Shown one piece after another: positions 1-62,737 of a stretch of DNA of 62,737 nt (positions are counted from its first letter, which is position 1; each line of letters starts with the position of its first letter). The notes under the pieces are model-generated. The model saw only the letters and a program-made list of their open reading frames with translations. It did no database searches and was not told the DNA's origin. Source of the DNA: Cytophagaceae bacterium (lineage in GTDB: Bacteria > Bacteroidota > Bacteroidia > Cytophagales > UBA9547); NCBI GenBank assembly GCA_027488865.1, contig JAIYAU010000005.1:1-62737 (forward strand), in the 5' to 3' direction. The translations under genes and the position numbers were made by a program.

Positions 1-70
1 CAAACTTGCCACTCAAGCCGTAATTAAGCAATGGGGAGCGGAGTAATTTAGGAAAGTCCTTGTATTTCAT
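1..70 (-). CDS. Partial unrecognised CDS, 5' end only
   Basis: An open frame starts with ATG on the minus strand at 70 and runs off the left edge. The 23 visible residues begin MKYKDFPKLLRS and contain no signal peptide or recognisable motif. An in-frame TAA lies eight codons upstream of this ATG, so it is the first available start. The product cannot be named from so short a piece, and the frame may not be real. Confidence 0.35.
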   Translation of the reverse strand, partial: MKYKDFPKLLRSPLLNYGLSGKF

Positions 71-207
71 TGGTTTATGTCTTGATTCTTACGTTTTCGC
101 AATCCTTTCCCCTCAAGGATAATTGGATTTCTTTTGCAAACATAAGTGCTCAGAGTGCAATCCATTTGCCCACTGAAAAAAAAAGTAGCCTGAAGATTGA
201 ATTTTTA

Positions 208-252
208 TCAATTATCAATTTACCATTCTCAATTATCCATTGTCAATTATGG
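208..252. repeat. Degenerate tcaattat-type intergenic repeat
   Basis: The motif caattat, or close variants, recurs four times in about 45 bases (tcaattatcaatt, tctcaattatcc, tgtcaattatgg). Similar low-complexity repeats occur between genes in many Bacteroidota genomes. No function is evident. Confidence 0.4.
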
Positions 253-268
253 ACTTTATAGAGACCTA

Positions 269-330
269 GTAGAAAGGAAGTAGAAAGAAAGTAGAAACCT
301 ACACCGTAGGATATAGAAAGAAAGTATATA
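269..330. repeat. Purine-rich 11-base tandem repeat
   Basis: The unit gtagaaaggaa/gtagaaagaaa occurs two and a half times head to tail at 269-297. A further related copy, tatagaaagaaag, follows near 312-325. The array is short and imperfect, with no associated gene. Confidence 0.4.
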
Positions 331-501
331 GGCTAATTTTGGGAATATTTAGGTCGATTTGTTTTTTTGTAAAGCAGAACGGCTGTTACATAAGCAATGA
401 CAAATGGTAAATAGTCAATAAATAAAATAGGTGTACCAAAAAAATAGCCTGTGATTTATAATTGGCGTTACCAATAAATGCAACAATAACTAAGTTTCCC
501 T

Positions 502-540
502 AAAAAAGAGTTTGGGAGGCCACAGTAGTAACCTCCCAAA
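502..540 (-). terminator. Intrinsic terminator of the KdnA-like gene
   Basis: Arms at 511-519 and 532-540 form a perfect 9-bp stem (tttgggagg with cctcccaaa) around a 12-base loop. Read on the minus strand, the stem is followed by CTCTTTTTTA, a proper U-tract. It lies about 100 bases past the stop of the minus-strand aminotransferase gene. Confidence 0.75.
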
Positions 541-637
541 TTTGTGACCTTTTCGAATCTTGAACTATACCACAGTAATATTATTCAATTTTGGTATACA
601 AAGAAATGAAATGAATAATTTATTGAAAAAACACAAT

Positions 638-1846
638 CTAAGCTTCTACTTTTTCAAATACCGACTGTAAGGCTGACTCAATCTTTTGTAATCTCTCTTC
701 TAATTGAGCCTCTGACCAGCCTACTTTTACCAACATAGAAATCAATCTACTTATTACTTTATCAGAATCAGGCAGTTGCAAGGTGGCATAATCTTGGGGT
801 TGGTCTAGTACATGTAGCGGAAGCTTGGTTACAGATGCCAAACTCTTGATATGCCCCCAATTGCGAATGTAATGATACATATTGTCGTACCAATATTGAA
901 TACCATCAATTCCATTTTCTGCAAAAGCCTTTACAATTTTGCGCGTAGTAGCTTCATCCGGCCCAAAGAAACACAAGAAAGTGCAAGAATCACCAGCCTC
1001 GTCAGGAATGTACCTGAATGTAATTTGAGGAAATTTCTCAACTACTGCTTTTAGCTTTTTCTGATTAATTCGTTGTAAATCTAAAATTTGCTGTATTTTT
1101 CTAAATTGCGCCAATCCTACAGCTGCATGTAATTCGCTAGTTCTAAAGTTAAGTCCGATATGAGGATGGTTTTCCATCCCACGCAAAGCGCCGATATGGT
1201 CGTGGCCGTGGTCACTAAAAGAATCCGCATTTTTATACAACTGCTCGTCGTTAGTTACTATAGCTCCGCCTTCACCTGCCGTTACAATCTTAAAAAAATC
1301 AAACGAATAACATCCAATTTGGCCAAAAGTGCCTGCATATTTACCTTTATGTGTTGCGCCAAGTGCTTGCGCAGCATCTTCTAACAATATCAAATTATGC
1401 TCTTTACATATTTCAATAATTTCCTCAATATGGCCAATGGCACCACACATGTGTACCAACGCAATCGCCCTAGTTTTTGGGGTAATGGCCTTTCTAATAC
1501 TAGCAGGTGAGAGGCAAATTGTTTCATCTACATCTGCAAATACAGGTATTGCGCCTGAAAACATAACACCTTCTATAGTAGCAATGTACGTGTATGGTGG
1601 TACGATAACTTCGTCTCCATACCCAATGCCACAAGCAGCCATAGCCGTTTGTACTGCTGTGGTGCCGCTCGACACAAAATGACAATATTTTGTACCAACA
1701 TATTCAGCTATTTCTTTTTCTAGTGTTTTGGCCTTCCATATTCCAGCACGTTCTTTGTCATGATTGTAGCGGAAAAGAATTCCCGTTTCCATTACATCGT
1801 TAACTTCTTTGCGCTCTTCGGCTCCAAATAACTCTACTCCTGGCAT
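638..1846 (-). CDS. kdnA: KdnA-like PLP-dependent sugar aminotransferase (DegT/DnrJ/EryC1/StrS)
   Basis: This 402-residue fold-type I aminotransferase belongs to the DegT/DnrJ/EryC1/StrS family. The PLP lysine is K186 in YSFDFFKIVTAGEGG, and LLEDAAQALG at 154-163 carries the cofactor-binding aspartate. From memory, the opening MPGVELFGAEE, the SDHGHDHIG segment and the C-terminal layout closely follow Shewanella KdnA. That enzyme transfers an amino group to the oxidised C8 of Kdo, giving 8-amino-Kdo for lipopolysaccharide. The partner dehydrogenase KdnB is not in the window; the upstream same-strand gene is an AsmA-like envelope protein about 100 bases away. Family membership is certain. The exact substrate is inferred from remembered similarity, and another nucleotide-sugar keto substrate is possible. 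Confidence 0.75.
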   Translation of the reverse strand: MPGVELFGAEERKEVNDVMETGILFRYNHDKERAGIWKAKTLEKEIAEYVGTKYCHFVSSGTTAVQTAMAACGIGYGDEVIVPPYTYIATIEGVMFSGAIPVFADVDETICLSPASIRKAITPKTRAIALVHMCGAIGHIEEIIEICKEHNLILLEDAAQALGATHKGKYAGTFGQIGCYSFDFFKIVTAGEGGAIVTNDEQLYKNADSFSDHGHDHIGALRGMENHPHIGLNFRTSELHAAVGLAQFRKIQQILDLQRINQKKLKAVVEKFPQITFRYIPDEAGDSCTFLCFFGPDEATTRKIVKAFAENGIDGIQYWYDNMYHYIRNWGHIKSLASVTKLPLHVLDQPQDYATLQLPDSDKVISRLISMLVKVGWSEAQLEERLQKIESALQSVFEKVEA

Positions 1847-1952
1847 TGTATTAAAATTTTGCTTGAACGAATTTTATAAAGTTGCAATTTAGCACAAAAG
1901 ATTAGAAAATAGTACAGTTTTTAAAGTACGTGGTGGTATAAAGCATCATGAA

Positions 1953-4463
1953 TTATTCCATTTCTATCAATTCTTCATGATTGAGCTCTATAACTTTATC
2001 TTCTACGGGCGGTTCTTTTTTTAACAACGTTTTAAATTCTTCTTTTTCCTTTTTCCAAGATTCTTTTAGCTTATTTTTGGTAGCTTGTTTATCTAAACTA
2101 ATTTTTATGTTGTCCGAGGTACCTTTAAGTGAAAGAAACAATTGGGTATTGCCTGTTTTGTCATCCTTAATTATTCCAAATTCTTCGTCTTTATCACGTT
2201 TATTACGGTTTTTTAAAGATACTTTTAGTTTATAATCCATTTGCCCTTCAAATGTGTGCGTCCCTAGTACGGAAATCGAATTTAAATTGGATTTTATTTC
2301 CATTTCTGGAAAATAAATTGTGCTATTCTCGATGTGTATGGTGTTTTTTAGTTCTTGAAATTTAACATCCTCCAAGGTCTTTTCATCTATCACTCTCGAC
2401 AGCTGTTTTAGCGGCTCAAAATTTTTAAGTCTACCATTTTTAATGGATATTTCAGCGTTACAAAAAATTGTTTGCGGCTCTATTTCAAATTTTTGGTTTA
2501 AACTACTGTAAAAACTAACCTGAGTGGTAAGTTGTCCTTCTAGATTTTTTTCAGTTATAAATTGTTGTCCAAAATTATCAAATAGATATAAGCTGGTGTC
2601 GATATGAACATTTTGCAGTCCTAAAGCTGACTCAAGGTAGTACTTATTGTTTCGAGTTTTTGAAATGGTAGCATCCAATTTTATATTACCACCTGCCAGA
2701 CTAGTTTGTAAACCTTTTACCGACATATTATTATCATTAGCCGAGAAGGTAAGCGCAGCGTTTTTTAGTTTAAACTTTTTGAATTCTAGTTTATTGGCTT
2801 GACAAGTCAAATTTATTTGGATATTACTGGGCCAAGTTAATGGAGGGTTTATAGTATCTTTCTTGCTTTTTTCATTGGTGGGCAAAGCCGCCAAAAGTTC
2901 ATTTAGTTGTAATGCATTTGATTTAAATGATGCATCTAACTCCAGTATTTGATTGTTGTACATGAGGTAGGGAATCACTTTTAAAATCACCCCTTTCAGC
3001 CACAGGTCAGATTGGCCAATTTTAGAAGTAAATTCATCAATAGCCAGCTCCTGATTGTTAAAATGGCTCTTTAATTTTAGGTCAGTAATGGGTAAGTTAT
3101 AATTCTTTAATTTAAGAAAAGGAACATTTAAACTTGTACTTCCACTTACCCTAATTTTATCATGTGCGTTTTTTTGGGTTAAATCTTTGGTCTTGCCCGC
3201 AAAGGATAGGTCAACTTCAATATCTCCATCGGCTTTGGTAATAGCTTCCACTGGGTAGAACGCCAATATATCATTAACTTTTTGTTTAGTAGTGAGTTCT
3301 GCTTGAATAAAGGGATTGGAGAAATTGTTTAATATAAAACTACCCTTAAAGAGCTGGTTGTTTAATGTACCTACCACATCACGAATGGCCAAGGTAGCTT
3401 GATGGTCGGGCGCATTGGCTCCATTATTATATAGGCCATTAAAGCTTAATTCATTGAGGGACAATTTGGTATCAGGATGAAAAACAGAAGAATTTTTACA
3501 TCCGAATTCTACCAAAATTTGTGGAGAGACCTTAGCCGAAATTTTACCTTCAATGATAGCATTGAAATACAAATCTCCTTTGGTTTTGTAAATCGCTAGT
3601 TGGTTATATATTTTTTCTGGCATCAACGAAAGCAAAGTCTTGATAGTAGTGTTTTTACCCTTTACAGATAAGTTAATACGAGCATTATCACCAGTGCCAA
3701 TATTGCCTTTAACCTCAAACAAAGATTCATTTAATCTTATTTCAGATGGTTTGATAATAAATTGTTGTTTGATCAATTCATGTTCGAGTTCGCTTTCAAA
3801 AACCAATTTTTTGTTTTGTAAGAATTTAGACCCTTCCAGCGACAAGTAGTTGGAGGTAATTTCAGTTGTAAGTTTTACCTTCATCACCTCATCGTGATAA
3901 GAAAACTTGCCATTTGCTTGATGGATTTGGGTATTATAATCATGATTTTTAGCTCTGTTTTCAAATCTGAAACCTACATTTTTTAAAAGTATCTTCTCTA
4001 AATCAAAAATGCTTGATTTGTTGTTGGTGCCTGATTGTTGATTGGTAGAATCGTTTTTATAAACTTCGTAATTTGAGTTACCTTTCTCATCTATAACCAA
4101 ATGAATTTGAGCATCTTCAATATATATTTTATGTATTTTATATTGTTGATTAATGGCCTCCCAAACGTTAAAAGTTAAATATAAGTACTTTGCCTTTAGG
4201 AACGTGGCCGAATCATTGGCTAGAGAACCTTTTACTACCACCTCTTCAAGCACTAAACTGGTTTGGGGAAATTTCCCCCATATATTTAGGTCTATTTTTT
4301 TTAATTCAACTGGGGTGTTGATATATTTGTTAAGCTCCCCTATAAATAGTTGAATAATTTTGTCTTTGTATAAATAGGCAAAACCTGCTAAACCAAATAC
4401 TGAAATTAAGGAGAAAAGTAATGTATATAGTAGCGTTTTTTTAATGAACTGCCAAACCTTCAC
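1953..4463 (-). CDS. AsmA-like envelope protein
   Basis: This 836-residue protein has one N-terminal membrane helix (about residues 12-33) followed by a long periplasmic region rich in beta strands. The segment after the helix (INTPVELKKIDLNIWGKFP) and the C-terminal repeats of short amphipathic strands are typical of the AsmA superfamily. Those proteins are linked to outer-membrane assembly and, for the large relatives, to lipid transport between membranes. The very C-terminus is charged (EEFKTLLKKEPP). The start codon is GTG; no ATG fits the hydrophobic N-terminus better. It precedes the KdnA-like gene on the same strand, which would suit an envelope role. Family assignment is good, precise function unknown. 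Confidence 0.75.
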   Translation of the reverse strand: MKVWQFIKKTLLYTLLFSLISVFGLAGFAYLYKDKIIQLFIGELNKYINTPVELKKIDLNIWGKFPQTSLVLEEVVVKGSLANDSATFLKAKYLYLTFNVWEAINQQYKIHKIYIEDAQIHLVIDEKGNSNYEVYKNDSTNQQSGTNNKSSIFDLEKILLKNVGFRFENRAKNHDYNTQIHQANGKFSYHDEVMKVKLTTEITSNYLSLEGSKFLQNKKLVFESELEHELIKQQFIIKPSEIRLNESLFEVKGNIGTGDNARINLSVKGKNTTIKTLLSLMPEKIYNQLAIYKTKGDLYFNAIIEGKISAKVSPQILVEFGCKNSSVFHPDTKLSLNELSFNGLYNNGANAPDHQATLAIRDVVGTLNNQLFKGSFILNNFSNPFIQAELTTKQKVNDILAFYPVEAITKADGDIEVDLSFAGKTKDLTQKNAHDKIRVSGSTSLNVPFLKLKNYNLPITDLKLKSHFNNQELAIDEFTSKIGQSDLWLKGVILKVIPYLMYNNQILELDASFKSNALQLNELLAALPTNEKSKKDTINPPLTWPSNIQINLTCQANKLEFKKFKLKNAALTFSANDNNMSVKGLQTSLAGGNIKLDATISKTRNNKYYLESALGLQNVHIDTSLYLFDNFGQQFITEKNLEGQLTTQVSFYSSLNQKFEIEPQTIFCNAEISIKNGRLKNFEPLKQLSRVIDEKTLEDVKFQELKNTIHIENSTIYFPEMEIKSNLNSISVLGTHTFEGQMDYKLKVSLKNRNKRDKDEEFGIIKDDKTGNTQLFLSLKGTSDNIKISLDKQATKNKLKESWKKEKEEFKTLLKKEPPVEDKVIELNHEELIEME

Positions 4464-4796
4464 AAGTGATAAATGTTAGTTAATTATATAGAACGCAATT
4501 TCACCATTTTTAACGAATAATTTTAACTACTTTATCAAAATGTGAATCGAACCAATAGACAGATTCTTGCGAGAAATTAGAATGAAATATAAATAGTACG
4601 AACATCATAAAAAGTCAATTGCTTGACGAATCAATGAAGTAGACCGATATTTTGTTATTGAATAACCTCAAAAATAGCAATTGATAATACCAAGGCACGG
4701 TAATTGCTTTAGTCTAAAAGTCATAAAATATAATTCATATTTTACAGAGTAGATAGGATATTTATATTAAATTGCGTTTTTAAATATAATCATAAA
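4464..4796. other. Divergent intergenic region
   Basis: This 333-base gap separates the divergent AsmA-like and TPR genes. It is AT-rich and shows no open frame, RNA gene or strong hairpin. It presumably holds both promoters, but no clear TAnnTTTG element stands out on either strand. Confidence 0.5.
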
Positions 4797-6377
4797 ATGA
4801 AAAAGATTTTAATATTTTTAGTGCTTTTAACTTCCACAAGTGTTATAGCACAAAACAGTATCGAGCAAGGTGTTAAGTATATGGAGCTTGAACAATTTGG
4901 CAATGCAAGACGCGTATTTACTTCTCTTATCGCCTCAGCACCAACTTCGGAGAATATCTATTACCTGGGAGAATTTTACTTGACCATAGGTGAATTAGAT
5001 TCTGCCAAAGCTATGTTTGACAAAGGGATAAGTGTTGATGCAAAAAATGGTCTTAACTATGCTGGTCTTGGAGCCATACAATGGATAAAAAAGGATACAG
5101 TGGAGGCCAATAAAAATTTTGATCAAGCAATTGCCATTCGCAAACGTGATGCCAAGATATATTATAAAATTGCTGACATCATTTTGGGTAGCGAATTTAA
5201 AAACCCAAATAAGGTTATTGCATTAATAGATAGAGCTTTGACCTATAAAAGAGATAATGCAGATTATTACCTAGTAAAAGGAGACGCATATCTTGCAAAA
5301 AATGATGGAAATAACGCAGTATCAAACTATAATGAGGCACTTAAGGTGAATCCTAAGTCGGTGAAGGCCTACATTTGCAAAGGTAATTTATACATAAGAA
5401 CCAAAAGCTACAACGAGGCACTAAAATTATATACAGACGGTATCGCTTTAGATCCTACTTACTCACCAGCGTATCGCCAACGTGCCGAGCTTTATTTTAT
5501 GGCCAAACAACTCTCGAAGGGATTGGAAGATTATAAAAAGTATATTGACATGTCAGACGATAACTTTGATACCAAATTTAGATATGCCAAATTTATTTTC
5601 AAGTCAGAGGACTATACAACTGCTATCAAATATCTTGAAGAACTCCAAGCTAAAAACCCGAACAATGTTCTTATCTATAGATTGTTGGGTTATTCTTATT
5701 ACAAAAAGAATGAATATGTGAAAGCGCTTGATGCCATTCAAACTTATTTCAAAAAGGCTACACCTGATAAAATCATAGCTTCTGATTATGAATATTTGGG
5801 CAAATCTCAAATAGCTACTGGAAAAGATACCACTGAAGCAGTAGACAATATTAGCAAAGCTGTGACCATTGATACTGCCATGTCTGAATTAAATAATTAC
5901 ATAGCTACCTTATATTTTAGCGCTAAAAAGTATAAAAAGTCAGCAGAATGGTTTGAGAAAATTATTGCTTCTAACAAAGGCACGATACAGGAGTATCTTA
6001 ATTTAGGCAAATCATATTATTTTGATAAAGATTATGTAAAAGCAGACAATGCTTTTGAAAGAACCATTACATACAAACCAAACATTACCAATGGTTATTT
6101 TTGGAAAGCAAGAACCACTGTTCAACTTGATCCTGATTACAAAAAGGGCAGCATTAAACCTTATTGTGATAAATATCTAGAAATAGCAGGTCAGCTGGCG
6201 GAAGACAAACGTAATAAGAAAGAAACCAAAGAGATATATATGTATATTGGATCGTACTATTGCAATTTTGCTAAAGATAAAGTGCAAGCAGAGGCCAACT
6301 GGAGAAAGGTGCTAGAAATTGATCCTTCAGATAAAAATGCAGATGCTGTAATAAAACAAGTAGCTGATTGTAAATAA
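4797..6377 (+). CDS. Secreted tetratricopeptide-repeat protein
   Basis: A cleavable signal peptide (MKKILIFLVLLTSTSVIAQ) precedes about twelve consecutive 34-residue TPR units over most of the 526 residues. Typical TPR residues recur, for example in AVSNYNEALKVNPKSVKAY and KVLEIDPSDKNA. No enzymatic motif is visible, so the protein is probably a periplasmic scaffold. The gene is monocistronic: it diverges from the AsmA-like gene and converges on the M42 peptidase gene across a shared terminator. Similar TPR proteins in Bacteroidota lack a defined role. Confidence 0.85.
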   Translation: MKKILIFLVLLTSTSVIAQNSIEQGVKYMELEQFGNARRVFTSLIASAPTSENIYYLGEFYLTIGELDSAKAMFDKGISVDAKNGLNYAGLGAIQWIKKDTVEANKNFDQAIAIRKRDAKIYYKIADIILGSEFKNPNKVIALIDRALTYKRDNADYYLVKGDAYLAKNDGNNAVSNYNEALKVNPKSVKAYICKGNLYIRTKSYNEALKLYTDGIALDPTYSPAYRQRAELYFMAKQLSKGLEDYKKYIDMSDDNFDTKFRYAKFIFKSEDYTTAIKYLEELQAKNPNNVLIYRLLGYSYYKKNEYVKALDAIQTYFKKATPDKIIASDYEYLGKSQIATGKDTTEAVDNISKAVTIDTAMSELNNYIATLYFSAKKYKKSAEWFEKIIASNKGTIQEYLNLGKSYYFDKDYVKADNAFERTITYKPNITNGYFWKARTTVQLDPDYKKGSIKPYCDKYLEIAGQLAEDKRNKKETKEIYMYIGSYYCNFAKDKVQAEANWRKVLEIDPSDKNADAVIKQVADCK

Positions 6378-6394
6378 GGTAACAAGATAACAAT

Positions 6395-6427
6395 AAAGGC
6401 ACGATGTATTTTATATATCGTGCCTTT
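6395..6427. terminator. Bidirectional terminator between TPR and M42 genes
   Basis: Perfect 11-bp arms (aaaggcacgat at 6395-6405, atcgtgccttt at 6417-6427) flank an 11-base loop. T-rich sequence follows on the plus strand, and the complement is T-rich on the minus strand. It sits between two convergent genes. Confidence 0.75.
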
Positions 6428-6492
6428 GTTGTTTTATATAATTCAATCGATAAATAGTTAACTTTAACCTTGGCGATAGAATTATATAAGAA

Positions 6493-7551
6493 CTAGTGAG
6501 ACCAATCAAATTGATCCAAGCTCTCCAAAGCTACTTTTAATAACATAATACAGTTTTGAATATCCCCTTTGTCAGCCATTTCTATTACTTGATGAATATG
6601 CCTCGTGGGTATAGAAATTGCACCAGCAATAGAGCCCATTTTACCATTGCGTTGTAAGGCTGCGGTGTCGGTATTGCCACCAGTTAATATTTCGGTTTGC
6701 CAATTAATCTCATTTTTTTGTGCCAGTTGTTTTAAATAGGCCACCATTCTCGTATCAGATATTACAGAGGAGTCCATTATTTTGATGGCTGCCCCAGCCC
6801 CTAATTTGGTAACCATCTCATTTTCTTTAGCACCTGGCACGTCATACGCAATTGTAGTATCAAGAGCTATACCAAAGTCAGGATTAATGGCATGTGACGC
6901 AACTACTGCTCCTCTTCCTCCCATTTCTTCCTGCACTGTAAACGTTGCGTAAATATCATAAGGAAAGTCAGTGAGTAATTTTAATGTCTCTACTAGGATA
7001 AATACCGATACGCGGTTATCAATCGATTTGCAATTGACGCAATTCCCCATTTCTATCAAGCTTCTTTCTCGGGTGATTACATCGCCAATTTGTATTTTTT
7101 TTATTAATTCCTCCTTGCTATATCCAGTGTCTATAAAATAATCACCGATTTTAGGTACGGCATTTCGTTCTTCAACAGACATGACATGAATAGGTTTACT
7201 CCCCATTACTCCAATAATTTCCTCCTGCCCATGTATAATTACCCGTTGTGCAGTAAGCGTTTTTGGGTCAAAACCACCTAGGGTATGAAATCGAACAAAA
7301 CCTTTATCATCTATACCGGTAACTATAAAACCAATTTCATCTAAGTGAGCTGCTACCATCACTTTCTTACCCAAAATATTAGTTTTAGCTCTTTTAATCA
7401 CTATCAAATTACCTACATTGTCTATCTGATAATCATCAATATATGGCTTAATAATGTCCAGTACAAAGTCTCTAATTCTTTTCTCGTGACCTGGGGCGCC
7501 GGGTATTTCACATATGGCAGACAACAACGGAACATTAATAGTTTCACTCAT
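6493..7551 (-). CDS. M42 family aminopeptidase
   Basis: This protein of 352 residues is a cytoplasmic di-metal aminopeptidase of the M42 (glutamyl aminopeptidase/endoglucanase M) family. Metal and catalytic residues are recognisable: H69 and D71 in AAHLDEIG, the bridging aspartate in CKSIDNRV, the catalytic pair in VQEEMGGRGA, the aspartate in IALDTT, and the last histidine in PTRHIHQ. Such enzymes form tetrahedral 12-mers that trim peptides. The frame extends seven codons upstream to a TTG, but the ATG at 7551 is preferred because it directly precedes the conserved N-terminus. Substrate preference cannot be read from the sequence. Confidence 0.9.
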   Translation of the reverse strand: MSETINVPLLSAICEIPGAPGHEKRIRDFVLDIIKPYIDDYQIDNVGNLIVIKRAKTNILGKKVMVAAHLDEIGFIVTGIDDKGFVRFHTLGGFDPKTLTAQRVIIHGQEEIIGVMGSKPIHVMSVEERNAVPKIGDYFIDTGYSKEELIKKIQIGDVITRERSLIEMGNCVNCKSIDNRVSVFILVETLKLLTDFPYDIYATFTVQEEMGGRGAVVASHAINPDFGIALDTTIAYDVPGAKENEMVTKLGAGAAIKIMDSSVISDTRMVAYLKQLAQKNEINWQTEILTGGNTDTAALQRNGKMGSIAGAISIPTRHIHQVIEMADKGDIQNCIMLLKVALESLDQFDWSH

Positions 7552-7681
7552 TATATTTTTATAGCTTTTCAATTAAAATTTTTAAACAATCAAATATAAA
7601 ATCTATTTCAATAAAGTAGTTTAAATTGTCAACTTTCTTTATGTTTACGACAATACTTTACATTACCTTAACTAATTTATT

Positions 7682-8746
7682 ATGGTTTTTGCTCAATTTA
7701 AAACTTTTAAAGGGAAAATTCTGGCAGGAATGTTCTTAATAGTACTTTTAGCAGGTACTATAGCTGCATACACCATTTATGTATTTTATAAAAAAGCGAG
7801 ATTAGAAACTATCCAAGACTTAGCGCATAATGTGCACACCAACACCTACAAGTCTTTATCAATTGGTCAAAACTTCTTAATGTTTGAAACCATCAACCCT
7901 CAATTTTTTGAAACCAAAAACAGTGTTTTTTTAACTAACCAAGATAAGGTGAATAAAGAAATATTGGAGGAATTGGATGAAATTATTAGACTCAACAAGA
8001 ATAACGATTATGTGAATTCGAAAAATTTGTCGGATTTAAAGAAATATGTGGAAGAGTATAGAGTTTTATGGGCTGACATTGTATTTGCAGTATCTAAAAA
8101 GGGCTTTAAAGATTATGGTCTTGAAGGAGAAATGCGGCGGTACATTCATCAAATAGAGGATAATAAATTGATAGATAATACCCAACTTCTTACCTTAAGA
8201 CGTTATGAAAAGGATTATATGTTAAGAAAAGACATTCATTATCTTGAAAAATTACAATCTTATACCCAAGGTTTGATTGCTAAAATAAATACAAATAACC
8301 AACTTAATAGTAGTAAAAAGAATGAAGTAATTCAACTACTTACCAAATATTACACTTGTTTTAATTCAATAGCTGAATATGATAAAAAAATTGGCTTCAA
8401 CAACCCCTATGGCTTAATCAGTAGGTTTAGGACAAACATAGAGTTGATAGAGGAGTTAACTAGCTCATTGTCTTACGAGGCAGCGATAGTTAAATTGGAT
8501 GGTACTGCTAAGTTATATTGGATTTACGGGGCAATGCTCATCGTGTTTTTAGGTATTTCTTTGTTGGTATCCAACTTGCTTGCCAATACCATAGCACGAC
8601 CACTAGTGCAGCTCAACAAAAGCGTAGAAGATCTGATACAAAAGGAAATTACAGGAAGACTCCCAGAAGTAGATAGCACCGATGAAAGTGAGCGGCTTAT
8701 GCGCAATTTAAACAACTTACTTAACCAAGTAAGAGGTAAATCATAA
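7682..8746 (+). CDS. Membrane sensor with HBM-like and HAMP regions but no output domain
   Basis: The 354-residue protein has a membrane helix at about 14-34, a helical extracytoplasmic region of about 240 residues, a second helix at about 279-301 and a HAMP segment starting at IARPLVQLNKSV. The extracytoplasmic part contains LRRYEKDYMLRKD, a hallmark of helical bimodular (HBM) sensor domains. HBM-HAMP receptors normally continue into a methyl-accepting or kinase domain. Here the frame stops about 47 residues past the HAMP proline, and the next gene is purB. The stretch after the stop does not restore an output domain in another frame. It may act by contacting a partner encoded elsewhere. Confidence 0.75.
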   Translation: MVFAQFKTFKGKILAGMFLIVLLAGTIAAYTIYVFYKKARLETIQDLAHNVHTNTYKSLSIGQNFLMFETINPQFFETKNSVFLTNQDKVNKEILEELDEIIRLNKNNDYVNSKNLSDLKKYVEEYRVLWADIVFAVSKKGFKDYGLEGEMRRYIHQIEDNKLIDNTQLLTLRRYEKDYMLRKDIHYLEKLQSYTQGLIAKINTNNQLNSSKKNEVIQLLTKYYTCFNSIAEYDKKIGFNNPYGLISRFRTNIELIEELTSSLSYEAAIVKLDGTAKLYWIYGAMLIVFLGISLLVSNLLANTIARPLVQLNKSVEDLIQKEITGRLPEVDSTDESERLMRNLNNLLNQVRGKS

Positions 8747-8820
8747 ATACATTCGAAATAAAAGTTTAAGGGTTAATTTTTGCTAATTTTTAAGACTATT
8801 TTAAATCGTTTACGTAATGT

Positions 8821-8851
8821 TTTGTTACGAAAAAGGTTTAATTTACTTTTG
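8821..8851 (+). promoter_or_regulatory. Bacteroidota-type promoter of purB
   Basis: TTTG at 8821-8824, a 19-base spacer, and TACTTTTG at 8844-8851 match the Bacteroidota consensus TTTG-N19-TAnnTTTG exactly. The purB ATG follows 32 bases after the -7 element. Confidence 0.7.
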
Positions 8852-8883
8852 CGCTCTAAAAATTAATAATATTCTTGAATTAT

Positions 8884-10233
8884 ATGGAATTAAATAGTCT
8901 AACAGCCATTTCGCCTATAGATGGCAGATATAGAAAACTTGTTGAGCCTATGGCACACAATTTTTCAGAATTTGGTCTGATGAAATATAGAGTAATGGTA
9001 GAAGTAGAGTATTTTATTGCTTTATGTGAGTTGCCTCTACCTCAATTAGTTTCATTTGATAAGAGCAATTATCCAGTACTTAGAGAAGCCTACCTTAAGT
9101 TTGACGACTTTGAAGCCCTTAAAATTAAGGAAATAGAACACGAAACTAACCACGACATGAAGGCCGTGGAATATTATTTAAAGAGCAAATTTGAAGATTT
9201 TGAATTGTCCAACTTTGCAGAATTTATTCATTTTGGTCTTACCTCTCAAGACATCAATAACACGTCAATACCACTATTGTTAAAAGACGCAATGGAGAAG
9301 TTTTTTATGCCTAAACTTCAAGAGGTAATCACTTCAATAAAGGCGTATGCTGTAGAATGGCAAGATTTGGCCATGTTAGCACGCACGCATGGGCAACCTG
9401 CATCTCCTACCAAATTGGGCAAGGAATTTCAAGTATTTGTAGAAAGACTTGAAAAACAGGTGGCTCAACTTGGTCAAATAGAGTATTCTGCCAAGTTTGG
9501 TGGAGCAACTGGTAATTTTAATGCACATCATGTAGCCTATCCACAAGTAGATTGGGTGCAGTTTGCCAATAATTTTGTCAATAATATTCTTAAACTGTCT
9601 AGAAGTCAATATACCACTCAAATTGAGCACTATGATAATTTAGCAGCAATGTTTGACTGTATCAAAAGAATAAATACCATATTAATTGATTTTGACAGAG
9701 ATGTGTGGCAATACATTTCTATGGATTATTTTAAACAAAAAATCAACAAAGGAGAGATTGGTTCTTCCGCCATGCCCCATAAGGTAAACCCAATAGATTT
9801 TGAAAATTCAGAAGGTAATTTGGGGTTTGCTAATGCAATTTTTGAATTTTTATCAGCCAAGTTGCCTGTGTCAAGATTACAAAGAGATTTGACTGACTCA
9901 ACGGTATTACGCAATTTAGGTATGCCCATAGCACATAGTTATTTAGCGTATGTTTCACTTATCAGAGGCCTTAAGAAACTTGAGCTGAACATTGCAGCCA
10001 TTAATGCAGACTTAGACAATAATTGGGCGGTGGTAGCAGAAGCAATTCAAACTGTTTTAAGAAGAGAAAATTTTCCTAAGCCTTATGAAGCCTTAAAAGA
10101 ATTAACTCGAACCAATACCAAGATAGACGAAGCGGCCATTAAGAACTTTATAGAAACTTTGGAAATATCAGAAACTGTAAAAGCAGAATTACGACTAATT
10201 ACTCCATTTACGTATACAGGAGTTAAATTTTAA
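8884..10233 (+). CDS. purB: Adenylosuccinate lyase
   Basis: PurB catalyses two beta-eliminations: SAICAR to AICAR plus fumarate in purine synthesis, and adenylosuccinate to AMP plus fumarate. The 449 residues align along their length with the E. coli-type enzyme. Shared segments include MELNSLTAISPIDGRY at the N-terminus, THGQPASPTKLGKE, and the fumarase/aspartase-superfamily signature GSSAMPHKVNPIDFEN, which holds the catalytic serine. The frame opens at a TTG three codons upstream, but the ATG at 8884 matches the family N-terminus. It has its own promoter and is not linked to other pur genes here; purQ lies 23 kb away. Confidence 0.97.
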   Translation: MELNSLTAISPIDGRYRKLVEPMAHNFSEFGLMKYRVMVEVEYFIALCELPLPQLVSFDKSNYPVLREAYLKFDDFEALKIKEIEHETNHDMKAVEYYLKSKFEDFELSNFAEFIHFGLTSQDINNTSIPLLLKDAMEKFFMPKLQEVITSIKAYAVEWQDLAMLARTHGQPASPTKLGKEFQVFVERLEKQVAQLGQIEYSAKFGGATGNFNAHHVAYPQVDWVQFANNFVNNILKLSRSQYTTQIEHYDNLAAMFDCIKRINTILIDFDRDVWQYISMDYFKQKINKGEIGSSAMPHKVNPIDFENSEGNLGFANAIFEFLSAKLPVSRLQRDLTDSTVLRNLGMPIAHSYLAYVSLIRGLKKLELNIAAINADLDNNWAVVAEAIQTVLRRENFPKPYEALKELTRTNTKIDEAAIKNFIETLEISETVKAELRLITPFTYTGVKF

Positions 10234-10336
10234 CTTCATTGGTTTTTAAGGAAATTTTTAAACCACATTTAAATATCTCTTAAATATTATTAAGGTTATT
10301 TAATAATTTTATTAGATTTGAATAAAAACCATATCA

Positions 10337-11089
10337 ATGAAAACACTTTTAATTTTTCCTATTGTTGTAGCCCTATTTTTCAGTTGTGGTAGTGATAATT
10401 CAAAAAAAGAGACCACCAACAGTGATAATGTGGATGAGCCAAACTCTTCAAATAGTGATAATAAAACCGACCATGCTAACAAAGCGGTACTTTTATGGGA
10501 CGGTGGAATCATAGATAAACCCAACTCAAAAGAAGGCAAATGGGTGTCAAGCTATCAATTTGGCAATACGCTTACGTTGACTGGTGAAACAGAAGAAAAC
10601 ACCGAAGAGAAAAAGAATTATACAGAAGTAACAGGACCAGACGGTAAAAGTGGCTGGATTAATGATTATTTAATAGTAAAAAACGCATATGTAGGAGTGG
10701 TAATAAATGATGTAGTCTTATACAAAAACCCTGATGTTATGTCTGTTTCAAATGACAAAGTAAAAAAGGGAGAAATTGTGTCGGTTTCTGCCGAAGATAA
10801 GTCAGGATTTAGAGAAGTATATGGAAGAGAGAAAAAGGTAAAAGGTTTTGTAAACTTACTAGAAAATATTTCTGATGATCAATTGGACCTAAAAGTAGCA
10901 GTATTATTTAAAAAAGCCCTTTGGAAAAAAACAATTGAAGAGAAAACAAAAGAATTACAAACCATCCTTGATGATCCAGCCAACAGTAGTTCCAAATTAC
11001 TAGAAGTAGTTAAGTCTAAATTAGAAGAGATAAATCCACCCTCTATTGAGAACCTTGATGCTATAATAGATTCCACTAGTTCCAATTAA
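10337..11089 (+). CDS. SH3-like domain lipoprotein
   Basis: A lipoprotein signal ends in LFFSC with the lipidated cysteine at residue 17. A Ser/Asn/Asp-rich linker follows. Residues of about 45-180 look like two bacterial SH3-like modules, shown by GKSGWINDYLIVKNAY and by KSGFREVYGREKKVKGFV. A charged helical C-terminus (KKTIEEKTKELQTILDD) ends the 250-residue protein. Bacterial SH3 modules often bind cell-wall peptides, but no catalytic domain accompanies them. A TAGATTTG element at 10313-10320 is a plausible -7 box, though no good -33 box precedes it. The SH3 assignment is moderate; lipoprotein status is firm. Confidence 0.7.
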   Translation: MKTLLIFPIVVALFFSCGSDNSKKETTNSDNVDEPNSSNSDNKTDHANKAVLLWDGGIIDKPNSKEGKWVSSYQFGNTLTLTGETEENTEEKKNYTEVTGPDGKSGWINDYLIVKNAYVGVVINDVVLYKNPDVMSVSNDKVKKGEIVSVSAEDKSGFREVYGREKKVKGFVNLLENISDDQLDLKVAVLFKKALWKKTIEEKTKELQTILDDPANSSSKLLEVVKSKLEEINPPSIENLDAIIDSTSSN

Positions 11090-11133
11090 TCTTAAGGTTT
11101 AAGACCTTTTAGCTAACAAAATACTATTTATTT

Positions 11134-11172
11134 ACAAGCCAAAATACTAATAACACTAGTATTTTGGCTTGT
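11134..11172. terminator. Bidirectional terminator, 15-bp stem
   Basis: Perfect 15-bp arms (11134-11148 and 11158-11172) enclose a nine-base loop. The sequence acaagccaaaatact pairs with agtattttggcttgt. It lies between the convergent lipoprotein and vWA genes and is flanked by A/T-rich sequence on both sides. Confidence 0.7.
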
Positions 11173-11207
11173 TAGTTTATGTAAATCACTAACAATTGAC
11201 AAGATTT

Positions 11208-13973
11208 TTATAGTGTTTTCTTTGCCTTTATTTCTCGTAAAAGATTAAAATCCGAGTTGGTTGGCGTGATGTGTTCGTAGTTGCCTTTGCCCAGTTGAGC
11301 TAGTTTCTTTAGTAGAGGCGAAAAAGCTTGTACCTTACTTCCAAAGTTAAAAATGCTAAATTGTACATCCTGTTCGGCATATTTCGAGATTAATTCTTCT
11401 ATGCCTTTATTGATTTTAAACTCTCCATCTGTTGCTAAAATAATCCTATTGTTTCCAGCACGAATATAGCTTTTGTCTGCCATTTGATAGGCAAGTTTGA
11501 TGCCCGCAATTGCGTTAGTGTAGCCACTGCTGTTGAGCGATTCCAATATTTTAATTATTTTTTTACTTTCTGTAGCAGGGGTCGCTTTTAACGCTACCGA
11601 GGCGTCGCCAGCATAAATCACAATCGAAACTTTATCTTCTTTACGCATTACCTTTAAGAGTTTCTCCATTGATTTTTTCAGCAATGGAAGTTTTAAAGAG
11701 TCAGTCATTGAGCCAGATACATCAAGAAGTAATACCAAATTACTATTAGCATAACCTTCTAAGGTGTAATTACCGCTCTGGGCTTCTCGCAATAAAAGTG
11801 TGTCAATCTTGTTTGTTTCTATAAATATGGTATCATGTATTATTTCCTTAGTTACTTTATTAACAACATCATCAGCATTCTTAACATCATTGAGTTTGGT
11901 TGTTAACGGTGCATTTTCTTTTGTATCCACATTCAACATTTCGGAATTTACCTGAGGTGTTTTTTGTTCAAATGTACTTTCTTTAGCTTTTGTCACTTTG
12001 GCAATTACCTCTTGTTTTTTGGTCACAGTGTCTAATGAGAATCGATTGGGTTGATACACCATAGGAAGTAGTGGTTGTTTTGCAAGCTCACAAAATTTGT
12101 TGTAATACTCAGCTGATATATTATACATATTTACATAGGTGTAATAAGGATGATAATAAAAATAATTAGTGGTGACTGGACGCGTTTTTATTTTTAACAA
12201 ATCTTCAGCGTAATACCTCGCATTCTCTGGAATATCTTCGTAAGGAGTATAAGGACAAAGGCCGTGGCTGCGTCCATACTTTACCAAACCTTTCATGTTG
12301 GTAAACTCTTCTGTTATTAGTTTGCGTGCTTGTTTGGTTAGTTTTTCAGTATTGGGATGACTGGCTGTGTCTCCAAGGTAATATGCCTTGGCTTGAAACA
12401 AGGCCTCCCGATTTAAATCAATTTGCGTTAAGAGTGCTTTTCCTGATACCGTCCAAGAGCTTTTAGGGTCTTTGTCCTTAAATGCTTCAAATATGCGGCG
12501 CACATCTTTATAAAGTTGTTCTTTTTTGGAGTCATAATCCTCAAACAATGCATTGTATCTGGTCATCATATTAAACACCACAGAACAGGTATCTTTTTGA
12601 TAACGTAGCGATTCAGTTTCCTTGTCAATAGCTATGGCCAATTCTTCAATTTCTTTGAGGATATTCATCAACACTTGTGCTTGATCTACTAAGCTCTTTC
12701 GAGCAACAACGGGAATATTTGTACTTTTTTCTTTAATCTGCTGAAACGATGACTTTGGAAGCTTGTAATCACCAGGCCCGAAAGGCAGCTTGTTAAATGG
12801 CTTATAAACTTTCCTCTTTTTTTCGTAGGCCACGCTTGACCCAAATTCTTGTACCTTTTTAATCATTGCATCTACCTCAGGATGAGCCTCATTGATAAAA
12901 GTTATAAAAATTTTTAGCGTTTCATACAAGGCTGGATTAATTTGAGTAGGCTGCGAAGCCAAATTAAATGAGGTATATGGAATATCTTGATAGGTTTTCC
13001 ATGCAAATTGTTCTTGAACCGACTTGTTACGAATGGTATAGATAGGTAAGTAATCAGCTTGTTTTAAACCATAAAATCCATCCTGAGCTGCAAGGTTAAC
13101 AAAATTGTTAAACGCCCCTAACAGCTCACCATTAAACACTTTATACAAAAGGATGTATTGTTCATTGCCATACTTATCACTTTGTTGTGCACTAGCATTA
13201 TAGTTATCTATTGATTGCCTTTTTAGGTTCAATATACTTTCTAAACTTTGCACGTAAGCCTCCAAAGTAGTTTTACTATATTGTCCTAGTCCAACATTTA
13301 TGCTTCTCAGCTTCTTTATGTTTTCCTCAGTTTTTGCAGTAGTAGCAGCTATTGTTGCTACCGGCCAACCGGTGGTTATTGTTGTGTTGAGATTGTAATT
13401 ATAGCTATCAAGTACCTTTTTTTCTTCTTGCAGGGATTGGTACATGAGTGAATTTGCTTTATTATATGCATTAGCCTGAGTTGGTTGGGTTGTTTTATAA
13501 ATGGTATAAGTTTCACTTTGAAGCGTTTCTATTTGTGTGTGAATGTCCTTATCCAGTAATAACATTACTTGAGTGATCGAGTCAAACGTTTTAAACTTAT
13601 CGGCTTTGTAGTCCTGTAATTTAAAATAGATGTCTAGTTGTTTACAAGTTGCGTCTAGTTTGTCTAAGCTTTTAAGGAGTTGTTTTGTTGGTTTATCAAG
13701 TGCCGCTATGCCTGATGGGAGGGTGTATATATTTCCATCATTGTTCAAGGGACAGTGAAACGGGGTGAGGGAATAAGAATTTCTATCTTTGTATAAGCCA
13801 ACGCGCTCATAACTATTTATAAAATAGTAAAGTACTTCTCCCGTCTTATCCACAGCTTCATTTGCCAGTTGTATATAACCGTCCCAATTTTTTTGCATGT
13901 TAGAAGACCTCGTTTGCCCCTGAGCAACTGTAACAACCGTAATTATAGAAACTAAAAATAGAAGAGATTTCAT
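11208..13973 (-). CDS. Large secreted protein with C-terminal von Willebrand A domain
   Basis: A signal peptide (MKSLLFLVSIITVVTVAQG) leads a roughly 700-residue helical region of unknown fold, then a vWA domain over about the last 190 of 921 residues. The metal-ion-dependent adhesion site appears complete: DVSGSM, the threonine in SSGYTNAIAGI, and the aspartate in ATDGEF. Such domains bind protein ligands through a divalent cation. The frame extends upstream to a GTG at 14039, but the ATG at 13973 begins a proper signal peptide, and the longer version would start inside a hairpin. The middle carries a Lys/Glu/Thr-rich linker. No partner gene is adjacent; function unknown. Confidence 0.8.
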   Translation of the reverse strand: MKSLLFLVSIITVVTVAQGQTRSSNMQKNWDGYIQLANEAVDKTGEVLYYFINSYERVGLYKDRNSYSLTPFHCPLNNDGNIYTLPSGIAALDKPTKQLLKSLDKLDATCKQLDIYFKLQDYKADKFKTFDSITQVMLLLDKDIHTQIETLQSETYTIYKTTQPTQANAYNKANSLMYQSLQEEKKVLDSYNYNLNTTITTGWPVATIAATTAKTEENIKKLRSINVGLGQYSKTTLEAYVQSLESILNLKRQSIDNYNASAQQSDKYGNEQYILLYKVFNGELLGAFNNFVNLAAQDGFYGLKQADYLPIYTIRNKSVQEQFAWKTYQDIPYTSFNLASQPTQINPALYETLKIFITFINEAHPEVDAMIKKVQEFGSSVAYEKKRKVYKPFNKLPFGPGDYKLPKSSFQQIKEKSTNIPVVARKSLVDQAQVLMNILKEIEELAIAIDKETESLRYQKDTCSVVFNMMTRYNALFEDYDSKKEQLYKDVRRIFEAFKDKDPKSSWTVSGKALLTQIDLNREALFQAKAYYLGDTASHPNTEKLTKQARKLITEEFTNMKGLVKYGRSHGLCPYTPYEDIPENARYYAEDLLKIKTRPVTTNYFYYHPYYTYVNMYNISAEYYNKFCELAKQPLLPMVYQPNRFSLDTVTKKQEVIAKVTKAKESTFEQKTPQVNSEMLNVDTKENAPLTTKLNDVKNADDVVNKVTKEIIHDTIFIETNKIDTLLLREAQSGNYTLEGYANSNLVLLLDVSGSMTDSLKLPLLKKSMEKLLKVMRKEDKVSIVIYAGDASVALKATPATESKKIIKILESLNSSGYTNAIAGIKLAYQMADKSYIRAGNNRIILATDGEFKINKGIEELISKYAEQDVQFSIFNFGSKVQAFSPLLKKLAQLGKGNYEHITPTNSDFNLLREIKAKKTL

Positions 13974-14033
13974 GGGAATGGTACTAATGAATATCTCCTG
14001 CAAAATAGTGGAAATCAAGGGGAATAACAAGAG

Positions 14034-14066
14034 CAACACTTGTTGTACTTAGCACAACAAGTGTTG
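14034..14066. terminator. Hairpin between SulP and vWA genes
   Basis: A perfect 13-bp inverted repeat (caacacttgttgt, 7-base loop, acaacaagtgttg) sits downstream of the minus-strand SulP gene and just upstream of the vWA start. The minus-strand sequence after it (CTCTTGTTATT) is only moderately T-rich. It may terminate SulP transcription or be an operator-like palindrome. Confidence 0.5.
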
Positions 14067-14177
14067 ATGGGTCAAATTTCGCAAACTCAGAATTTAAGAA
14101 TGCAAATACCTTAATAATTGAAATTGAGACCTTAAATTACCTAAAACTACATCGTAATCGATTTTAGAAACATATAG

Positions 14178-16442
14178 TTAACTAATAAATTCCAATTCAG
14201 CCTCTAAAGATGTTCCAATTGGCAAATAGGCATGTAAGGAATAAATAGTTTGTGCAAGTTGCTTTAAAAAATCAACCATTTGCACAATCTCTTCTTCATG
14301 TAATTCAGTCATTCTTTTATATATCAAAAGTTTGCCATCTATACATTCAATGTTATAGCCTTTAAATTCTTCCAACAATATGATAATTCCCGGCCTAAAA
14401 AATTTCCTTATTAATGTTTCGTTTGGACCCGTTAGTAGGTAGTAGTAAGAAAATCTAGGGAACTCCTTAAAATCAATATCCTTTGTTTCGCCAAACTGAA
14501 AGAAGGTTTGAACAAATCCTTCTTTTTGAAGTAAAAATTTAGGAATTTCAAAAGAAAATCCATCAATAACCGCAGCGGTCATTTTATAATGTTGCTCTTG
14601 GAGTGTATTTGAAGACGTTAGATGTAAATCGGCAATTTCAAAATTCACTCCTTGTCGGCTAAACGATATTACATTTTCTTTGGTAACTTCTTTAAATTTT
14701 GTCTCATTTATAAATGCACCATAACGTCCGAGATTATGATTATTCCTAGCATCGAAACTATACGAGTTGGTGTTACATATTAGTTCTAATTCCAGTTGCC
14801 TATCAGTTTGTACTGTTAAGCCATTCATTCTTTTTGTAGCCAAAGGGTGCGCCGAAAGGTGATTGTGGAAATCTAAACCTATTATTTCAATAGATCCGCC
14901 TTGTGCCTTTCTACTTTCGCCTGTGTAGTGCAAATGATCTAAGAAGCTATGATCTACAATGGTGGATTTAGAAAAATCGAAAATTAAATGAGAATTATCT
15001 GGAATTCTGTTCAGGTAGCCTTTAGCCCACAAGAAGTTAGAAAAAATAGCAGGGCCTTCTACACGTAACAAGTAGGTAAAACCTGTTTGCTTTTTAATAG
15101 CTAAATTGGCTTTAAACAAACTTTTTAAACCAGCACCATACTTTACATTAATAATGAGCTCTAATACAATTCCAGCGGCAATCGCAATTAAAAAATTATA
15201 GGTTACAGTCAATAGAAAAACTGTCAAAAATACTAGAAGTTGTTCTTTTCCAATTCTATAACTTTTAGAGAATTCACTAGGTAAAGCCATTTTAGCACCA
15301 GTAAATACCAACATGGCAGCCAAAGCGGCCATAGGAATGAGGTTTATAAACGGAATAGCTATCAAGATTATTAGAAACAAAAATGCACCATGAAAGAAAT
15401 TGGCCCAACGTGTAGTGCCTCCATTGCTAATATTAATAACACTCCGTTTAGATTCTGCAATCATTGGTAACCCTCCAAACATGCCACAGATGACGTTGCC
15501 AACACCAATAGCAAATAAATCTTGATTGTGATCGCTTGTTCTATGGTATGGATCAAGTTTATCTACAGCCTTGGTGCTAATTAGTGACTCAATACTGCCA
15601 GCTAAAGCAAACATAAATACATAACTCCAAAAATCTAAGTTCAAAATTTTCGAGAACGATGGCAAACTCAACACGTTACTCAAGTTGGAAGGAACATGAA
15701 TTAAATATTGATTGGGTTCAAAAATATAGTTAAAAGAATTAAACTGATAATGATGTGCATGGCTTAATCCCATCAATAACGACAGCGGTACAACGACGGA
15801 CACAACCATCAGAGGAGCAGGAAACATTTTAGTAAATCTTGTATTAACTACACCAAACAAAATCATAATTGCCAAACTGATTAAGCCGATAATAATTATT
15901 TTAGGTTGAATAGATTGAAAAATAGTAGGAATCTGCATTACAAGCTCCCAAGTATTATTCGATACTACTTGCGAGCCAAGACATACATGTAGTTGCTTGA
16001 TAGCCATAATAAAACCTAAGGCTGCTAACATTCCATGTATCACCGAAGAGGGAAAAAAATCACCCAAGTTGCCTAACTTGGCCATTCCAAATAATATTTG
16101 AAATAAACCCGCAATTAAAATTGCTGCCAAGGTGCATTTATAACCCATATTAGCATCCCCAGCTCCTAACAACATAACAGAGCCTATAGCGATAGCACTT
16201 AACCCACCTGCAGGACCTTTAATACTCAATTGTGAACCAGAAATAAAACTTACAACTACACCACCAACTATAGCTGTTAAAACCCCAGCTATTGGAGGGA
16301 AACCACTTGCAAGTGCAATTCCAAGTGACATGGGGAGTGCCATTAATGCCACCACGATTCCAGAAAGCAAATCATTTTTCCAATGTTGCTTTAATCCAAG
16401 TATATAATCTCCAGGAACAAAAAACGATCCTATATTCTGCAT
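14178..16442 (-). CDS. SulP family anion transporter with STAS and extra C-terminal domain
   Basis: Residues 1 to about 430 form a multi-helix SulP (SLC26-like) transporter for sulfate, bicarbonate or similar anions, with conserved stretches such as GIVVALMALPMSLGIALASG and SIKGPAGGLSAIA. A STAS domain follows at about 450-545 (FDFSKSTIVDHSFLDHL), then roughly 200 more residues not usual for SulP. The extension contains FPRFSYYYLLTGPNETLIRKF and ends with a helical region; I do not recognise its fold. At 754 residues it is longer than typical bacterial SulP proteins. The transported anion cannot be decided; bicarbonate and sulfate are both plausible. A TATATTTG element at 16482-16489 on the minus strand may be its -7 box. 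Confidence 0.88.
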   Translation of the reverse strand: MQNIGSFFVPGDYILGLKQHWKNDLLSGIVVALMALPMSLGIALASGFPPIAGVLTAIVGGVVVSFISGSQLSIKGPAGGLSAIAIGSVMLLGAGDANMGYKCTLAAILIAGLFQILFGMAKLGNLGDFFPSSVIHGMLAALGFIMAIKQLHVCLGSQVVSNNTWELVMQIPTIFQSIQPKIIIIGLISLAIMILFGVVNTRFTKMFPAPLMVVSVVVPLSLLMGLSHAHHYQFNSFNYIFEPNQYLIHVPSNLSNVLSLPSFSKILNLDFWSYVFMFALAGSIESLISTKAVDKLDPYHRTSDHNQDLFAIGVGNVICGMFGGLPMIAESKRSVINISNGGTTRWANFFHGAFLFLIILIAIPFINLIPMAALAAMLVFTGAKMALPSEFSKSYRIGKEQLLVFLTVFLLTVTYNFLIAIAAGIVLELIINVKYGAGLKSLFKANLAIKKQTGFTYLLRVEGPAIFSNFLWAKGYLNRIPDNSHLIFDFSKSTIVDHSFLDHLHYTGESRKAQGGSIEIIGLDFHNHLSAHPLATKRMNGLTVQTDRQLELELICNTNSYSFDARNNHNLGRYGAFINETKFKEVTKENVISFSRQGVNFEIADLHLTSSNTLQEQHYKMTAAVIDGFSFEIPKFLLQKEGFVQTFFQFGETKDIDFKEFPRFSYYYLLTGPNETLIRKFFRPGIIILLEEFKGYNIECIDGKLLIYKRMTELHEEEIVQMVDFLKQLAQTIYSLHAYLPIGTSLEAELEFIS

Positions 16443-16797
16443 GTGAAGTATATTTTAAATTGTTTTGTTTGTTATTTAATACAAATATATGAAATAAGTA
16501 TAAATAAATAACTCATAATGTTAAAAATGTATATTATTTTGAACAAATTGGTTAAAAATTAATCCACATTGTTTATATTTAGAGTATTATTTGGATTTTA
16601 GCATTACTTTTAACAACTAAGTTAGCATTTAAGGATAAATTTATATGGTTGGAATACTTAGGTTAAGGATTTGTTATAAAATTATATCAAATGAAAAAGT
16701 AAATAATAAATAAAATGAATTAATTTTGGTATGTAATTTGTTGAAATAAAAATGGTTTAACCAAATTAGCTATACAATAAATACAAATCTTGTTCTT
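16443..16797. other. AT-rich divergent intergenic region
   Basis: This gap of 355 bases separates the divergent SulP and Tyr/Asn-rich lipoprotein genes. It is extremely AT-rich, with no open frame, RNA gene or long hairpin seen. A minus-strand TATATTTG near 16482-16489 could drive SulP; no comparable plus-strand element was found. Confidence 0.5.
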
Positions 16798-17745
16798 ATG
16801 AAAACGACCACTATTGTAGTTTTATATCTCGTGATATTTACAAGTTGTACACGCCCAGTTATCAATACTTCTAATTCTAAAGCGGATATTCCTAATAAGT
16901 CCAAAAATTATTATGGCAATACCAATCAATATACTTATCAAAATAGTGAGCCTGTTGAAGAAGCTACCAGTATTAAGCCAGGTACAGCTCAAGAAGATCA
17001 TTCTAATCCACTTATTAACAATGTTTCCATATCTGATACCTCAGAAAAGATAGTAGATCCTAGCTTGATTGAAAAATACCGTAAGGCACGTAATAATTTG
17101 GTTTATATAGATTTATATCCTGTAGACTGGGAGGCCATTAATAAAGATAGAGGTATTAAGAAACCAAAAGAGAAGAAACAAAGAACTAGAAGATCTAACT
17201 ATTTTTCAAACGGAGGTTTTAGGCCAGGATTTGCAGGCATAGGTATCTGGCCAATGATTGGATTTGGATGGAATAGAAATACCGGATGGACTCCAAATAT
17301 TGGTATTAATGCTGGTCCAAGAAATGGCTTTGGACCTAATTCTTTTTTAGGCTGGAATTCTTATAATGGATTAAATTACGGAATAGGTATGGGAAATACA
17401 TTTGGCAATCCTTTTTACAATAATGGATTTTATAACAATGGCTACTACAATAACGGCTACTACAACAACAACTATTACCGAAACAATAGACAACAAAGAG
17501 CCCAAAACAACTACAATCAAGGCTTTATGGATGCTTTAAATTTCACAAATACACATAGCAATTCAAATCCTCCTGCAAAAGATAATAATAAAGTAGATTC
17601 AACTTCTACTAAATCAACTGGAATAGGCCAAGTTGACTCTTCGAGTACTTTACAAAACAACAATTTTGGCTATAGTGATGGGGTAGGAGGTGCAGAACGA
17701 TATAGAAGAAATGTGAAAACTATTGATTCTTATAAAATTAAATAG
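16798..17745 (+). CDS. Low-complexity Tyr/Asn/Gly-rich lipoprotein
   Basis: The N-terminus carries a lipoprotein signal with lipobox IFTSC (cysteine 17). Residues of about 140-185 are rich in Gly, Trp and Phe (GIGWPM-like, GFGWNRNTGW). Then comes a tandem array of NNGYYNNGYYNN-type units around 205-235 and a Ser/Asn-rich tail. No catalytic motif is visible. The composition resembles structural or surface-spacer proteins of Bacteroidota. Codons near the repeat are near-identical, so the array may vary in length between strains. The gene stands alone, about 100 bases before the thioredoxin gene on the same strand. Function unknown. Confidence 0.7.
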   Translation: MKTTTIVVLYLVIFTSCTRPVINTSNSKADIPNKSKNYYGNTNQYTYQNSEPVEEATSIKPGTAQEDHSNPLINNVSISDTSEKIVDPSLIEKYRKARNNLVYIDLYPVDWEAINKDRGIKKPKEKKQRTRRSNYFSNGGFRPGFAGIGIWPMIGFGWNRNTGWTPNIGINAGPRNGFGPNSFLGWNSYNGLNYGIGMGNTFGNPFYNNGFYNNGYYNNGYYNNNYYRNNRQQRAQNNYNQGFMDALNFTNTHSNSNPPAKDNNKVDSTSTKSTGIGQVDSSSTLQNNNFGYSDGVGGAERYRRNVKTIDSYKIK

Positions 17746-17850
17746 TACGGGAATTGATAATTTAGTAGAAGAATTTTAACTATACATCATTTTAATTGTC
17801 GAAAAAAATATGTTATTTAGACTTTTAAATTTAATTTTTTAAATCATTTT

Positions 17851-18729
17851 ATGATTCGTGTCCTTTTTAGCTTCTTGTTATGTTTTAGTTATGCTGTTAT
17901 TCTAGCATATCCAGTTAAAATAGGTGACAAATCAAAAGATTTTAACTATGCTACTGTTGATGGCAAAATAGGTAATTTACATTCTTTAAAAGGCAAAATA
18001 GTTTTAATCGATTTTTGGGCATCTTGGTGTGGGCCTTGTAGGGTGTCTAATGAATTGCTCATAGATGTTTACAATCAATATAATAAGTTTGGCTTTGAAG
18101 TATTGAGTATTTCGCTTGATACCAAAAAGGAGTCTTGGAAAAAAGCTATTATTGACGATAATATACCTTGGAAAACACATGGCAACGACCCTAAAGGTTG
18201 GGATTCTCCCATAGCAGTAATGTATGGCGTAGAGCAACTTCCAACGTCCTTTTTGATAAACGAAGAAGGAATAATCATTTCAATAGATCCAGAAGTAGAA
18301 AATCTGCCTAAAATACTAAAAAAACATTTTCAAAGTAATACTAAATGTTATCCTGAAAAAGCAGTAAATACTTTGATTTTAAGTAATGAAGTTAAATATG
18401 AAATTATTGATAAAGACGGGAGCGTGGTATTAAAGGCATCGGGTAGACAAATAAATATAAAAGACTTAAAAGTAGGTAACTACTCCGTAAGGGTAAATAA
18501 CAAGCTTTTGGGTTTTACTAAAGTAAATATCGAAGCAAGCCCTAATTTTTATCCAAAAAGAGCCGAGGACAAACTTACCTTTTCGCAAGAAGTACATTTT
18601 ACAATTTATAACAATATTGGAAACATAGTAAAAAATGGTAAAGGCCATTCAGCCGATGTAAGCGACTTACAAGTGGGTGTATATCATCTGAATATGAACG
18701 GATGGGTTGAAAGTTTCTTAAAAAAGTAG
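17851..18729 (+). CDS. Secreted TlpA-like thioredoxin with two tandem sorting-domain-like repeats
   Basis: A signal peptide (about 1-19) precedes a TlpA/ResA-like thioredoxin domain at about 22-160 with active site WASWCGPC (C60, C63) and the cis-proline in EQLPTSF. The rest is two related repeats of about 60 residues, starting at Y167 and Y234. Both follow a YP-(E/K)-(K/R)-A ... LxxSxEV ... DLxVGxY pattern. That pattern resembles the T9SS type A sorting domain, which normally occurs once at the C-terminus. The second copy ends FLKK like a terminal signal. Probable role: thiol-disulfide exchange outside the cytoplasm or at the cell surface. The sorting-domain reading is inference. Confidence 0.82.
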   Translation: MIRVLFSFLLCFSYAVILAYPVKIGDKSKDFNYATVDGKIGNLHSLKGKIVLIDFWASWCGPCRVSNELLIDVYNQYNKFGFEVLSISLDTKKESWKKAIIDDNIPWKTHGNDPKGWDSPIAVMYGVEQLPTSFLINEEGIIISIDPEVENLPKILKKHFQSNTKCYPEKAVNTLILSNEVKYEIIDKDGSVVLKASGRQINIKDLKVGNYSVRVNNKLLGFTKVNIEASPNFYPKRAEDKLTFSQEVHFTIYNNIGNIVKNGKGHSADVSDLQVGVYHLNMNGWVESFLKK

Positions 18730-18778
18730 TTATTCTCTTTTTTTTTGTTAAGATATACACACAGAAATCTCCAACTAT

Positions 18779-18809
18779 TTTGAAATTTCACCAGCAATTG
18801 CCTAATTTG
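18779..18809 (+). promoter_or_regulatory. Candidate dnaX promoter, possibly leaderless
   Basis: TTTG at 18779-18782, a 20-base spacer and TAATTTG at 18803-18809 resemble the Bacteroidota promoter, with one base fewer in the -7 element. The ATG of dnaX begins only five bases later, so a transcript from this promoter would start at or beside the start codon. Confidence 0.45.
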
Positions 18810-18814
18810 CACCA

Positions 18815-19951
18815 ATGGATAAATTTGTAGTATCTGCACGAAAATATAGGCCAGCCAACTTTGAAACGGTGGTTGGTCAAGCTCATATTACCACTACACT
18901 TAAAAATGCCATTAAGAATAATCACCTAGCTCAGGCTTTTCTGTTTTGCGGTCCACGAGGAGTAGGTAAAACAACATGTGCTAGAATTTTAGCCAAAACT
19001 ATTAATTGTCAAAATTTAACAGAAGAAGGAGAAGCGTGTAATACTTGTGACTCCTGTAGCGCTTTTAACAATCAAACATCTTTTAATATACATGAGCTAG
19101 ATGCAGCCTCTAATAACTCAGTGGATGACATCAGGAGCTTAGTAGATCAAGTGCGCTTTCCTCCTCAATATGGCAAGTATAAAATCTACATCATAGATGA
19201 GGTGCATATGCTGAGCAATCAGGCATTTAATGCCTTTTTAAAAACACTAGAAGAACCACCATCTTATGCTATTTTTATATTAGCTACTACAGAAAAGCAT
19301 AAAATAATACCTACTATATTATCAAGATGTCAAATTTTTGATTTTAATAGAATTAGTGTTAAAGATATATCGTTGCATTTGGATAAAATAGCTAAGAAAG
19401 AGTCTATTGAGGCTGAGCCAGAAGCACTACATCTAATAAGTCAAAAGGCAGATGGTGCGCTTAGAGATGCGCTATCTATTTTTGACTTGATAGTTACATA
19501 TTCACTTGGTCATAAGGTTACTTATAAGGATACCATAGAAAACCTTCATATTCTCGATTATGACTATTATTTTAAAGTAACTGACGTGCTTTTTGCTGAA
19601 AATATCTCAGAAACCCTAATGGTGTTTAACGAAATATTAAAAAAGGGATTTGACGGGCATAATTTTATAGTCGGTTTATCTGAGCATTTTAGGAATGTAT
19701 TGGTTTGCCGTGACCCTGCCACGGTGTCACTATTGGAAGTGACGGATACAATTCAAAAAAAATATATAGAACAAGCCACAAAGGTGTCAGAGAGTTTTTT
19801 GCTTACGGCCTTACAAATTAGTAATCAATGTGATTTAGGCTATAAAAGCAGCAAAAACCAGCGTTTGCATGTTGAGATTACTCTCATGAAGCTTGCCAAA
19901 ATCAATTCAGCCATATTACTGGCCGCTGAATTAAAAAAAAAAGTAGCATAG
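18815..19951 (+). CDS. dnaX: DNA polymerase III gamma subunit (frame-0 dnaX product)
   Basis: This is the frame-0 product, 378 residues. It is the clamp-loader ATPase, which opens the sliding clamp at primer-template junctions. Visible are the Walker A motif GPRGVGKTT (46-54), a zinc module with cysteines 65, 75, 78 and 81, the Walker B region IIDEVHML, and sensor motif LSRCQIF. The frame ends in LAAELKKKVA and TAG just after the region expected for the oligomerisation (collar) domain, the normal extent of a gamma subunit. The stop lies six bases past an A10 tract, and the -1 frame continues into a tau-like tail. It can be read as gamma from a slippage-regulated gene or as a gene broken by a sequencing error. 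Confidence 0.92.
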   Translation: MDKFVVSARKYRPANFETVVGQAHITTTLKNAIKNNHLAQAFLFCGPRGVGKTTCARILAKTINCQNLTEEGEACNTCDSCSAFNNQTSFNIHELDAASNNSVDDIRSLVDQVRFPPQYGKYKIYIIDEVHMLSNQAFNAFLKTLEEPPSYAIFILATTEKHKIIPTILSRCQIFDFNRISVKDISLHLDKIAKKESIEAEPEALHLISQKADGALRDALSIFDLIVTYSLGHKVTYKDTIENLHILDYDYYFKVTDVLFAENISETLMVFNEILKKGFDGHNFIVGLSEHFRNVLVCRDPATVSLLEVTDTIQKKYIEQATKVSESFLLTALQISNQCDLGYKSSKNQRLHVEITLMKLAKINSAILLAAELKKKVA

Positions 19952-20532
19952 TAAAAGAATCCGTTGAAACCATCCCTGTAGGTAATTATAAAATAGATTT
20001 TGGAAAGGAGAGTCTGCCAAATAAAACAGTAAGGTTTGTTGTAGAAGAGCAACCAACTGTTAAGATACCATCAAAAACGGCTATAGAGGAAGAGGTTAAA
20101 AAGCTTTCGGAAGTAAAAGATGAAGCTAAACCAATAGCTGAGGTAAGTCAGGATGATACTTCAGAACAGTCCATTGACGAAAGCACTTTAAACGTTTTAT
20201 GGCAAACTTTAATAACTACCAAAAAGGACGAAGGTAAAATGACCGAAGCAACTATTTTAGATAGGGTATTTATTATTAAAGATGATAATATCTATTTAAA
20301 GCTTGAAAATCAGTTACTAGTAGATCAATTTAACAAAGTCAAAGGTGAAATTGTTGAATTTTTACGCAACCAACTTAACAATAAAAAGCTTACCATTCAT
20401 GCTGAAATAGTAGAAATGGCTGAGCAAAAGGCCTCCCTTTTTTCTAACTCAGATAAATTTAAATTTTTGGCAGAGAAATACCCAATTTTAGAAGACCTAA
20501 GAAAAAAACTGGGTTTGGAGTTTGATTATTAA
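18815..20532 (+). CDS. dnaX: DNA polymerase III tau subunit (dnaX read through a -1 shift)
   Basis: If the frame shifts by -1 within the A10 tract at 19933-19942, reading continues without a stop to TAA at 20530-20532, giving a predicted 572-residue tau. The added tail starts SSIVKESVETIPVG. It has an acidic, low-complexity linker (KKLSEVKDEAKPIAEVSQDD), then a folded-looking end (STLNVLWQTLIT, DNIYLKLENQLLVDQFN, FLAEKYPILEDLRKKLGLEF). That layout fits a tau tail, which contacts the polymerase and helicase. The -1 frame is open for about 590 bases, with protein-like composition. Slippage may be transcriptional (an added A) or ribosomal; no clear downstream stem-loop is seen, which favours transcription. 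The gene meets the LytTR gene tail to tail with a 4-base overlap. Confidence 0.8.
19933..19942 (+). promoter_or_regulatory. A10 slippage site in dnaX
   Basis: Ten consecutive A, read in frame 0 as TTA AAA AAA AAA GTA GCA TAG. The context contains two overlapping A_AAA_AAA slippery heptamers, with the frame-0 stop six bases downstream. Thermus dnaX uses a similar A-run for transcriptional slippage, and E. coli dnaX uses A_AAA_AAG ribosomal frameshifting. Confidence 0.75.
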
Positions 20533-21278
20533 TAATGACCTATTTTTATTAAAAAAGACTCCTTTTTACGTTTGGAAACATCAAGGTTAATGCCTGTACT
20601 CAAGGTCACAAAACCACCTTCTCCCCTGGTGTATTTAACAATTTCTTTAAGATTGACTAAATATGAATGGTGGATTCTAAAAAACTGGTGGTTGGCCAAA
20701 AGATTTTCATATTCTTTTAATGTTTTGGAAACCACATGTTTTTTGTCATGTCTTAGATAAAAAGTGGTATAGTTGCCTGAAGCTTCACAATAAATTATAT
20801 CTGCACATTTTACAAACGAAAGGCCTTCCAAAGTTGGGATGGCAAGTTTATAATCATCATAATTATTGGCTTTCATATTTTCGATAAGTGTGTTAAACTT
20901 ACCAAAAAGGTTATCGTGATAACGCTTTTTTTCTACCCTGTCAATCGCCGACTTTAGGTCATTAATGTCTATCGGCTTGAGTAAATAGTCTACTGCTGAA
21001 AATTTAATGGCAGTGATGGCATACTCTGAATGTGCCGTAGTAAAAATAACCTCAAATGAAATTTCTTTAATTTTATTTAAGAGATCAAACCCAGTTTCTT
21101 TATGCATCTGAATATCAAGAAACACCAAATCAGGATCGGTTTGGGCTATTAAGTCGATACCTTCCTGTACACTGCCAGCTAAGCCTAGTATTTTTACATT
21201 TGTACAAAAATCTTCTATTAAGATTTTAAGGTTTTCACGACTTTTAGCTTCATCGTCTACAATAATAGCTTTTAGCAT
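20529..21278 (-). CDS. LytTR-family response regulator
   Basis: The N-terminal receiver domain (1 to about 120) has acidic residues D8 and D9, phosphoacceptor D55 in LVFLDIQM, the threonine in IFTTAH and the lysine in LLKPID. The C-terminal LytTR DNA-binding domain (about 145-249) includes the typical FFRIHHSYLVNLK segment. LytTR regulators bind paired direct repeats upstream of target genes. The gene is 14 bases downstream of the large LytS-type kinase gene on the same strand, so the two form a cognate pair. The stop codon overlaps the dnaX stop by four bases in convergent orientation, with no terminator between. Confidence 0.93.
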   Translation of the reverse strand: MLKAIIVDDEAKSRENLKILIEDFCTNVKILGLAGSVQEGIDLIAQTDPDLVFLDIQMHKETGFDLLNKIKEISFEVIFTTAHSEYAITAIKFSAVDYLLKPIDINDLKSAIDRVEKKRYHDNLFGKFNTLIENMKANNYDDYKLAIPTLEGLSFVKCADIIYCEASGNYTTFYLRHDKKHVVSKTLKEYENLLANHQFFRIHHSYLVNLKEIVKYTRGEGGFVTLSTGINLDVSKRKKESFLIKIGHY

Positions 21279-21292
21279 TTCTTAGTAATTTT

Positions 21293-24200
21293 TTAATTAA
21301 TAATTCGTATCACAATATCGTTTCTAGTGCCTATAGGAGTTCCTTGTTCATCATAGAGATCAATTATATTCACCGATACGTCATCTATTTTGTTAATAAT
21401 TTTTAGTCTCTCTTCAGTGACCTTCATCCCAATAGATTTATGGTCTATGCCATGTTTTAAACCTGAGGCAGCCTCTCTACCAATTCCATTGTCTTCGATG
21501 GTACAAAGTAATAAATCGTCTTTTTGGATGATTTTAACCTTCAATACTCCTTGTCCTCTATCTTTATTAAGTAACCCGTGAATCACCGAATTTTCTACAT
21601 AGGGTTGAAGTACCAACGACGGCACCTCTACTTCGTCGGTATTTAATTCTGCTGAGATGTCAAATATAACAGCAAATTTATTATCAAATCGAAGATTTTC
21701 TAATTCTACATAATATTTTAGTATACTTAGCTCATCAGTTAATGAAATCTTTATCGTAATTGAGCTTTCTAGAATTTTCCTAACCAATTTAGAAAATAAG
21801 GATAAATAAGTTAATGCTAGTTCGCGTTCATTTTTTGCAATAAAATATTGAATCGAATTGAGGGAATTAAATAAGAAATGGGGGTTCATAACCGACCTTA
21901 ATGCCATCATTCTATATTCCGCAATTTTTTTGGTAGTTTCAATGAGTTCTTGATGCTTTAATTCGAGTTCTTTCTCTTTATGAACCCCTTCTGATACATC
22001 GATACCAAGATATATTACAGTCTTAAGATTTCTAGCATAATCAAAAACAGGCAAAAATACTGCGTCAAAATATTTTTGTATAGGTTCATTTTCGTGATTC
22101 TTGGTAGCAAGTTTTAACCGATCAAACCGGAGCTTCTCTCCTTTAAAGGCCAATACCAGTTTTGCTCGTAAATCTTGTGAATAATGTTCTTCATCATTAA
22201 AAATATTGTAAATAGCATTTAGGTTATTTGCCTCTATTCCTAAAAATTTCCTTTGTACATGATTCATTCTCAGAGAATAACCAACATTGTCATACATTTG
22301 AAAAGCAACAGGCAGGTTTTCAATAATAGCCTCTAAGAGTTCTTCATTCTCCTGTACTTTTAGTTCGGTTATTTTGTTGTCTGTAATGTCTTGCGTGGTG
22401 CCTCTTAGCTTCACCAAGTTATTATTTTGGTCATAAACGGGGATTCCTATTATTCGAACCCATTTGTTTGCACCTTTTTCAGTGGTAATGAAACATTCAT
22501 GTTTCCATTTGTTTCCAGTTAAAATGGCTTGATGTGCTAGTCGGTCAAGGTATTCTTGATTTTCTTTTCCTAATAACAAATAATTTGATTCAAACGAAGG
22601 GGTATAACTAGTTTCTAGGTCGTGAATTACATACATTTCATCAGACCAAATAATTTTGGCGGTTTTAATATCAAATTCCCAACAGCCTATTTTAGCTATT
22701 TTTTGAGATTCCCTCAGCCGTTCTTCACTCTCGTAAATGTTTTTAGACACTAATATAGATTCCGTAATATCCCTAGCTCTCACCAAAATTCCAGATATTA
22801 CACCTTCTTCAAATATCGGACTTAAATAATATTCGCCAAAGTGAACGGTTCCATTGATTTCGGTTATTTCTTTGGTGCTCACAACACCTTCTCCTGTTGA
22901 GATAACAAGCTGGCAAAGATTAAGGTAATCATCAATAAAATCTTGATTAGGTAAAAAATCAATAACACTCTTGCCAATTTCCATGACCTTGCCAAACGTG
23001 TTTTTCATCATCATTTGGTGATATTCATTACAAAACAAAATTTTATTGTCTAAATCCGTAGCCCAATAGCCTATTTTACCTGTATTTAAAATGCTGTATT
23101 GATACGCGTAAGATCGTTTCAAGTGGTCTTCTGTTTTCTTTCTTTCAGATATATCTAGGCAGGTGATAATAAGGGTATATTGATGTCTATATCTTACGAA
23201 CGATTTACTTAAATTAACAAATTTATGATTCCCTTTGGCAGTAATTAGTTGAATATCAACATTATTGTTGGATTTGTCTGTCTTAGCGATCAAAAACGTA
23301 TCGAAAACACCTTTGTACTCAGTATGAACAAAATCATTAAATGATAACTGACCTTTATAGTCCTTGTCTAATTCTAAAAGCTCTAATAAGGTAACATTAT
23401 ATAAAAGTACCTGGGTGCTTTGTCCTAAAAACAAACCAATAGGTAAAGAGTCGAAAACTTGACGAATATTTGATTCGCTTTCTTGAAGCAATTTTTCCTT
23501 TTGGATTCGTTCGGTAATATCACGGATAGTAATAATCTTTATTTCTTGTAGTTGAAATTGAAATGATCTACTTCTAATTTCTCCATAAAACAATTTTCCA
23601 AGTTTTGTAACAAAGGTTATTTCTGTAGGTTCATTTACCTCCTCTGTAACCAATTGATTAAAATATGCACGTTGAGATGGCACTACTAAGTTGAAGAGTT
23701 GAATCGATTTTAGCTCGTCAATATCACATTCCAAAAGTTGAATAGCTGTGTTATTGGCTTCAATGGTAACCCCATTTTGAACAAGTAAAACAGCCTCGAA
23801 AGTAGCTTCACTTAGGACTTTAGCCTTATATTCACTTTCATCCAATAATTTATTTTTTTCATAAAGGGCGACATTGGACTTTTGAAGGTACTCTTCATTT
23901 TTAGCCAAAGTGTGATTTAGTTGTTGTAGTTCAATTATAGAATGTTCTATCTTTTGTTGATCTATTATTTCTTGGGTAATATCCTCGCCCATCAATAAGT
24001 TTAGCCCATTTGACAATCTAATTTGAACCCAATTGGTAATCTTTTTTTGTTGCTTTTTATCTAAAAGTTCTACTTCTTTCCAATAAAGCCCTAGTTCTGG
24101 AAGTTCACTCTGAAATACCTGTGTCAAGTTGAATACTTCGTTCTCTTTATAGCCGAGTACTTTGCTAAAGTGCTTGTTAAGCCTTAATATTTCGCCTTTG

Positions 24201-25756
24201 GAATTTACTAAAATTAAAATAACTGGTATGTTGTCATAGAGGTTTTCAAACAGTTCATTTTGTTGTTTTAAAGTATTTTGTATGGTTCTTGACTCTTGTT
24301 CTCGTGTTATAAGCTCCTTTTCATACAGTTTTCTTGCCGAAATGTCAATTACCGTAGCGCAAAGAACAGATTTGCCTTTGTACATTATAGCCTTGCAAGA
24401 TATTGACACATCAAGGTAATTCCCATCACTTTTTATAAGAATAATGTCTATATTTTGATGGGTGTTTTTTGTGAAAAATAAATTGTTTACGACATCTAGG
24501 TGTTCTGGTTGAATAATCGTTTCTACATTTAACCCCTTTAACTCAACGTTTTCATAACCAATCATCTCTTTCATGGCCTCGTTGGTATAAATTACCATCC
24601 CCTTGTGAATTAATACGATGCCAACAGCAGCATTTTCAAGCAATTGTTCTAGCGCATTTTCACTATCTAATAGCTTATTTTCGGTTAAGATTAAATCATT
24701 AATGTCTATATTAATTCCTTCTAATGAAACGACATTTCCCTCCTGATCCAATTTGCATTTACCTTTGGCCAAAAACCAACGGTAAGTATTAGATTTTAAT
24801 TGTTTTTGTCTAAGTCTACAAGAAAACTCTGTTTTTGAAAAAATTGCCTGAGCTACATGTTGCTGCAGCACCACCACATCATCTTGGTGTAACAGACTAT
24901 AGTATTCTTCAAGAGGTGGTACAGTGTCTAAGGAAACGTCCATTTCGAATGAAAGAAATACTTGATCATCCCAGGTGATTGTGTTATTCACAACATCTAA
25001 GCTCCAAGCACCAAGTTTGCCGTATTTCTTAGCTTGAATTAACCTATCTTGGTGTTGGGTTAATTCAAGATTTTGAGCTGTTATTTTTTCTAATAAATGG
25101 TTGTTAACAGTTTCAAGTTCTATTTTTTGTTTTTGTAACTCAAATACCAGCAATTGGTTATCTTGTTGTTCTTGCTGCTTATTGAGTGCTATATAATAAT
25201 ATAAATTAATGGAAGTGCCTACTAGACTCAAGGTCATGTTTACTAAACGAGCTTGCAAAACAAAATCAGTTGAATAGTTAGTGAGTTCACTTAATTGGGT
25301 CCAGTCAAGTGTTTCAATTATCAAAATGGTGCTTATGGGAATTAAAAGACCAAGGATAAACTTAAGTTTAGTTTCAGCTTCAAATGTTAATAGCGATAGG
25401 ATAATCATAGGAAAATAATAAAAATATTCTCCAGTAGCATTTTCGAATTTTGAACATCTTAAAAACATGATAAATGCAAAGGAAATAGCCAATAAATATC
25501 TTGCTATTAGGTACCTTCCATTTTTATTTAATACTAACACAATTAAGGGCGCAATCAAACTAATGCCCAACCTAGTAAAGGAAGTTACTGTATTATACCG
25601 CTCTTGAATTAACAATAGCTGCATCAGGTGAACTATCAGTATTGAAATAGCTACGGCATTGGTTAATTTAATTATTTTAATTAGACTTTTAGGAGTAGTG
25701 TTAAAAACACCAATCTGAGTGATAAAAGTAAAAAACTGATTAAGGCTATTTTTCAT
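21293..25756 (-). CDS. LytS-type multi-PAS membrane sensor histidine kinase
   Basis: The 1487-residue protein begins with about five to six membrane helices (residues 20-205), then a coiled segment, then roughly eight PAS domains in series between about 240 and 1250. The catalytic end is a His_kinase (PF06580-type) module with phosphoacceptor H1293 in MNPHFLFNSLNSI, and an ATPase domain with LQPYVENSVIHG and EDNGIGREA. This transmitter class pairs with LytTR regulators, and the LytTR gene follows 14 bases downstream. PAS domains can bind haem, flavin or small molecules; which ones these bind is not visible. It lies downstream of aroA and yjjG on the same strand and may share their transcript. 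Confidence 0.93.
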   Translation of the reverse strand: MKNSLNQFFTFITQIGVFNTTPKSLIKIIKLTNAVAISILIVHLMQLLLIQERYNTVTSFTRLGISLIAPLIVLVLNKNGRYLIARYLLAISFAFIMFLRCSKFENATGEYFYYFPMIILSLLTFEAETKLKFILGLLIPISTILIIETLDWTQLSELTNYSTDFVLQARLVNMTLSLVGTSINLYYYIALNKQQEQQDNQLLVFELQKQKIELETVNNHLLEKITAQNLELTQHQDRLIQAKKYGKLGAWSLDVVNNTITWDDQVFLSFEMDVSLDTVPPLEEYYSLLHQDDVVVLQQHVAQAIFSKTEFSCRLRQKQLKSNTYRWFLAKGKCKLDQEGNVVSLEGINIDINDLILTENKLLDSENALEQLLENAAVGIVLIHKGMVIYTNEAMKEMIGYENVELKGLNVETIIQPEHLDVVNNLFFTKNTHQNIDIILIKSDGNYLDVSISCKAIMYKGKSVLCATVIDISARKLYEKELITREQESRTIQNTLKQQNELFENLYDNIPVILILVNSKGEILRLNKHFSKVLGYKENEVFNLTQVFQSELPELGLYWKEVELLDKKQQKKITNWVQIRLSNGLNLLMGEDITQEIIDQQKIEHSIIELQQLNHTLAKNEEYLQKSNVALYEKNKLLDESEYKAKVLSEATFEAVLLVQNGVTIEANNTAIQLLECDIDELKSIQLFNLVVPSQRAYFNQLVTEEVNEPTEITFVTKLGKLFYGEIRSRSFQFQLQEIKIITIRDITERIQKEKLLQESESNIRQVFDSLPIGLFLGQSTQVLLYNVTLLELLELDKDYKGQLSFNDFVHTEYKGVFDTFLIAKTDKSNNNVDIQLITAKGNHKFVNLSKSFVRYRHQYTLIITCLDISERKKTEDHLKRSYAYQYSILNTGKIGYWATDLDNKILFCNEYHQMMMKNTFGKVMEIGKSVIDFLPNQDFIDDYLNLCQLVISTGEGVVSTKEITEINGTVHFGEYYLSPIFEEGVISGILVRARDITESILVSKNIYESEERLRESQKIAKIGCWEFDIKTAKIIWSDEMYVIHDLETSYTPSFESNYLLLGKENQEYLDRLAHQAILTGNKWKHECFITTEKGANKWVRIIGIPVYDQNNNLVKLRGTTQDITDNKITELKVQENEELLEAIIENLPVAFQMYDNVGYSLRMNHVQRKFLGIEANNLNAIYNIFNDEEHYSQDLRAKLVLAFKGEKLRFDRLKLATKNHENEPIQKYFDAVFLPVFDYARNLKTVIYLGIDVSEGVHKEKELELKHQELIETTKKIAEYRMMALRSVMNPHFLFNSLNSIQYFIAKNERELALTYLSLFSKLVRKILESSITIKISLTDELSILKYYVELENLRFDNKFAVIFDISAELNTDEVEVPSLVLQPYVENSVIHGLLNKDRGQGVLKVKIIQKDDLLLCTIEDNGIGREAASGLKHGIDHKSIGMKVTEERLKIINKIDDVSVNIIDLYDEQGTPIGTRNDIVIRIIN

Positions 25757-25825
25757 ACCTAATGTTTACTCAGTAAATTTCCAAAATAAAATTCTATCCT
25801 CAAAAGTATATTATTTAGAATATGG

Positions 25826-26527
25826 TTAAAACAACAATAAAAGTTCTTTTAATGAACTTATTTCATGATTTGGTTGCACTTGGGTCGATTTATTTGAAGG
25901 ATTATACAATATAGTATCAATTCCTGCTGCTTGAGCACCTACCACATCTACGTGAGGTGTGTCGCCAATCATGATACATTCGTGATATTCAGCATTTGCC
26001 AACTTAACAGCATAATGAAAAAATGCTGGGTTTGGTTTTAAAACTCCATTAGTATCTTTTGCAGTAACTACGTGTTGGAAATAATGAAAAATATCGCTTG
26101 TGATCATTTTAGTGTATTGAATGTGTTCGAATCCGTTCGTGAGCACATGAAGCTCATATCTTTCAAAAAGGTATTCTAACACTTCTTTGGTGTTTTCCAT
26201 CAAATGCCCTTGTATTGGGCACCACATGAGATATGCCTCGTTAAAAGCATTTTTAATAGATTCCTTATCAAAATCCCATCCATCAAAAGCATGCAAAAAA
26301 CGAAGATTTCGCAGTTCCTCACTACTTATTTTGTTCAAGCTGAACAAATCCCAGAGTTCATAGTTGGCAGTTTTAAACTGTGCAAAAAATGTTTCAAATG
26401 AAAAATTAGGTACCTTATCAATGCCGAATTCTTGAATAGCCATTTTTAAAGCTATCTCTGAATTTTTATCAAAATCCCATAATGTATGATCTAAATCAAA
26501 AAATATGTGTTTGTATTTTCTAGCCAT
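25826..26527 (-). CDS. yjjG: YjjG-family HAD nucleotidase
   Basis: A 233-residue haloacid dehalogenase-superfamily hydrolase. The nucleophile D11 and acid D13 lie in FFDLDHTLWDFDKNS, a diagnostic opening of the YjjG (noncanonical pyrimidine nucleotidase) subfamily. Motif II is the threonine of VLTNGFEH, and motifs III/IV appear as KPNPAFF and IGDTPHVDV. YjjG dephosphorylates noncanonical pyrimidine nucleotides, a house-cleaning role; other small phosphate esters are possible. The gene starts 25 bases after aroA on the same strand, suggesting co-transcription. Confidence 0.85.
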   Translation of the reverse strand: MARKYKHIFFDLDHTLWDFDKNSEIALKMAIQEFGIDKVPNFSFETFFAQFKTANYELWDLFSLNKISSEELRNLRFLHAFDGWDFDKESIKNAFNEAYLMWCPIQGHLMENTKEVLEYLFERYELHVLTNGFEHIQYTKMITSDIFHYFQHVVTAKDTNGVLKPNPAFFHYAVKLANAEYHECIMIGDTPHVDVVGAQAAGIDTILYNPSNKSTQVQPNHEISSLKELLLLF

Positions 26528-26552
26528 ATTCTCGTTTAGAGCATAAATGTAT

Positions 26553-27782
26553 TTAAAAATTGAAACCAGCAGCTTTTAGGTCGTTCCAATAGCCTGGATA
26601 AGATTTTTGTACTACTTCTGGATGTTGTATGGTAATGTCTCCCAACATAGCCAAAGGAGCAAAAGCCATTGCCATGCGGTGGTCATCATATGTGGCAATA
26701 TGAATGCTTGAATTAATTACCACTTGATTGGATGATTTTACTTCAAAATAGCCTTGTTCAGAAGTTTCTGTCATGGTGGCACCATATTTACCAATCTCGT
26801 TTTGCAAGGCAGTTATGCGGTCAGTTTCTTTTATTCTAAGGCTTTCCAGTCCTTTAATTCTTAGGCTAATTCCCTTGGCAGCAGCAAATGCCACCACAGT
26901 TTGTGCTAAGTCAGGGCAATCACTAAAATCGATAAAGGCCTCTTTCGCAGCAGTTTTACGAGTTAACACCACACCATTATGATTAAAAACAGCTTTTACC
27001 CCAAGTTCATCCATTATTTTAACTATGGCACTATCGCCTTGTAAAGAGTTTTCTTTAAGGCCAATCAATTCTATTTCCGCATCTTCACTAAGGCCAACAA
27101 TGCTAAACCAGTAACTAGCGCCAGACCAGTCAGATTCAATGGTATATTCGTTAGTAATATATGCTTGTTTTGGTACCACAATCACATTTTCACCTTCCCA
27201 GTAAGAATTTACACCAAAATGTCGCATTAAATCTAAAGTCATTTCAATATAAGGTCGTGACGAAATCTTGCCCGTTAGTTCTAGTTTAATGCCCTCAGGT
27301 AATAGAACAGAAGACATTAAAATTGCGGAAATGTATTGGCTACTTACATCTCCTTTTATCTGCAAATGATTATGTCCGCTGAATTGAAATGGTTGGATTT
27401 TGATGGGTGGATAACCATCCTTATTGAGGTATTCAATTTGCGCTCCAAGGGTTCTTAAAGCATCTACCAGTATGCCAATTGGGCGCTCGCACATGCGTGC
27501 TGTTCCCGTAAGAATCTTATCTGCACCACTTAACGCAAAATAGGCAGTAAGGAACCGCATGGTGGTGCCTGCATCTATTACATCAAGTAGTTGTTCGTTG
27601 GAAGATAGCAATCGCAACATGGTTTGAGTATCTCGAGCCTCTGATAAATTGTGTAATATACAGCTATTGCCACTTACAGCTTTGATTATCAACGCTCTAT
27701 TGCTTTCGCTCTTGGAAGACACCAATTTTATACTTGCTTTAATTTTACCTTTAGGCCTCGATACGATTATAGACTCTTGCAT
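26553..27782 (-). CDS. aroA: 3-phosphoshikimate 1-carboxyvinyltransferase (EPSP synthase)
   Basis: AroA transfers the enolpyruvyl group of phosphoenolpyruvate to shikimate-3-phosphate, the penultimate step to chorismate. The 409 residues keep family motifs: SSKSESNRALII near the start, IDAGTTMRFLTAY, the central IKGDVSSQYISAILM, LRIKETDR, and DDHRMAMAFAPLA near the end. The frame extends eleven codons further upstream, but the ATG at 27782 (MQESIIVSRPKG) is preferred as matching the conserved N-terminus. It heads a possible aroA-yjjG-lytS-lytTR run on the minus strand and diverges from the ThiD-like gene. Confidence 0.95.
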   Translation of the reverse strand: MQESIIVSRPKGKIKASIKLVSSKSESNRALIIKAVSGNSCILHNLSEARDTQTMLRLLSSNEQLLDVIDAGTTMRFLTAYFALSGADKILTGTARMCERPIGILVDALRTLGAQIEYLNKDGYPPIKIQPFQFSGHNHLQIKGDVSSQYISAILMSSVLLPEGIKLELTGKISSRPYIEMTLDLMRHFGVNSYWEGENVIVVPKQAYITNEYTIESDWSGASYWFSIVGLSEDAEIELIGLKENSLQGDSAIVKIMDELGVKAVFNHNGVVLTRKTAAKEAFIDFSDCPDLAQTVVAFAAAKGISLRIKGLESLRIKETDRITALQNEIGKYGATMTETSEQGYFEVKSSNQVVINSSIHIATYDDHRMAMAFAPLAMLGDITIQHPEVVQKSYPGYWNDLKAAGFNF

Positions 27783-27954
27783 TTTAATTAATATTTTCAA
27801 AAAATTAAGGAGCAAAGTTTATAATTTACTTTTGATAAAATTAACTTTGAGGTAATAATTTTTAACAAATTATTAAAATTATTAAAAACGCCACCCGACA
27901 TGTCCGTCGAATCGCTCTTTTAATTTACTCACCATATATATAAACACATTAAAA

Positions 27955-28713
27955 TTGCCTAGATCAAGACCATTTGTATTGAGTATTGCTGGTAACGACC
28001 CAAGTGCTGGTGCAGGACTTATAGCAGATATTAAAACCATTGAAGCAAATAAGGCCTATGGTTTAGCAGTATCTACCTGTATAACCTATCAAACAGAAAA
28101 TAAATTTGAAGGGGTAGACTGGCTTAATACTGGCCAAATTCTACGACAAATTCAAATTTTGCTTTCTCAATATAAAATAAACACAGTCAAGATCGGTATT
28201 GTAGAAGATTTTCAGCAACTACTAGCAATTGTTGAAGTTTTAAATGATTATAATCCAAAAATAAAGATAATATGGGATCCTGTATTGGCTGCTTCAGCGG
28301 GTTATGAATTTCACAATTCAGTCAACCAAGCTCTTTTTGAAAAGATATGTAGTTTACTATACCTTATAACACCCAACTGGGAAGAAATCAAGCGCCTTTA
28401 CCCAGATAAAGAACCCTTAGAGGCTGGCAAACATCTGCAAAATTATTGTAGCGTCTACTTAAAAGGAGGACATAACGCGCAAGATATTGGATTGGACCAT
28501 TTGTTTTATCACAACAGCTCAAAGATCCAACATTTTAGAGCCAAATCCATCAGTAACTATCCTAAACATGGATCAGGTTGTGTTTTTTCATCTGCATTGG
28601 CAGCTAATCTTGCCAATGGTTTTCCACTTCATAAAGCTTGCCTCAAAGCCAAAGGATACACTTCTAATTTTTTAAATAGTAATGTTTATATGCTAGGTTG
28701 GCATAAAATTTAG
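27955..28713 (+). CDS. thiD: ThiD-like hydroxymethylpyrimidine/phosphomethylpyrimidine kinase
   Basis: A ribokinase-fold kinase of 252 residues. ThiD phosphorylates HMP and then HMP-P to give the pyrimidine diphosphate for thiamine synthesis. Hallmarks are LSIAGNDPSAGAGL at the N-terminus, WDPVLAASAG, KGGH and the anion-hole segment HGSGCVFSSALAAN. The start is TTG at 27955: the frame is open from about 27886, and no ATG or GTG precedes the conserved opening. Other thi genes are not nearby. Pyridoxal kinase activity in the same fold cannot be fully excluded. Confidence 0.85.
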   Translation: MPRSRPFVLSIAGNDPSAGAGLIADIKTIEANKAYGLAVSTCITYQTENKFEGVDWLNTGQILRQIQILLSQYKINTVKIGIVEDFQQLLAIVEVLNDYNPKIKIIWDPVLAASAGYEFHNSVNQALFEKICSLLYLITPNWEEIKRLYPDKEPLEAGKHLQNYCSVYLKGGHNAQDIGLDHLFYHNSSKIQHFRAKSISNYPKHGSGCVFSSALAANLANGFPLHKACLKAKGYTSNFLNSNVYMLGWHKI

Positions 28714-28786
28714 AATAATATGTCAAAGAGGAATATCCTAGTTAGAATATGGGAAAACACCTCATATCTAGCATAATAAAAAAAAA

Positions 28787-28807
28787 GCACCCTTGAAACA
28801 AGGGTGT
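28787..28807. terminator. Bidirectional terminator after the ThiD-like gene
   Basis: A 9-bp stem (gcacccttg with caagggtgt, one G-T pair) closes an AAA loop. It is preceded by nine A at 28778-28786, a U-tract for minus-strand transcription, and followed by ATTTTCT on the plus strand. It serves the convergent ThiD-like and PKD-protein genes. Confidence 0.75.
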
Positions 28808-28861
28808 ATTTTCTAATCGTTTTCCTGGTTTAATTAACCTTAAATACCGTTTACGTATCAC

Positions 28862-31534
28862 TTATTCAACTAGCAGCTTAATAAGACGCGTTTCTGTTTC
28901 GTTAAATAATTTCAATATATATATTCCTTTAACTAAATCATTAGCGACAAAATCCTTTTTGAAGGCAATCAGGCCATTACGAACAACTTCACCTGTGGAA
29001 CTTATAAGTTCATAATCTATATTGGATTCTATTCCAGTAATCACACTAAAATTGCCATCGATACTGGGATTAGGATACACTTTCACTAATTCTAAAGAAC
29101 TTGATTGAATATTTAATGAAATAATGTCAGAGTAAGAATAAGATCCGTCTACATCTACTTGTTTAATTCTATAATATGCAATTCCCGCAGAAACACTAGG
29201 ATCAATAAATTCATAATTATTGACATTAGTACTTGTGCCCGCGCCTAACACCTTAGCAATATACTCAAAACCACCGTTACCAACTTTCTTTTCTATTTCA
29301 TAATAAGCATTGTCTTTTTCCCAAGAGGTTTTCCATTGTACCAAGCCCTCTTTATTTACAGAAGTTGATATAAAATGAACTGGTAAAGGACAAGTAAAAT
29401 TAATTGTCCCAACATTAGAACAAGGATAATCAGTAAAAGTGGTAGTGGTAAGTGTATAATTGAAGTCACCCGCGACTAGACCATAACCAGCTGTTACGTT
29501 CGTATGATGTGTAAGTGCACCTTGTGCGTCTGAAATGTTGCCGAAGCCAGAATAGTTTTTTAATTTATAGGCAGTACCAGAAGAAGTGAAAATAATTTCA
29601 TAACTACCCGCAGCCAAGTCAAGGTTAACATTTTCAAGAAATTGTGTACCTGAGCCAGTTCCGAGCACAACCACATTATTACGAACATTGGACCATACAG
29701 TTTTGCCACTGGTAACATGTACAATTTTTACAGTTAAATTCTCGGTTATGTTGGTGGCATTCCAAGTTGGTGCGCCAGAGGCCCATTTGAAATTAGTCAG
29801 TCTTAACAAACTTTTATTTACACTAAATGCCATTTTATAAATAGACACATCAGAGTTACTTGGATATCCTGAGGGACCATTATTCAAGTTAATGGCAGAG
29901 GCCGTTGTGGTAGTATTGACTGTTTTTACATAAACCGGGCCATCTAAAAGCGGTAAAGCCACATTCGTAGCTCCTTGAGCTATAATGTTGGTCATGGCAG
30001 CATTGCTGGACCACACATATTTAAATGGTGATACAGCTGGTGCAGCAGAAGTAATATTACCTCTAACTGGTGCACAAGTTACATTACCAGCAGGATTTAA
30101 AACTTCATTCACCTTAACAATGGATGAATCTTTATAGATGTAATTGCAGTTGTCTTTAATTGTAACTAATACTTTGTACGTTCCTACAGTATTATAAGTA
30201 TGTGATGGCGCAGCAGTAGTATATTCTATGGATGTGTTAAGATTGGCATCAATATTCCATTTATACTCTGACACTACTCCATTAAAATCCACGTCGAACG
30301 CAAATGGGTTTCCTGCGCATACTTGGTCAAAATCAATCCCAGTTGTGGCAGATTTTACCTTAACAGAACTAGTTAAAAAATTTCTTAAAACAGGAGGAAG
30401 TCCATGACCAGGCCAAGAAGATATACTTCCATTGGTATTTGCATATTTGAGACGTTCATAACCACATCCAACCCCAAATACGTCAGGATTGTTTATTACA
30501 CTTACACCTCCACCATTATTTCCCCAATCTTTATGCATAGTTGCATAAACCTTACCATCAGGTCCTAGTTGTATAGCGCACAATCTGTTAACACCACCTG
30601 TTGGTCCAGCATTTTCCACAATATACCTAGCTCCAGCGTTATTTACATTAGCAGGAACGGAAATATCGAATTGATAAATTCTATGTACCGCGGGGGAACC
30701 CGATTCTCCTAAAAGGGTAACGTACAAAATGTTACCATTTGGTGAAAATTCACTATAATAAGTTTGGCTTGATTCAAAGTTCGTAATATCGTGTGTAAGA
30801 CCAGTAACCACCCCTGTACTATTATTAAAAGAAACTATTTGAACGTTCGTTTGTCCAAACATGGCATGGGAAATTCTGTTAAAGCATGAATTAACCTTAA
30901 AAGAACCAATATCATTATTGGCAGACGCCCCTACTGCATAATTATTAGGCCCGGTAAATCCTGAATTGGTTAGCCGATATACGATATAGTTATTGCTACT
31001 TTTTTCATGTCCTACAATCCAATAGCCATTGGCCTGATCTGGTACAACTGTTAAAGCTTGAGTAACACTACCTGTATGTAACGCAGTATTTGCTGTACCA
31101 ACCAAGGTAGCATTGGCGGGAGTGGTAGCTGAAAATCTAGTATAATCAATCCCAGTAGCCACATTACTACCCGCCCCTCCAGAGCGTTTTACATTGAGAT
31201 GAACATAATTACCTGCTAAGCCAGGCCAAGGAACTATGATGGTTTGAGAGGTACTATAACCACCAGTCAATGAAGTTAAAGTTGTACCATTCCCGCGATA
31301 CAAATTAACAGCATCTCCATAAGCTAGTAATGTTCCATCAGCTGCACAAATTGAGCTGGAACCTTCACCCTCGCCGCTTGATGTTGCATTAGAACCATTT
31401 GTCAATACGGTAGGCGGAGTGGTGTTAAAGTTTAGACCAAATTTTTCTCCAAAATACCAAACATTGGCCTCACCTTGTCCGAATATTCTAGAAATCCAAC
31501 AGAAAAAAATTAGAATAAGTAGTCCTTTCTTCAT
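28862..31534 (-). CDS. Large PKD-domain protein with T9SS type A sorting domain
   Basis: After a signal peptide (MKKGLLILIFFCWISRIFG) come about 380 residues of beta-propeller-like repeats (VWYFGEKFGLNF, NGYWIVGHEKSSN, YYSEFSPNGNILYVT). A PKD domain lies at about 395-475 (HTYNTVGTYKVLVTIKD), then further beta-sandwich regions. The last 80 or so residues are a type A sorting domain with VKVYPNPSIDGNF and a terminal RLIKLLVE. The protein should cross the outer membrane by T9SS and be anchored or released. Related Bacteroidota proteins are large adhesin-like or gliding-associated secreted proteins. No enzymatic site is evident. Confidence 0.85.
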   Translation of the reverse strand: MKKGLLILIFFCWISRIFGQGEANVWYFGEKFGLNFNTTPPTVLTNGSNATSSGEGEGSSSICAADGTLLAYGDAVNLYRGNGTTLTSLTGGYSTSQTIIVPWPGLAGNYVHLNVKRSGGAGSNVATGIDYTRFSATTPANATLVGTANTALHTGSVTQALTVVPDQANGYWIVGHEKSSNNYIVYRLTNSGFTGPNNYAVGASANNDIGSFKVNSCFNRISHAMFGQTNVQIVSFNNSTGVVTGLTHDITNFESSQTYYSEFSPNGNILYVTLLGESGSPAVHRIYQFDISVPANVNNAGARYIVENAGPTGGVNRLCAIQLGPDGKVYATMHKDWGNNGGGVSVINNPDVFGVGCGYERLKYANTNGSISSWPGHGLPPVLRNFLTSSVKVKSATTGIDFDQVCAGNPFAFDVDFNGVVSEYKWNIDANLNTSIEYTTAAPSHTYNTVGTYKVLVTIKDNCNYIYKDSSIVKVNEVLNPAGNVTCAPVRGNITSAAPAVSPFKYVWSSNAAMTNIIAQGATNVALPLLDGPVYVKTVNTTTTASAINLNNGPSGYPSNSDVSIYKMAFSVNKSLLRLTNFKWASGAPTWNATNITENLTVKIVHVTSGKTVWSNVRNNVVVLGTGSGTQFLENVNLDLAAGSYEIIFTSSGTAYKLKNYSGFGNISDAQGALTHHTNVTAGYGLVAGDFNYTLTTTTFTDYPCSNVGTINFTCPLPVHFISTSVNKEGLVQWKTSWEKDNAYYEIEKKVGNGGFEYIAKVLGAGTSTNVNNYEFIDPSVSAGIAYYRIKQVDVDGSYSYSDIISLNIQSSSLELVKVYPNPSIDGNFSVITGIESNIDYELISSTGEVVRNGLIAFKKDFVANDLVKGIYILKLFNETETRLIKLLVE

Positions 31535-31573
31535 AAATCACTTGAATTATAGTTATTTTTAATTAAACCTACT

Positions 31574-31606
31574 CAAACTTACAAATAGCTAAGTATAGGA
31601 GAGCAA
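31574..31606 (-). promoter_or_regulatory. Candidate promoter of the PKD-protein gene
   Basis: On the minus strand, TAAGTTTG (31581 to 31574) matches the TAnnTTTG -7 element about 40 bases before the start codon. A TTG at 31606-31604 lies 22 bases further upstream. Confidence 0.4.
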
Positions 31607-31771
31607 CGGGAAATTAAATAACAATGAAAAACAAGTATTATTGTGCTAAAAATTAAAGCCAAAAATCACTTATTAATACCAATAATTATGTTTAAAATCA
31701 AATAAAAAATAAGTTAAAGGCTATTCTGTATCACCTTATAACGGATTGTTTTTTTCCAGTAAAAAATATTA

Positions 31772-32635
31772 CTATTTAGCCTTGGCTAAGAAAATTTTTC
31801 TAGCTTCGTTAGTAATTAAAAAGTCCTTATCATTAATGAATAATATCCCTTCGACCTGCCCAACTTGTGGTAATTTAATTACTTTGTAATGGCTTTTTAA
31901 ACTGACCTGGTTATCTATAGCAAACAAATAAACTGAGTTATAGCTAAGTAAAGCAAGCTTGGTCTGTGAAGGGTTTATGCTTGCGCTGGTAATCATACCT
32001 GTTAAGTAAATGCTATCTAGTAGTTTAGCTTTGTATCTACCCGCCTTGGTAGGAAGCTGATATAACTTTACTTTCTTATTGCCTCGATTTTTTGAAAAAA
32101 GATATAAATGACCATTAAAGTAAATGAATGCTTCACAATCAAAGTTTTTGAAAGCCTTTTTTGGAGGAAATTCATATTGATCGGGATACGAAAAATGAAT
32201 AGTGTCAATTTTAGAAAAATTACTATTTACCTTATAGATTCTTAAATTTTTACGTTTATTGTTGTTGTTACCAAAATCCCCGAGATAGTGATTTCCTTGT
32301 TGATCACTACAGATTTCTTCAAAATCTACAAATTTAGCTTTTGAAATCTCCACTTCAGATTTGAGAATGCCCTTGCGATTGATTTCGTACAAATGATTAT
32401 CTGGACCATCGTTGTGCGTCCAAAAGGTAGAATCTGTTGCTCGGGTTATTCCTGAACTTTCATCAATCTTCTTGTCTAATTTACCAATGATTTTGATTTT
32501 ATATTGACCTGTTGTAATGGTTTTAAAATCAAATGGGAAGTCCTTGTCGCAACTTGTAATAATAAAAATCAGTACCAACCAATGAGCCAGTGATTGACCG
32601 AGTTTGGTAACTTTATTGCGGATTAGTGACACCAT
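31772..32635 (-). CDS. Propeller-like lipoprotein, unknown function
   Basis: The 287-residue protein has a long hydrophobic N-terminus ending in IFIITSC, a likely lipobox with cysteine near residue 29. The mature part holds repeated short strands such as STFWTHNDGPDNHLYEINR, HYLGDFGNNN and YLFSKNRGNK, consistent with a beta-propeller. It recalls SdiA-regulated or esterase-like propeller lipoproteins, but no family is certain. The gene starts 46 bases after purQ on the same strand and may be transcribed with it. Function unknown. Confidence 0.6.
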   Translation of the reverse strand: MVSLIRNKVTKLGQSLAHWLVLIFIITSCDKDFPFDFKTITTGQYKIKIIGKLDKKIDESSGITRATDSTFWTHNDGPDNHLYEINRKGILKSEVEISKAKFVDFEEICSDQQGNHYLGDFGNNNNKRKNLRIYKVNSNFSKIDTIHFSYPDQYEFPPKKAFKNFDCEAFIYFNGHLYLFSKNRGNKKVKLYQLPTKAGRYKAKLLDSIYLTGMITSASINPSQTKLALLSYNSVYLFAIDNQVSLKSHYKVIKLPQVGQVEGILFINDKDFLITNEARKIFLAKAK

Positions 32636-32681
32636 CTATATACTGTGGTGAAGTAGAATGGTGTAAATATATCAAGGTAAT

Positions 32682-33368
32682 TTACACCAATGACAAAAAT
32701 GATTCGAAAATAACCTTGCCATCCTGATTGCCCAAAATACTGCTAGCAGCACGCTCAGGATGTGGCATCATTCCAAAAACATTTTTATTTCGATTTGACA
32801 CCCCAGCTATGTTTTCAAGAGAACCATTTGGATTTGCCTCTGGGGTAATACTGCCGTTTTTGTCACAATACCTAAATATAACTTGATCGTTATCATTAAG
32901 TGACTTTAGGGTGTCTTCATCGGTGAAATAACGACCCTCCGCGTGTGCAATAGGTATTTGCAACGCTTGATTCTTATTAAGCCCTTTACTTATAATTGAC
33001 GATGTTGAAGCCGGTGTTATATAAATGTTTTTACAGTTAAACTTTTGGTGATCGTTTCTGAGCAATGCACCAGGAACTAAACCTGACTCGGCCAGAATCT
33101 GAAAACCATTACAAACCCCTAGCACATATCCACCTTTGTTGGCATGATTAATTACCTCATTCATGATTGGTGAAAAACGAGCAATTGCTCCTGAACGCAA
33201 ATAATCACCATAAGAAAACCCACCTGGAAGTACTATAAAATCGCAACCTTCCAGATCATGGCTTTTGTGCCAAAGTTTTACAGTTTCTAGGCCCAGTTCA
33301 TTTTGTAAGACAAATACCATGTCTTCATCACAATTAGAACCCGGAAAAACAACTACACCAAACTTCAT
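32682..33368 (-). CDS. purQ: Phosphoribosylformylglycinamidine synthase, glutaminase subunit
   Basis: PurQ releases ammonia from glutamine for conversion of FGAR to FGAM by PurL. The 228-residue class I glutamine amidotransferase has VVFPGSNCDEDM at the N-terminus, the nucleophile C86 in GVCNGFQIL, and MMPHPERA with the catalytic histidine. A separate PurQ implies the three-part PurS/PurL/PurQ enzyme rather than the long fused PurL. Neither partner is in the window. The gene follows the PpiD-like gene by 24 bases, suggesting co-transcription with a folding factor. Confidence 0.95.
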   Translation of the reverse strand: MKFGVVVFPGSNCDEDMVFVLQNELGLETVKLWHKSHDLEGCDFIVLPGGFSYGDYLRSGAIARFSPIMNEVINHANKGGYVLGVCNGFQILAESGLVPGALLRNDHQKFNCKNIYITPASTSSIISKGLNKNQALQIPIAHAEGRYFTDEDTLKSLNDNDQVIFRYCDKNGSITPEANPNGSLENIAGVSNRNKNVFGMMPHPERAASSILGNQDGKVIFESFLSLV

Positions 33369-33392
33369 AAGGTATTAATGGGTGTTAAGAAA

Positions 33393-35519
33393 CTAATAAA
33401 ACTTGTAACGATTATCTTTTACATTTGAAGCTTCTTTTATTGCTTCAGTAGCCTGATAACCAACACTATATGATTGGCTTTGTATGGCTGTGGTACGATT
33501 TTGCGTATAATCAGCTATTTCAGCTGCTGGGATTTGCTCAATCACCTCTAAGATCGCCACGCCATTTTCGCCAGCAAATGCCTTTGTTCTTTTTCCCTTT
33601 TTCAATCCAAATACTTTGCCTGTAGCCACCGGGTCAAATCCTAGGTTAGGAATAGAACCACCTTGAAGATTAACATCATTAGCGGTATTCACTTGGGCAT
33701 CTGCACCATATGACTTTTGTATATCTTCAAGTGTGGCTCCTTTTAGGCCACTCAACTTGTCAATAATAATTTTGGCCTTTTCCTCGTTACGTACTTTAGT
33801 AGTAAGTTCATCTTTATAATCTTCAATCTTGCCTGTGCCTTTGTCACGTTTTTTGGTAACCAAACAAACTACGTAGTTATTTTCAGGATCGAAAATTGGA
33901 GACACCTTACCTACCTTGGCTTCATCAAATGCCCATCTTACAATGTTCCTTGCATTGGAAAGTGCGTTTATATTTTGGGCATTTTTAGTGATATTATCGG
34001 CTTTTTGTTTAAATAAGTTTAAAGAGTCTTTTTTGATTGCTTTGTTAAAACTCTCTTCATCTTTAGCCTCTGATGCAAAGGCAGTAGCTTTATTGTATAC
34101 GGCATCTCTAGTAGCTTCACTAGCACTTAATTGTCGTTCTATTGAAAATAGGGCAAACTTTTTGTTGCTCTTAGGCTCAGTAACTTTTATAATATGATAT
34201 CCAAAGTCAGTTTCTATTGGCTGCGGAATCAAACCAGGTGAGCCTTTATCAAACGCAGCTTTGTTAAATTCTTTCACCATCATCCCTTCGCTAAACCAGC
34301 CAAGATCTCCACCATTACGCGCAGAACCTGGGTCGGTGCTCAGTTGCATGGCTAATATTTCAAATGGTTCTCCTTTTTGTAATTTGGCGATGGTCTCTTT
34401 TGCTTTTTTCAATGCTTCAGCTTTTTGCTCTGGTGTTGCAGTTGCACGGCGAGCTTCAAATAGTATATGACTTGCTTTGATAGAATAAATAGTATCCTTT
34501 CTTTCCTCAGCTACTTTATAAATTTTGTATGAATTACCTTCCAAAAACGGTCCATAAACCGAATCTATTTGAATGTTAGAAACTCTTTGAAGAAAAGCAG
34601 GAGGGAGTTGACCACGATTAGCCAAAAGCGTGTTGTTTTGAGAATCTGAATTACCGTTGGCAAATGCTGTGTCATTCTCAGCAGTTATAAATTGTGTTTT
34701 CAAATCTGCCATATCCTGGACTGTTTTTAGGGTGTCCTCAGCAGAAGGGGTTATTGGGAAAGCCACATATTCTAGGCCAACACTTTCATCAGCTTTATAA
34801 CGATCTTTGTTGTTATTCAAATATTCTTCTAGTTGTCCATCAGACACCTTAACTGTAGAATCAGCCAATGTGTAGTACGGAACATACAAGAATTTAACAT
34901 TTGCTTTTGTATTTTGTGCTACATGGTCACGTTTAGCTTCGTCTTTGGTAACATAAACCGAAGCTTTAAGCAAGTTTTCATATTTAGTACGATATCTTTC
35001 TTGTAACAATTGTTTTTCAAATGCTACCCAAGATAATTGTTGCTCTGCCGGAAGTTTTTGAAAATTTTGTAAGTATAAGATTATTTGAGTTCGGTCGAAC
35101 TGGCCAGTTTGTGGATTGGTAAAGTACTGTTTAATGCTGGCGTTAACGTTTTTACCTTGGATGTAATCATATTTTTCTTCAGCAGTTACAGTTAAACCCA
35201 ACTTTTCAGCTTCTGCTTTTACACCATATTCAAACAAAAATTCAGACCAAGCCTGTTCGCGAATGCTATTCATTTCTTGGTCATTAGGACTTTTTTTATT
35301 GTTGAGAATGAAATTATTTTTAAGCTCATCTACCTTGGCCTCAAATACTTCTCGTTTAATTTTATTTCCGTTAATTTCCCCCAGTTTGTTCTGGTCGGCA
35401 TTGAGTAAAAAAGAATTTGAAGATACTAAATCTCCACCAACTATGAAAAGTAATAATCCTAAAGCAATAACTGTAACTGCAATTCCTGATTTTTCCCTGA
35501 TTTTGCCTATAAGAGCCAT
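33393..35519 (-). CDS. PpiD/SurA-like periplasmic peptidyl-prolyl isomerase
   Basis: The 708-residue protein has an N-terminal membrane anchor (about 12-33, [16 protein letters not shown]), a SurA-N-like chaperone region, and a parvulin (PpiC) domain at about 345-455. The parvulin domain shows [29 protein letters not shown] and FGYHIIKV. A second, degenerate isomerase-like part may follow. PpiD-type proteins help newly exported proteins fold at the inner membrane. It is followed 24 bases later by purQ. The layout matches E. coli PpiD, though SurA-like naming is also used in Bacteroidota. Confidence 0.92.
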
Positions 35520-35548
35520 GTAATGATATTTTTAAAAAAAACGCGGTG

Positions 35549-35579
35549 CAAAGTAAAGAGATTCAACGGTAAAAACAAA
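35549..35579 (-). promoter_or_regulatory. Candidate promoter of the PpiD-like gene
   Basis: Minus-strand TTTG (35579-35576), a 20-base spacer and TACTTTG (35555-35549) give the same shape as the candidate upstream of dnaX, one base short of TAnnTTTG. It lies 30 bases before the start codon. Confidence 0.4.
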
Positions 35580-35626
35580 ATAATCAAACATGCTAAGTTT
35601 ATTCTATTCAATAATATCTGTTAAGA

Positions 35627-36598
35627 TCAAATTACCAAATGTGCTTTTTCTTTGGCAATGCCTATCTGGGCAACTGTGCCAGAGTTAAACCTAAGATGAT
35701 CCGTTTCTATGCCGTCGCTAAAAATTACACCGTAGTTTGGCATTCGTGATTCAAGTTGTAAAGGTGAATTGGCATGGATAAACCCATTGGTAATATTAGT
35801 TTGACTTTTCTTACTAGCAAAGGGTTCTCGTACCACAAACATAAGCTTTTCTGTATCCCAAGGTAGCTGAAATGGATTTTTTTGCTCTTGTGGCGGATTA
35901 ATTACAGTTTTTACCATACTTTTTGTATTTGAAAACTTTTGTTTATCCATGATACCCGAAGCCATATTGTATACCGAACTTAACCAACCGGTAGATCCTG
36001 CGCCTGTTGAAATAATGATACCACTTGATGAATGTTCTTCAGACTCATTGTTATACGATATCGTGTACCTTGAAGAAATGTGAGAAGCTGCGCCAATATA
36101 AAAGTCATTAAATGCCAACAAACGCTGTCCATCGTTTAACCGCGCTTCAGCCATAGTAACTTGTTTTTGTTCGTACTTGCCAGACATGACACGCTCTACA
36201 GCATGTAGCGCATTATGTGCTTGAAAAGGAAGCAATACACCATCGTAGCGATCAGGATCTGGGTTAACACCTATAATTGGTATTCCATGTGCATATTTTG
36301 CTGTATTGGCCACTAAACCATCTTGACCTATTACAATAATTAGTTGATTTTCACTAAAAATATAATTCGGCAAGAAGGATCTATCTATTATTTTATTTTT
36401 AATGTTTCTAGTTATTTCTTTTTGCAATACTGAAATAGCGTCGTAAAAATGCTCATGCTCCTCCTCATAATCTTCAAACTTACCACCTGATTTTTCCACA
36501 TAAAATGATGCCTGCGCTTTGGTATTAAAGCGCTCCACTAAGGTCTCAACTCTGGTTTTATTCTTTACAATAATGGCATATTCAATCTTAGAATTCAT
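35627..36598 (-). CDS. NAD-kinase-like protein
   Basis: The 323-residue protein has the ATP-NAD kinase fold pattern. The GGDG loop appears as GQDG at 91-94, followed by IPIIGVNPDPDRYDG. The substrate motif NE appears as ND at 164-165, and the third motif reads STGAGSTGW at 197-205. The catalytic aspartate is kept but the flanking residues differ from typical NAD kinase, so another substrate or a lost activity is possible. A separate housekeeping NAD kinase is expected elsewhere in the genome. It lies 58 bases downstream of an SPFH-domain gene on the same strand, suggesting a functional pair. Confidence 0.7.
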   Translation of the reverse strand: MNSKIEYAIIVKNKTRVETLVERFNTKAQASFYVEKSGGKFEDYEEEHEHFYDAISVLQKEITRNIKNKIIDRSFLPNYIFSENQLIIVIGQDGLVANTAKYAHGIPIIGVNPDPDRYDGVLLPFQAHNALHAVERVMSGKYEQKQVTMAEARLNDGQRLLAFNDFYIGAASHISSRYTISYNNESEEHSSSGIIISTGAGSTGWLSSVYNMASGIMDKQKFSNTKSMVKTVINPPQEQKNPFQLPWDTEKLMFVVREPFASKKSQTNITNGFIHANSPLQLESRMPNYGVIFSDGIETDHLRFNSGTVAQIGIAKEKAHLVI

Positions 36599-36656
36599 TA
36601 TAAATACTTAGTAATCATAGTTAAATATCAAAAGGAGAAAACTTGTTAATCAAGAT

Positions 36657-37661
36657 TTAATGGTCTAATAAACCTTGAAGCAAGTCTGGAGATATGTTAA
36701 GATTACCTATCTTATTTGCATTTTCTGAAAGTTCTCTAAAAGCAATAGCCACGTTTGCCGCTGGACTTGTATTACCACTTAAAGCCATTAGCAACTTCCA
36801 ATCCATTTCTTTGTATGGTTGAAGTGTAGTTTGTATCACATAACCTTTGGTATCAGCCTCTTTTCGTTCATTGTCAGTTTTAAGGTCAATCAGCCTTTTA
36901 CGTTGCTCTTCTACTGAAATATCGGCTAACATCGTCATTTCTCGCAATTTTCGTTCGTTTTCTGAAGCCTGCACCTTAGACTCCATTTGTTTTTCAGAAA
37001 TTTGCTTCTTCTTTTCTTCTACAGCTATTTCCGTATTAAGTTCACTTTCTTTAATTTTTCTCTCTTGTTCTACTGCGAAGTTTCGCCTCAAGTAAATGGC
37101 TTGATCTGCTTCTTGTTGAAGTTTTTCTCTTGTTTCCGTTTCTAATGCACGCTCCATCTCTGGACTTGCCTTTATTGCCAAAATATTTACACCTAATATT
37201 TCGATTCCCAACATGGCGATAGCCTTAGAAATTTTTAATCCTTCACGAATCTTTTGTTCTACCTCTTTGGAGGATCTCAAAGAGGATTTCATATCAATAC
37301 TGCTGATAAAAGACGAGGTGGAAGTTTGGGACTCGTTGATTATCCGCTGGTTTAGCTTTTCGATATCATTTTTTTTATAGATTCCATTCATATTGACCGT
37401 GAAATCAAGCACCTCAGCAAGTTGTTTAGGATCGCTAATTTTGTAAGTTACTTGACCTTGTATAGTAATACTCTGATAATCAGAGGTGGCTGCAGTAAAA
37501 ATAAATGGTAAATCGTTACTTCCCATGGGTATTGCCGCAATGGAGGTGCGGGGTGCATAGTAAAAGAAGGCCAATCCTTTTCCTTCCTTAGCTAGTTTTC
37601 CACCTACATATTGGATTACGTAGGTCATGGAGTCAAACTGGATGTATTTAAAACCGAACAT
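36657..37661 (-). CDS. SPFH/band-7 domain protein
   Basis: The 334-residue protein has a stomatin/prohibitin/flotillin-like domain in the first 170 or so residues (FFYYAPRTSIAAIPMG, ITIQGQVTYKISDPKQLAE). A long charged coiled coil follows at about 175-290 (EQERKIKESELNTEIAVEEKKKQISEK region), then a short hydrophilic tail. No N-terminal membrane helix is obvious, so attachment may be peripheral. SPFH proteins assemble into membrane-associated rings. The following gene encodes a NAD-kinase-like protein, an arrangement I have seen annotated in other Bacteroidota but whose role I do not know. Confidence 0.85.
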   Translation of the reverse strand: MFGFKYIQFDSMTYVIQYVGGKLAKEGKGLAFFYYAPRTSIAAIPMGSNDLPFIFTAATSDYQSITIQGQVTYKISDPKQLAEVLDFTVNMNGIYKKNDIEKLNQRIINESQTSTSSFISSIDMKSSLRSSKEVEQKIREGLKISKAIAMLGIEILGVNILAIKASPEMERALETETREKLQQEADQAIYLRRNFAVEQERKIKESELNTEIAVEEKKKQISEKQMESKVQASENERKLREMTMLADISVEEQRKRLIDLKTDNERKEADTKGYVIQTTLQPYKEMDWKLLMALSGNTSPAANVAIAFRELSENANKIGNLNISPDLLQGLLDH

Positions 37662-37767
37662 TTTTATGAAGATTTAGGGTAAAATATTGTTTAAAAATAG
37701 ATAAATTTTCTAAAGTTTTAGCAATTAAATGCAAAAATTCACTTTGCTAAGGGAACAGATTGATAAA

Positions 37768-38271
37768 TTAGGGGAAATTATGGCTTAACTTTTTTAACCG
37801 TGCATTTTTCAGTGGTGAAGGCAAGGCTGGTTTAATAGCTACCGAGGCCATTGGCCTTCTTTTTGGTCTGCCTTGGTGCACAGACCGCATCAAATGTATC
37901 TCCCTTAATATGGCCTCCCAACTGGCATATTTGGTCGCAGCGGGCGATACTTGTAGGGGAAAATGAATGCCCTTCAGGTAATATTGGGTAGCTAATAAAT
38001 GGACATTATATTTTTTAATCTCTTTGGCAACAGCAATGTATTTTGCCTTGATCTCAGGCAATTGCATGGCTTGGTTAGCGTAATGCACTGCATCACGGAA
38101 ACTGCTCCGACTTTTCTGCTGCTTGGGCGTGTTAGATACTGGACCTGAGTACTTTACATAGTATACGATTTGGCCACCCTGTTGCCGACGAAACACCCAA
38201 TTGCCAAAAGTACCAACGACACCTTTTAATAACCCAGCCTTTATAAGATATTCTAAGCGATCACGTTCCAT
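37768..38271 (-). CDS. Unrecognised small basic protein
   Basis: The protein of 167 residues is basic, especially at its C-terminus (RPKRRPMASVAIKPALP, NARLKKLSHNFP). An N-terminal stretch, LLKGVVGTFGNWVFRRQQGG, and PVSNTPKQQKSRSSFRDA are faintly like small DUF6266-type proteins of Bacteroidota, but this is a weak recall. The frame extends to an ATG at 38310; the one at 38271 (MERDRLEYL) is preferred because the longer leader is Cys-rich and atypical. The base composition appears somewhat richer in GC than that of its neighbours, and it borders a SUKH gene, hinting at accessory DNA. Function unknown. Confidence 0.6.
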   Translation of the reverse strand: MERDRLEYLIKAGLLKGVVGTFGNWVFRRQQGGQIVYYVKYSGPVSNTPKQQKSRSSFRDAVHYANQAMQLPEIKAKYIAVAKEIKKYNVHLLATQYYLKGIHFPLQVSPAATKYASWEAILREIHLMRSVHQGRPKRRPMASVAIKPALPSPLKNARLKKLSHNFP

Positions 38272-38519
38272 GCTACAAAGATAACATAGCACAGTGCAAC
38301 CAGCGTGCATAGTGCATAAAAGTTTGAACGTGGAGGGACGGTTGAGGGTATATTCTCGAAAGATGCTTGGAAGATGACCGTAGGATAGACTTAAGTTGAG
38401 AGGTGAATTTTAATAGTTTAACATTTCCATTTTATTTCTCCATTGGATAAATTGTATTAACAAATTTTTCAATTAAACTTGCAATTGGGCTAAATGAATC
38501 AAGAAAAAGGTAAATCTCA

Positions 38520-39329
38520 ATGAAAGAAAAGGACATAAAGACAATTTGGCAAGTCCCAAAATATTTGAGTTATGTACAACCAAGTTTGACCAACGAAATT
38601 GTAGATGAAGCCGAGAAAAAAATTGGATACAAATTACCAAAACAATATTTAGAACTTTTAGAAATCCAAAATGGTGGATATATTAGGTTTACTCTAAAAG
38701 ATACTATCCATAGAGAAATTTATGGTATCGGACCATATTATCCTTCAATTACAGATTTTGAATGGTTAAGAGAATTTGACGATTTAAGTTTTGACGTTAT
38801 GGGTCTGTTTCCCTTTGATGGGGATGGACATTGGAATATATGCTTAGATTATAGAAATAACAAAACCGAACCTGAAATAACATATATAGACACAGAATTA
38901 AATTATGAAAAACTTATTGCATCAACTTTCGAAGAATACTTGAATCTGTTAGAAATAGAAATAGAAAACGAATTTGTTATTGAAACAAATTCCAAAATTG
39001 AGATTATGATAAAACAAATTTCAGAAATCGCAAAAATTGACTTTGAGGAACCGGACTATTGGGCACACGGTTATCCAGAGTACAGAAGTAGTTTTAAAGA
39101 TGGTTGGATTTGGATAAGCCCAAATATTGCCCCAAAGGGATTCATTCGTGAAGATGATAATAGGTACTTTGAATTGAAATCACAAATGGAAGCCACGGCA
39201 TTAAGGTATCCAGAAATTCCAGAAAGTTCTTTGCTTATAAGTGTTTCAGAAGAAAATGTTCGAGATGAACTGTTTAGTATATTGAAAACTAGTGGAATCA
39301 AAATTAGAGCACTCAAAGAATTTATCTAG
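38520..39329 (+). CDS. SMI1/KNR4 (SUKH) family protein
   Basis: The 269-residue protein starts with a SUKH-type domain over about 150 residues. Recognisable parts are EAEKKIGYKLPKQYLELLEIQNGGYI, which opens the fold, and the later LFPFDGDGHWNICLDYR. SUKH proteins commonly act as immunity proteins against polymorphic contact-dependent toxins, though many stand alone with unknown roles. No toxin gene adjoins: the flanks are a small unknown protein and a DUF4249 lipoprotein gene. The C-terminal 110 residues (HGYPEYRSSFKDGWIWI) are a separate segment I do not recognise. Confidence 0.75.
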   Translation: MKEKDIKTIWQVPKYLSYVQPSLTNEIVDEAEKKIGYKLPKQYLELLEIQNGGYIRFTLKDTIHREIYGIGPYYPSITDFEWLREFDDLSFDVMGLFPFDGDGHWNICLDYRNNKTEPEITYIDTELNYEKLIASTFEEYLNLLEIEIENEFVIETNSKIEIMIKQISEIAKIDFEEPDYWAHGYPEYRSSFKDGWIWISPNIAPKGFIREDDNRYFELKSQMEATALRYPEIPESSLLISVSEENVRDELFSILKTSGIKIRALKEFI

Positions 39330-39473
39330 GCTCCATTATGTCTTGTTTTAATGATCGGTTAGCAAGACGTAGGTTTGTAAATCCAGTTTAATTTCTTGTT
39401 TTTGGGTATTCTACCAAAAGTTATAGCAATATTTCCATCCAAGGCATTGATTTTACACTATCAAAAGCAAAAT

Positions 39474-40274
39474 TTATTTCACTTGTTTAAAAACTCTACT
39501 ATAAGAAAGTGTGGTAAAAACGCCAATCCCACCTGTTACAGTAGACTTAATCGCAGATGGTTGTGCAAAAGGGTTTCCATTCGCATTGGCTGCATCGTTG
39601 GTAGACCTTAAAAAATCATAGTATTGTTTTTCTAGATGGTATAAAGTGAAATATAACGGATCGCCATAATCAAATCTATAGTTTGTGAATAATTCAATTC
39701 TGGCACTATTGTAAAACTGGTCACTAAAGAAAAAACCAAAACGTTGTTTCTCTTGTGTAGAATCGGAATGTATCAAAAATCTATAATAATTGGCTCTAGA
39801 TTGGTTGTCAATGAAATAGGTATTGATTGCCGCTAAAGAATCATTGTTTAATAATATTTTTACATTTTCAAGCGGTATTCTAGGCATAAACTTAGTTCTT
39901 CCTGTAATTTTTCTTCCTGAGAACAGGTCATTTATTTCTAAATAATAATCATTAATTGTGTCAAACCTCGCCAATGTGGTAGATTGATAGTTATAAAATT
40001 TACGAAAAGCAGTATCGATTTTTGGGATAAAATATAAACTGTCGGTAATGCCGTTGTGGGTGATGGTGACAGTAGCAAATTGAAGTACATTAGGAACCAC
40101 AGGACCAGATAGTTCCGAACTTTCTGACAGTGCCAGTTGATAAGGCTTCCCTTCCTCTAAATAACATTCAACCACCAATTGTTTTTCATAGGGAGGCAAT
40201 TTAATTTCTATTGGCTTACTCAGATTGCAAGCGGTTACCAATAAAACACCTAAAATCCACAAAACATGTTTCAT
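39474..40274 (-). CDS. DUF4249-type lipoprotein
   Basis: A lipoprotein signal (lipobox VLLVTAC, cysteine 16) leads 250 residues of beta-rich sequence. The segments QLVVECYLEEGKPYQLALSES, FATVTITHNG, and, near the end, GNPFAQPSAIKSTVTGGIGVF match the DUF4249 family. These lipoproteins are typically encoded next to a SusC/TonB-type outer-membrane receptor, which is absent here. Instead the gene starts 25 bases after hemA on the same strand. Likely outer-membrane attached; function unknown. Confidence 0.82.
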   Translation of the reverse strand: MKHVLWILGVLLVTACNLSKPIEIKLPPYEKQLVVECYLEEGKPYQLALSESSELSGPVVPNVLQFATVTITHNGITDSLYFIPKIDTAFRKFYNYQSTTLARFDTINDYYLEINDLFSGRKITGRTKFMPRIPLENVKILLNNDSLAAINTYFIDNQSRANYYRFLIHSDSTQEKQRFGFFFSDQFYNSARIELFTNYRFDYGDPLYFTLYHLEKQYYDFLRSTNDAANANGNPFAQPSAIKSTVTGGIGVFTTLSYSRVFKQVK

Positions 40275-40299
40275 AGGGTTAAGACTTGGCCGTTAAATA

Positions 40300-41574
40300 C
40301 TAGTTTGTCTTTACCTCTGCTTGCTGATCTAAATTAAAAAGGTCGTTTAACACATCTATCAAGGTTTCAGCCTCTCCTCTTTTGCAAGCCGCCTTAAGTT
40401 GAAGCACGGGTAACTTAATTATTTTCTGCATGATGTTTTTGGTAATCATGTCTATCTTATGAGCTTCTGACTCATCCATTTGCTTGGCAAATCGCGCCAA
40501 TTCATCTAATCTAATTTGCTCTAAAGCATTTTTTAATTTTTGAATGGTTGGAGAAACAACCATCTCTTTGCTCCAATCATTAAATTCCTCTAGAGACTCA
40601 CGCATTATTTCCCTCACTTGAGGTATCGCTAATATCCTTTTCTCTAACGCCTCGTTTGCTTTACTTTTAATATTATCAATATTATAAACTAATGCACCTG
40701 GCAAATCTTCCACATCTGCAGCTACACTACGAGGAACAGAAAGATCAATAAAAAACTTGTGTTTTAATAATTGAAGTTGTGCCACTTTTTCTTTGGTAAA
40801 AAATGCTTGATCTCTTACAATGGCACTTATAATCACATCAGCATCATCAATTGCCTCCCACACCTGCTCAAAAGGCACAATAGCAAAGCCACATTCTTCA
40901 GCTATAGATTCTGATCTTTTAGGTGTTCTGTTAGAAACATAAATATCTTTTATTCTCGACCCAGAAAAGTTTCTACATACGTCAGCACCTATTTCTCCCA
41001 AACCCATAATGAGCACTTTTGGTTGAGGTATTTCTGAGGTAAGGGTTTCCACTAACTCCACAGTAGCGTAAGATACTGAAGCAGCACCATCTCTAAATGT
41101 AGTTTCGTGAACTACCTTTTTATTGGTAAAAAATATGGTGTGGAGTAATCTATGCAAAAACGGTCCAGCCAAGTTGGCATCAGCCGACCACTGATAAGCG
41201 TGTTTAACTTGGTTAATTATTTGTAAATCACCTACTACTTGCGATTGCAAGCCAAGTGATACTTCATATAAATGGGTTACAGATCCCTCATGGTCGTGTA
41301 TAATCTCAAAATATGGGCTGTAAGTTTCAACCTCTAAAATGCCCTTTTCAATACATATTAGACTAATTATCTGCGAAGAATAATCGATATTGGAAGAATA
41401 GTAAACCTCTGTTCTATTGCATGTAGACAATATCAAAACCTCACTTACATCTATAATATCTCTTATTTTAAGTAATAACGACCTTATGTGCAGCTCCGAC
41501 AAAGCTACTGCCTCCCGAATGTGAATGGGTGCACTTTTATAAGATAACGTGATGGCTCTAAAATTACTTAACAT
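40300..41574 (-). CDS. hemA: Glutamyl-tRNA reductase
   Basis: HemA reduces glutamyl-tRNA(Glu) to glutamate-1-semialdehyde with NADPH, starting C5 tetrapyrrole synthesis. The 424-residue protein shows the nucleophilic C52 in LSTCNRTEVYY, the conserved segment GEIGADVCRNF of the NADPH domain, and the C-terminal dimerisation helices. It begins MLSNFRAITLSYKSAPIHIRE, with the usual active-site start. The DUF4249 lipoprotein gene follows 25 bases downstream. No other heme-synthesis gene is present here. Confidence 0.95.
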   Translation of the reverse strand: MLSNFRAITLSYKSAPIHIREAVALSELHIRSLLLKIRDIIDVSEVLILSTCNRTEVYYSSNIDYSSQIISLICIEKGILEVETYSPYFEIIHDHEGSVTHLYEVSLGLQSQVVGDLQIINQVKHAYQWSADANLAGPFLHRLLHTIFFTNKKVVHETTFRDGAASVSYATVELVETLTSEIPQPKVLIMGLGEIGADVCRNFSGSRIKDIYVSNRTPKRSESIAEECGFAIVPFEQVWEAIDDADVIISAIVRDQAFFTKEKVAQLQLLKHKFFIDLSVPRSVAADVEDLPGALVYNIDNIKSKANEALEKRILAIPQVREIMRESLEEFNDWSKEMVVSPTIQKLKNALEQIRLDELARFAKQMDESEAHKIDMITKNIMQKIIKLPVLQLKAACKRGEAETLIDVLNDLFNLDQQAEVKTN

Positions 41575-41731
41575 ACAAAATACTCCTCCAAAATATGTGT
41601 CAAAATTAGCTATACTTCATTAGGCAGACAAATGACATAAATTACTTTTTCTAATTTATAATGGTTTTAAATTATTATCTAAACTAATGCTTTTCGTTAC
41701 TCTAAATACATTAAATGGTATTAATATTAGA

Positions 41732-41766
41732 TTTAATAGAAACTAAACAATAAAATATTATCTTTG
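41732..41766 (+). promoter_or_regulatory. Candidate promoter of the GH9 gene
   Basis: TATCTTTG at 41759-41766 matches TAnnTTTG and lies 25 bases before the ATG. The nearest -33-like element is TTTA at 41732-41735 with a 23-base spacer, which is loose. Confidence 0.35.
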
Positions 41767-41791
41767 TTATACACTTACTACTTCTTATCTT

Positions 41792-44020
41792 ATGAATAAA
41801 ATTTACTTTATACTATTATTTTACATTGCACTTAACACAATTGCTGCTCCTTCTGTTACATCCAAGTATATTGCAGTTGACCAATTTGGTTATCCATCCA
41901 TCTCTCAAAAGATAGCAGTTATCAGGGATCCTCAAGTAGGGTTTGACGCCGCAGAGAGTTTTACGCCAGGTAGTACTTATCAGTTACGTAACTGGAATAC
42001 CGATGAAGTTGTTTTTTCTGCAACAATATTGGCTTGGAATGGTGGGGCTACAGGTGCTGATGCTGGTGACAAAGCTTGGTGGTTTGATTTTAGCAACTTT
42101 ACTACTTCAGGAGAATATTATGTTTTTGATCCAACCAACAACGTTGGCTCTTACAGGTTCAAAATAGACAATTGTGTTTATAAAGATGTTTTAAAACATG
42201 CTGTTAGGTCATTTTATTACCAACGAAGTGGATTTCCTAAACGCGTGCAATATGCTGGAATAGGTTATGCTGATAGTGCTGCGCACATTGGGCCATTGCA
42301 AGACAAAAATTGTAGAATATACAACGATTTAACCAACGCAACTACTGAAAAAAACATTTATGGTGGTTGGTTTGATGCTGGTGATTACAATAGATATGTA
42401 AACTTTACTTGGGAAACGCTCATTGATTTGCTTTTGGCTTATGAAGAAAAGCCATTGGTTTGGGCTGATGATTATAACATACCCGAATCAGGCAACGGAA
42501 TTCCAGACTTATTGGATGAGGTGAAATGGGAGTTGGAATGGCTCTTAAGAATGCAACAAACAAATGGCTCCGTTTTAAGTATTGTAGGCGTGTCACATGC
42601 CAGTCCTCCTTCAGCTGGTACTGGTGCTTCTAAATATGGGCCAGCTTCTACCTCAGCAACGCTAACAGCTTCTTCTGTGTTTGCATTGGCGGCCAAAGTA
42701 TACCGTTCTCTTGGCGTAACGAGCATGACTACTTTTTCCAATACCTTGGAAACGGCATCTGTAAACGCTTGGACTTGGGCAAACAATAATCCTAATGTCT
42801 TATTCAGAAATAACGATGGAACAAGTCCCTACTTCTCTGCTGGGTTAGGAGCAGGCCAGCAGGAAACAGATGACTATGGCAGGTTAAGTAGAAAGTTATC
42901 TGCTGCATGTTTTTTATATGCACTTAATGGAAATGCTACTTACAAAACATTCTTTGATGCGAACTACAACCAAATACACCTGATTGCTTGGCCTTATGCT
43001 TATCCTTTTGAGGCTACACATCAGCAGGTTTTGCTTTATTATACTAAAATTGCTGGTGCTACCTCAAGTGTTGTTACTGATATTAAAAACAAATACTTAT
43101 CTACCGTAAAAACAGGTGCTGATAATTATGTAGCCTTTAGTACCCCCAACAAAGACCCTTACATGGCTTATATTAAAGACTATACATGGGGATCTAACTC
43201 CATAAAATCCAAACAAGGAAACATGTTTTATGATTTGGTAACTTATAATTTAGAGGCAGCTAACAACACAAACTTTGCCAACGCTGCTCAATCTTATATT
43301 AATTATATTCATGGTGTAAACCCCTTACAAAAAGTATTTTTGACCAACATGGCTGCAAGTGGAGCTGAAAATTCTACCAAAGAAATTTACCACACATGGT
43401 TTTCTGATGGAAGTGCAAAGTGGGACGCAGTAGGTACTTCTACCTTTGGTCCAGCACCAGGCTTTTTAGCTGGAGGACCTAATCCTAGTTACGATTGGGA
43501 TGGATGTTGTCCTTCTGGTTGTGGGAGTACTGGTAATAACGCCTTATGTACCTCTATGTCCATTGCACCACCTAAAGGGCAGCCAAAACAAAAATCATTT
43601 TTGGACTTTAATAGCAGTTGGCCGCTTAACTCGTGGCAAGTAACTGAAAATGGTATCTATTATCAAGCAGCCTATATACATTTATTATCTAAATTTTGTG
43701 ATGGCAATTGTTCAACACCGTTGTCCATTAACGAGTTGAATAATCATGGTCTTGAAAATAAAGAAATAACCAATCAGGTTTTGGTGTATCCTAATCCAGT
43801 TGAAGATAATTTTAATATAACGTACCCTGCTGATGAAACTTTAGTGTCTTATACAATAACTGATCTAACAGGTAAAGTACTTAAAGCCAGAGTTGTTAGT
43901 AACGAATTGGGAATAATGAGATTAACAATACCCAATGAAACAATAAGTGGTGTGTATCTTCTACATTTAAAAACTAATAACAGGAGTTACAATACCAAAT
44001 TTAACCACCAAGTTCATTAA
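41792..44020 (+). CDS. Glycoside hydrolase family 9 glucanase with T9SS sorting domain
   Basis: A signal peptide (about 1-19) precedes an Ig-like CelD-N module (about 25-125: VDQFGYPSISQKIAVI) and a GH9 catalytic domain (about 130-640). The catalytic base and partner are D195/D198 in YGGWFDAGDYNRYVNF. The acid is E619 in SWQVTENGIYY, and the segment INYIHGVNPLQKVFLTN is also typical. GH9 enzymes cleave beta-1,4-glucan chains. The last 80 or so residues are a type A sorting domain with VLVYPNPVEDNF, so export is by T9SS, probably to the surface or medium. No polysaccharide-utilisation partners adjoin, so the substrate is uncertain: cellulose, mixed glucan or a matrix component. Confidence 0.92.
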   Translation: MNKIYFILLFYIALNTIAAPSVTSKYIAVDQFGYPSISQKIAVIRDPQVGFDAAESFTPGSTYQLRNWNTDEVVFSATILAWNGGATGADAGDKAWWFDFSNFTTSGEYYVFDPTNNVGSYRFKIDNCVYKDVLKHAVRSFYYQRSGFPKRVQYAGIGYADSAAHIGPLQDKNCRIYNDLTNATTEKNIYGGWFDAGDYNRYVNFTWETLIDLLLAYEEKPLVWADDYNIPESGNGIPDLLDEVKWELEWLLRMQQTNGSVLSIVGVSHASPPSAGTGASKYGPASTSATLTASSVFALAAKVYRSLGVTSMTTFSNTLETASVNAWTWANNNPNVLFRNNDGTSPYFSAGLGAGQQETDDYGRLSRKLSAACFLYALNGNATYKTFFDANYNQIHLIAWPYAYPFEATHQQVLLYYTKIAGATSSVVTDIKNKYLSTVKTGADNYVAFSTPNKDPYMAYIKDYTWGSNSIKSKQGNMFYDLVTYNLEAANNTNFANAAQSYINYIHGVNPLQKVFLTNMAASGAENSTKEIYHTWFSDGSAKWDAVGTSTFGPAPGFLAGGPNPSYDWDGCCPSGCGSTGNNALCTSMSIAPPKGQPKQKSFLDFNSSWPLNSWQVTENGIYYQAAYIHLLSKFCDGNCSTPLSINELNNHGLENKEITNQVLVYPNPVEDNFNITYPADETLVSYTITDLTGKVLKARVVSNELGIMRLTIPNETISGVYLLHLKTNNRSYNTKFNHQVH

Positions 44021-44040
44021 TAATAAATTAATTTAATCTT

Positions 44041-44100
44041 ATTGAATGTTGGCGAAAAGGAAGATAATTATTCCACTAGTCCTTTTCGCCAACGTTCAAT
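44041..44100. terminator. Convergent terminator formed by a long inverted repeat
   Basis: Left arm 44041-44061 and right arm 44080-44100 are complementary over 21 bases with one G-T pair, around an 18-base loop. The right arm lies inside the coding end of the minus-strand GWxTD gene, covering its last codons before the stop at 44068. It should form a strong hairpin in both convergent transcripts. Confidence 0.7.
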
Positions 44101-45258
44101 AGTAGGATACCAAGAAATATCGTAAGATTTATTTCTTTCTAGAAAGGAATATTGTGGATCAAATGGGTGTACAATTTTCTTAAAAATATAGTTAGTTTCC
44201 TCTCTTCGGTCATATTGCCAATCCTCTAATCCATTTTCGTCAAATAAAATACGATCAGGTTTCCCAAATACAATAAATATCATTCCTTTATCTGTTTTCC
44301 AGCCTTCTGTAAACTGTGAATAGTTGTCGTTGGCATAATAAACACGATCATAAAATATCTTTATAAGTTTTTTAGCATATTCAGTATTACCCGCAAGTTC
44401 AATCCAAAAACTATCTAAGGAAGCCTTTGGAGTTTTAGAATTTGACAATTTATCATACTCTTCTTTGGTAGTAATGTATACTAATGGTTTTATTAGTTCT
44501 TCGGCTTTGGTATATCTAGGAAACTTCAATTTAGTTACAAGTATAATATTGGTTTCAGCTCCCATAGTATCTGCACTTATCACATAAAGACCTTCTTCCT
44601 TAAATGAGAAATTATTTTTGGCATTGTGAACAATCTTGATAGGTTTTGGAATAACAGGTTTGGTATAATTTTTGGCCATAGGAGGCGGAGATTGTTTGAA
44701 GTCGTTTTTTGAGTAAAAATCTATATAAATTTTACTGCTTGGTGACATAAATAGTAGGCTATCGTTTATGGTCAGTTGATCTACAATAACCTTCTCCCTA
44801 GTTATTGGATCAAGACATTCCAAGTTTATAAGATTGGTATGAAGTGCAAAGTTGAAGGTATTTTTAAGACTAAATTTACCCATCACCTTATCATTAAGCG
44901 AACTCACCTCCAAACTTCCTTTTTGTACAATTAACGGAACTTTTAATTGAAATGTAACCTGCTGAAAAAGATTGGTTTTTGTGGTTACCAGCATAGTATC
45001 TTGAAGTAGCAAAGAATCTTTACTAGATTTAAGAGCAACACTTACCAAAATATCATGGATAGATGGAACATCATGATAAGTTAATTCAACATGTGAAACC
45101 AGAGAGTCGTGTTTACTAAATAATTTTTGCTCGGATTTTATAAGCTGTACCGCATTTTCAAGCTTTTTTGGGGCTTGATTGCTATAAAAATGATACTCTT
45201 CTTGCCCAAAAGCAGTTAGAATGGCAAAATAAACAAAACAAATCTTGATTAACTTCAT
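44068..45258 (-). CDS. GWxTD domain protein
   Basis: The 396-residue secreted protein has a signal peptide (MKLIKICFVYFAILTAFG), a beta-rich middle region, and a C-terminal GWxTD domain. The naming motif is visible as FTEGWKTDKGMIFIVFG, preceded by SFWIELAGNTEYAKKLIKI and followed by the conserved GLEDWQYDRR. GWxTD proteins are common in Bacteroidota and Acidobacteria but have no defined function. The end of the gene doubles as one arm of the terminator hairpin shared with the GH9 gene. Confidence 0.85.
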   Translation of the reverse strand: MKLIKICFVYFAILTAFGQEEYHFYSNQAPKKLENAVQLIKSEQKLFSKHDSLVSHVELTYHDVPSIHDILVSVALKSSKDSLLLQDTMLVTTKTNLFQQVTFQLKVPLIVQKGSLEVSSLNDKVMGKFSLKNTFNFALHTNLINLECLDPITREKVIVDQLTINDSLLFMSPSSKIYIDFYSKNDFKQSPPPMAKNYTKPVIPKPIKIVHNAKNNFSFKEEGLYVISADTMGAETNIILVTKLKFPRYTKAEELIKPLVYITTKEEYDKLSNSKTPKASLDSFWIELAGNTEYAKKLIKIFYDRVYYANDNYSQFTEGWKTDKGMIFIVFGKPDRILFDENGLEDWQYDRREETNYIFKKIVHPFDPQYSFLERNKSYDISWYPTIERWRKGLVE

Positions 45259-45574
45259 TTAATCCTTTAACAAATTCCAACACTAAGTTAATGATAATTG
45301 TGGGTTGTTAATATAAACTTATAATCATTTTAAAAATATAGCTTTTGGTTAAATTTTTTATACCAAAATTTTATAAATAAATTTACCTAAATTCACCTGC
45401 TTGAGTTTTATGGCAAACAACTTCCTCAGTAAAACACATTTAGGACAGGTTTATAAGGATTGGTTCAAAATAACGTATTCAAGGAATGAATAACGATTTT
45501 GTACAACAATATAAATTTATCTTACCATAAAAACCAAAAAGTTCTTGTAATTTCGGCGTTTAATTATTGACTCT
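45259..45574. other. Intergenic region between GWxTD and fabH genes
   Basis: The 316-base gap is a divergent promoter region without a clear TAnnTTTG element. It contains one tiny frame, 45410-45493 on the plus strand (27 codons, MANNFLSKTHLG...), with no start signal or known match. It could be a gene remnant or chance. No RNA gene or strong hairpin is seen. Confidence 0.5.
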
Positions 45575-46570
45575 ATGTTTTCTTCTGCTATAAAAGGTGT
45601 TGGTCACTATGTGCCAAGCCGAGTGATTACCAATGAATACCTTACCCAATTTATGGACACTTCTCATGACTGGATCGTAGAACGTACAGGTATTCATGAG
45701 AGAAGATTTTTTACAGAAGGCGTTGATACTGTATCTAATATGGGTACTAAAGCTGCCCAAATGGCCTGTGAACGAGCCAACATAACAATAGATCAAATTG
45801 ACTTAATTATATTTGCAACCTTGAGCCCTGACTATTTTTTCCCTGGGCCAGGGGTTTTAGTACAAAGAGAACTAAAACTCAAAAATATTCCAGCGTTAGA
45901 TATTAGACAACAATGTGCAGGATTTCTTTATGGCTTGTCCATTGCCGATCAATATATCAAAACTGGTTTATATAAAACTGTGTTGTTAATTGGGAGCGAA
46001 ATTCAATCAAATATGATGGAATTGAGCAATAGAGGTAGAAATACTGCCGTAATATTTGGAGATGGTGCTGGTGCATTGGTAATACAACGTGCTGAGGATG
46101 AATCAAAAGTATTATCTACCCATGTATATGCGGACGGTACAAATGCTGAGGAACTCTACATGCCTAACCCAGGAAGCTCTAGAGCTACAAGATTAACAAA
46201 TGAAATGCTAACTGATGGCAGTTTGTTACCAGTAATGAACGGGCAAGCTGTTTTTAAAGAAGCCACCACAAAAATGCCAGCTGCTGTTTTAGAAGCCCTT
46301 GAGCACAATGGTTTTACCACAGAAGACTTAGACCTGTTGATTCCACATCAGGCGAATTTAAGAATTGCCCAAATGGTACAAAAACAATTAGGGTTACGTA
46401 ACGATCAAGTATTTAATAATATCCAAAAATACGGAAATACTACAGCTGCTTCCATACCGATAGCCTTGAGCGAAGCTTGGGAGCAAGGTTTGGTTAAAAA
46501 AGGTGGATTAATTGCCTTTACTGCATTTGGAAGTGGATTTGTTTGGGGAAGTGCTTTGGTGAGATTTTAG
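45575..46570 (+). CDS. fabH: 3-oxoacyl-[acyl-carrier-protein] synthase III
   Basis: FabH starts fatty-acid elongation by condensing acetyl-CoA (or a branched acyl-CoA) with malonyl-ACP. The catalytic triad is complete: C114 in DIRQQCAGF, H258 in LLIPHQANLRI and N288 in QKYGNTTAAS. The 331-residue length and the opening MFSSAIKGVGHYVP fit the family. The gene stands alone without plsX or rpmF beside it, so a second FabH may exist elsewhere and this one may serve a specialised pathway. It converges on the VCBS-protein gene. Confidence 0.93.
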   Translation: MFSSAIKGVGHYVPSRVITNEYLTQFMDTSHDWIVERTGIHERRFFTEGVDTVSNMGTKAAQMACERANITIDQIDLIIFATLSPDYFFPGPGVLVQRELKLKNIPALDIRQQCAGFLYGLSIADQYIKTGLYKTVLLIGSEIQSNMMELSNRGRNTAVIFGDGAGALVIQRAEDESKVLSTHVYADGTNAEELYMPNPGSSRATRLTNEMLTDGSLLPVMNGQAVFKEATTKMPAAVLEALEHNGFTTEDLDLLIPHQANLRIAQMVQKQLGLRNDQVFNNIQKYGNTTAASIPIALSEAWEQGLVKKGGLIAFTAFGSGFVWGSALVRF

Positions 46571-46750
46571 TTACCCAAAAGGGTGGATTCTAAAAGATTG
46601 ACTGATAAATTGTCAAAATAGTTAATAAACATTAGAAACATTTGCAAATCGGAAAAATTGAGAAGAATTTTTGCTACAAAAAACAAGGTTAAATAAGAAA
46701 TAGCTGTAAATAAAATAATAAACAAGAGGTTACCTTTATTGCGGACTCTG

Positions 46751-46775
46751 GGTTTTAAAAGGTAATTTTAAAACC
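46751..46775. terminator. Hairpin between fabH and the VCBS-protein gene
   Basis: A perfect 10-bp AT-rich stem (ggttttaaaa with ttttaaaacc) closes a ggtaa loop just past the stop of the minus-strand gene. It is a plausible convergent terminator but has low GC content. Confidence 0.5.
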
Positions 46776-46790
46776 AATTAGTACCTTAAA

Positions 46791-48968
46791 CTATTCTTTT
46801 ATCAGTTTAAAACTTTGATATTCGCCTCTGGAATAGATTTTAAGAATATAAAGTCCTTTGGCTAACTGGCTTGTATTTATTTGCGACCATTGACTTTGAG
46901 CATTCTCAAAATAATGTGAAGATATGTATTGCCCCATCATATTAAAAAAGTCTACACCAAATTCCTGATTGGACGATAAATTTAATAGATTGGAAACTGG
47001 GTTATTAAGTAGTGAAATCTGCCATTTTGATGGTAGATCTAAATTTTTTTCACTTAATAAAAGCCACAATCCTCCTGTGTTACCACCTACCATAATATCA
47101 GGGATTTTATCACTGTTAAGATCTCCAGTTGATATTAACATTCTTTCAGCAAACGTAAAATCACCCATTTTTTTATTTAATTCATTATATATCAGACTGC
47201 TATCTGCTTTATCAAATTTAGTTTTTTGTTTGTAATTGGTTACTAATCTAATTTGTCCTGTATTGTCCCCATAAATTAAATCCTGTTGGCCATCCAAGTT
47301 AAAGTCATTAATTTGGCAGACAAGATATTTTTTAAAAGGATTTGAAACCAAGCCTCCTAAACCGTTGGTTTTTAAACTATAATTCTCGTTATTGTTTTCA
47401 TAAGTGAGCAAGGCGCCGTTTACTTTACCTATTAACACATCCATATCCCCATCTCCGTCCTCATCCAATACAAACGGCACATCTTCAATATTAATTGGAA
47501 CATCTATGGTGTCAATAGCTGTAAAATCGAAGTTAAACTTGTCGTTGTTTTTATTGGTTATTTGGACGAGTTGGGTTTTATTTAATTGGTTGTAATTAGT
47601 GGTGGTTAATAATAAATCTAAAGTGCCATTACGATCGAAATCTATAAATTGGGGAATAAGATTACTCATTTTATAGTTCGCCAACCCAAGAAAATCTTGA
47701 GTTTCTAGGGTAAAACTTGCGGTAGTTTTGGTGCCTATATTTTTATAGAGATGCAAGGTAGCTGCATAAGTGGAATCATTAATTTTTGTGCCTTTGTTTC
47801 CAACTATCAAATCTAAATCACCATCAAAATCATAATCTACTAATGTGGGTGCTGCATTTTCACCCAAGTCAATATTGGTATTTTGGATATAATTTTTGGA
47901 GAGTTGAACGTATTGTGCTGTGCTGTTTTGAGCAGTATTTCTATAAAGCCAATTTGTGTTTCTTGTATCAATAAGCCTTGAAGCATTATTTGCACTTTGA
48001 GGAGTTACTAACAGATCTTTTTTGCCATCGGCATTTAGATCTAGCCAAAAAGCACTGGGGAATACATAAAAATTGGCTGGCAGGGCATTAGGGTAGCCAT
48101 AAGTTGCTGATTTATATTTAGGTATTAGCTTATCGCCCACATTTTGCAAATAACTAATTTTTAAACATTCGCCTTTTGAAATTAGCAAATCTTTATCGCC
48201 ATCACCATCTGGGTCAAAGGCCAAAATACTACTTGAGCCCACGTGTTGGGTGCGATTAAGACCGATTTTTGCTGTTTGGCAAATTAAACCAAAATTAAAT
48301 GAGCCACAATTAAGCTCTTCTAAACCTCCAAAGCAATTATCAACAAGTTTAAAAATAAGGCTATCCGCATGTCCATAAATGTCAATGGATTGATTTTTGT
48401 AAAACTCAATTTTGCTGCCAGTAAAAGCATTAAAGGATAAAATGTCCATATCTCCATCACCATCAATATCTGACAGCGCGGGTAGGTCGGTACTATTTAC
48501 AAGGATATTGGTTAGTTGGCTGCCTATTTCTGCCAAAATGGGATCTTTAATCAACATCCAATTTGGGAAATCCCCAACAGTGGTATTTTTATAAGTTTTA
48601 ATACCAAAAACAGTGTTACAGAACAGATCGGGTTTATTGTCTAGATCATAATCGTATAATAACGCCCAGTTTTCGACTCCACGAGGGAAAAACCACTCAT
48701 ATTGCGGAGCATAATTATATACAATTTCACCTGAAACCTTAGTAGCCAAGTAGGTGAAAAATTTATTACCAATTCGATCAAATGCCACAAGGTCTATAAA
48801 ATCATCGTTGTTTAAATGCATTTGTGAAAATTGAGGTGCATTAAATCCTCCAGAGAAAGGGTTCTGCAATGAATCTACAGAAACTTGTGAAAGTTTATAA
48901 CTTGGCAAAGACTGCGCGAACAGCTGGTTAAAAAATAGGAATACGACAATTAAATATAACTTATTCAA
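46791..48968 (-). CDS. FG-GAP/VCBS-repeat protein with T9SS sorting domain
   Basis: The start is TTG, followed by a good signal peptide (MNKLYLIVVFLFFNQLFAQ). The body carries about ten calcium-binding loops of the DxDxDG type, for example DIDGDGDMDIL, DPDGDGDKDLL, DYDFDGDLDLI, DFDRNGTLDLL and DEDGDGDMDVL. They are spaced as in an integrin-like beta-propeller. The final 75 or so residues form a type A sorting domain (NNPVSNLLNLSSN through YILKIYSRGEYQSFKLIKE), so the protein is a T9SS substrate. Similar surface proteins act in adhesion, but the ligand is unknown. It has 725 residues and a monocistronic position. Confidence 0.85.
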   Translation of the reverse strand: MNKLYLIVVFLFFNQLFAQSLPSYKLSQVSVDSLQNPFSGGFNAPQFSQMHLNNDDFIDLVAFDRIGNKFFTYLATKVSGEIVYNYAPQYEWFFPRGVENWALLYDYDLDNKPDLFCNTVFGIKTYKNTTVGDFPNWMLIKDPILAEIGSQLTNILVNSTDLPALSDIDGDGDMDILSFNAFTGSKIEFYKNQSIDIYGHADSLIFKLVDNCFGGLEELNCGSFNFGLICQTAKIGLNRTQHVGSSSILAFDPDGDGDKDLLISKGECLKISYLQNVGDKLIPKYKSATYGYPNALPANFYVFPSAFWLDLNADGKKDLLVTPQSANNASRLIDTRNTNWLYRNTAQNSTAQYVQLSKNYIQNTNIDLGENAAPTLVDYDFDGDLDLIVGNKGTKINDSTYAATLHLYKNIGTKTTASFTLETQDFLGLANYKMSNLIPQFIDFDRNGTLDLLLTTTNYNQLNKTQLVQITNKNNDKFNFDFTAIDTIDVPINIEDVPFVLDEDGDGDMDVLIGKVNGALLTYENNNENYSLKTNGLGGLVSNPFKKYLVCQINDFNLDGQQDLIYGDNTGQIRLVTNYKQKTKFDKADSSLIYNELNKKMGDFTFAERMLISTGDLNSDKIPDIMVGGNTGGLWLLLSEKNLDLPSKWQISLLNNPVSNLLNLSSNQEFGVDFFNMMGQYISSHYFENAQSQWSQINTSQLAKGLYILKIYSRGEYQSFKLIKE

Positions 48969-49123
48969 GCAGGAGTAGTTTGTACAAAATTACAAAATTG
49001 AATGTCTATATTAATTATAAATGTACTTAAATTGTTGATGTGTTTTAATCAGTTACCATTAGGTACATAAATTTTTAATATAGGTTGTTAAAGAATTAAA
49101 TAGTTGAACACTTAACTGACGAA

Positions 49124-50302
49124 TTACATCCGATGTAATACCAATGCAGAAGCACCTCCTCCACCATTACAAATAGATGCTACACCAATTGATGCATTAT
49201 GTTGGGACAATACCGAAATTAAAGTTGTAACAATACGTGCTCCTGAACAGCCCAGTGGATGTCCAAGTGAAACTGCTCCTCCCCATACATTGACTTTATT
49301 TGTACCTAGGCCAAGCAGCTGATTATTTGCAATGGATACTACCGAAAAAGCTTCGTTTATTTCAAAATAATCTACATTATCCAGCGACAATTCAGCTAAA
49401 TTTAACGCCTTTTGTATCGCCAAAGTAGGGGAGGTGGTAAATTTAATCGGTGCTTGTGCAGCATCGGCAAATGAAAGTATTTTGGCCAATGGTTTAATAC
49501 CCAATTCTTCCGCTTTTTCTTTACTCATTAAAACAAGAGCAGCAGCGCCATCATTTATGGTTGAGGCATTTGCCGCGGTGATGGTGCCATCTTGTTGAAA
49601 AACAGGTTTTAAATCAGGTATTTTGGCAAAATTTACATTTTTATATTCTTCGTCTTCGGTTATCCAACCTATTGTTCTTCCTTTTTGTATAACTTCCACT
49701 GGCACAATTTCTTGAACAAAGGCACCGTCTAAGGTGGCTTTGGCCGACCTTTGATAAGATTCCATAGCGAACTCATCTTGCATTTGCCTGGTTATTTTCA
49801 TTTCTTTCGCTGTTTGTTCAGCCGCATTGCCCATATGGATGTCATTATAAACATCCCATAGCCCGTCTTTAATCAGTCCGTCTGTGAGTTGTCCATGCCC
49901 AAGTTTATATCCAAATCTTGCCTTTTCTAAATAATAAGGAACGTTTGACATACTTTCCATTCCTCCTGCCACAACTATGTTGGCGTGGCCACTCATGATG
50001 GTCTGCGCACCTAGCATTATAGCTTTGGTGCCTGATGCACATACTTTATTCACAGTAGTGCAGATGACTTGCTCACCTAGTCCAGCAAAAAGAGCGGCTT
50101 GACGTGCAGGTGCTTGCCCAAGATTAGCGGAAATGACATTTCCCATAAAAACTTCATCCACCAAAAGAGGGTCTAATTCAATTTGTGATAATGCAGCTTT
50201 AATTGCCAAACTACCTAGTTGGGTAGCACTAAATGTGCTCAATGCTCCTTGAAAACTACCAATTGGAGTTCGTTTTGCAGCAACTATATATACTTCTTTC
50301 AT
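49124..50302 (-). CDS. Acetyl-CoA C-acyltransferase (thiolase)
   Basis: The 392-residue thiolase has the acyl-accepting C88 in VNKVCASGTKA. The GHPLGCSG motif supplies the catalytic histidine, and a second cysteine lies in SICNGGGGAS near the C-terminus. It starts MKEVYIVAAKRTPIGSFQG. Such enzymes either condense two acetyl-CoA (biosynthetic) or cleave 3-ketoacyl-CoA (degradative); the sequence alone does not decide. The gene follows the BatC-like gene by 26 bases on the same strand. No beta-oxidation partner lies next to it. Confidence 0.95.
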   Translation of the reverse strand: MKEVYIVAAKRTPIGSFQGALSTFSATQLGSLAIKAALSQIELDPLLVDEVFMGNVISANLGQAPARQAALFAGLGEQVICTTVNKVCASGTKAIMLGAQTIMSGHANIVVAGGMESMSNVPYYLEKARFGYKLGHGQLTDGLIKDGLWDVYNDIHMGNAAEQTAKEMKITRQMQDEFAMESYQRSAKATLDGAFVQEIVPVEVIQKGRTIGWITEDEEYKNVNFAKIPDLKPVFQQDGTITAANASTINDGAAALVLMSKEKAEELGIKPLAKILSFADAAQAPIKFTTSPTLAIQKALNLAELSLDNVDYFEINEAFSVVSIANNQLLGLGTNKVNVWGGAVSLGHPLGCSGARIVTTLISVLSQHNASIGVASICNGGGGASALVLHRM

Positions 50303-50328
50303 AGGATAACATTCACAAAATTAGATTT

Positions 50329-51375
50329 TTACCAATCGGGCTTGTTTTTATTTTTCTTGGTTTTCGGGGAAGGTGTATTAGCCCGTTTTAATTGCTGTAA
50401 ATATTGCACTTCATTGTTTTTCATTGCATCTAATAACATATTTGCTTTGTCAGCCGAAAGATTCATCTGTTGTAATCTTTCTGGATTAACTTGCATTCGT
50501 TCTGCTCCCTTTTTTCCTTTCCCTGATTTTTGTCCCGTTTCTGTTTCAGCTGCTCCTTGCTTATCACCATCTTTATCCCCTTGTTGCTTTCCAGATTGTT
50601 CTTTCTCCTTTTCCTTCTCTTGTCCTCCCTTTCCTTTTTCTCCAGATTTTTTAGGGCTATCTGCTTTGTTATCAGCATCCCTTTTATTATTTTGGCCTTT
50701 ATCACCTGATTTATTTACACCTTCACCATCTTTTTTGTTATCGTTATTTGAGTCACCTTTACTATTTCCGTTAGATTCTTTCTTGTCCTGTTTTCCTCCT
50801 TTATCACTTTGACTTTGTTGTTGGTCGTCATTGGAATTTTTCTTGTTATCACCTTTTCCTTTTTGATTTTGGTCCTGCTTTTTATCTCCGTTTTTATCAG
50901 CATTTTTATCTTTATTTTGATTATTTGGCTGATTTTTAGCACTTGGATTTTGTTGCAAGCGCTTTAAAAGCTCATAGTTAAATCTTGCCTCTTCGTTATT
51001 AGGATTATATTTTAAGGCTGTTTTCATGAAGCTAATACCCTCCTCAATTTGTCCAGCGTTGGCTTTGGTTACCCCAAGTTGCTGGCTAGCAATCGAGGCA
51101 ATTTCCAGATCTTTGGCACTAAGTAACTTGTTATATTGAAAATTAGATGATGTGGTATCGTTAAGTTTATAATATGCGTGGGCAAGATTAAGCCTTATAT
51201 TTTCATCATTGAGACCTAAGGTATCTAACAGATAAGTATATTTTGATATTGCCTTTTGATAGTCTTTATTATTAAAAGCTTTTTGAGCTTCTTTTTTATA
51301 CTCATTACTTTTGGCGATTTTGTCTATGCCTCCTGGCAAAAAAAGCAGAATAAATAAGAATACAATTGATTTCAT
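50329..51375 (-). CDS. BatC-like TPR protein with Lys/Asp/Gln-rich low-complexity region
   Basis: The 348-residue protein has a signal peptide (FLFILLFLPGGI) and about three TPR units at 25-130 (YKKEAQKAFNNKDYQKAISK, EEGISFMKTALKYNPNNEEARFNYE). A long hydrophilic region rich in Lys, Asp, Asn, Gln and Gly follows at about 145-285. The C-terminus contains LSADKANMLLDAMKNNEVQYLQQL and ends KPDW, as in BatC of the Bacteroidota Bat (aerotolerance) operons. The usual batA, batB and batD partners are not adjacent; instead the flanks are the thiolase gene (26 bases) and the hybrid kinase gene (about 40 bases). A 197-codon antisense frame here is a compositional shadow. Confidence 0.78.
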   Translation of the reverse strand: MKSIVFLFILLFLPGGIDKIAKSNEYKKEAQKAFNNKDYQKAISKYTYLLDTLGLNDENIRLNLAHAYYKLNDTTSSNFQYNKLLSAKDLEIASIASQQLGVTKANAGQIEEGISFMKTALKYNPNNEEARFNYELLKRLQQNPSAKNQPNNQNKDKNADKNGDKKQDQNQKGKGDNKKNSNDDQQQSQSDKGGKQDKKESNGNSKGDSNNDNKKDGEGVNKSGDKGQNNKRDADNKADSPKKSGEKGKGGQEKEKEKEQSGKQQGDKDGDKQGAAETETGQKSGKGKKGAERMQVNPERLQQMNLSADKANMLLDAMKNNEVQYLQQLKRANTPSPKTKKNKNKPDW

Positions 51376-51415
51376 GTTTTAAAAATTAACATACAAAAAT
51401 AACAAAAAGAATACT

Positions 51416-53707
51416 TTAATGACCATCTACTGGAATATTTAATGCAAGTGCAATTTGGTTATAAAGATCTATGGCTGAGTAAGGCTTAGAAAGATATCCA
51501 TTCATGCCGCTTTTTAAATATTTGGCACTATCACCCTTCATGGCGTTGGCAGTGATTGCTATAATGGGCACTTGAGCCTTTTCTAATTGGTCACAATTCC
51601 TAATCATATAGGTGATTTCCTCGCCACTCATGTCTGGAAGCTGAATATCCATTAAAATTACGTCATACACATTATTTAATGCAAAAGATATTGCTTTGTC
51701 GCCACTTTCTGCAAGATCATATTTAGCATAGCATTTATCCAATAAATGTTTAGCTATCATTTGATTGACAAGATTATCCTCGACTATTAGAATTCTTAAA
51801 TCCTTAAAATGTGCCAAACTCGGATGTTTAACATCTTCTTTTTTGTATAAAAATTCTTGAGCTTTTTTATAGTTTAGTTGAAACGAAAAAAGGCTTCCTT
51901 TATTTAATTCGCTTGATACACTAATAGTACCATTTTGAGCCTCAACCAGTTTTTTTACAATCGATAACCCTAAACCCGTGCCACCATATAAACGGCCATG
52001 GCTATCATCGGCTTGGGTGTAAGCTTCAAAAATTGTAGACAGCAAGTCATCAGTAATACCAATGCCGGAATCTTGCACCGCAAAATTCAATTTATAACAA
52101 TTATCCTCAAAATTCAATGTGATTTTTACCCTGATAATGCCTTCTGAAGTAAACTTAATTGCATTGTTTACCAAATTAGTTATTATTTGAGTCAATCTAT
52201 GAGGGTCTCCAATCAACCTAATCTCAGAGGAGACATTTTTCAGTAATTCGAAATCCAGTTTTTTTTCTCTTATTTTTATAATTAATGGTTGTAATGCTTT
52301 ATCAATAGTGTGAAAAAGATCAAAAGATATGCTTTCAATGGTGAATTGTCCAGCCTCCATTTTAGCAATATCCAGAATGTCATTTACCAAAAACAGCAAA
52401 CTTTCAGCAGATTTATCTATCATTCGGGTATACTTCTTCTGCAAATCTGTGTTAATTGTTTCTTTTAGTAAATTGTTGACTCCTAATACGCCGTGAAGGG
52501 GAGTTCTAAGTTCGTGACTGACATTGGCTAGAAACTGCTCTCTGGTTTTTAATGCATTTTCTGCCAAAATTTTAGCCTTCTTAAGTTCCTTTTCAACTAA
52601 AATCCTATCAGAAATATCTTGAGCGGATCCTACCACATACGATATACCTTCTTCTTTTACCAAATAATTTTTATAAACCCAATACATGATGTTTCGACTT
52701 CTACCCACTACTCGCATTACGCCACTAGCTTCTCCGTTTTGCTTGATATTAGCAATGTATTGCTGAAATGCCCCCAAATCCTTGTTATCAAATAAAATTG
52801 ATAAACTTTTATCTACAAGTTCACGCTCATGGTCATACCCAAGTGCCTTAAGTGATGCAGGATTTACGCTTAAGATTTTTCCATGAATATCATGTGTGCA
52901 AATAAGTGCCTGAGTGTGTTTAATAAAATCGAAATAACGCTTTTGAGAGGCACTTATTAACTGTTCAGTACTTATATTTCGTATTATTTCTAATTGTATT
53001 ATAAAGTAAGCGAGGGAGTGTTCGTGTTTTATTGGCGTTATGCGCAAATTCGCCTTGTAAACTTGCCCAGATTTTGAATTAATAGTAGTTATGTTTTGAT
53101 AAATCCCATTTACTAGTTTAGGTAAGGTGTGCTGTAGAAACTCGTACTTTTGATTGGGATCTAGCCAGCATAACCCGTCGTTTTGTCCATCTATTGAATG
53201 AATATCAAAACCATAAAATTCTGCAGCCCTAGTATTGAAATTAATAACTTCAAATCTGCTTGAGGTTATAATAATTACATCCTTGGTATTTAAAAGAAGT
53301 GTTTCTAATAATACGGTTTCAGGCTGAGTCGGAACAATGTTTGTTTCAATAAAAACCAACCAACTTGAGCTATTTAGAACCGGATAAAACACAAAATCTC
53401 CTTGGAAATACTCGTTCTTTTGGGGTAATAATTTACCTGATAACCTAAATGAATCGTTTAATTGAATTAAATTTTTTAATGATGAATTAAAGGCTTCTGT
53501 TTCTATTTGCAATGTTGAGGTTAATTCTAAGGCAACATTATTTAACTTTAAGAACGATTCAGCGGATGAATTTAAATTCAGTATGTTTAGGTGGTCATTT
53601 ACTACAATAACGGGCAACAATAGCCCATCATACCACTGCAATACATTGGTGACAAATTCTTGAGCTAAAATATTGGAATAAAATGAAGAATTAAATAGCG
53701 TTTTCAA
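51416..53707 (-). CDS. Cytoplasmic hybrid sensor histidine kinase
   Basis: No membrane helix is seen in the 763 residues. Three PAS-like domains span about 20-125, 130-245 and 258-372. The HisKA domain has phosphoacceptor H398 in FLANVSHELRTPL, and the ATPase domain shows NLVNNAIKFTSEG and GTGLGLSIVKK. The C-terminal receiver (about 636-760) has phosphoacceptor D687 in VILMDIQLPD and ends before a short tail. The start is TTG at 53707, since an in-frame stop precedes it and no ATG fits. It is followed by the BatC-like and thiolase genes on the same strand. It needs a partner phosphotransfer protein encoded elsewhere; signal unknown. Confidence 0.92.
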   Translation of the reverse strand: MKTLFNSSFYSNILAQEFVTNVLQWYDGLLLPVIVVNDHLNILNLNSSAESFLKLNNVALELTSTLQIETEAFNSSLKNLIQLNDSFRLSGKLLPQKNEYFQGDFVFYPVLNSSSWLVFIETNIVPTQPETVLLETLLLNTKDVIIITSSRFEVINFNTRAAEFYGFDIHSIDGQNDGLCWLDPNQKYEFLQHTLPKLVNGIYQNITTINSKSGQVYKANLRITPIKHEHSLAYFIIQLEIIRNISTEQLISASQKRYFDFIKHTQALICTHDIHGKILSVNPASLKALGYDHERELVDKSLSILFDNKDLGAFQQYIANIKQNGEASGVMRVVGRSRNIMYWVYKNYLVKEEGISYVVGSAQDISDRILVEKELKKAKILAENALKTREQFLANVSHELRTPLHGVLGVNNLLKETINTDLQKKYTRMIDKSAESLLFLVNDILDIAKMEAGQFTIESISFDLFHTIDKALQPLIIKIREKKLDFELLKNVSSEIRLIGDPHRLTQIITNLVNNAIKFTSEGIIRVKITLNFEDNCYKLNFAVQDSGIGITDDLLSTIFEAYTQADDSHGRLYGGTGLGLSIVKKLVEAQNGTISVSSELNKGSLFSFQLNYKKAQEFLYKKEDVKHPSLAHFKDLRILIVEDNLVNQMIAKHLLDKCYAKYDLAESGDKAISFALNNVYDVILMDIQLPDMSGEEITYMIRNCDQLEKAQVPIIAITANAMKGDSAKYLKSGMNGYLSKPYSAIDLYNQIALALNIPVDGH

Positions 53708-53867
53708 AAAAAAGGAATTTTAGTTTGTACTAGACACTAGTTTGTTATAAACTTAAGACTAAATACGTTATAATATCGGTAAGGTTAATGATTATTTGGG
53801 CTTAAAGTATGCACGGAATAATTTTTGTTTGGCTTATAAATAATAGAACATTAGAAATGGTAATATT

Positions 53868-53899
53868 TTTGGTAGGTTCAAAAAATTTATGTACATTTG
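53868..53899 (+). promoter_or_regulatory. Promoter of tRNA-Arg
   Basis: TTTG at 53868-53871, a 20-base spacer, and TACATTTG at 53892-53899 match the Bacteroidota consensus. The mature tRNA begins 30 bases after the -7 element, leaving a short 5' leader. Confidence 0.65.
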
Positions 53900-53928
53900 C
53901 ACTCCTTTTAAATAAATCCAACAAATTT

Positions 53929-54002
<74 letters not shown>

Positions 54003-54008
54003 CTTAAG

Positions 54009-54039
54009 AGCCCTCGTAAATAAGAACGAGGGCTTTTTT
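54009..54039 (+). terminator. Intrinsic terminator after tRNA-Arg
   Basis: A 9-bp stem (agccctcgt with acgagggct), an 8-base loop and a run of six T form a classic terminator immediately after the tRNA. It should separate the tRNA from the downstream S1-protein gene. Confidence 0.85.
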
Positions 54040-54100
54040 GTTATTATCAAAACGGGTATATTGGTGATTGCTACTACCCCAAGGCTATTATTATTTTCTT

Positions 54101-54946
54101 ATGATTGAGATTGGCAAAAAATGTAAACTTAAAGTGATCAAGAAGGTAGATTTCGGAGTTTATCTCGATGGCGAAGATTTAGGTGAAATATTGTTACCAA
54201 ATCGATCTATGTTGTCTACCTTTAAAGAAGGTGATTTTCTAGAGGTATTTTTGTATCTCGACTCTGAGGATAGACTTATTGCAAGTATGCAAATGCCACT
54301 TGCTGAGGTGGGTGATTTTGCATTTTTACAAGTAGTATCTGTTTCAGGTGCTGGCGCATTTTTAGACTGGGGTTTGCCCAAAGATCTGTTAGTGCCATTT
54401 AGAGAACAAAAAAGACCGCTTGAAGAAGGTAAAAAATACCTAATTTACATCTATATAGACGAAACTAGCCAGCGAATAGTAGCAACTACCAAAATCGAAC
54501 GTTATCTAGCTGAAAATTGCGACGAGTTTCAAAGAGGGGATAAGGTAGATTTAATTATTGCCAATAAGACAGATCTTGGGTATTCTGCTATTGTAAATAA
54601 TAAGTACTTAGGTGTAATCTACCACTCCGAAATTTATAAACCCCTTTTTATTGGTAATAAACACGCCGGTTACATTTTAAAAGTACGTGAAGACAAAAAA
54701 CTTGATTTAACCTTGTTGCCTATTGGCTATGAAAAAATAGAAGAAGGTGCGCAACAAATTTTAGACTACCTACTAAAAAAGGGAGGATTTATTGAACTCA
54801 ATGACGAAAGTCCAGCGGAGCTAATCAATCATTATTTAGGAATGAGCAAAAAAACTTTCAAAAAGGGAGTAGGTAATTTGTACAAGCAAAAATTAATAGA
54901 GCTTGAACCAAATGGTATAAGACTTAAACAAAATATTAATAATTAA
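54101..54946 (+). CDS. CvfB-like S1 RNA-binding protein
   Basis: The protein of 281 residues starts with a short S1-type domain (KKCKLKVIKKVDFGVYLDG) and continues with two further S1-like segments (VVSVSGAGAFLDWGLPKDLLVP, DKVDLIIANKTDLGYSAIVNN). A winged-helix end (ILDYLLKKGGFIELNDESP, KKTFKKGVGNLYKQKLI) closes it. This order matches CvfB/YitL, an RNA-binding regulator first described in staphylococci. The frame is open to a TTG at 54068, but the ATG at 54101 gives the family N-terminus. It stands alone downstream of the tRNA terminator. Confidence 0.88.
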   Translation: MIEIGKKCKLKVIKKVDFGVYLDGEDLGEILLPNRSMLSTFKEGDFLEVFLYLDSEDRLIASMQMPLAEVGDFAFLQVVSVSGAGAFLDWGLPKDLLVPFREQKRPLEEGKKYLIYIYIDETSQRIVATTKIERYLAENCDEFQRGDKVDLIIANKTDLGYSAIVNNKYLGVIYHSEIYKPLFIGNKHAGYILKVREDKKLDLTLLPIGYEKIEEGAQQILDYLLKKGGFIELNDESPAELINHYLGMSKKTFKKGVGNLYKQKLIELEPNGIRLKQNINN

Positions 54947-55073
54947 AACTCAAATAACTACCTGATTGGAATTGAATTATATGATTAATACACCAACTTG
55001 ATACTTTTTTTAATAAAATTTCCCAACTTTTGCCAAATCGAGGCGTAAAAATCAAAAGTTAAACAAATCGTAT

Positions 55074-55466
55074 ATGCAAACTTGGAATGTCGAAGATTTT
55101 ATCACCTACCTTTATCTCATAGTTGCTGATTCGGATTTTGACACCAACACTACTGAAGTAGATATGGTGAAAAAAAGAGTCGGTAAATTAGTGTTACTTC
55201 ATTTTGGTAACAAAAATTACGATTATGATAATAGTATTATTAAAATCAAAGGAACGTTAGGAAATAGTATTATTAGTAGAAGTGAGATTATTAAAACTAT
55301 GGTAGACAAGTTTAAACTCCCAAGTGATATAAAAGCGGATATTTTAAGTGACCTTTCCGATCTTGCCTTGTCAGACGACAACGTTACTGCTACAGAACAC
55401 GAAACCATAGGATACATAAAACAACTTTTGTTAATTCCAAAAACAGTAGAAAGCCTAAGAATTTAA
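55074..55466 (+). CDS. Small TerB-like protein
   Basis: The 130-residue helical protein contains YLYLIVADSDFDTNTTEVDMV near the N-terminus and LALSDDNVTATEHETIGYI near the C-terminus. Both resemble the paired acidic turns of the TerB (tellurite-resistance-associated) fold. No signal peptide or membrane helix is present. It lies between the S1-protein gene and thrA without other ter genes. The TerB reading is a fold-level guess; function unknown. Confidence 0.55.
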   Translation: MQTWNVEDFITYLYLIVADSDFDTNTTEVDMVKKRVGKLVLLHFGNKNYDYDNSIIKIKGTLGNSIISRSEIIKTMVDKFKLPSDIKADILSDLSDLALSDDNVTATEHETIGYIKQLLLIPKTVESLRI

Positions 55467-55882
55467 TTTCCATTATTAATAAAGGTGGAGTAGATTTAAA
55501 CTAACCTACAAGTTAATTTGATTTTTCTAGCCATGTTCAATTGATTCTCTTTTACCACGAATCTTGTTCTTAAAGTTTTTATTGTTGATCTGGTTTTTAG
55601 AAACCAATTATAAGGATACTGCGATATTTAATATTCTAATTAGGGAAGTTTAGTTCAAACGGCTGAAGAGTTACTTATTACAAATATTTTAATTACTATA
55701 AATCAGTTAGTTATTTTATAAATATTTAATTTTTATTTTCTAATTAAATTCATTTCAATAAATAATTAAAATCCTGTTATTTTTGCCCTCTTGTATTCAA
55801 GTTGTGTGTTGAAAATCATTTAAACGTTTTTTTAAAACAGATGGTATAAGCATACAACCTAGTTCACTCAATAAAACACGAG
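55467..55882. other. Long leader region upstream of thrA
   Basis: The 416-base gap contains the thrA promoter candidate and about 100 bases of AT-rich leader. A threonine- or isoleucine-rich leader peptide with an attenuator, as in the E. coli thr operon, was looked for and not found. No RNA gene or strong hairpin is evident. Confidence 0.5.
55753..55785 (+). promoter_or_regulatory. Candidate thrA promoter
   Basis: TATTTTTG at 55778-55785 matches TAnnTTTG. An imperfect TTTC at 55753-55756 lies 21 bases upstream as the -33 element. The leader to the ATG would be about 95 bases. Confidence 0.5.
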
Positions 55883-58339
55883 ATGAGAGTATTAAAATTT
55901 GGAGGTTCTTCAGTAGGGTCTGTTTCTAGTATTAAAGCTGTAATTGAAATAGTTGAAAATGCACAAAAAAAACATGGAAGAATAGCTATAGTACTTTCCG
56001 CTATGTCTGGTGTGACAAATCAACTTTTAGCAGCGGGTGATCTAGCTGCCAAAAGTGACGCAGGTTATAAAGAGTTGACAAAAAACATTGAAAGCAAACA
56101 TTTTGAGGTCATTCATCAACTTATTGACCCAAAAAATCAACAGAAAGTAGAATCAGCTATAAAGGTATTGATAGGTGAATTGGAAGAAATTCTACACGGG
56201 GTGTTTTTGCTTAAGGAATTATCAAAAAGAACACATGATCTCATAGCGTCTTTTGGTGAGCGACTTAGTAACTATATGGTTTCTGAATGTTTTAAGGAGA
56301 GACAACCTGATGCTGCGTACCTTGATGCTCGAGAGTTAGTAAAAACGGATGACAATTTTGGCAACGCTAGGGTCAATTTTAAGGTGACGGACGAATTAAT
56401 TCGTAAATATTTTGATAGTCACAAATCTTTACAAGTTATAACAGGATTTATTGGTTCAACAGATAAAAATGAAACAACTACCTTAGGGAGAGGTGGTTCA
56501 GATTATTCAGCGGCAATTTTTGGAGCTGCATTAGATTGTGAAGAAATAGAAATTTGGACAGATGTGGACGGAATGTTAACAGCAGACCCTCGAAGTGTAA
56601 AAAAGGCATTCACACTACCAAATGTTTCTTATATTGAAGCAATGGAGTTATCTCATTTTGGTGCAAAAGTCATTTATCCACCTACCATGCAACCCGCTTT
56701 TGCTAAAAGGATTCCCATTAGCATCAAAAACACTTTTAATCCAGCTTTTGCAGGCACCTTAATTACTGACAAATCTACCCCCGGTTTCATTATTAAAGGA
56801 ATTTCATCTATAAATGATGTAGTTCTTTTTAACATACAAGGGAGTGGTATGATGGGTGAAACAGGATTTTCTGGACGCTTATTTACCACATTGGCAAAAA
56901 ATAAAATTAATATTATATTAATTACACAAGCGTCTTCTGAGTTTTCAATTACGTTTGCAATCAATCCTATTGATGCAGAAAAAGCCCAAATCTCCTTAGA
57001 AGAGGAGTTTGAGAATGAACTAAAATCCAATAAACTAGAACCAATAAAAATAGAAAAAGAAGTGTCTGTAGTGGCTATTGTTGGTGAAAATATGCACCAA
57101 ACTCCAGGTATAGCTGCTAAAATGTTTACGGCCTTAGGTTCTAACGGTATTAATGTAATTGCCATTGCGCAAGGCTCCTCAGAATACAATGTTTCTGTGG
57201 TGATTAACTGTGTTGATATGAGCAAGGCACTCAATGCTTTACATGAGGCATTTTTCTTATCAGACACCAAAACTTTAAATGTTTTTGTTACTGGACTAGG
57301 CTTAATTGGTGCGACCTTAATCACACAAATCGCAAATCAGCAAAATTATCTAGCTAAACATAAAGCACTAAAAATTAATATTGTTGGAATAACCAATACC
57401 AAAAAAATGTTAGTAAAAGCTGATGGCATTGATTTGGCTAATTGGCAAAAGGAATTAGGGCAGGAGGGAACTGCAGCCAATTTAGATCAATACATTCAAC
57501 AAATAAGAACACTAAATTTACCAAATAGCGTGTTTGTTGATAATACCTCAAGCAAAGATGTAATCAAATATTACGAAATACTTTTAAAATCAAGTATATC
57601 CGTGGTTACACCTAATAAGTTGGCAAATTCTGGTTCTTACGAGCAGTATGAACGCTTGCACAAAACAGCCAAACAACATGGCGTTCAATTTTTATATGAG
57701 ACCAATGTGGGCGCAGGGTTGCCAATTATTGGTACTTTAAAGGACTTGTTAAACAGTGGTGACCAAATAATTAGAATTGAAGCAGTACTTTCTGGAACTT
57801 TGTCTTATATCTTTAATTCATATAAAAAGGGAATCAATTTTTTTGAAATTGTAAAAGAAGCTAAAGAAAAAGGATTTACCGAGCCCGATCCTAGGGATGA
57901 CCTAAGTGGAATGGATGTAGCAAGAAAAATACTAATATTGGCTAGAGATTCTGGATTTGCTCTTGAGCCAGATGATGTTAGCGTAGAGAATATTTTGCCA
58001 AATAATTGTATAGCTGCTAAAACGGTAGATGAATTTTTTATTGAGCTTAAAACTTCCAACGACTATTTTGAAACTCGAAGAAATGAAGCTGAAAAAGAAG
58101 GTAAAGTATTGAGATTTATTGCAACACTTGAAAACGGAAAGGCCAAAGTTTCTTTAAATGCTGTAGATGACCAGCATCCATTTTATTCTATGAACGGAAG
58201 TGATAACATTATTTCATTTACTACAGAGCGTTATAAGGAAAGGCCATTGGTTGTGAAAGGTCCAGGTGCTGGCGCTGAAGTAACAGCTGCTGGAGTATTT
58301 GCAGATATTATTAAGGTGGGAAGCATGATTGGAAGATAA
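55883..58339 (+). CDS. thrA: Bifunctional aspartokinase/homoserine dehydrogenase
   Basis: The 818-residue fusion carries out the first and third steps from aspartate toward threonine and methionine. The kinase half (1 to about 300) has KFGGSSVGS and GRGGSDYSA. Two ACT regulatory domains follow (about 310-455), where feedback inhibition by an amino acid is expected. The dehydrogenase half (about 465-818) opens with VTGLGLIGATL and has VTPNKLANS and the KGPGAGAEVTAAGVF end. The length equals E. coli ThrA (about 820). Unlike E. coli, thrB and thrC do not follow; the next gene is convergent. Confidence 0.96.
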   Translation: MRVLKFGGSSVGSVSSIKAVIEIVENAQKKHGRIAIVLSAMSGVTNQLLAAGDLAAKSDAGYKELTKNIESKHFEVIHQLIDPKNQQKVESAIKVLIGELEEILHGVFLLKELSKRTHDLIASFGERLSNYMVSECFKERQPDAAYLDARELVKTDDNFGNARVNFKVTDELIRKYFDSHKSLQVITGFIGSTDKNETTTLGRGGSDYSAAIFGAALDCEEIEIWTDVDGMLTADPRSVKKAFTLPNVSYIEAMELSHFGAKVIYPPTMQPAFAKRIPISIKNTFNPAFAGTLITDKSTPGFIIKGISSINDVVLFNIQGSGMMGETGFSGRLFTTLAKNKINIILITQASSEFSITFAINPIDAEKAQISLEEEFENELKSNKLEPIKIEKEVSVVAIVGENMHQTPGIAAKMFTALGSNGINVIAIAQGSSEYNVSVVINCVDMSKALNALHEAFFLSDTKTLNVFVTGLGLIGATLITQIANQQNYLAKHKALKINIVGITNTKKMLVKADGIDLANWQKELGQEGTAANLDQYIQQIRTLNLPNSVFVDNTSSKDVIKYYEILLKSSISVVTPNKLANSGSYEQYERLHKTAKQHGVQFLYETNVGAGLPIIGTLKDLLNSGDQIIRIEAVLSGTLSYIFNSYKKGINFFEIVKEAKEKGFTEPDPRDDLSGMDVARKILILARDSGFALEPDDVSVENILPNNCIAAKTVDEFFIELKTSNDYFETRRNEAEKEGKVLRFIATLENGKAKVSLNAVDDQHPFYSMNGSDNIISFTTERYKERPLVVKGPGAGAEVTAAGVFADIIKVGSMIGR

Positions 58340-58478
58340 TTAGCTATATCCTTGGGTAGTTTTAGTATAAAAATTACCTATTAATTAAGTAGATTGTGAT
58401 CTATTGAAAGGTTATAAGTATTTGTAAACCTTATTTATAAATATTCTCTAAAAGTAGATTCCTATTAGAAGATAGAGG

Positions 58479-58934
58479 TCATATCAAAAATTTATTCATA
58501 AAAACCCTGTTTGTGATGCTAAAACCAAGTCTCTTATAGAGATTCTGGGCTTTAAAATTGGTTGGAAATACCTCTAAGTCAAGCATAACATATTGTTTAA
58601 GTTCCGTAAGTAAGGTGATAAACTTGGTAACAATTCCTTGACCACGATAAGGTGGTAGGACGTAAAGTTCGTCCACTATCAATACCTTTCCTCCATATTC
58701 GTTGCTCCAAAAGGAGCATAAAAGCCCATATCCCACTACATTAGTATCACTCAAAAAAACGTAACATTGTACCTCCTCGGGATGGGTAACAGTTCTATTT
58801 AAAGTATTATGCACTTGTTTTTCGGAGATTGTGCTATGCTCACCTTCTATTTCTGCTGATTCTTTATAAAGAGCGAACACCATGGACACAACTTCAGAGT
58901 GGTCTAGAGTTGAAATCAATCTAAATTCAATCAT
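58479..58934 (-). CDS. GNAT family acetyltransferase
   Basis: A 151-residue single GNAT domain. Acetyl-CoA binding is indicated by VDELYVLPPYRGQGIVTKFI, where RGQG matches the conserved RxxGxG-type loop. The C-terminal part, LEVFPTNFKAQNLYKRLGFSI, is the usual GNAT end. The substrate (amine, antibiotic, protein N-terminus) cannot be inferred. It is convergent with thrA and followed on its own strand by nothing close. Confidence 0.9.
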   Translation of the reverse strand: MIEFRLISTLDHSEVVSMVFALYKESAEIEGEHSTISEKQVHNTLNRTVTHPEEVQCYVFLSDTNVVGYGLLCSFWSNEYGGKVLIVDELYVLPPYRGQGIVTKFITLLTELKQYVMLDLEVFPTNFKAQNLYKRLGFSITNRVFMNKFLI

Positions 58935-59093
58935 AAAACCTGTGGATAAGAGTTGAAAAGGTTTAAGTGGTTATTGCCTTGCGAATATTTCAAAATAATT
59001 GAAACTTTGCAAAATTATTAACCACATGTTGTGTTATGATTGAATTTTTTACCTACCAAGTTATCATTGATCGATAATCAACTAGTCGCTTGT

Positions 59094-60089
59094 TTAGAAA
59101 AACGATTTATATAAAGTTCTGATACTTAATAATATAATAAGTATACCCACAGTAATCATTAGCGGTTTTCGCTTCACTTTGCTTACTAAAAATGCAGCAA
59201 ACGGTGCAGCAAATACTCCGCCAATTATAAGTCCCACAATTACTTGCCACAAACCTTCTTCAATACCAATAAAAACTACAAAAGTTAAAGCACTTGCACT
59301 CGCAACAAAGAATTCGGCCAAATTAACCGATCCTATAGTGTAATTTACTGCTCTACCACTACTTACCAATGTAGAGGTAACTATTGGTCCCCAACCACCT
59401 CCACCTACTGAATCCATAAATCCACCTAATGCTGCAAGAGGGGCAACTTGTTTTATTTTTCGTTTTGGTTGCACTTTCATCAAAGCTTTTCTTAGCACTA
59501 TCAGCCCTAAAAAAATTAAATATACTGCTGTAGCAGGTTTGATATAATTTTTAACAAATGATTCTGGCTGAGAGTCCGCAATACAAAGTAGCGAAGCACC
59601 CACAATCGAACCTATCATGCCTGGAATGAGCAGATTTTTAAATAATTTCTTATTTACATTGCCAAATTTTAAATGTGATAGACCAGACGCTCCGGTAGTA
59701 AATACCTCAGCTATATGAACACTGGCACTGCTCAAGGCTGGTGAAATGCCCAAACTTAATAAGAAGGTGGAAGCCGTAGCTCCATACGCCATGCCCAATG
59801 CTCCGTCAACAATTTGCGCAAGAAGACCGATTAAGATAAAATAAAATAGTTTTTCATTAAAGATACTCTTTAAAATTCCAATTACATTATTGTAAGTTTC
59901 TTCAGGTGCAGCAGTAATAATCCATGTTATAGAAAATGCCAACAGCAAAAAAACTCCTAATCCAATTATTAAAAATTTTAGAAGAGGGCTTTTTGTATTT
60001 TCGATATTTACTTCATCAATTAGTTGAACTTGGGTATCAGCTTGGGCTAATTGATCTTCAATTTCCTTAATTTTCTGGGTGGGTGTCAT
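59094..60089 (-). CDS. TSUP (TauE/SafE) family membrane transporter
   Basis: This 331-residue protein has a soluble N-terminal stretch of about 40 residues and then about eight to nine membrane helices. The family pattern is visible twice: GLLAQIVDGALGMAYGATASTFLLS in the first half and AALGGFMDSVGGGGWGPIVTS in the second. TSUP proteins export sulfite, sulfonates or related organosulfur anions; the substrate here is unknown. It diverges from the M16 peptidase gene. Confidence 0.9.
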   Translation of the reverse strand: MTPTQKIKEIEDQLAQADTQVQLIDEVNIENTKSPLLKFLIIGLGVFLLLAFSITWIITAAPEETYNNVIGILKSIFNEKLFYFILIGLLAQIVDGALGMAYGATASTFLLSLGISPALSSASVHIAEVFTTGASGLSHLKFGNVNKKLFKNLLIPGMIGSIVGASLLCIADSQPESFVKNYIKPATAVYLIFLGLIVLRKALMKVQPKRKIKQVAPLAALGGFMDSVGGGGWGPIVTSTLVSSGRAVNYTIGSVNLAEFFVASASALTFVVFIGIEEGLWQVIVGLIIGGVFAAPFAAFLVSKVKRKPLMITVGILIILLSIRTLYKSFF

Positions 60090-60295
60090 TTAAATTTCTT
60101 ATTCGGTTTCAAAGTTAAACCCTATTTAATCAATAGACAAAATTAAATCTATTTATTTTAAATTTTAGATACAAATGATAATATCTGATTACTTATGGCG
60201 TTATTAATTTGGTTTAGTTTTTTGTAATTTTAAAATTATTCAACATAAATTAATTTTTATTGTTATTATAGCACTTTGTAAATTTATAATCGCTT

Positions 60296-62737
60296 ATGAA
60301 ATATTTAGTAATTCTTATTTTTGCTGTTTTCTTCACCTTTTTTTCATGTCAAGGTACTAAAAAAGAAAAATATCAACCAACCACACACCAAGAAAATGGA
60401 TACACTTACGTTACAGTTGCTAATGACCCTCTCAAAGCACGAATTTATACATTACAAAACGGACTGAAAGTATACATGACTGTTTATAAAGATGCTCCAA
60501 GAATACAAACCTATGTGGCCATAGGTGCTGGAAGCAAGAATGATCCAGCCTTTGCTACTGGTCTAGCCCATTATTTAGAACACATACTTTTTAAAGGCAC
60601 CTCCAAAATTGGTACAGCTAATTGGACTGAAGAAAAAGTGCTGATAGACAAAATTGAGTCATTGTACGAGATCTATAGAAAAACGACGGATGTAAAATTG
60701 AGAGAAGAACTCTATCATCAAATCGACAGCATATCAGGTAAGGCTGCTACCTTTGCCATTGCTAATGAGTACGATAAACTCATGGGAAGCATAGGAGCGC
60801 AAGGTACTAATGCATACACGTTTGTTGAACAAACTGTTTATGTAAATGATATTCCTTCTAATCAATTAGGTAAGTGGGCTGAGATTGAGGCAGAACGTTT
60901 TGGTGAGGTAGTACCAAGATTATTTCACACTGAGTTAGAAGCAGTATATGAAGAAAAAAACCGTGGTTTGGATAGCGACCAACGCAAGGTTTGGGAAACT
61001 ATTTTTGCCCAGTTATTTAAAAAACACACTTATGGCACTCAAACTACCATTGGTACTGTAGAACATTTAAAGAATCCTTCAATTACAGAAATTAAGAAAT
61101 TCTTTTATACCTATTATAATCCAAACAATATGGCCATATGCCTCAGTGGAGATTTTGATCCAGCCGAAGCAATCCAAATAATTGATAAGAATTTTGGAAA
61201 AATGAAGGCCAAAGAAATTCCAACATTTGTACCGCCTATTGAAAGTGAAATTACCAAGCCAGTTGTAAATGATGTATATGGTCCTGACGCACAAAGTGTT
61301 TCTATTGCTTACAGATTCCCAAGCGGTACTACTAGGGAGGCTATGCTTATGGAAATGGTAAGTGCAATATTGGCAAATGGACATGCAGGGCTAATAGATA
61401 TTAACCTAAATCAAAAACAAAAAGTACTGGGTGGATATTCTTATGCACTTCGGTTAAAAGATTATTCTTTACAAATGATTGGTGGCAACCCAAGAGAAGG
61501 TCAATCACTTGAGGAAGTAAAAACACTGCTATTGAGTGAAATTGAAAAAATAAAAAGGGGCGAATTTGATGAATGGTTGATAAAAGCTATTGTAAATAAT
61601 TCAAAAATCGAAAGAATGAAACACTATGAAAGCAACGAGTCGCGTGCAGATGCTTTTGTTACTTCATTTACTATGGGCATGAACTGGAACGAATTTCTTA
61701 ATGAAAACGACCTCATGGCTCAATTTACTAAAAAAGAGATTGTTGAATTTGCAAATAAAAATTATAAGGAAAACTATATTGTTGTAAATAAGCGCACAGG
61801 TGCAGATACAACCATTGAAAAAGTCCCAAAACCAATTATCACTCCAGTTACTGTTAATAGAGATGCACAATCAGTGTTTTATAAAAAACTAAGCTCTCAA
61901 CAAGCCGCGCCAATTAAACCTGTTTTCCTAGATTATACCAAGGATTTTGATAAAATCACACTACAAAATAAAATTCCAGCCATTTATAAAAAGAATACAA
62001 CGAATGGTCTCTTCGAATTGTATTATATCCTTGATATTGGTACAAATACAGATCCTAAAATTGGATTGGCTGTAGAATACCTTGATTACCTTGGTACCTC
62101 CAAATTTTCGGCAGCAGAATTAAAAAAGGAATTTTACAAATTAGGCTGTAGTTTTGGAGTATATTCTGGTCAAGATAAGGTGTACGTAATGCTTTCTGGT
62201 CTTAATGATAGTTTCGAACCTGGTGTCAAACTCTTTGAGGAATTACTCTCCAATGCCAAACCAGACGATAAAGCCTTAGCTGATTTAGTAGCTGGTATAC
62301 TCAAGGAGCGTAGGGATAGTAAATTGAACAAATCTGTAATTTTGCGTAACGCCATGGTTAGTTATGCGAAATATGGCCCCAAATCTGCATTTAATGATTT
62401 ATTAAAGGAACACGAACTCAGAAAAATTGAAGCAAAAGACCTCACCAATATTATAAAAAACTTGTGTACATATCAGCACAGGGTTCTGTATTACGGACCA
62501 AACTCTTCTTCTGGTTTAAATTCTACTCTGGAAAAATACCATAAAATTCCTAGCAAACTCATTCCTTGCCCACCGCAAAAGGATTATCCAGAGGTAAATA
62601 TTGATAAAACAAATGTTTATTTTGTGAATTATGATATGGTACAGGCTGAGGTAGTACTGTTATCAAAATCTATACCTTACAATAAAGATCTTTTGCCAAT
62701 AAGTGAGCTATTTAACCAATATTTTGGTGGTGATATG
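60296..62737 (+). CDS. M16 (insulinase-like) peptidase lipoprotein, 3' end cut
   Basis: The frame starts at ATG 60296 and stays open for 814 codons to the window edge. A lipoprotein signal (lipobox TFFSC, cysteine 18) leads an M16 domain with the inverted zinc motif HYLEH (H92, E95, H96). A further acidic ligand is expected in ELEAVYEEKNRG around 213-220. The second half has the typical inactive-domain pattern, ending within ISELFNQYFGGDM. M16 lipoproteins of this kind sit in the periplasm and digest small peptides. The gene is incomplete because the window ends. Confidence 0.93.
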   Translation, partial: MKYLVILIFAVFFTFFSCQGTKKEKYQPTTHQENGYTYVTVANDPLKARIYTLQNGLKVYMTVYKDAPRIQTYVAIGAGSKNDPAFATGLAHYLEHILFKGTSKIGTANWTEEKVLIDKIESLYEIYRKTTDVKLREELYHQIDSISGKAATFAIANEYDKLMGSIGAQGTNAYTFVEQTVYVNDIPSNQLGKWAEIEAERFGEVVPRLFHTELEAVYEEKNRGLDSDQRKVWETIFAQLFKKHTYGTQTTIGTVEHLKNPSITEIKKFFYTYYNPNNMAICLSGDFDPAEAIQIIDKNFGKMKAKEIPTFVPPIESEITKPVVNDVYGPDAQSVSIAYRFPSGTTREAMLMEMVSAILANGHAGLIDINLNQKQKVLGGYSYALRLKDYSLQMIGGNPREGQSLEEVKTLLLSEIEKIKRGEFDEWLIKAIVNNSKIERMKHYESNESRADAFVTSFTMGMNWNEFLNENDLMAQFTKKEIVEFANKNYKENYIVVNKRTGADTTIEKVPKPIITPVTVNRDAQSVFYKKLSSQQAAPIKPVFLDYTKDFDKITLQNKIPAIYKKNTTNGLFELYYILDIGTNTDPKIGLAVEYLDYLGTSKFSAAELKKEFYKLGCSFGVYSGQDKVYVMLSGLNDSFEPGVKLFEELLSNAKPDDKALADLVAGILKERRDSKLNKSVILRNAMVSYAKYGPKSAFNDLLKEHELRKIEAKDLTNIIKNLCTYQHRVLYYGPNSSSGLNSTLEKYHKIPSKLIPCPPQKDYPEVNIDKTNVYFVNYDMVQAEVVLLSKSIPYNKDLLPISELFNQYFGGDM

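Follow-up and report, generated by a model that had tools for sequence, protein, structure and literature searches.

The dnaX gene is a textbook case of the same two products being reached by different decoding tricks. The linker and C-terminal domain of E. coli tau bind the helicase and the polymerase. The E. coli gene is reported to use a programmed −1 ribosomal frameshift (PMC5009743, PMC3711429), and the Thermus thermophilus gene to use transcriptional slippage on a run of nine A (PMC1088944, PMC5009743), with conserved run length serving as an argument for slippage (PMC1088944). According to the review PMC5009743, a smaller number of bacteria seem to make tau as the frameshifted product, and E. 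coli-like signals may be present in the dnaX of Chlorobium phaeobacteroides. A two-ORF form of the gene was described with GeneTack by Antonov et al. in 2013 (PMC3711429): 17 genes from 12 genera, all shifted to −1 and nine of them with exactly ten A, for which that paper proposes transcriptional slippage. Among the literature titles and abstracts searched, no dnaX slippage in Bacteroidota appeared besides that paper and the review.

Here we describe a dnaX locus in the window, by which we mean the whole stretch of 62,737 nt analysed (Cytophagaceae bacterium, assembly GCA_027488865.1, contig JAIYAU010000005.1). Its features are as follows.

18815..19951, plus strand: frame-0 ORF of dnaX, the gamma subunit, AAA+ clamp-loader ATPase part, 378 aa (NCBIfam, Pfam)
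19933..19942, plus strand: putative A10 slippage tract, the last base of TTA followed by AAA AAA AAA (direct sequence reading, conservation in the survey)
19944..19946, plus strand: TAG closing the +1 frame directly 3' of the A10 run (sequence)
19949..19951, plus strand: TAG, the frame-0 stop and end of gamma (sequence)
19936..20532, plus strand: −1 frame ORF, predicted tau-specific tail with a linker and a folded C-terminal domain, ending in TAA at 20530–20532 (PRK14971)
20167..20514, plus strand: folded C-terminal domain of tau, presumably polymerase-binding (AlphaFold2 model)

Frame 0 starts with the ATG at 18815, and the end of gamma reads GAA TTA AAA AAA AAA GTA GCA TAG, with exactly ten A in the run (pattern BAAAAAAAAAAB). 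An earlier note on this DNA had read the gene as stopping in frame 0 after 378 codons, six bases past the ten A, with an open −1 frame behind the run that carries the tail of tau. Direct reading placed the stop exactly there, and the −1 frame does stay open from the A10 run to its TAA, a length of 198 residues counted from 19936. By arithmetic, a tau made by slippage would have 376 + 196 = 572 aa; in the sister genus g6, the unbroken ORF has 562 aa. The frame-0 ORF matched the NCBIfam models PRK14971 (E 2.2e-223) and TIGR02397 dnaX_nterm (E 3.8e-129) and the Pfam families DNA_pol3_delta2, DNAX_ATPase_lid and DNA_pol3_gamma3; judged by these matches, the N-terminal part is unquestionably DnaX.

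Counting both strands, the 4,326,669-base genome has 13 runs of exactly ten A, of which three are sense-strand runs inside a long open frame and past its first start codon. One of the three is dnaX (L135). The other two (L137 and L139, each at 1502-1511) fall inside open frames of 606 and 388 codons and are possible further slippage sites. Immediately 5' of dnaX, at 17851–18729, lies a gene for a thioredoxin-like protein whose Por_Secre_tail domain is a secretion sorting signal; on the minus strand, 20529–25756 holds a LytTR response regulator adjoining a 1487-aa ORF that is probably a PAS-rich histidine kinase (the kinase part by eye).

Compared with the described systems, the locus is closest to the type of PMC3711429, in which a gamma ORF and a −1 tau ORF meet at a poly-A run of about ten. 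Like Thermus dnaX as reported, it has a long A-run (at least nine) at the boundary between gamma and tau, closely followed by stops in the other frames. Unlike in Thermus, where tau is described as the unslipped product, the unslipped product of the window would be gamma. The Thermus-type arrangement, with tau in frame 0, is found in genus g6 of the window's own family and in 130 of the 240 surveyed genes that have at least nine A. As in published accounts of E. coli, two clamp-loader subunits would come from one gene through a −1 shift on an A-rich site. Unlike in those accounts, the window contains no in-frame A_AAA_AAG at the slip site, no stem-loop and no SD-like stimulator, and the roles of the frames are reversed. 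The lack of a stem-loop, which the earlier note had also remarked on, was borne out by folding: the 70 nt after the run reach −3.9 kcal/mol (z +1.44), and 184 of 200 shuffled sequences fold equally well or better. By eye, the upstream 30 nt hold no GGAG-like stretch. An Rfam scan of seven loci (E ≤ 5) returned eight weak matches, none of them a frameshift element and all below the curators' thresholds.

We then looked at the −1 tail. Set against Bacteroidota DnaX, it matched positions 457–613 of 614 in PRK14971 (E 3.3e-19), in agreement with the earlier note; its score is under the whole-protein cut-off of that model because the tail is only part of the protein. Pfam gave no match for the −1 frame product. 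Modelled with AlphaFold2, the last 165 residues of the tail form a compact domain (mean pLDDT 83.9), with blocks at pLDDT 94–98 for residues 51–120, 86 and 69 for 121–140 and 93–94 for 141–160, and with the order helix-helix-strand-strand-helix-strand-helix-helix. The structure alignment comprised 57 of the 75 named tails. Fold searches with the model returned KH-like neighbours and no clear tau match, a negative that does not count against tau. The neighbours were 4tps_D (Z 8.2), 2e0g (Z 7.8) and DciA (Z 7.7), where by the structure-comparison tool's own note a Z under about 8 possibly reflects just a common arrangement; 4tps_D comes from an entry that pairs SirA with DnaA domain I, and 2e0g is the N-terminal domain of DnaA. 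Domain V of E. coli tau, itself described as similar to DnaA domain I, was a weak match (2AYA, Foldseek rank 46, E 1.1). The predicted identity of the window's tail as tau rests on the profile match.

Substitution patterns indicate that the tails of close split pairs are under purifying selection (dN 0.029 and dS 0.66 for L025/L028; dN 0.078 and dS 2.61 for L023/L035). Three split pairs of genus g5 are looser, with tail pN/pS of 0.54–0.67, and the nearest tail to that of the window, L014, is 29% identical, with saturated dS and pN/pS of 0.66. The demonstrated strong constraint therefore concerns the closer split pairs rather than the window's own tail.

To place the A-run in its lineage, we compared dnaX genes across the family, the order and the phylum. 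In the family, where nine of ten genomes were matched and the window's genus is a single genome of the collection, A10 stands at the identical codon position in all nine, which makes an assembly accident unlikely. Seven of these are split, so that the two-ORF form, of the type described in PMC3711429, is conserved between genera, and the other two have a single 562-aa ORF. Both single-ORF genomes belong to genus g6, and their −1 frame meets a TGA at the second codon. The same two genes (L015, L016) carry two A10 tracts 53 nt apart, at nt 1127 and 1180.

The wider survey joined 80 named loci (the best 80 of 593 confirmed stretches), 90 order loci (the family genomes, the best-scoring 30 loci and others chosen for spread among those listed) and 136 genomes of an evenly drawn phylum sample (136 matched of 138, all fetched), in total 306 loci with 304 distinct genes, 295 of which were kept as scoreable to the end of tau. 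Loci L332–L379 lie outside the 304-gene set and were read separately. A run of A9 to A13 stands at the gamma/tau boundary in 240 of the 304 genes: A9 in 45, A10 in 177, A11 in 15, A12 in two and A13 in one. Shorter runs are A7 or A8 in eight genes, A6 in five and A5 in 11, and 40 genes have no run of at least five. By set, A9–A13 is present in 79 of 90 order loci, 100 of 136 genomes of the phylum sample and 63 of 80 named loci; within the phylum sample it is found in 33 of 34 genomes of the window's class and in 67 of the 102 others.

Fifteen of the 17 named genes without the run have titles of Bacteroidales or of families that we count to Bacteroidales (Bacteroides, Prevotella). Named Bacteroidales loci such as L078, L087, L089, L096, L103, L106, L113 and L127, several of them from animal gut by their titles, have a single ORF without the run. 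In such Bacteroidales, gamma would be either absent or produced in another way. One Bacteroidales MAG (L104) has a dnaX split into +1 without a long A-run, through an error or another device; it was excluded from the counts of runs of at least nine A. A gene with A10 at nt 1360, outside the boundary interval (L062), was counted as having no run.

The runs are concentrated at the boundary. In the 295 genes, 238 runs of at least nine A fall inside the 185-nt boundary interval and four in the remaining 470,046 nt; two genes have two such runs each at the boundary. In the 25 genes that have at least nine A and a locus GC of at least 55%, AAA makes up 23% of the Lys codons, so that three AAA in a row would be expected at p ~0.026, which speaks against codon bias as the source of the runs.

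The frame of tau varies among the 240 genes with at least nine A: it is frame 0 in 130 and shifted in 110, to −1 in 107 (three of them ending at a contig end) and to +1 in three. Both non-tau frames are closed within ten codons after the run in 218 of the 236 genes that could be followed to their end. Divided by state, this holds for 114 of 130 single-ORF genes and 104 of 106 split genes, compared with 27% and 26% at control positions farther down these tails. The −1 frame of single-ORF genes closes after a median of 1.0 codon (within five codons in 126 of 130) and the +1 frame after a median of 4.7 (within ten in 114 of 130, control 48%). This earlier closure of the −1 frame would fit a slip that most often inserts one A. 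In family f19, all 35 sampled genes are split. The best explanation for these patterns is that the A-run and its nearby stops are kept by selection and that the frame holding tau is exchangeable.

We therefore read the locus as one dnaX gene that would yield two clamp-loader subunits through RNA polymerase slipping on A10, with a probability of roughly 0.77. Two products by slippage are very likely, and a transcriptional mechanism, with RNA polymerase rather than the ribosome slipping, is likely. Unslipped mRNA with ten A would give gamma of 378 aa; mRNA with one extra A, or two fewer, would enter the tail frame and give tau of about 572 aa; and mRNA in the third frame would stop at the TAG at 19944, yielding another gamma-like product. 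The slippage site would be a lineage-wide device. The sequences show its design and conservation, the purifying selection on −1-frame tails of related split genes, the double stops and the lack of structure behind the window's run, whereas the slip itself, its transcriptional nature, its ratio and the functions of both products are inferred. The proposal of the earlier note, two products by A10 slippage that is likely transcriptional, thus stands as the best-supported reading, and the match that it drew to the Thermus and E. coli designs has to be inverted, since gamma is the product made without a slip.

Both long-run and short-run genes occur in one family, f12, which has Rufibacter and Hymenobacter as its closest named loci. 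Four of its six sampled genera have A10 (g17, g82, g88 and g96). Genus g73 has A7 in all 21 dnaX genes fetched. Across these 21 loci (L294:1101-1197 and 20 more, alignment A3) the A7 dnaX is accompanied by a conserved H-type pseudoknot, and a GGAAGGAG-like sequence stands upstream in many. The pseudoknot begins 5 nt past the run and has the interleaved form GGUAG...GGCACC...CUACC...GGUGCC. Its pairing holds in 99.6% of alignment cells, compared with 23–56% for slid controls, and L297 breaks one pair. Covariation was absent in this alignment, no pair having changed on both sides in a structure that is too conserved. Third codon positions, in turn, are conserved at 0.97 in the eight paired columns and at 0.73 in eight unpaired ones. 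A pattern built from the 21 genes matched 41 of the 50 g73 genomes, and the reversed pattern matched none; as the 41 include the 21 source genomes, 20 of the 29 others match. From this sequence evidence, a ribosomal frameshift probably replaces the A10 device in g73.

In genus g118, dnaX is split in both genomes seen (L354, L358), at CAA AAA AAG or GCA AAA AAG, and the −1 frame that holds tau runs on for 230 and 245 codons. About 1130 nt into the gene, the two loci have A_AAA_AAG followed by a shared 8-bp hairpin, GCCGGUAG/CUGCCGGC, with an SD-like sequence upstream (by eye). The ribosomal −1 shift predicted here would yield tau, the inverse of E. coli dnaX. Both genera belong to the window's order and have an orthologous dnaX with the same boundary, and the run is cut to A7 with a pseudoknot in g73 or to A6 with a hairpin in g118. 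Since four of the six sampled genera of the family have A10, the short runs would seem to derive from A10 ancestors.

The strongest alternative is that the ribosome, not the polymerase, slips: programmed −1 frameshifting on the A_AAA_AAA heptamer within A10 would yield tau, with the roles of E. coli dnaX reversed. We regard this as unlikely, though several observations speak for it. The heptamer is present, and the −1 direction fits the window and 107 of the 110 shifted genes. In published reporter cassettes of another gene in E. coli, runs of 11, 9 and 7 As shifted 63, 40 and 10%, with ribosome and polymerase not separated (PMC3711429). SD-like sequence upstream of runs of at least nine A in Bacteroidia is somewhat stronger than in controls (mean rank 0.39 in single-ORF and 0.29 in split genes), a bias that could hint at a ribosomal contribution. 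Bacteroidia ribosomes are, however, reported not to recognise SD sequences (PMC9976891) and may thus have less recourse to an SD-assisted shift; the difficulty of using such an E. coli-style shift could also be the reason why the polymerase does the slipping.

Folding gives evidence on both sides. In the 60 nt past the run, four groups of genes with at least nine A have mean ranks of 0.46, 0.61, 0.54 and 0.57 against control windows of the same gene, where 0.5 means equal, and so show no difference. Stronger folding than in the own gene was seen in A7 genes of g73 (rank 0.06, five genes) and in the A6G gene L308 (rank 0.00). Eighteen A10 genes of family f12 also fold downstream more than their own gene does (rank 0.23), with a mean of −20.1 kcal/mol compared with −20.9 in g73. 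This similarity weakens the contrast within the family and slightly lowers our confidence in transcription. Against dinucleotide shuffles, z is −0.48 for the A10 genes of f12, −1.74 for g73 and −2.14 for g118; with similar energies and differing z, it is conserved stimulators, rather than folding energy as such, that mark the short-run genera.

Other features of the A10 form count against the ribosome. A heptamer leaves unexplained why runs are 9–13 and hardly ever 7–8 long. The window's run has no structure on its 3' side, and the conserved pseudoknot and hairpin sit in the two short-run genera. A −1 shift would never use the third frame, yet this frame too closes within ten codons in most single-ORF genes, and tau lies in +1 in three of the long-run genes. 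Run-length preference, stops in both directions and stimulators at the short runs together favour transcription for the A10 form.

On a FastTree tree of gamma proteins, a single-gene tree with L201 left out, the fewest changes between the single-ORF and split states number 30, falling to 18 with branches of support at least 90 and 15 with support at least 95; shuffled labels gave a mean of 79 and a minimum of 67. The state is thus inherited yet flips often (15–30 changes compared with 79). Both states occur within one genus in four genera. In two near-identical pairs, a flip goes with a change of one A: L288 (A11) and L282 (A10), and L264 (A9) and L256 (A10). In either pair the difference may be a sequencing error. 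L288, which is split, shares its genus with three single-ORF A10 genes (L282, L296 and L350).

Drawing these lines together, we consider it probable that A9–A13 is an old slip site of Bacteroidota and their relatives. Polymerase slippage there would feed all three frames, so that single-base changes in the run or the linker would swap the templated subunit and the frame of tau would be nearly irrelevant. Such swaps would have happened at least 15–30 times on the gene tree, and one family would have turned to ribosomal frameshifting, with a pseudoknot and an unbroken ORF in g73 and a hairpin and a split ORF in g118.

The other alternatives fare far worse than the ribosomal one. It is very improbable that the split comes from a homopolymer miscount in sequencing or assembly, with A11 and one tau ORF in the actual genome: homopolymers are error-prone, and the split A11 gene above differs from its three A10 relatives by one A, but a shifted tau in 110 of 240 genes comes from many assemblies, family f19 is split throughout its sample, and an error would not arrange the frame-0 and +1 stops right behind the run. 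Slightly less probable still is a tail made as an independent protein from a separate start, by coupling or re-initiation after the gamma stop. The tail is its own ORF past the stop and has an ATG at 20239. That codon is, however, the first ATG, GTG or TTG of the −1 open frame (ORF list), which leaves no separate start near the gamma stop. In the survey, only nine of 107 split genes have a tau-frame start codon (ATG, GTG or TTG) no further than 30 nt from the gamma stop, two of these being ATG, and the two parts are fused in single-ORF relatives. As for a frameshift mutation or phase variation, in which the genomic run mutates and cells toggle tau, the one-base differences in the two close pairs L288/L282 and L264/L256 suggest that replication slippage may occur, but dnaX is a core replication gene, the copy in the window is the sole full-length match in its genome, the sampled f19 genes are all split and the tails of close split pairs are under apparent purifying selection, so that we give this reading hardly any weight. 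A pseudogene reading of split dnaX was considered and set aside.

The two-ORF A10 dnaX as such was already described in 2013 (PMC3711429). Repeated swapping and the pseudoknot branch go further: split and unbroken genes appear as alternative states of a single widespread site, which has swapped repeatedly between them and has stops in both non-tau frames. Widespread frame swapping and the pseudoknot form were not found in PMC3711429 (its species-list supplement aside), PMC5009743 or PMC1088944.

For annotation, these comparisons carry a warning: a dnaX that seems frameshifted at about 360–400 codons behind a long A-run is usually intact in this group. For the biology of the lineage, one clade appears to show both decoding tricks and both frame arrangements, so that sister strains offer a way to test which of the two, polymerase or ribosome, does the slipping and whether gamma is needed at all. 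The short-run genera with a pseudoknot or hairpin could serve to test the idea based on SD recognition.
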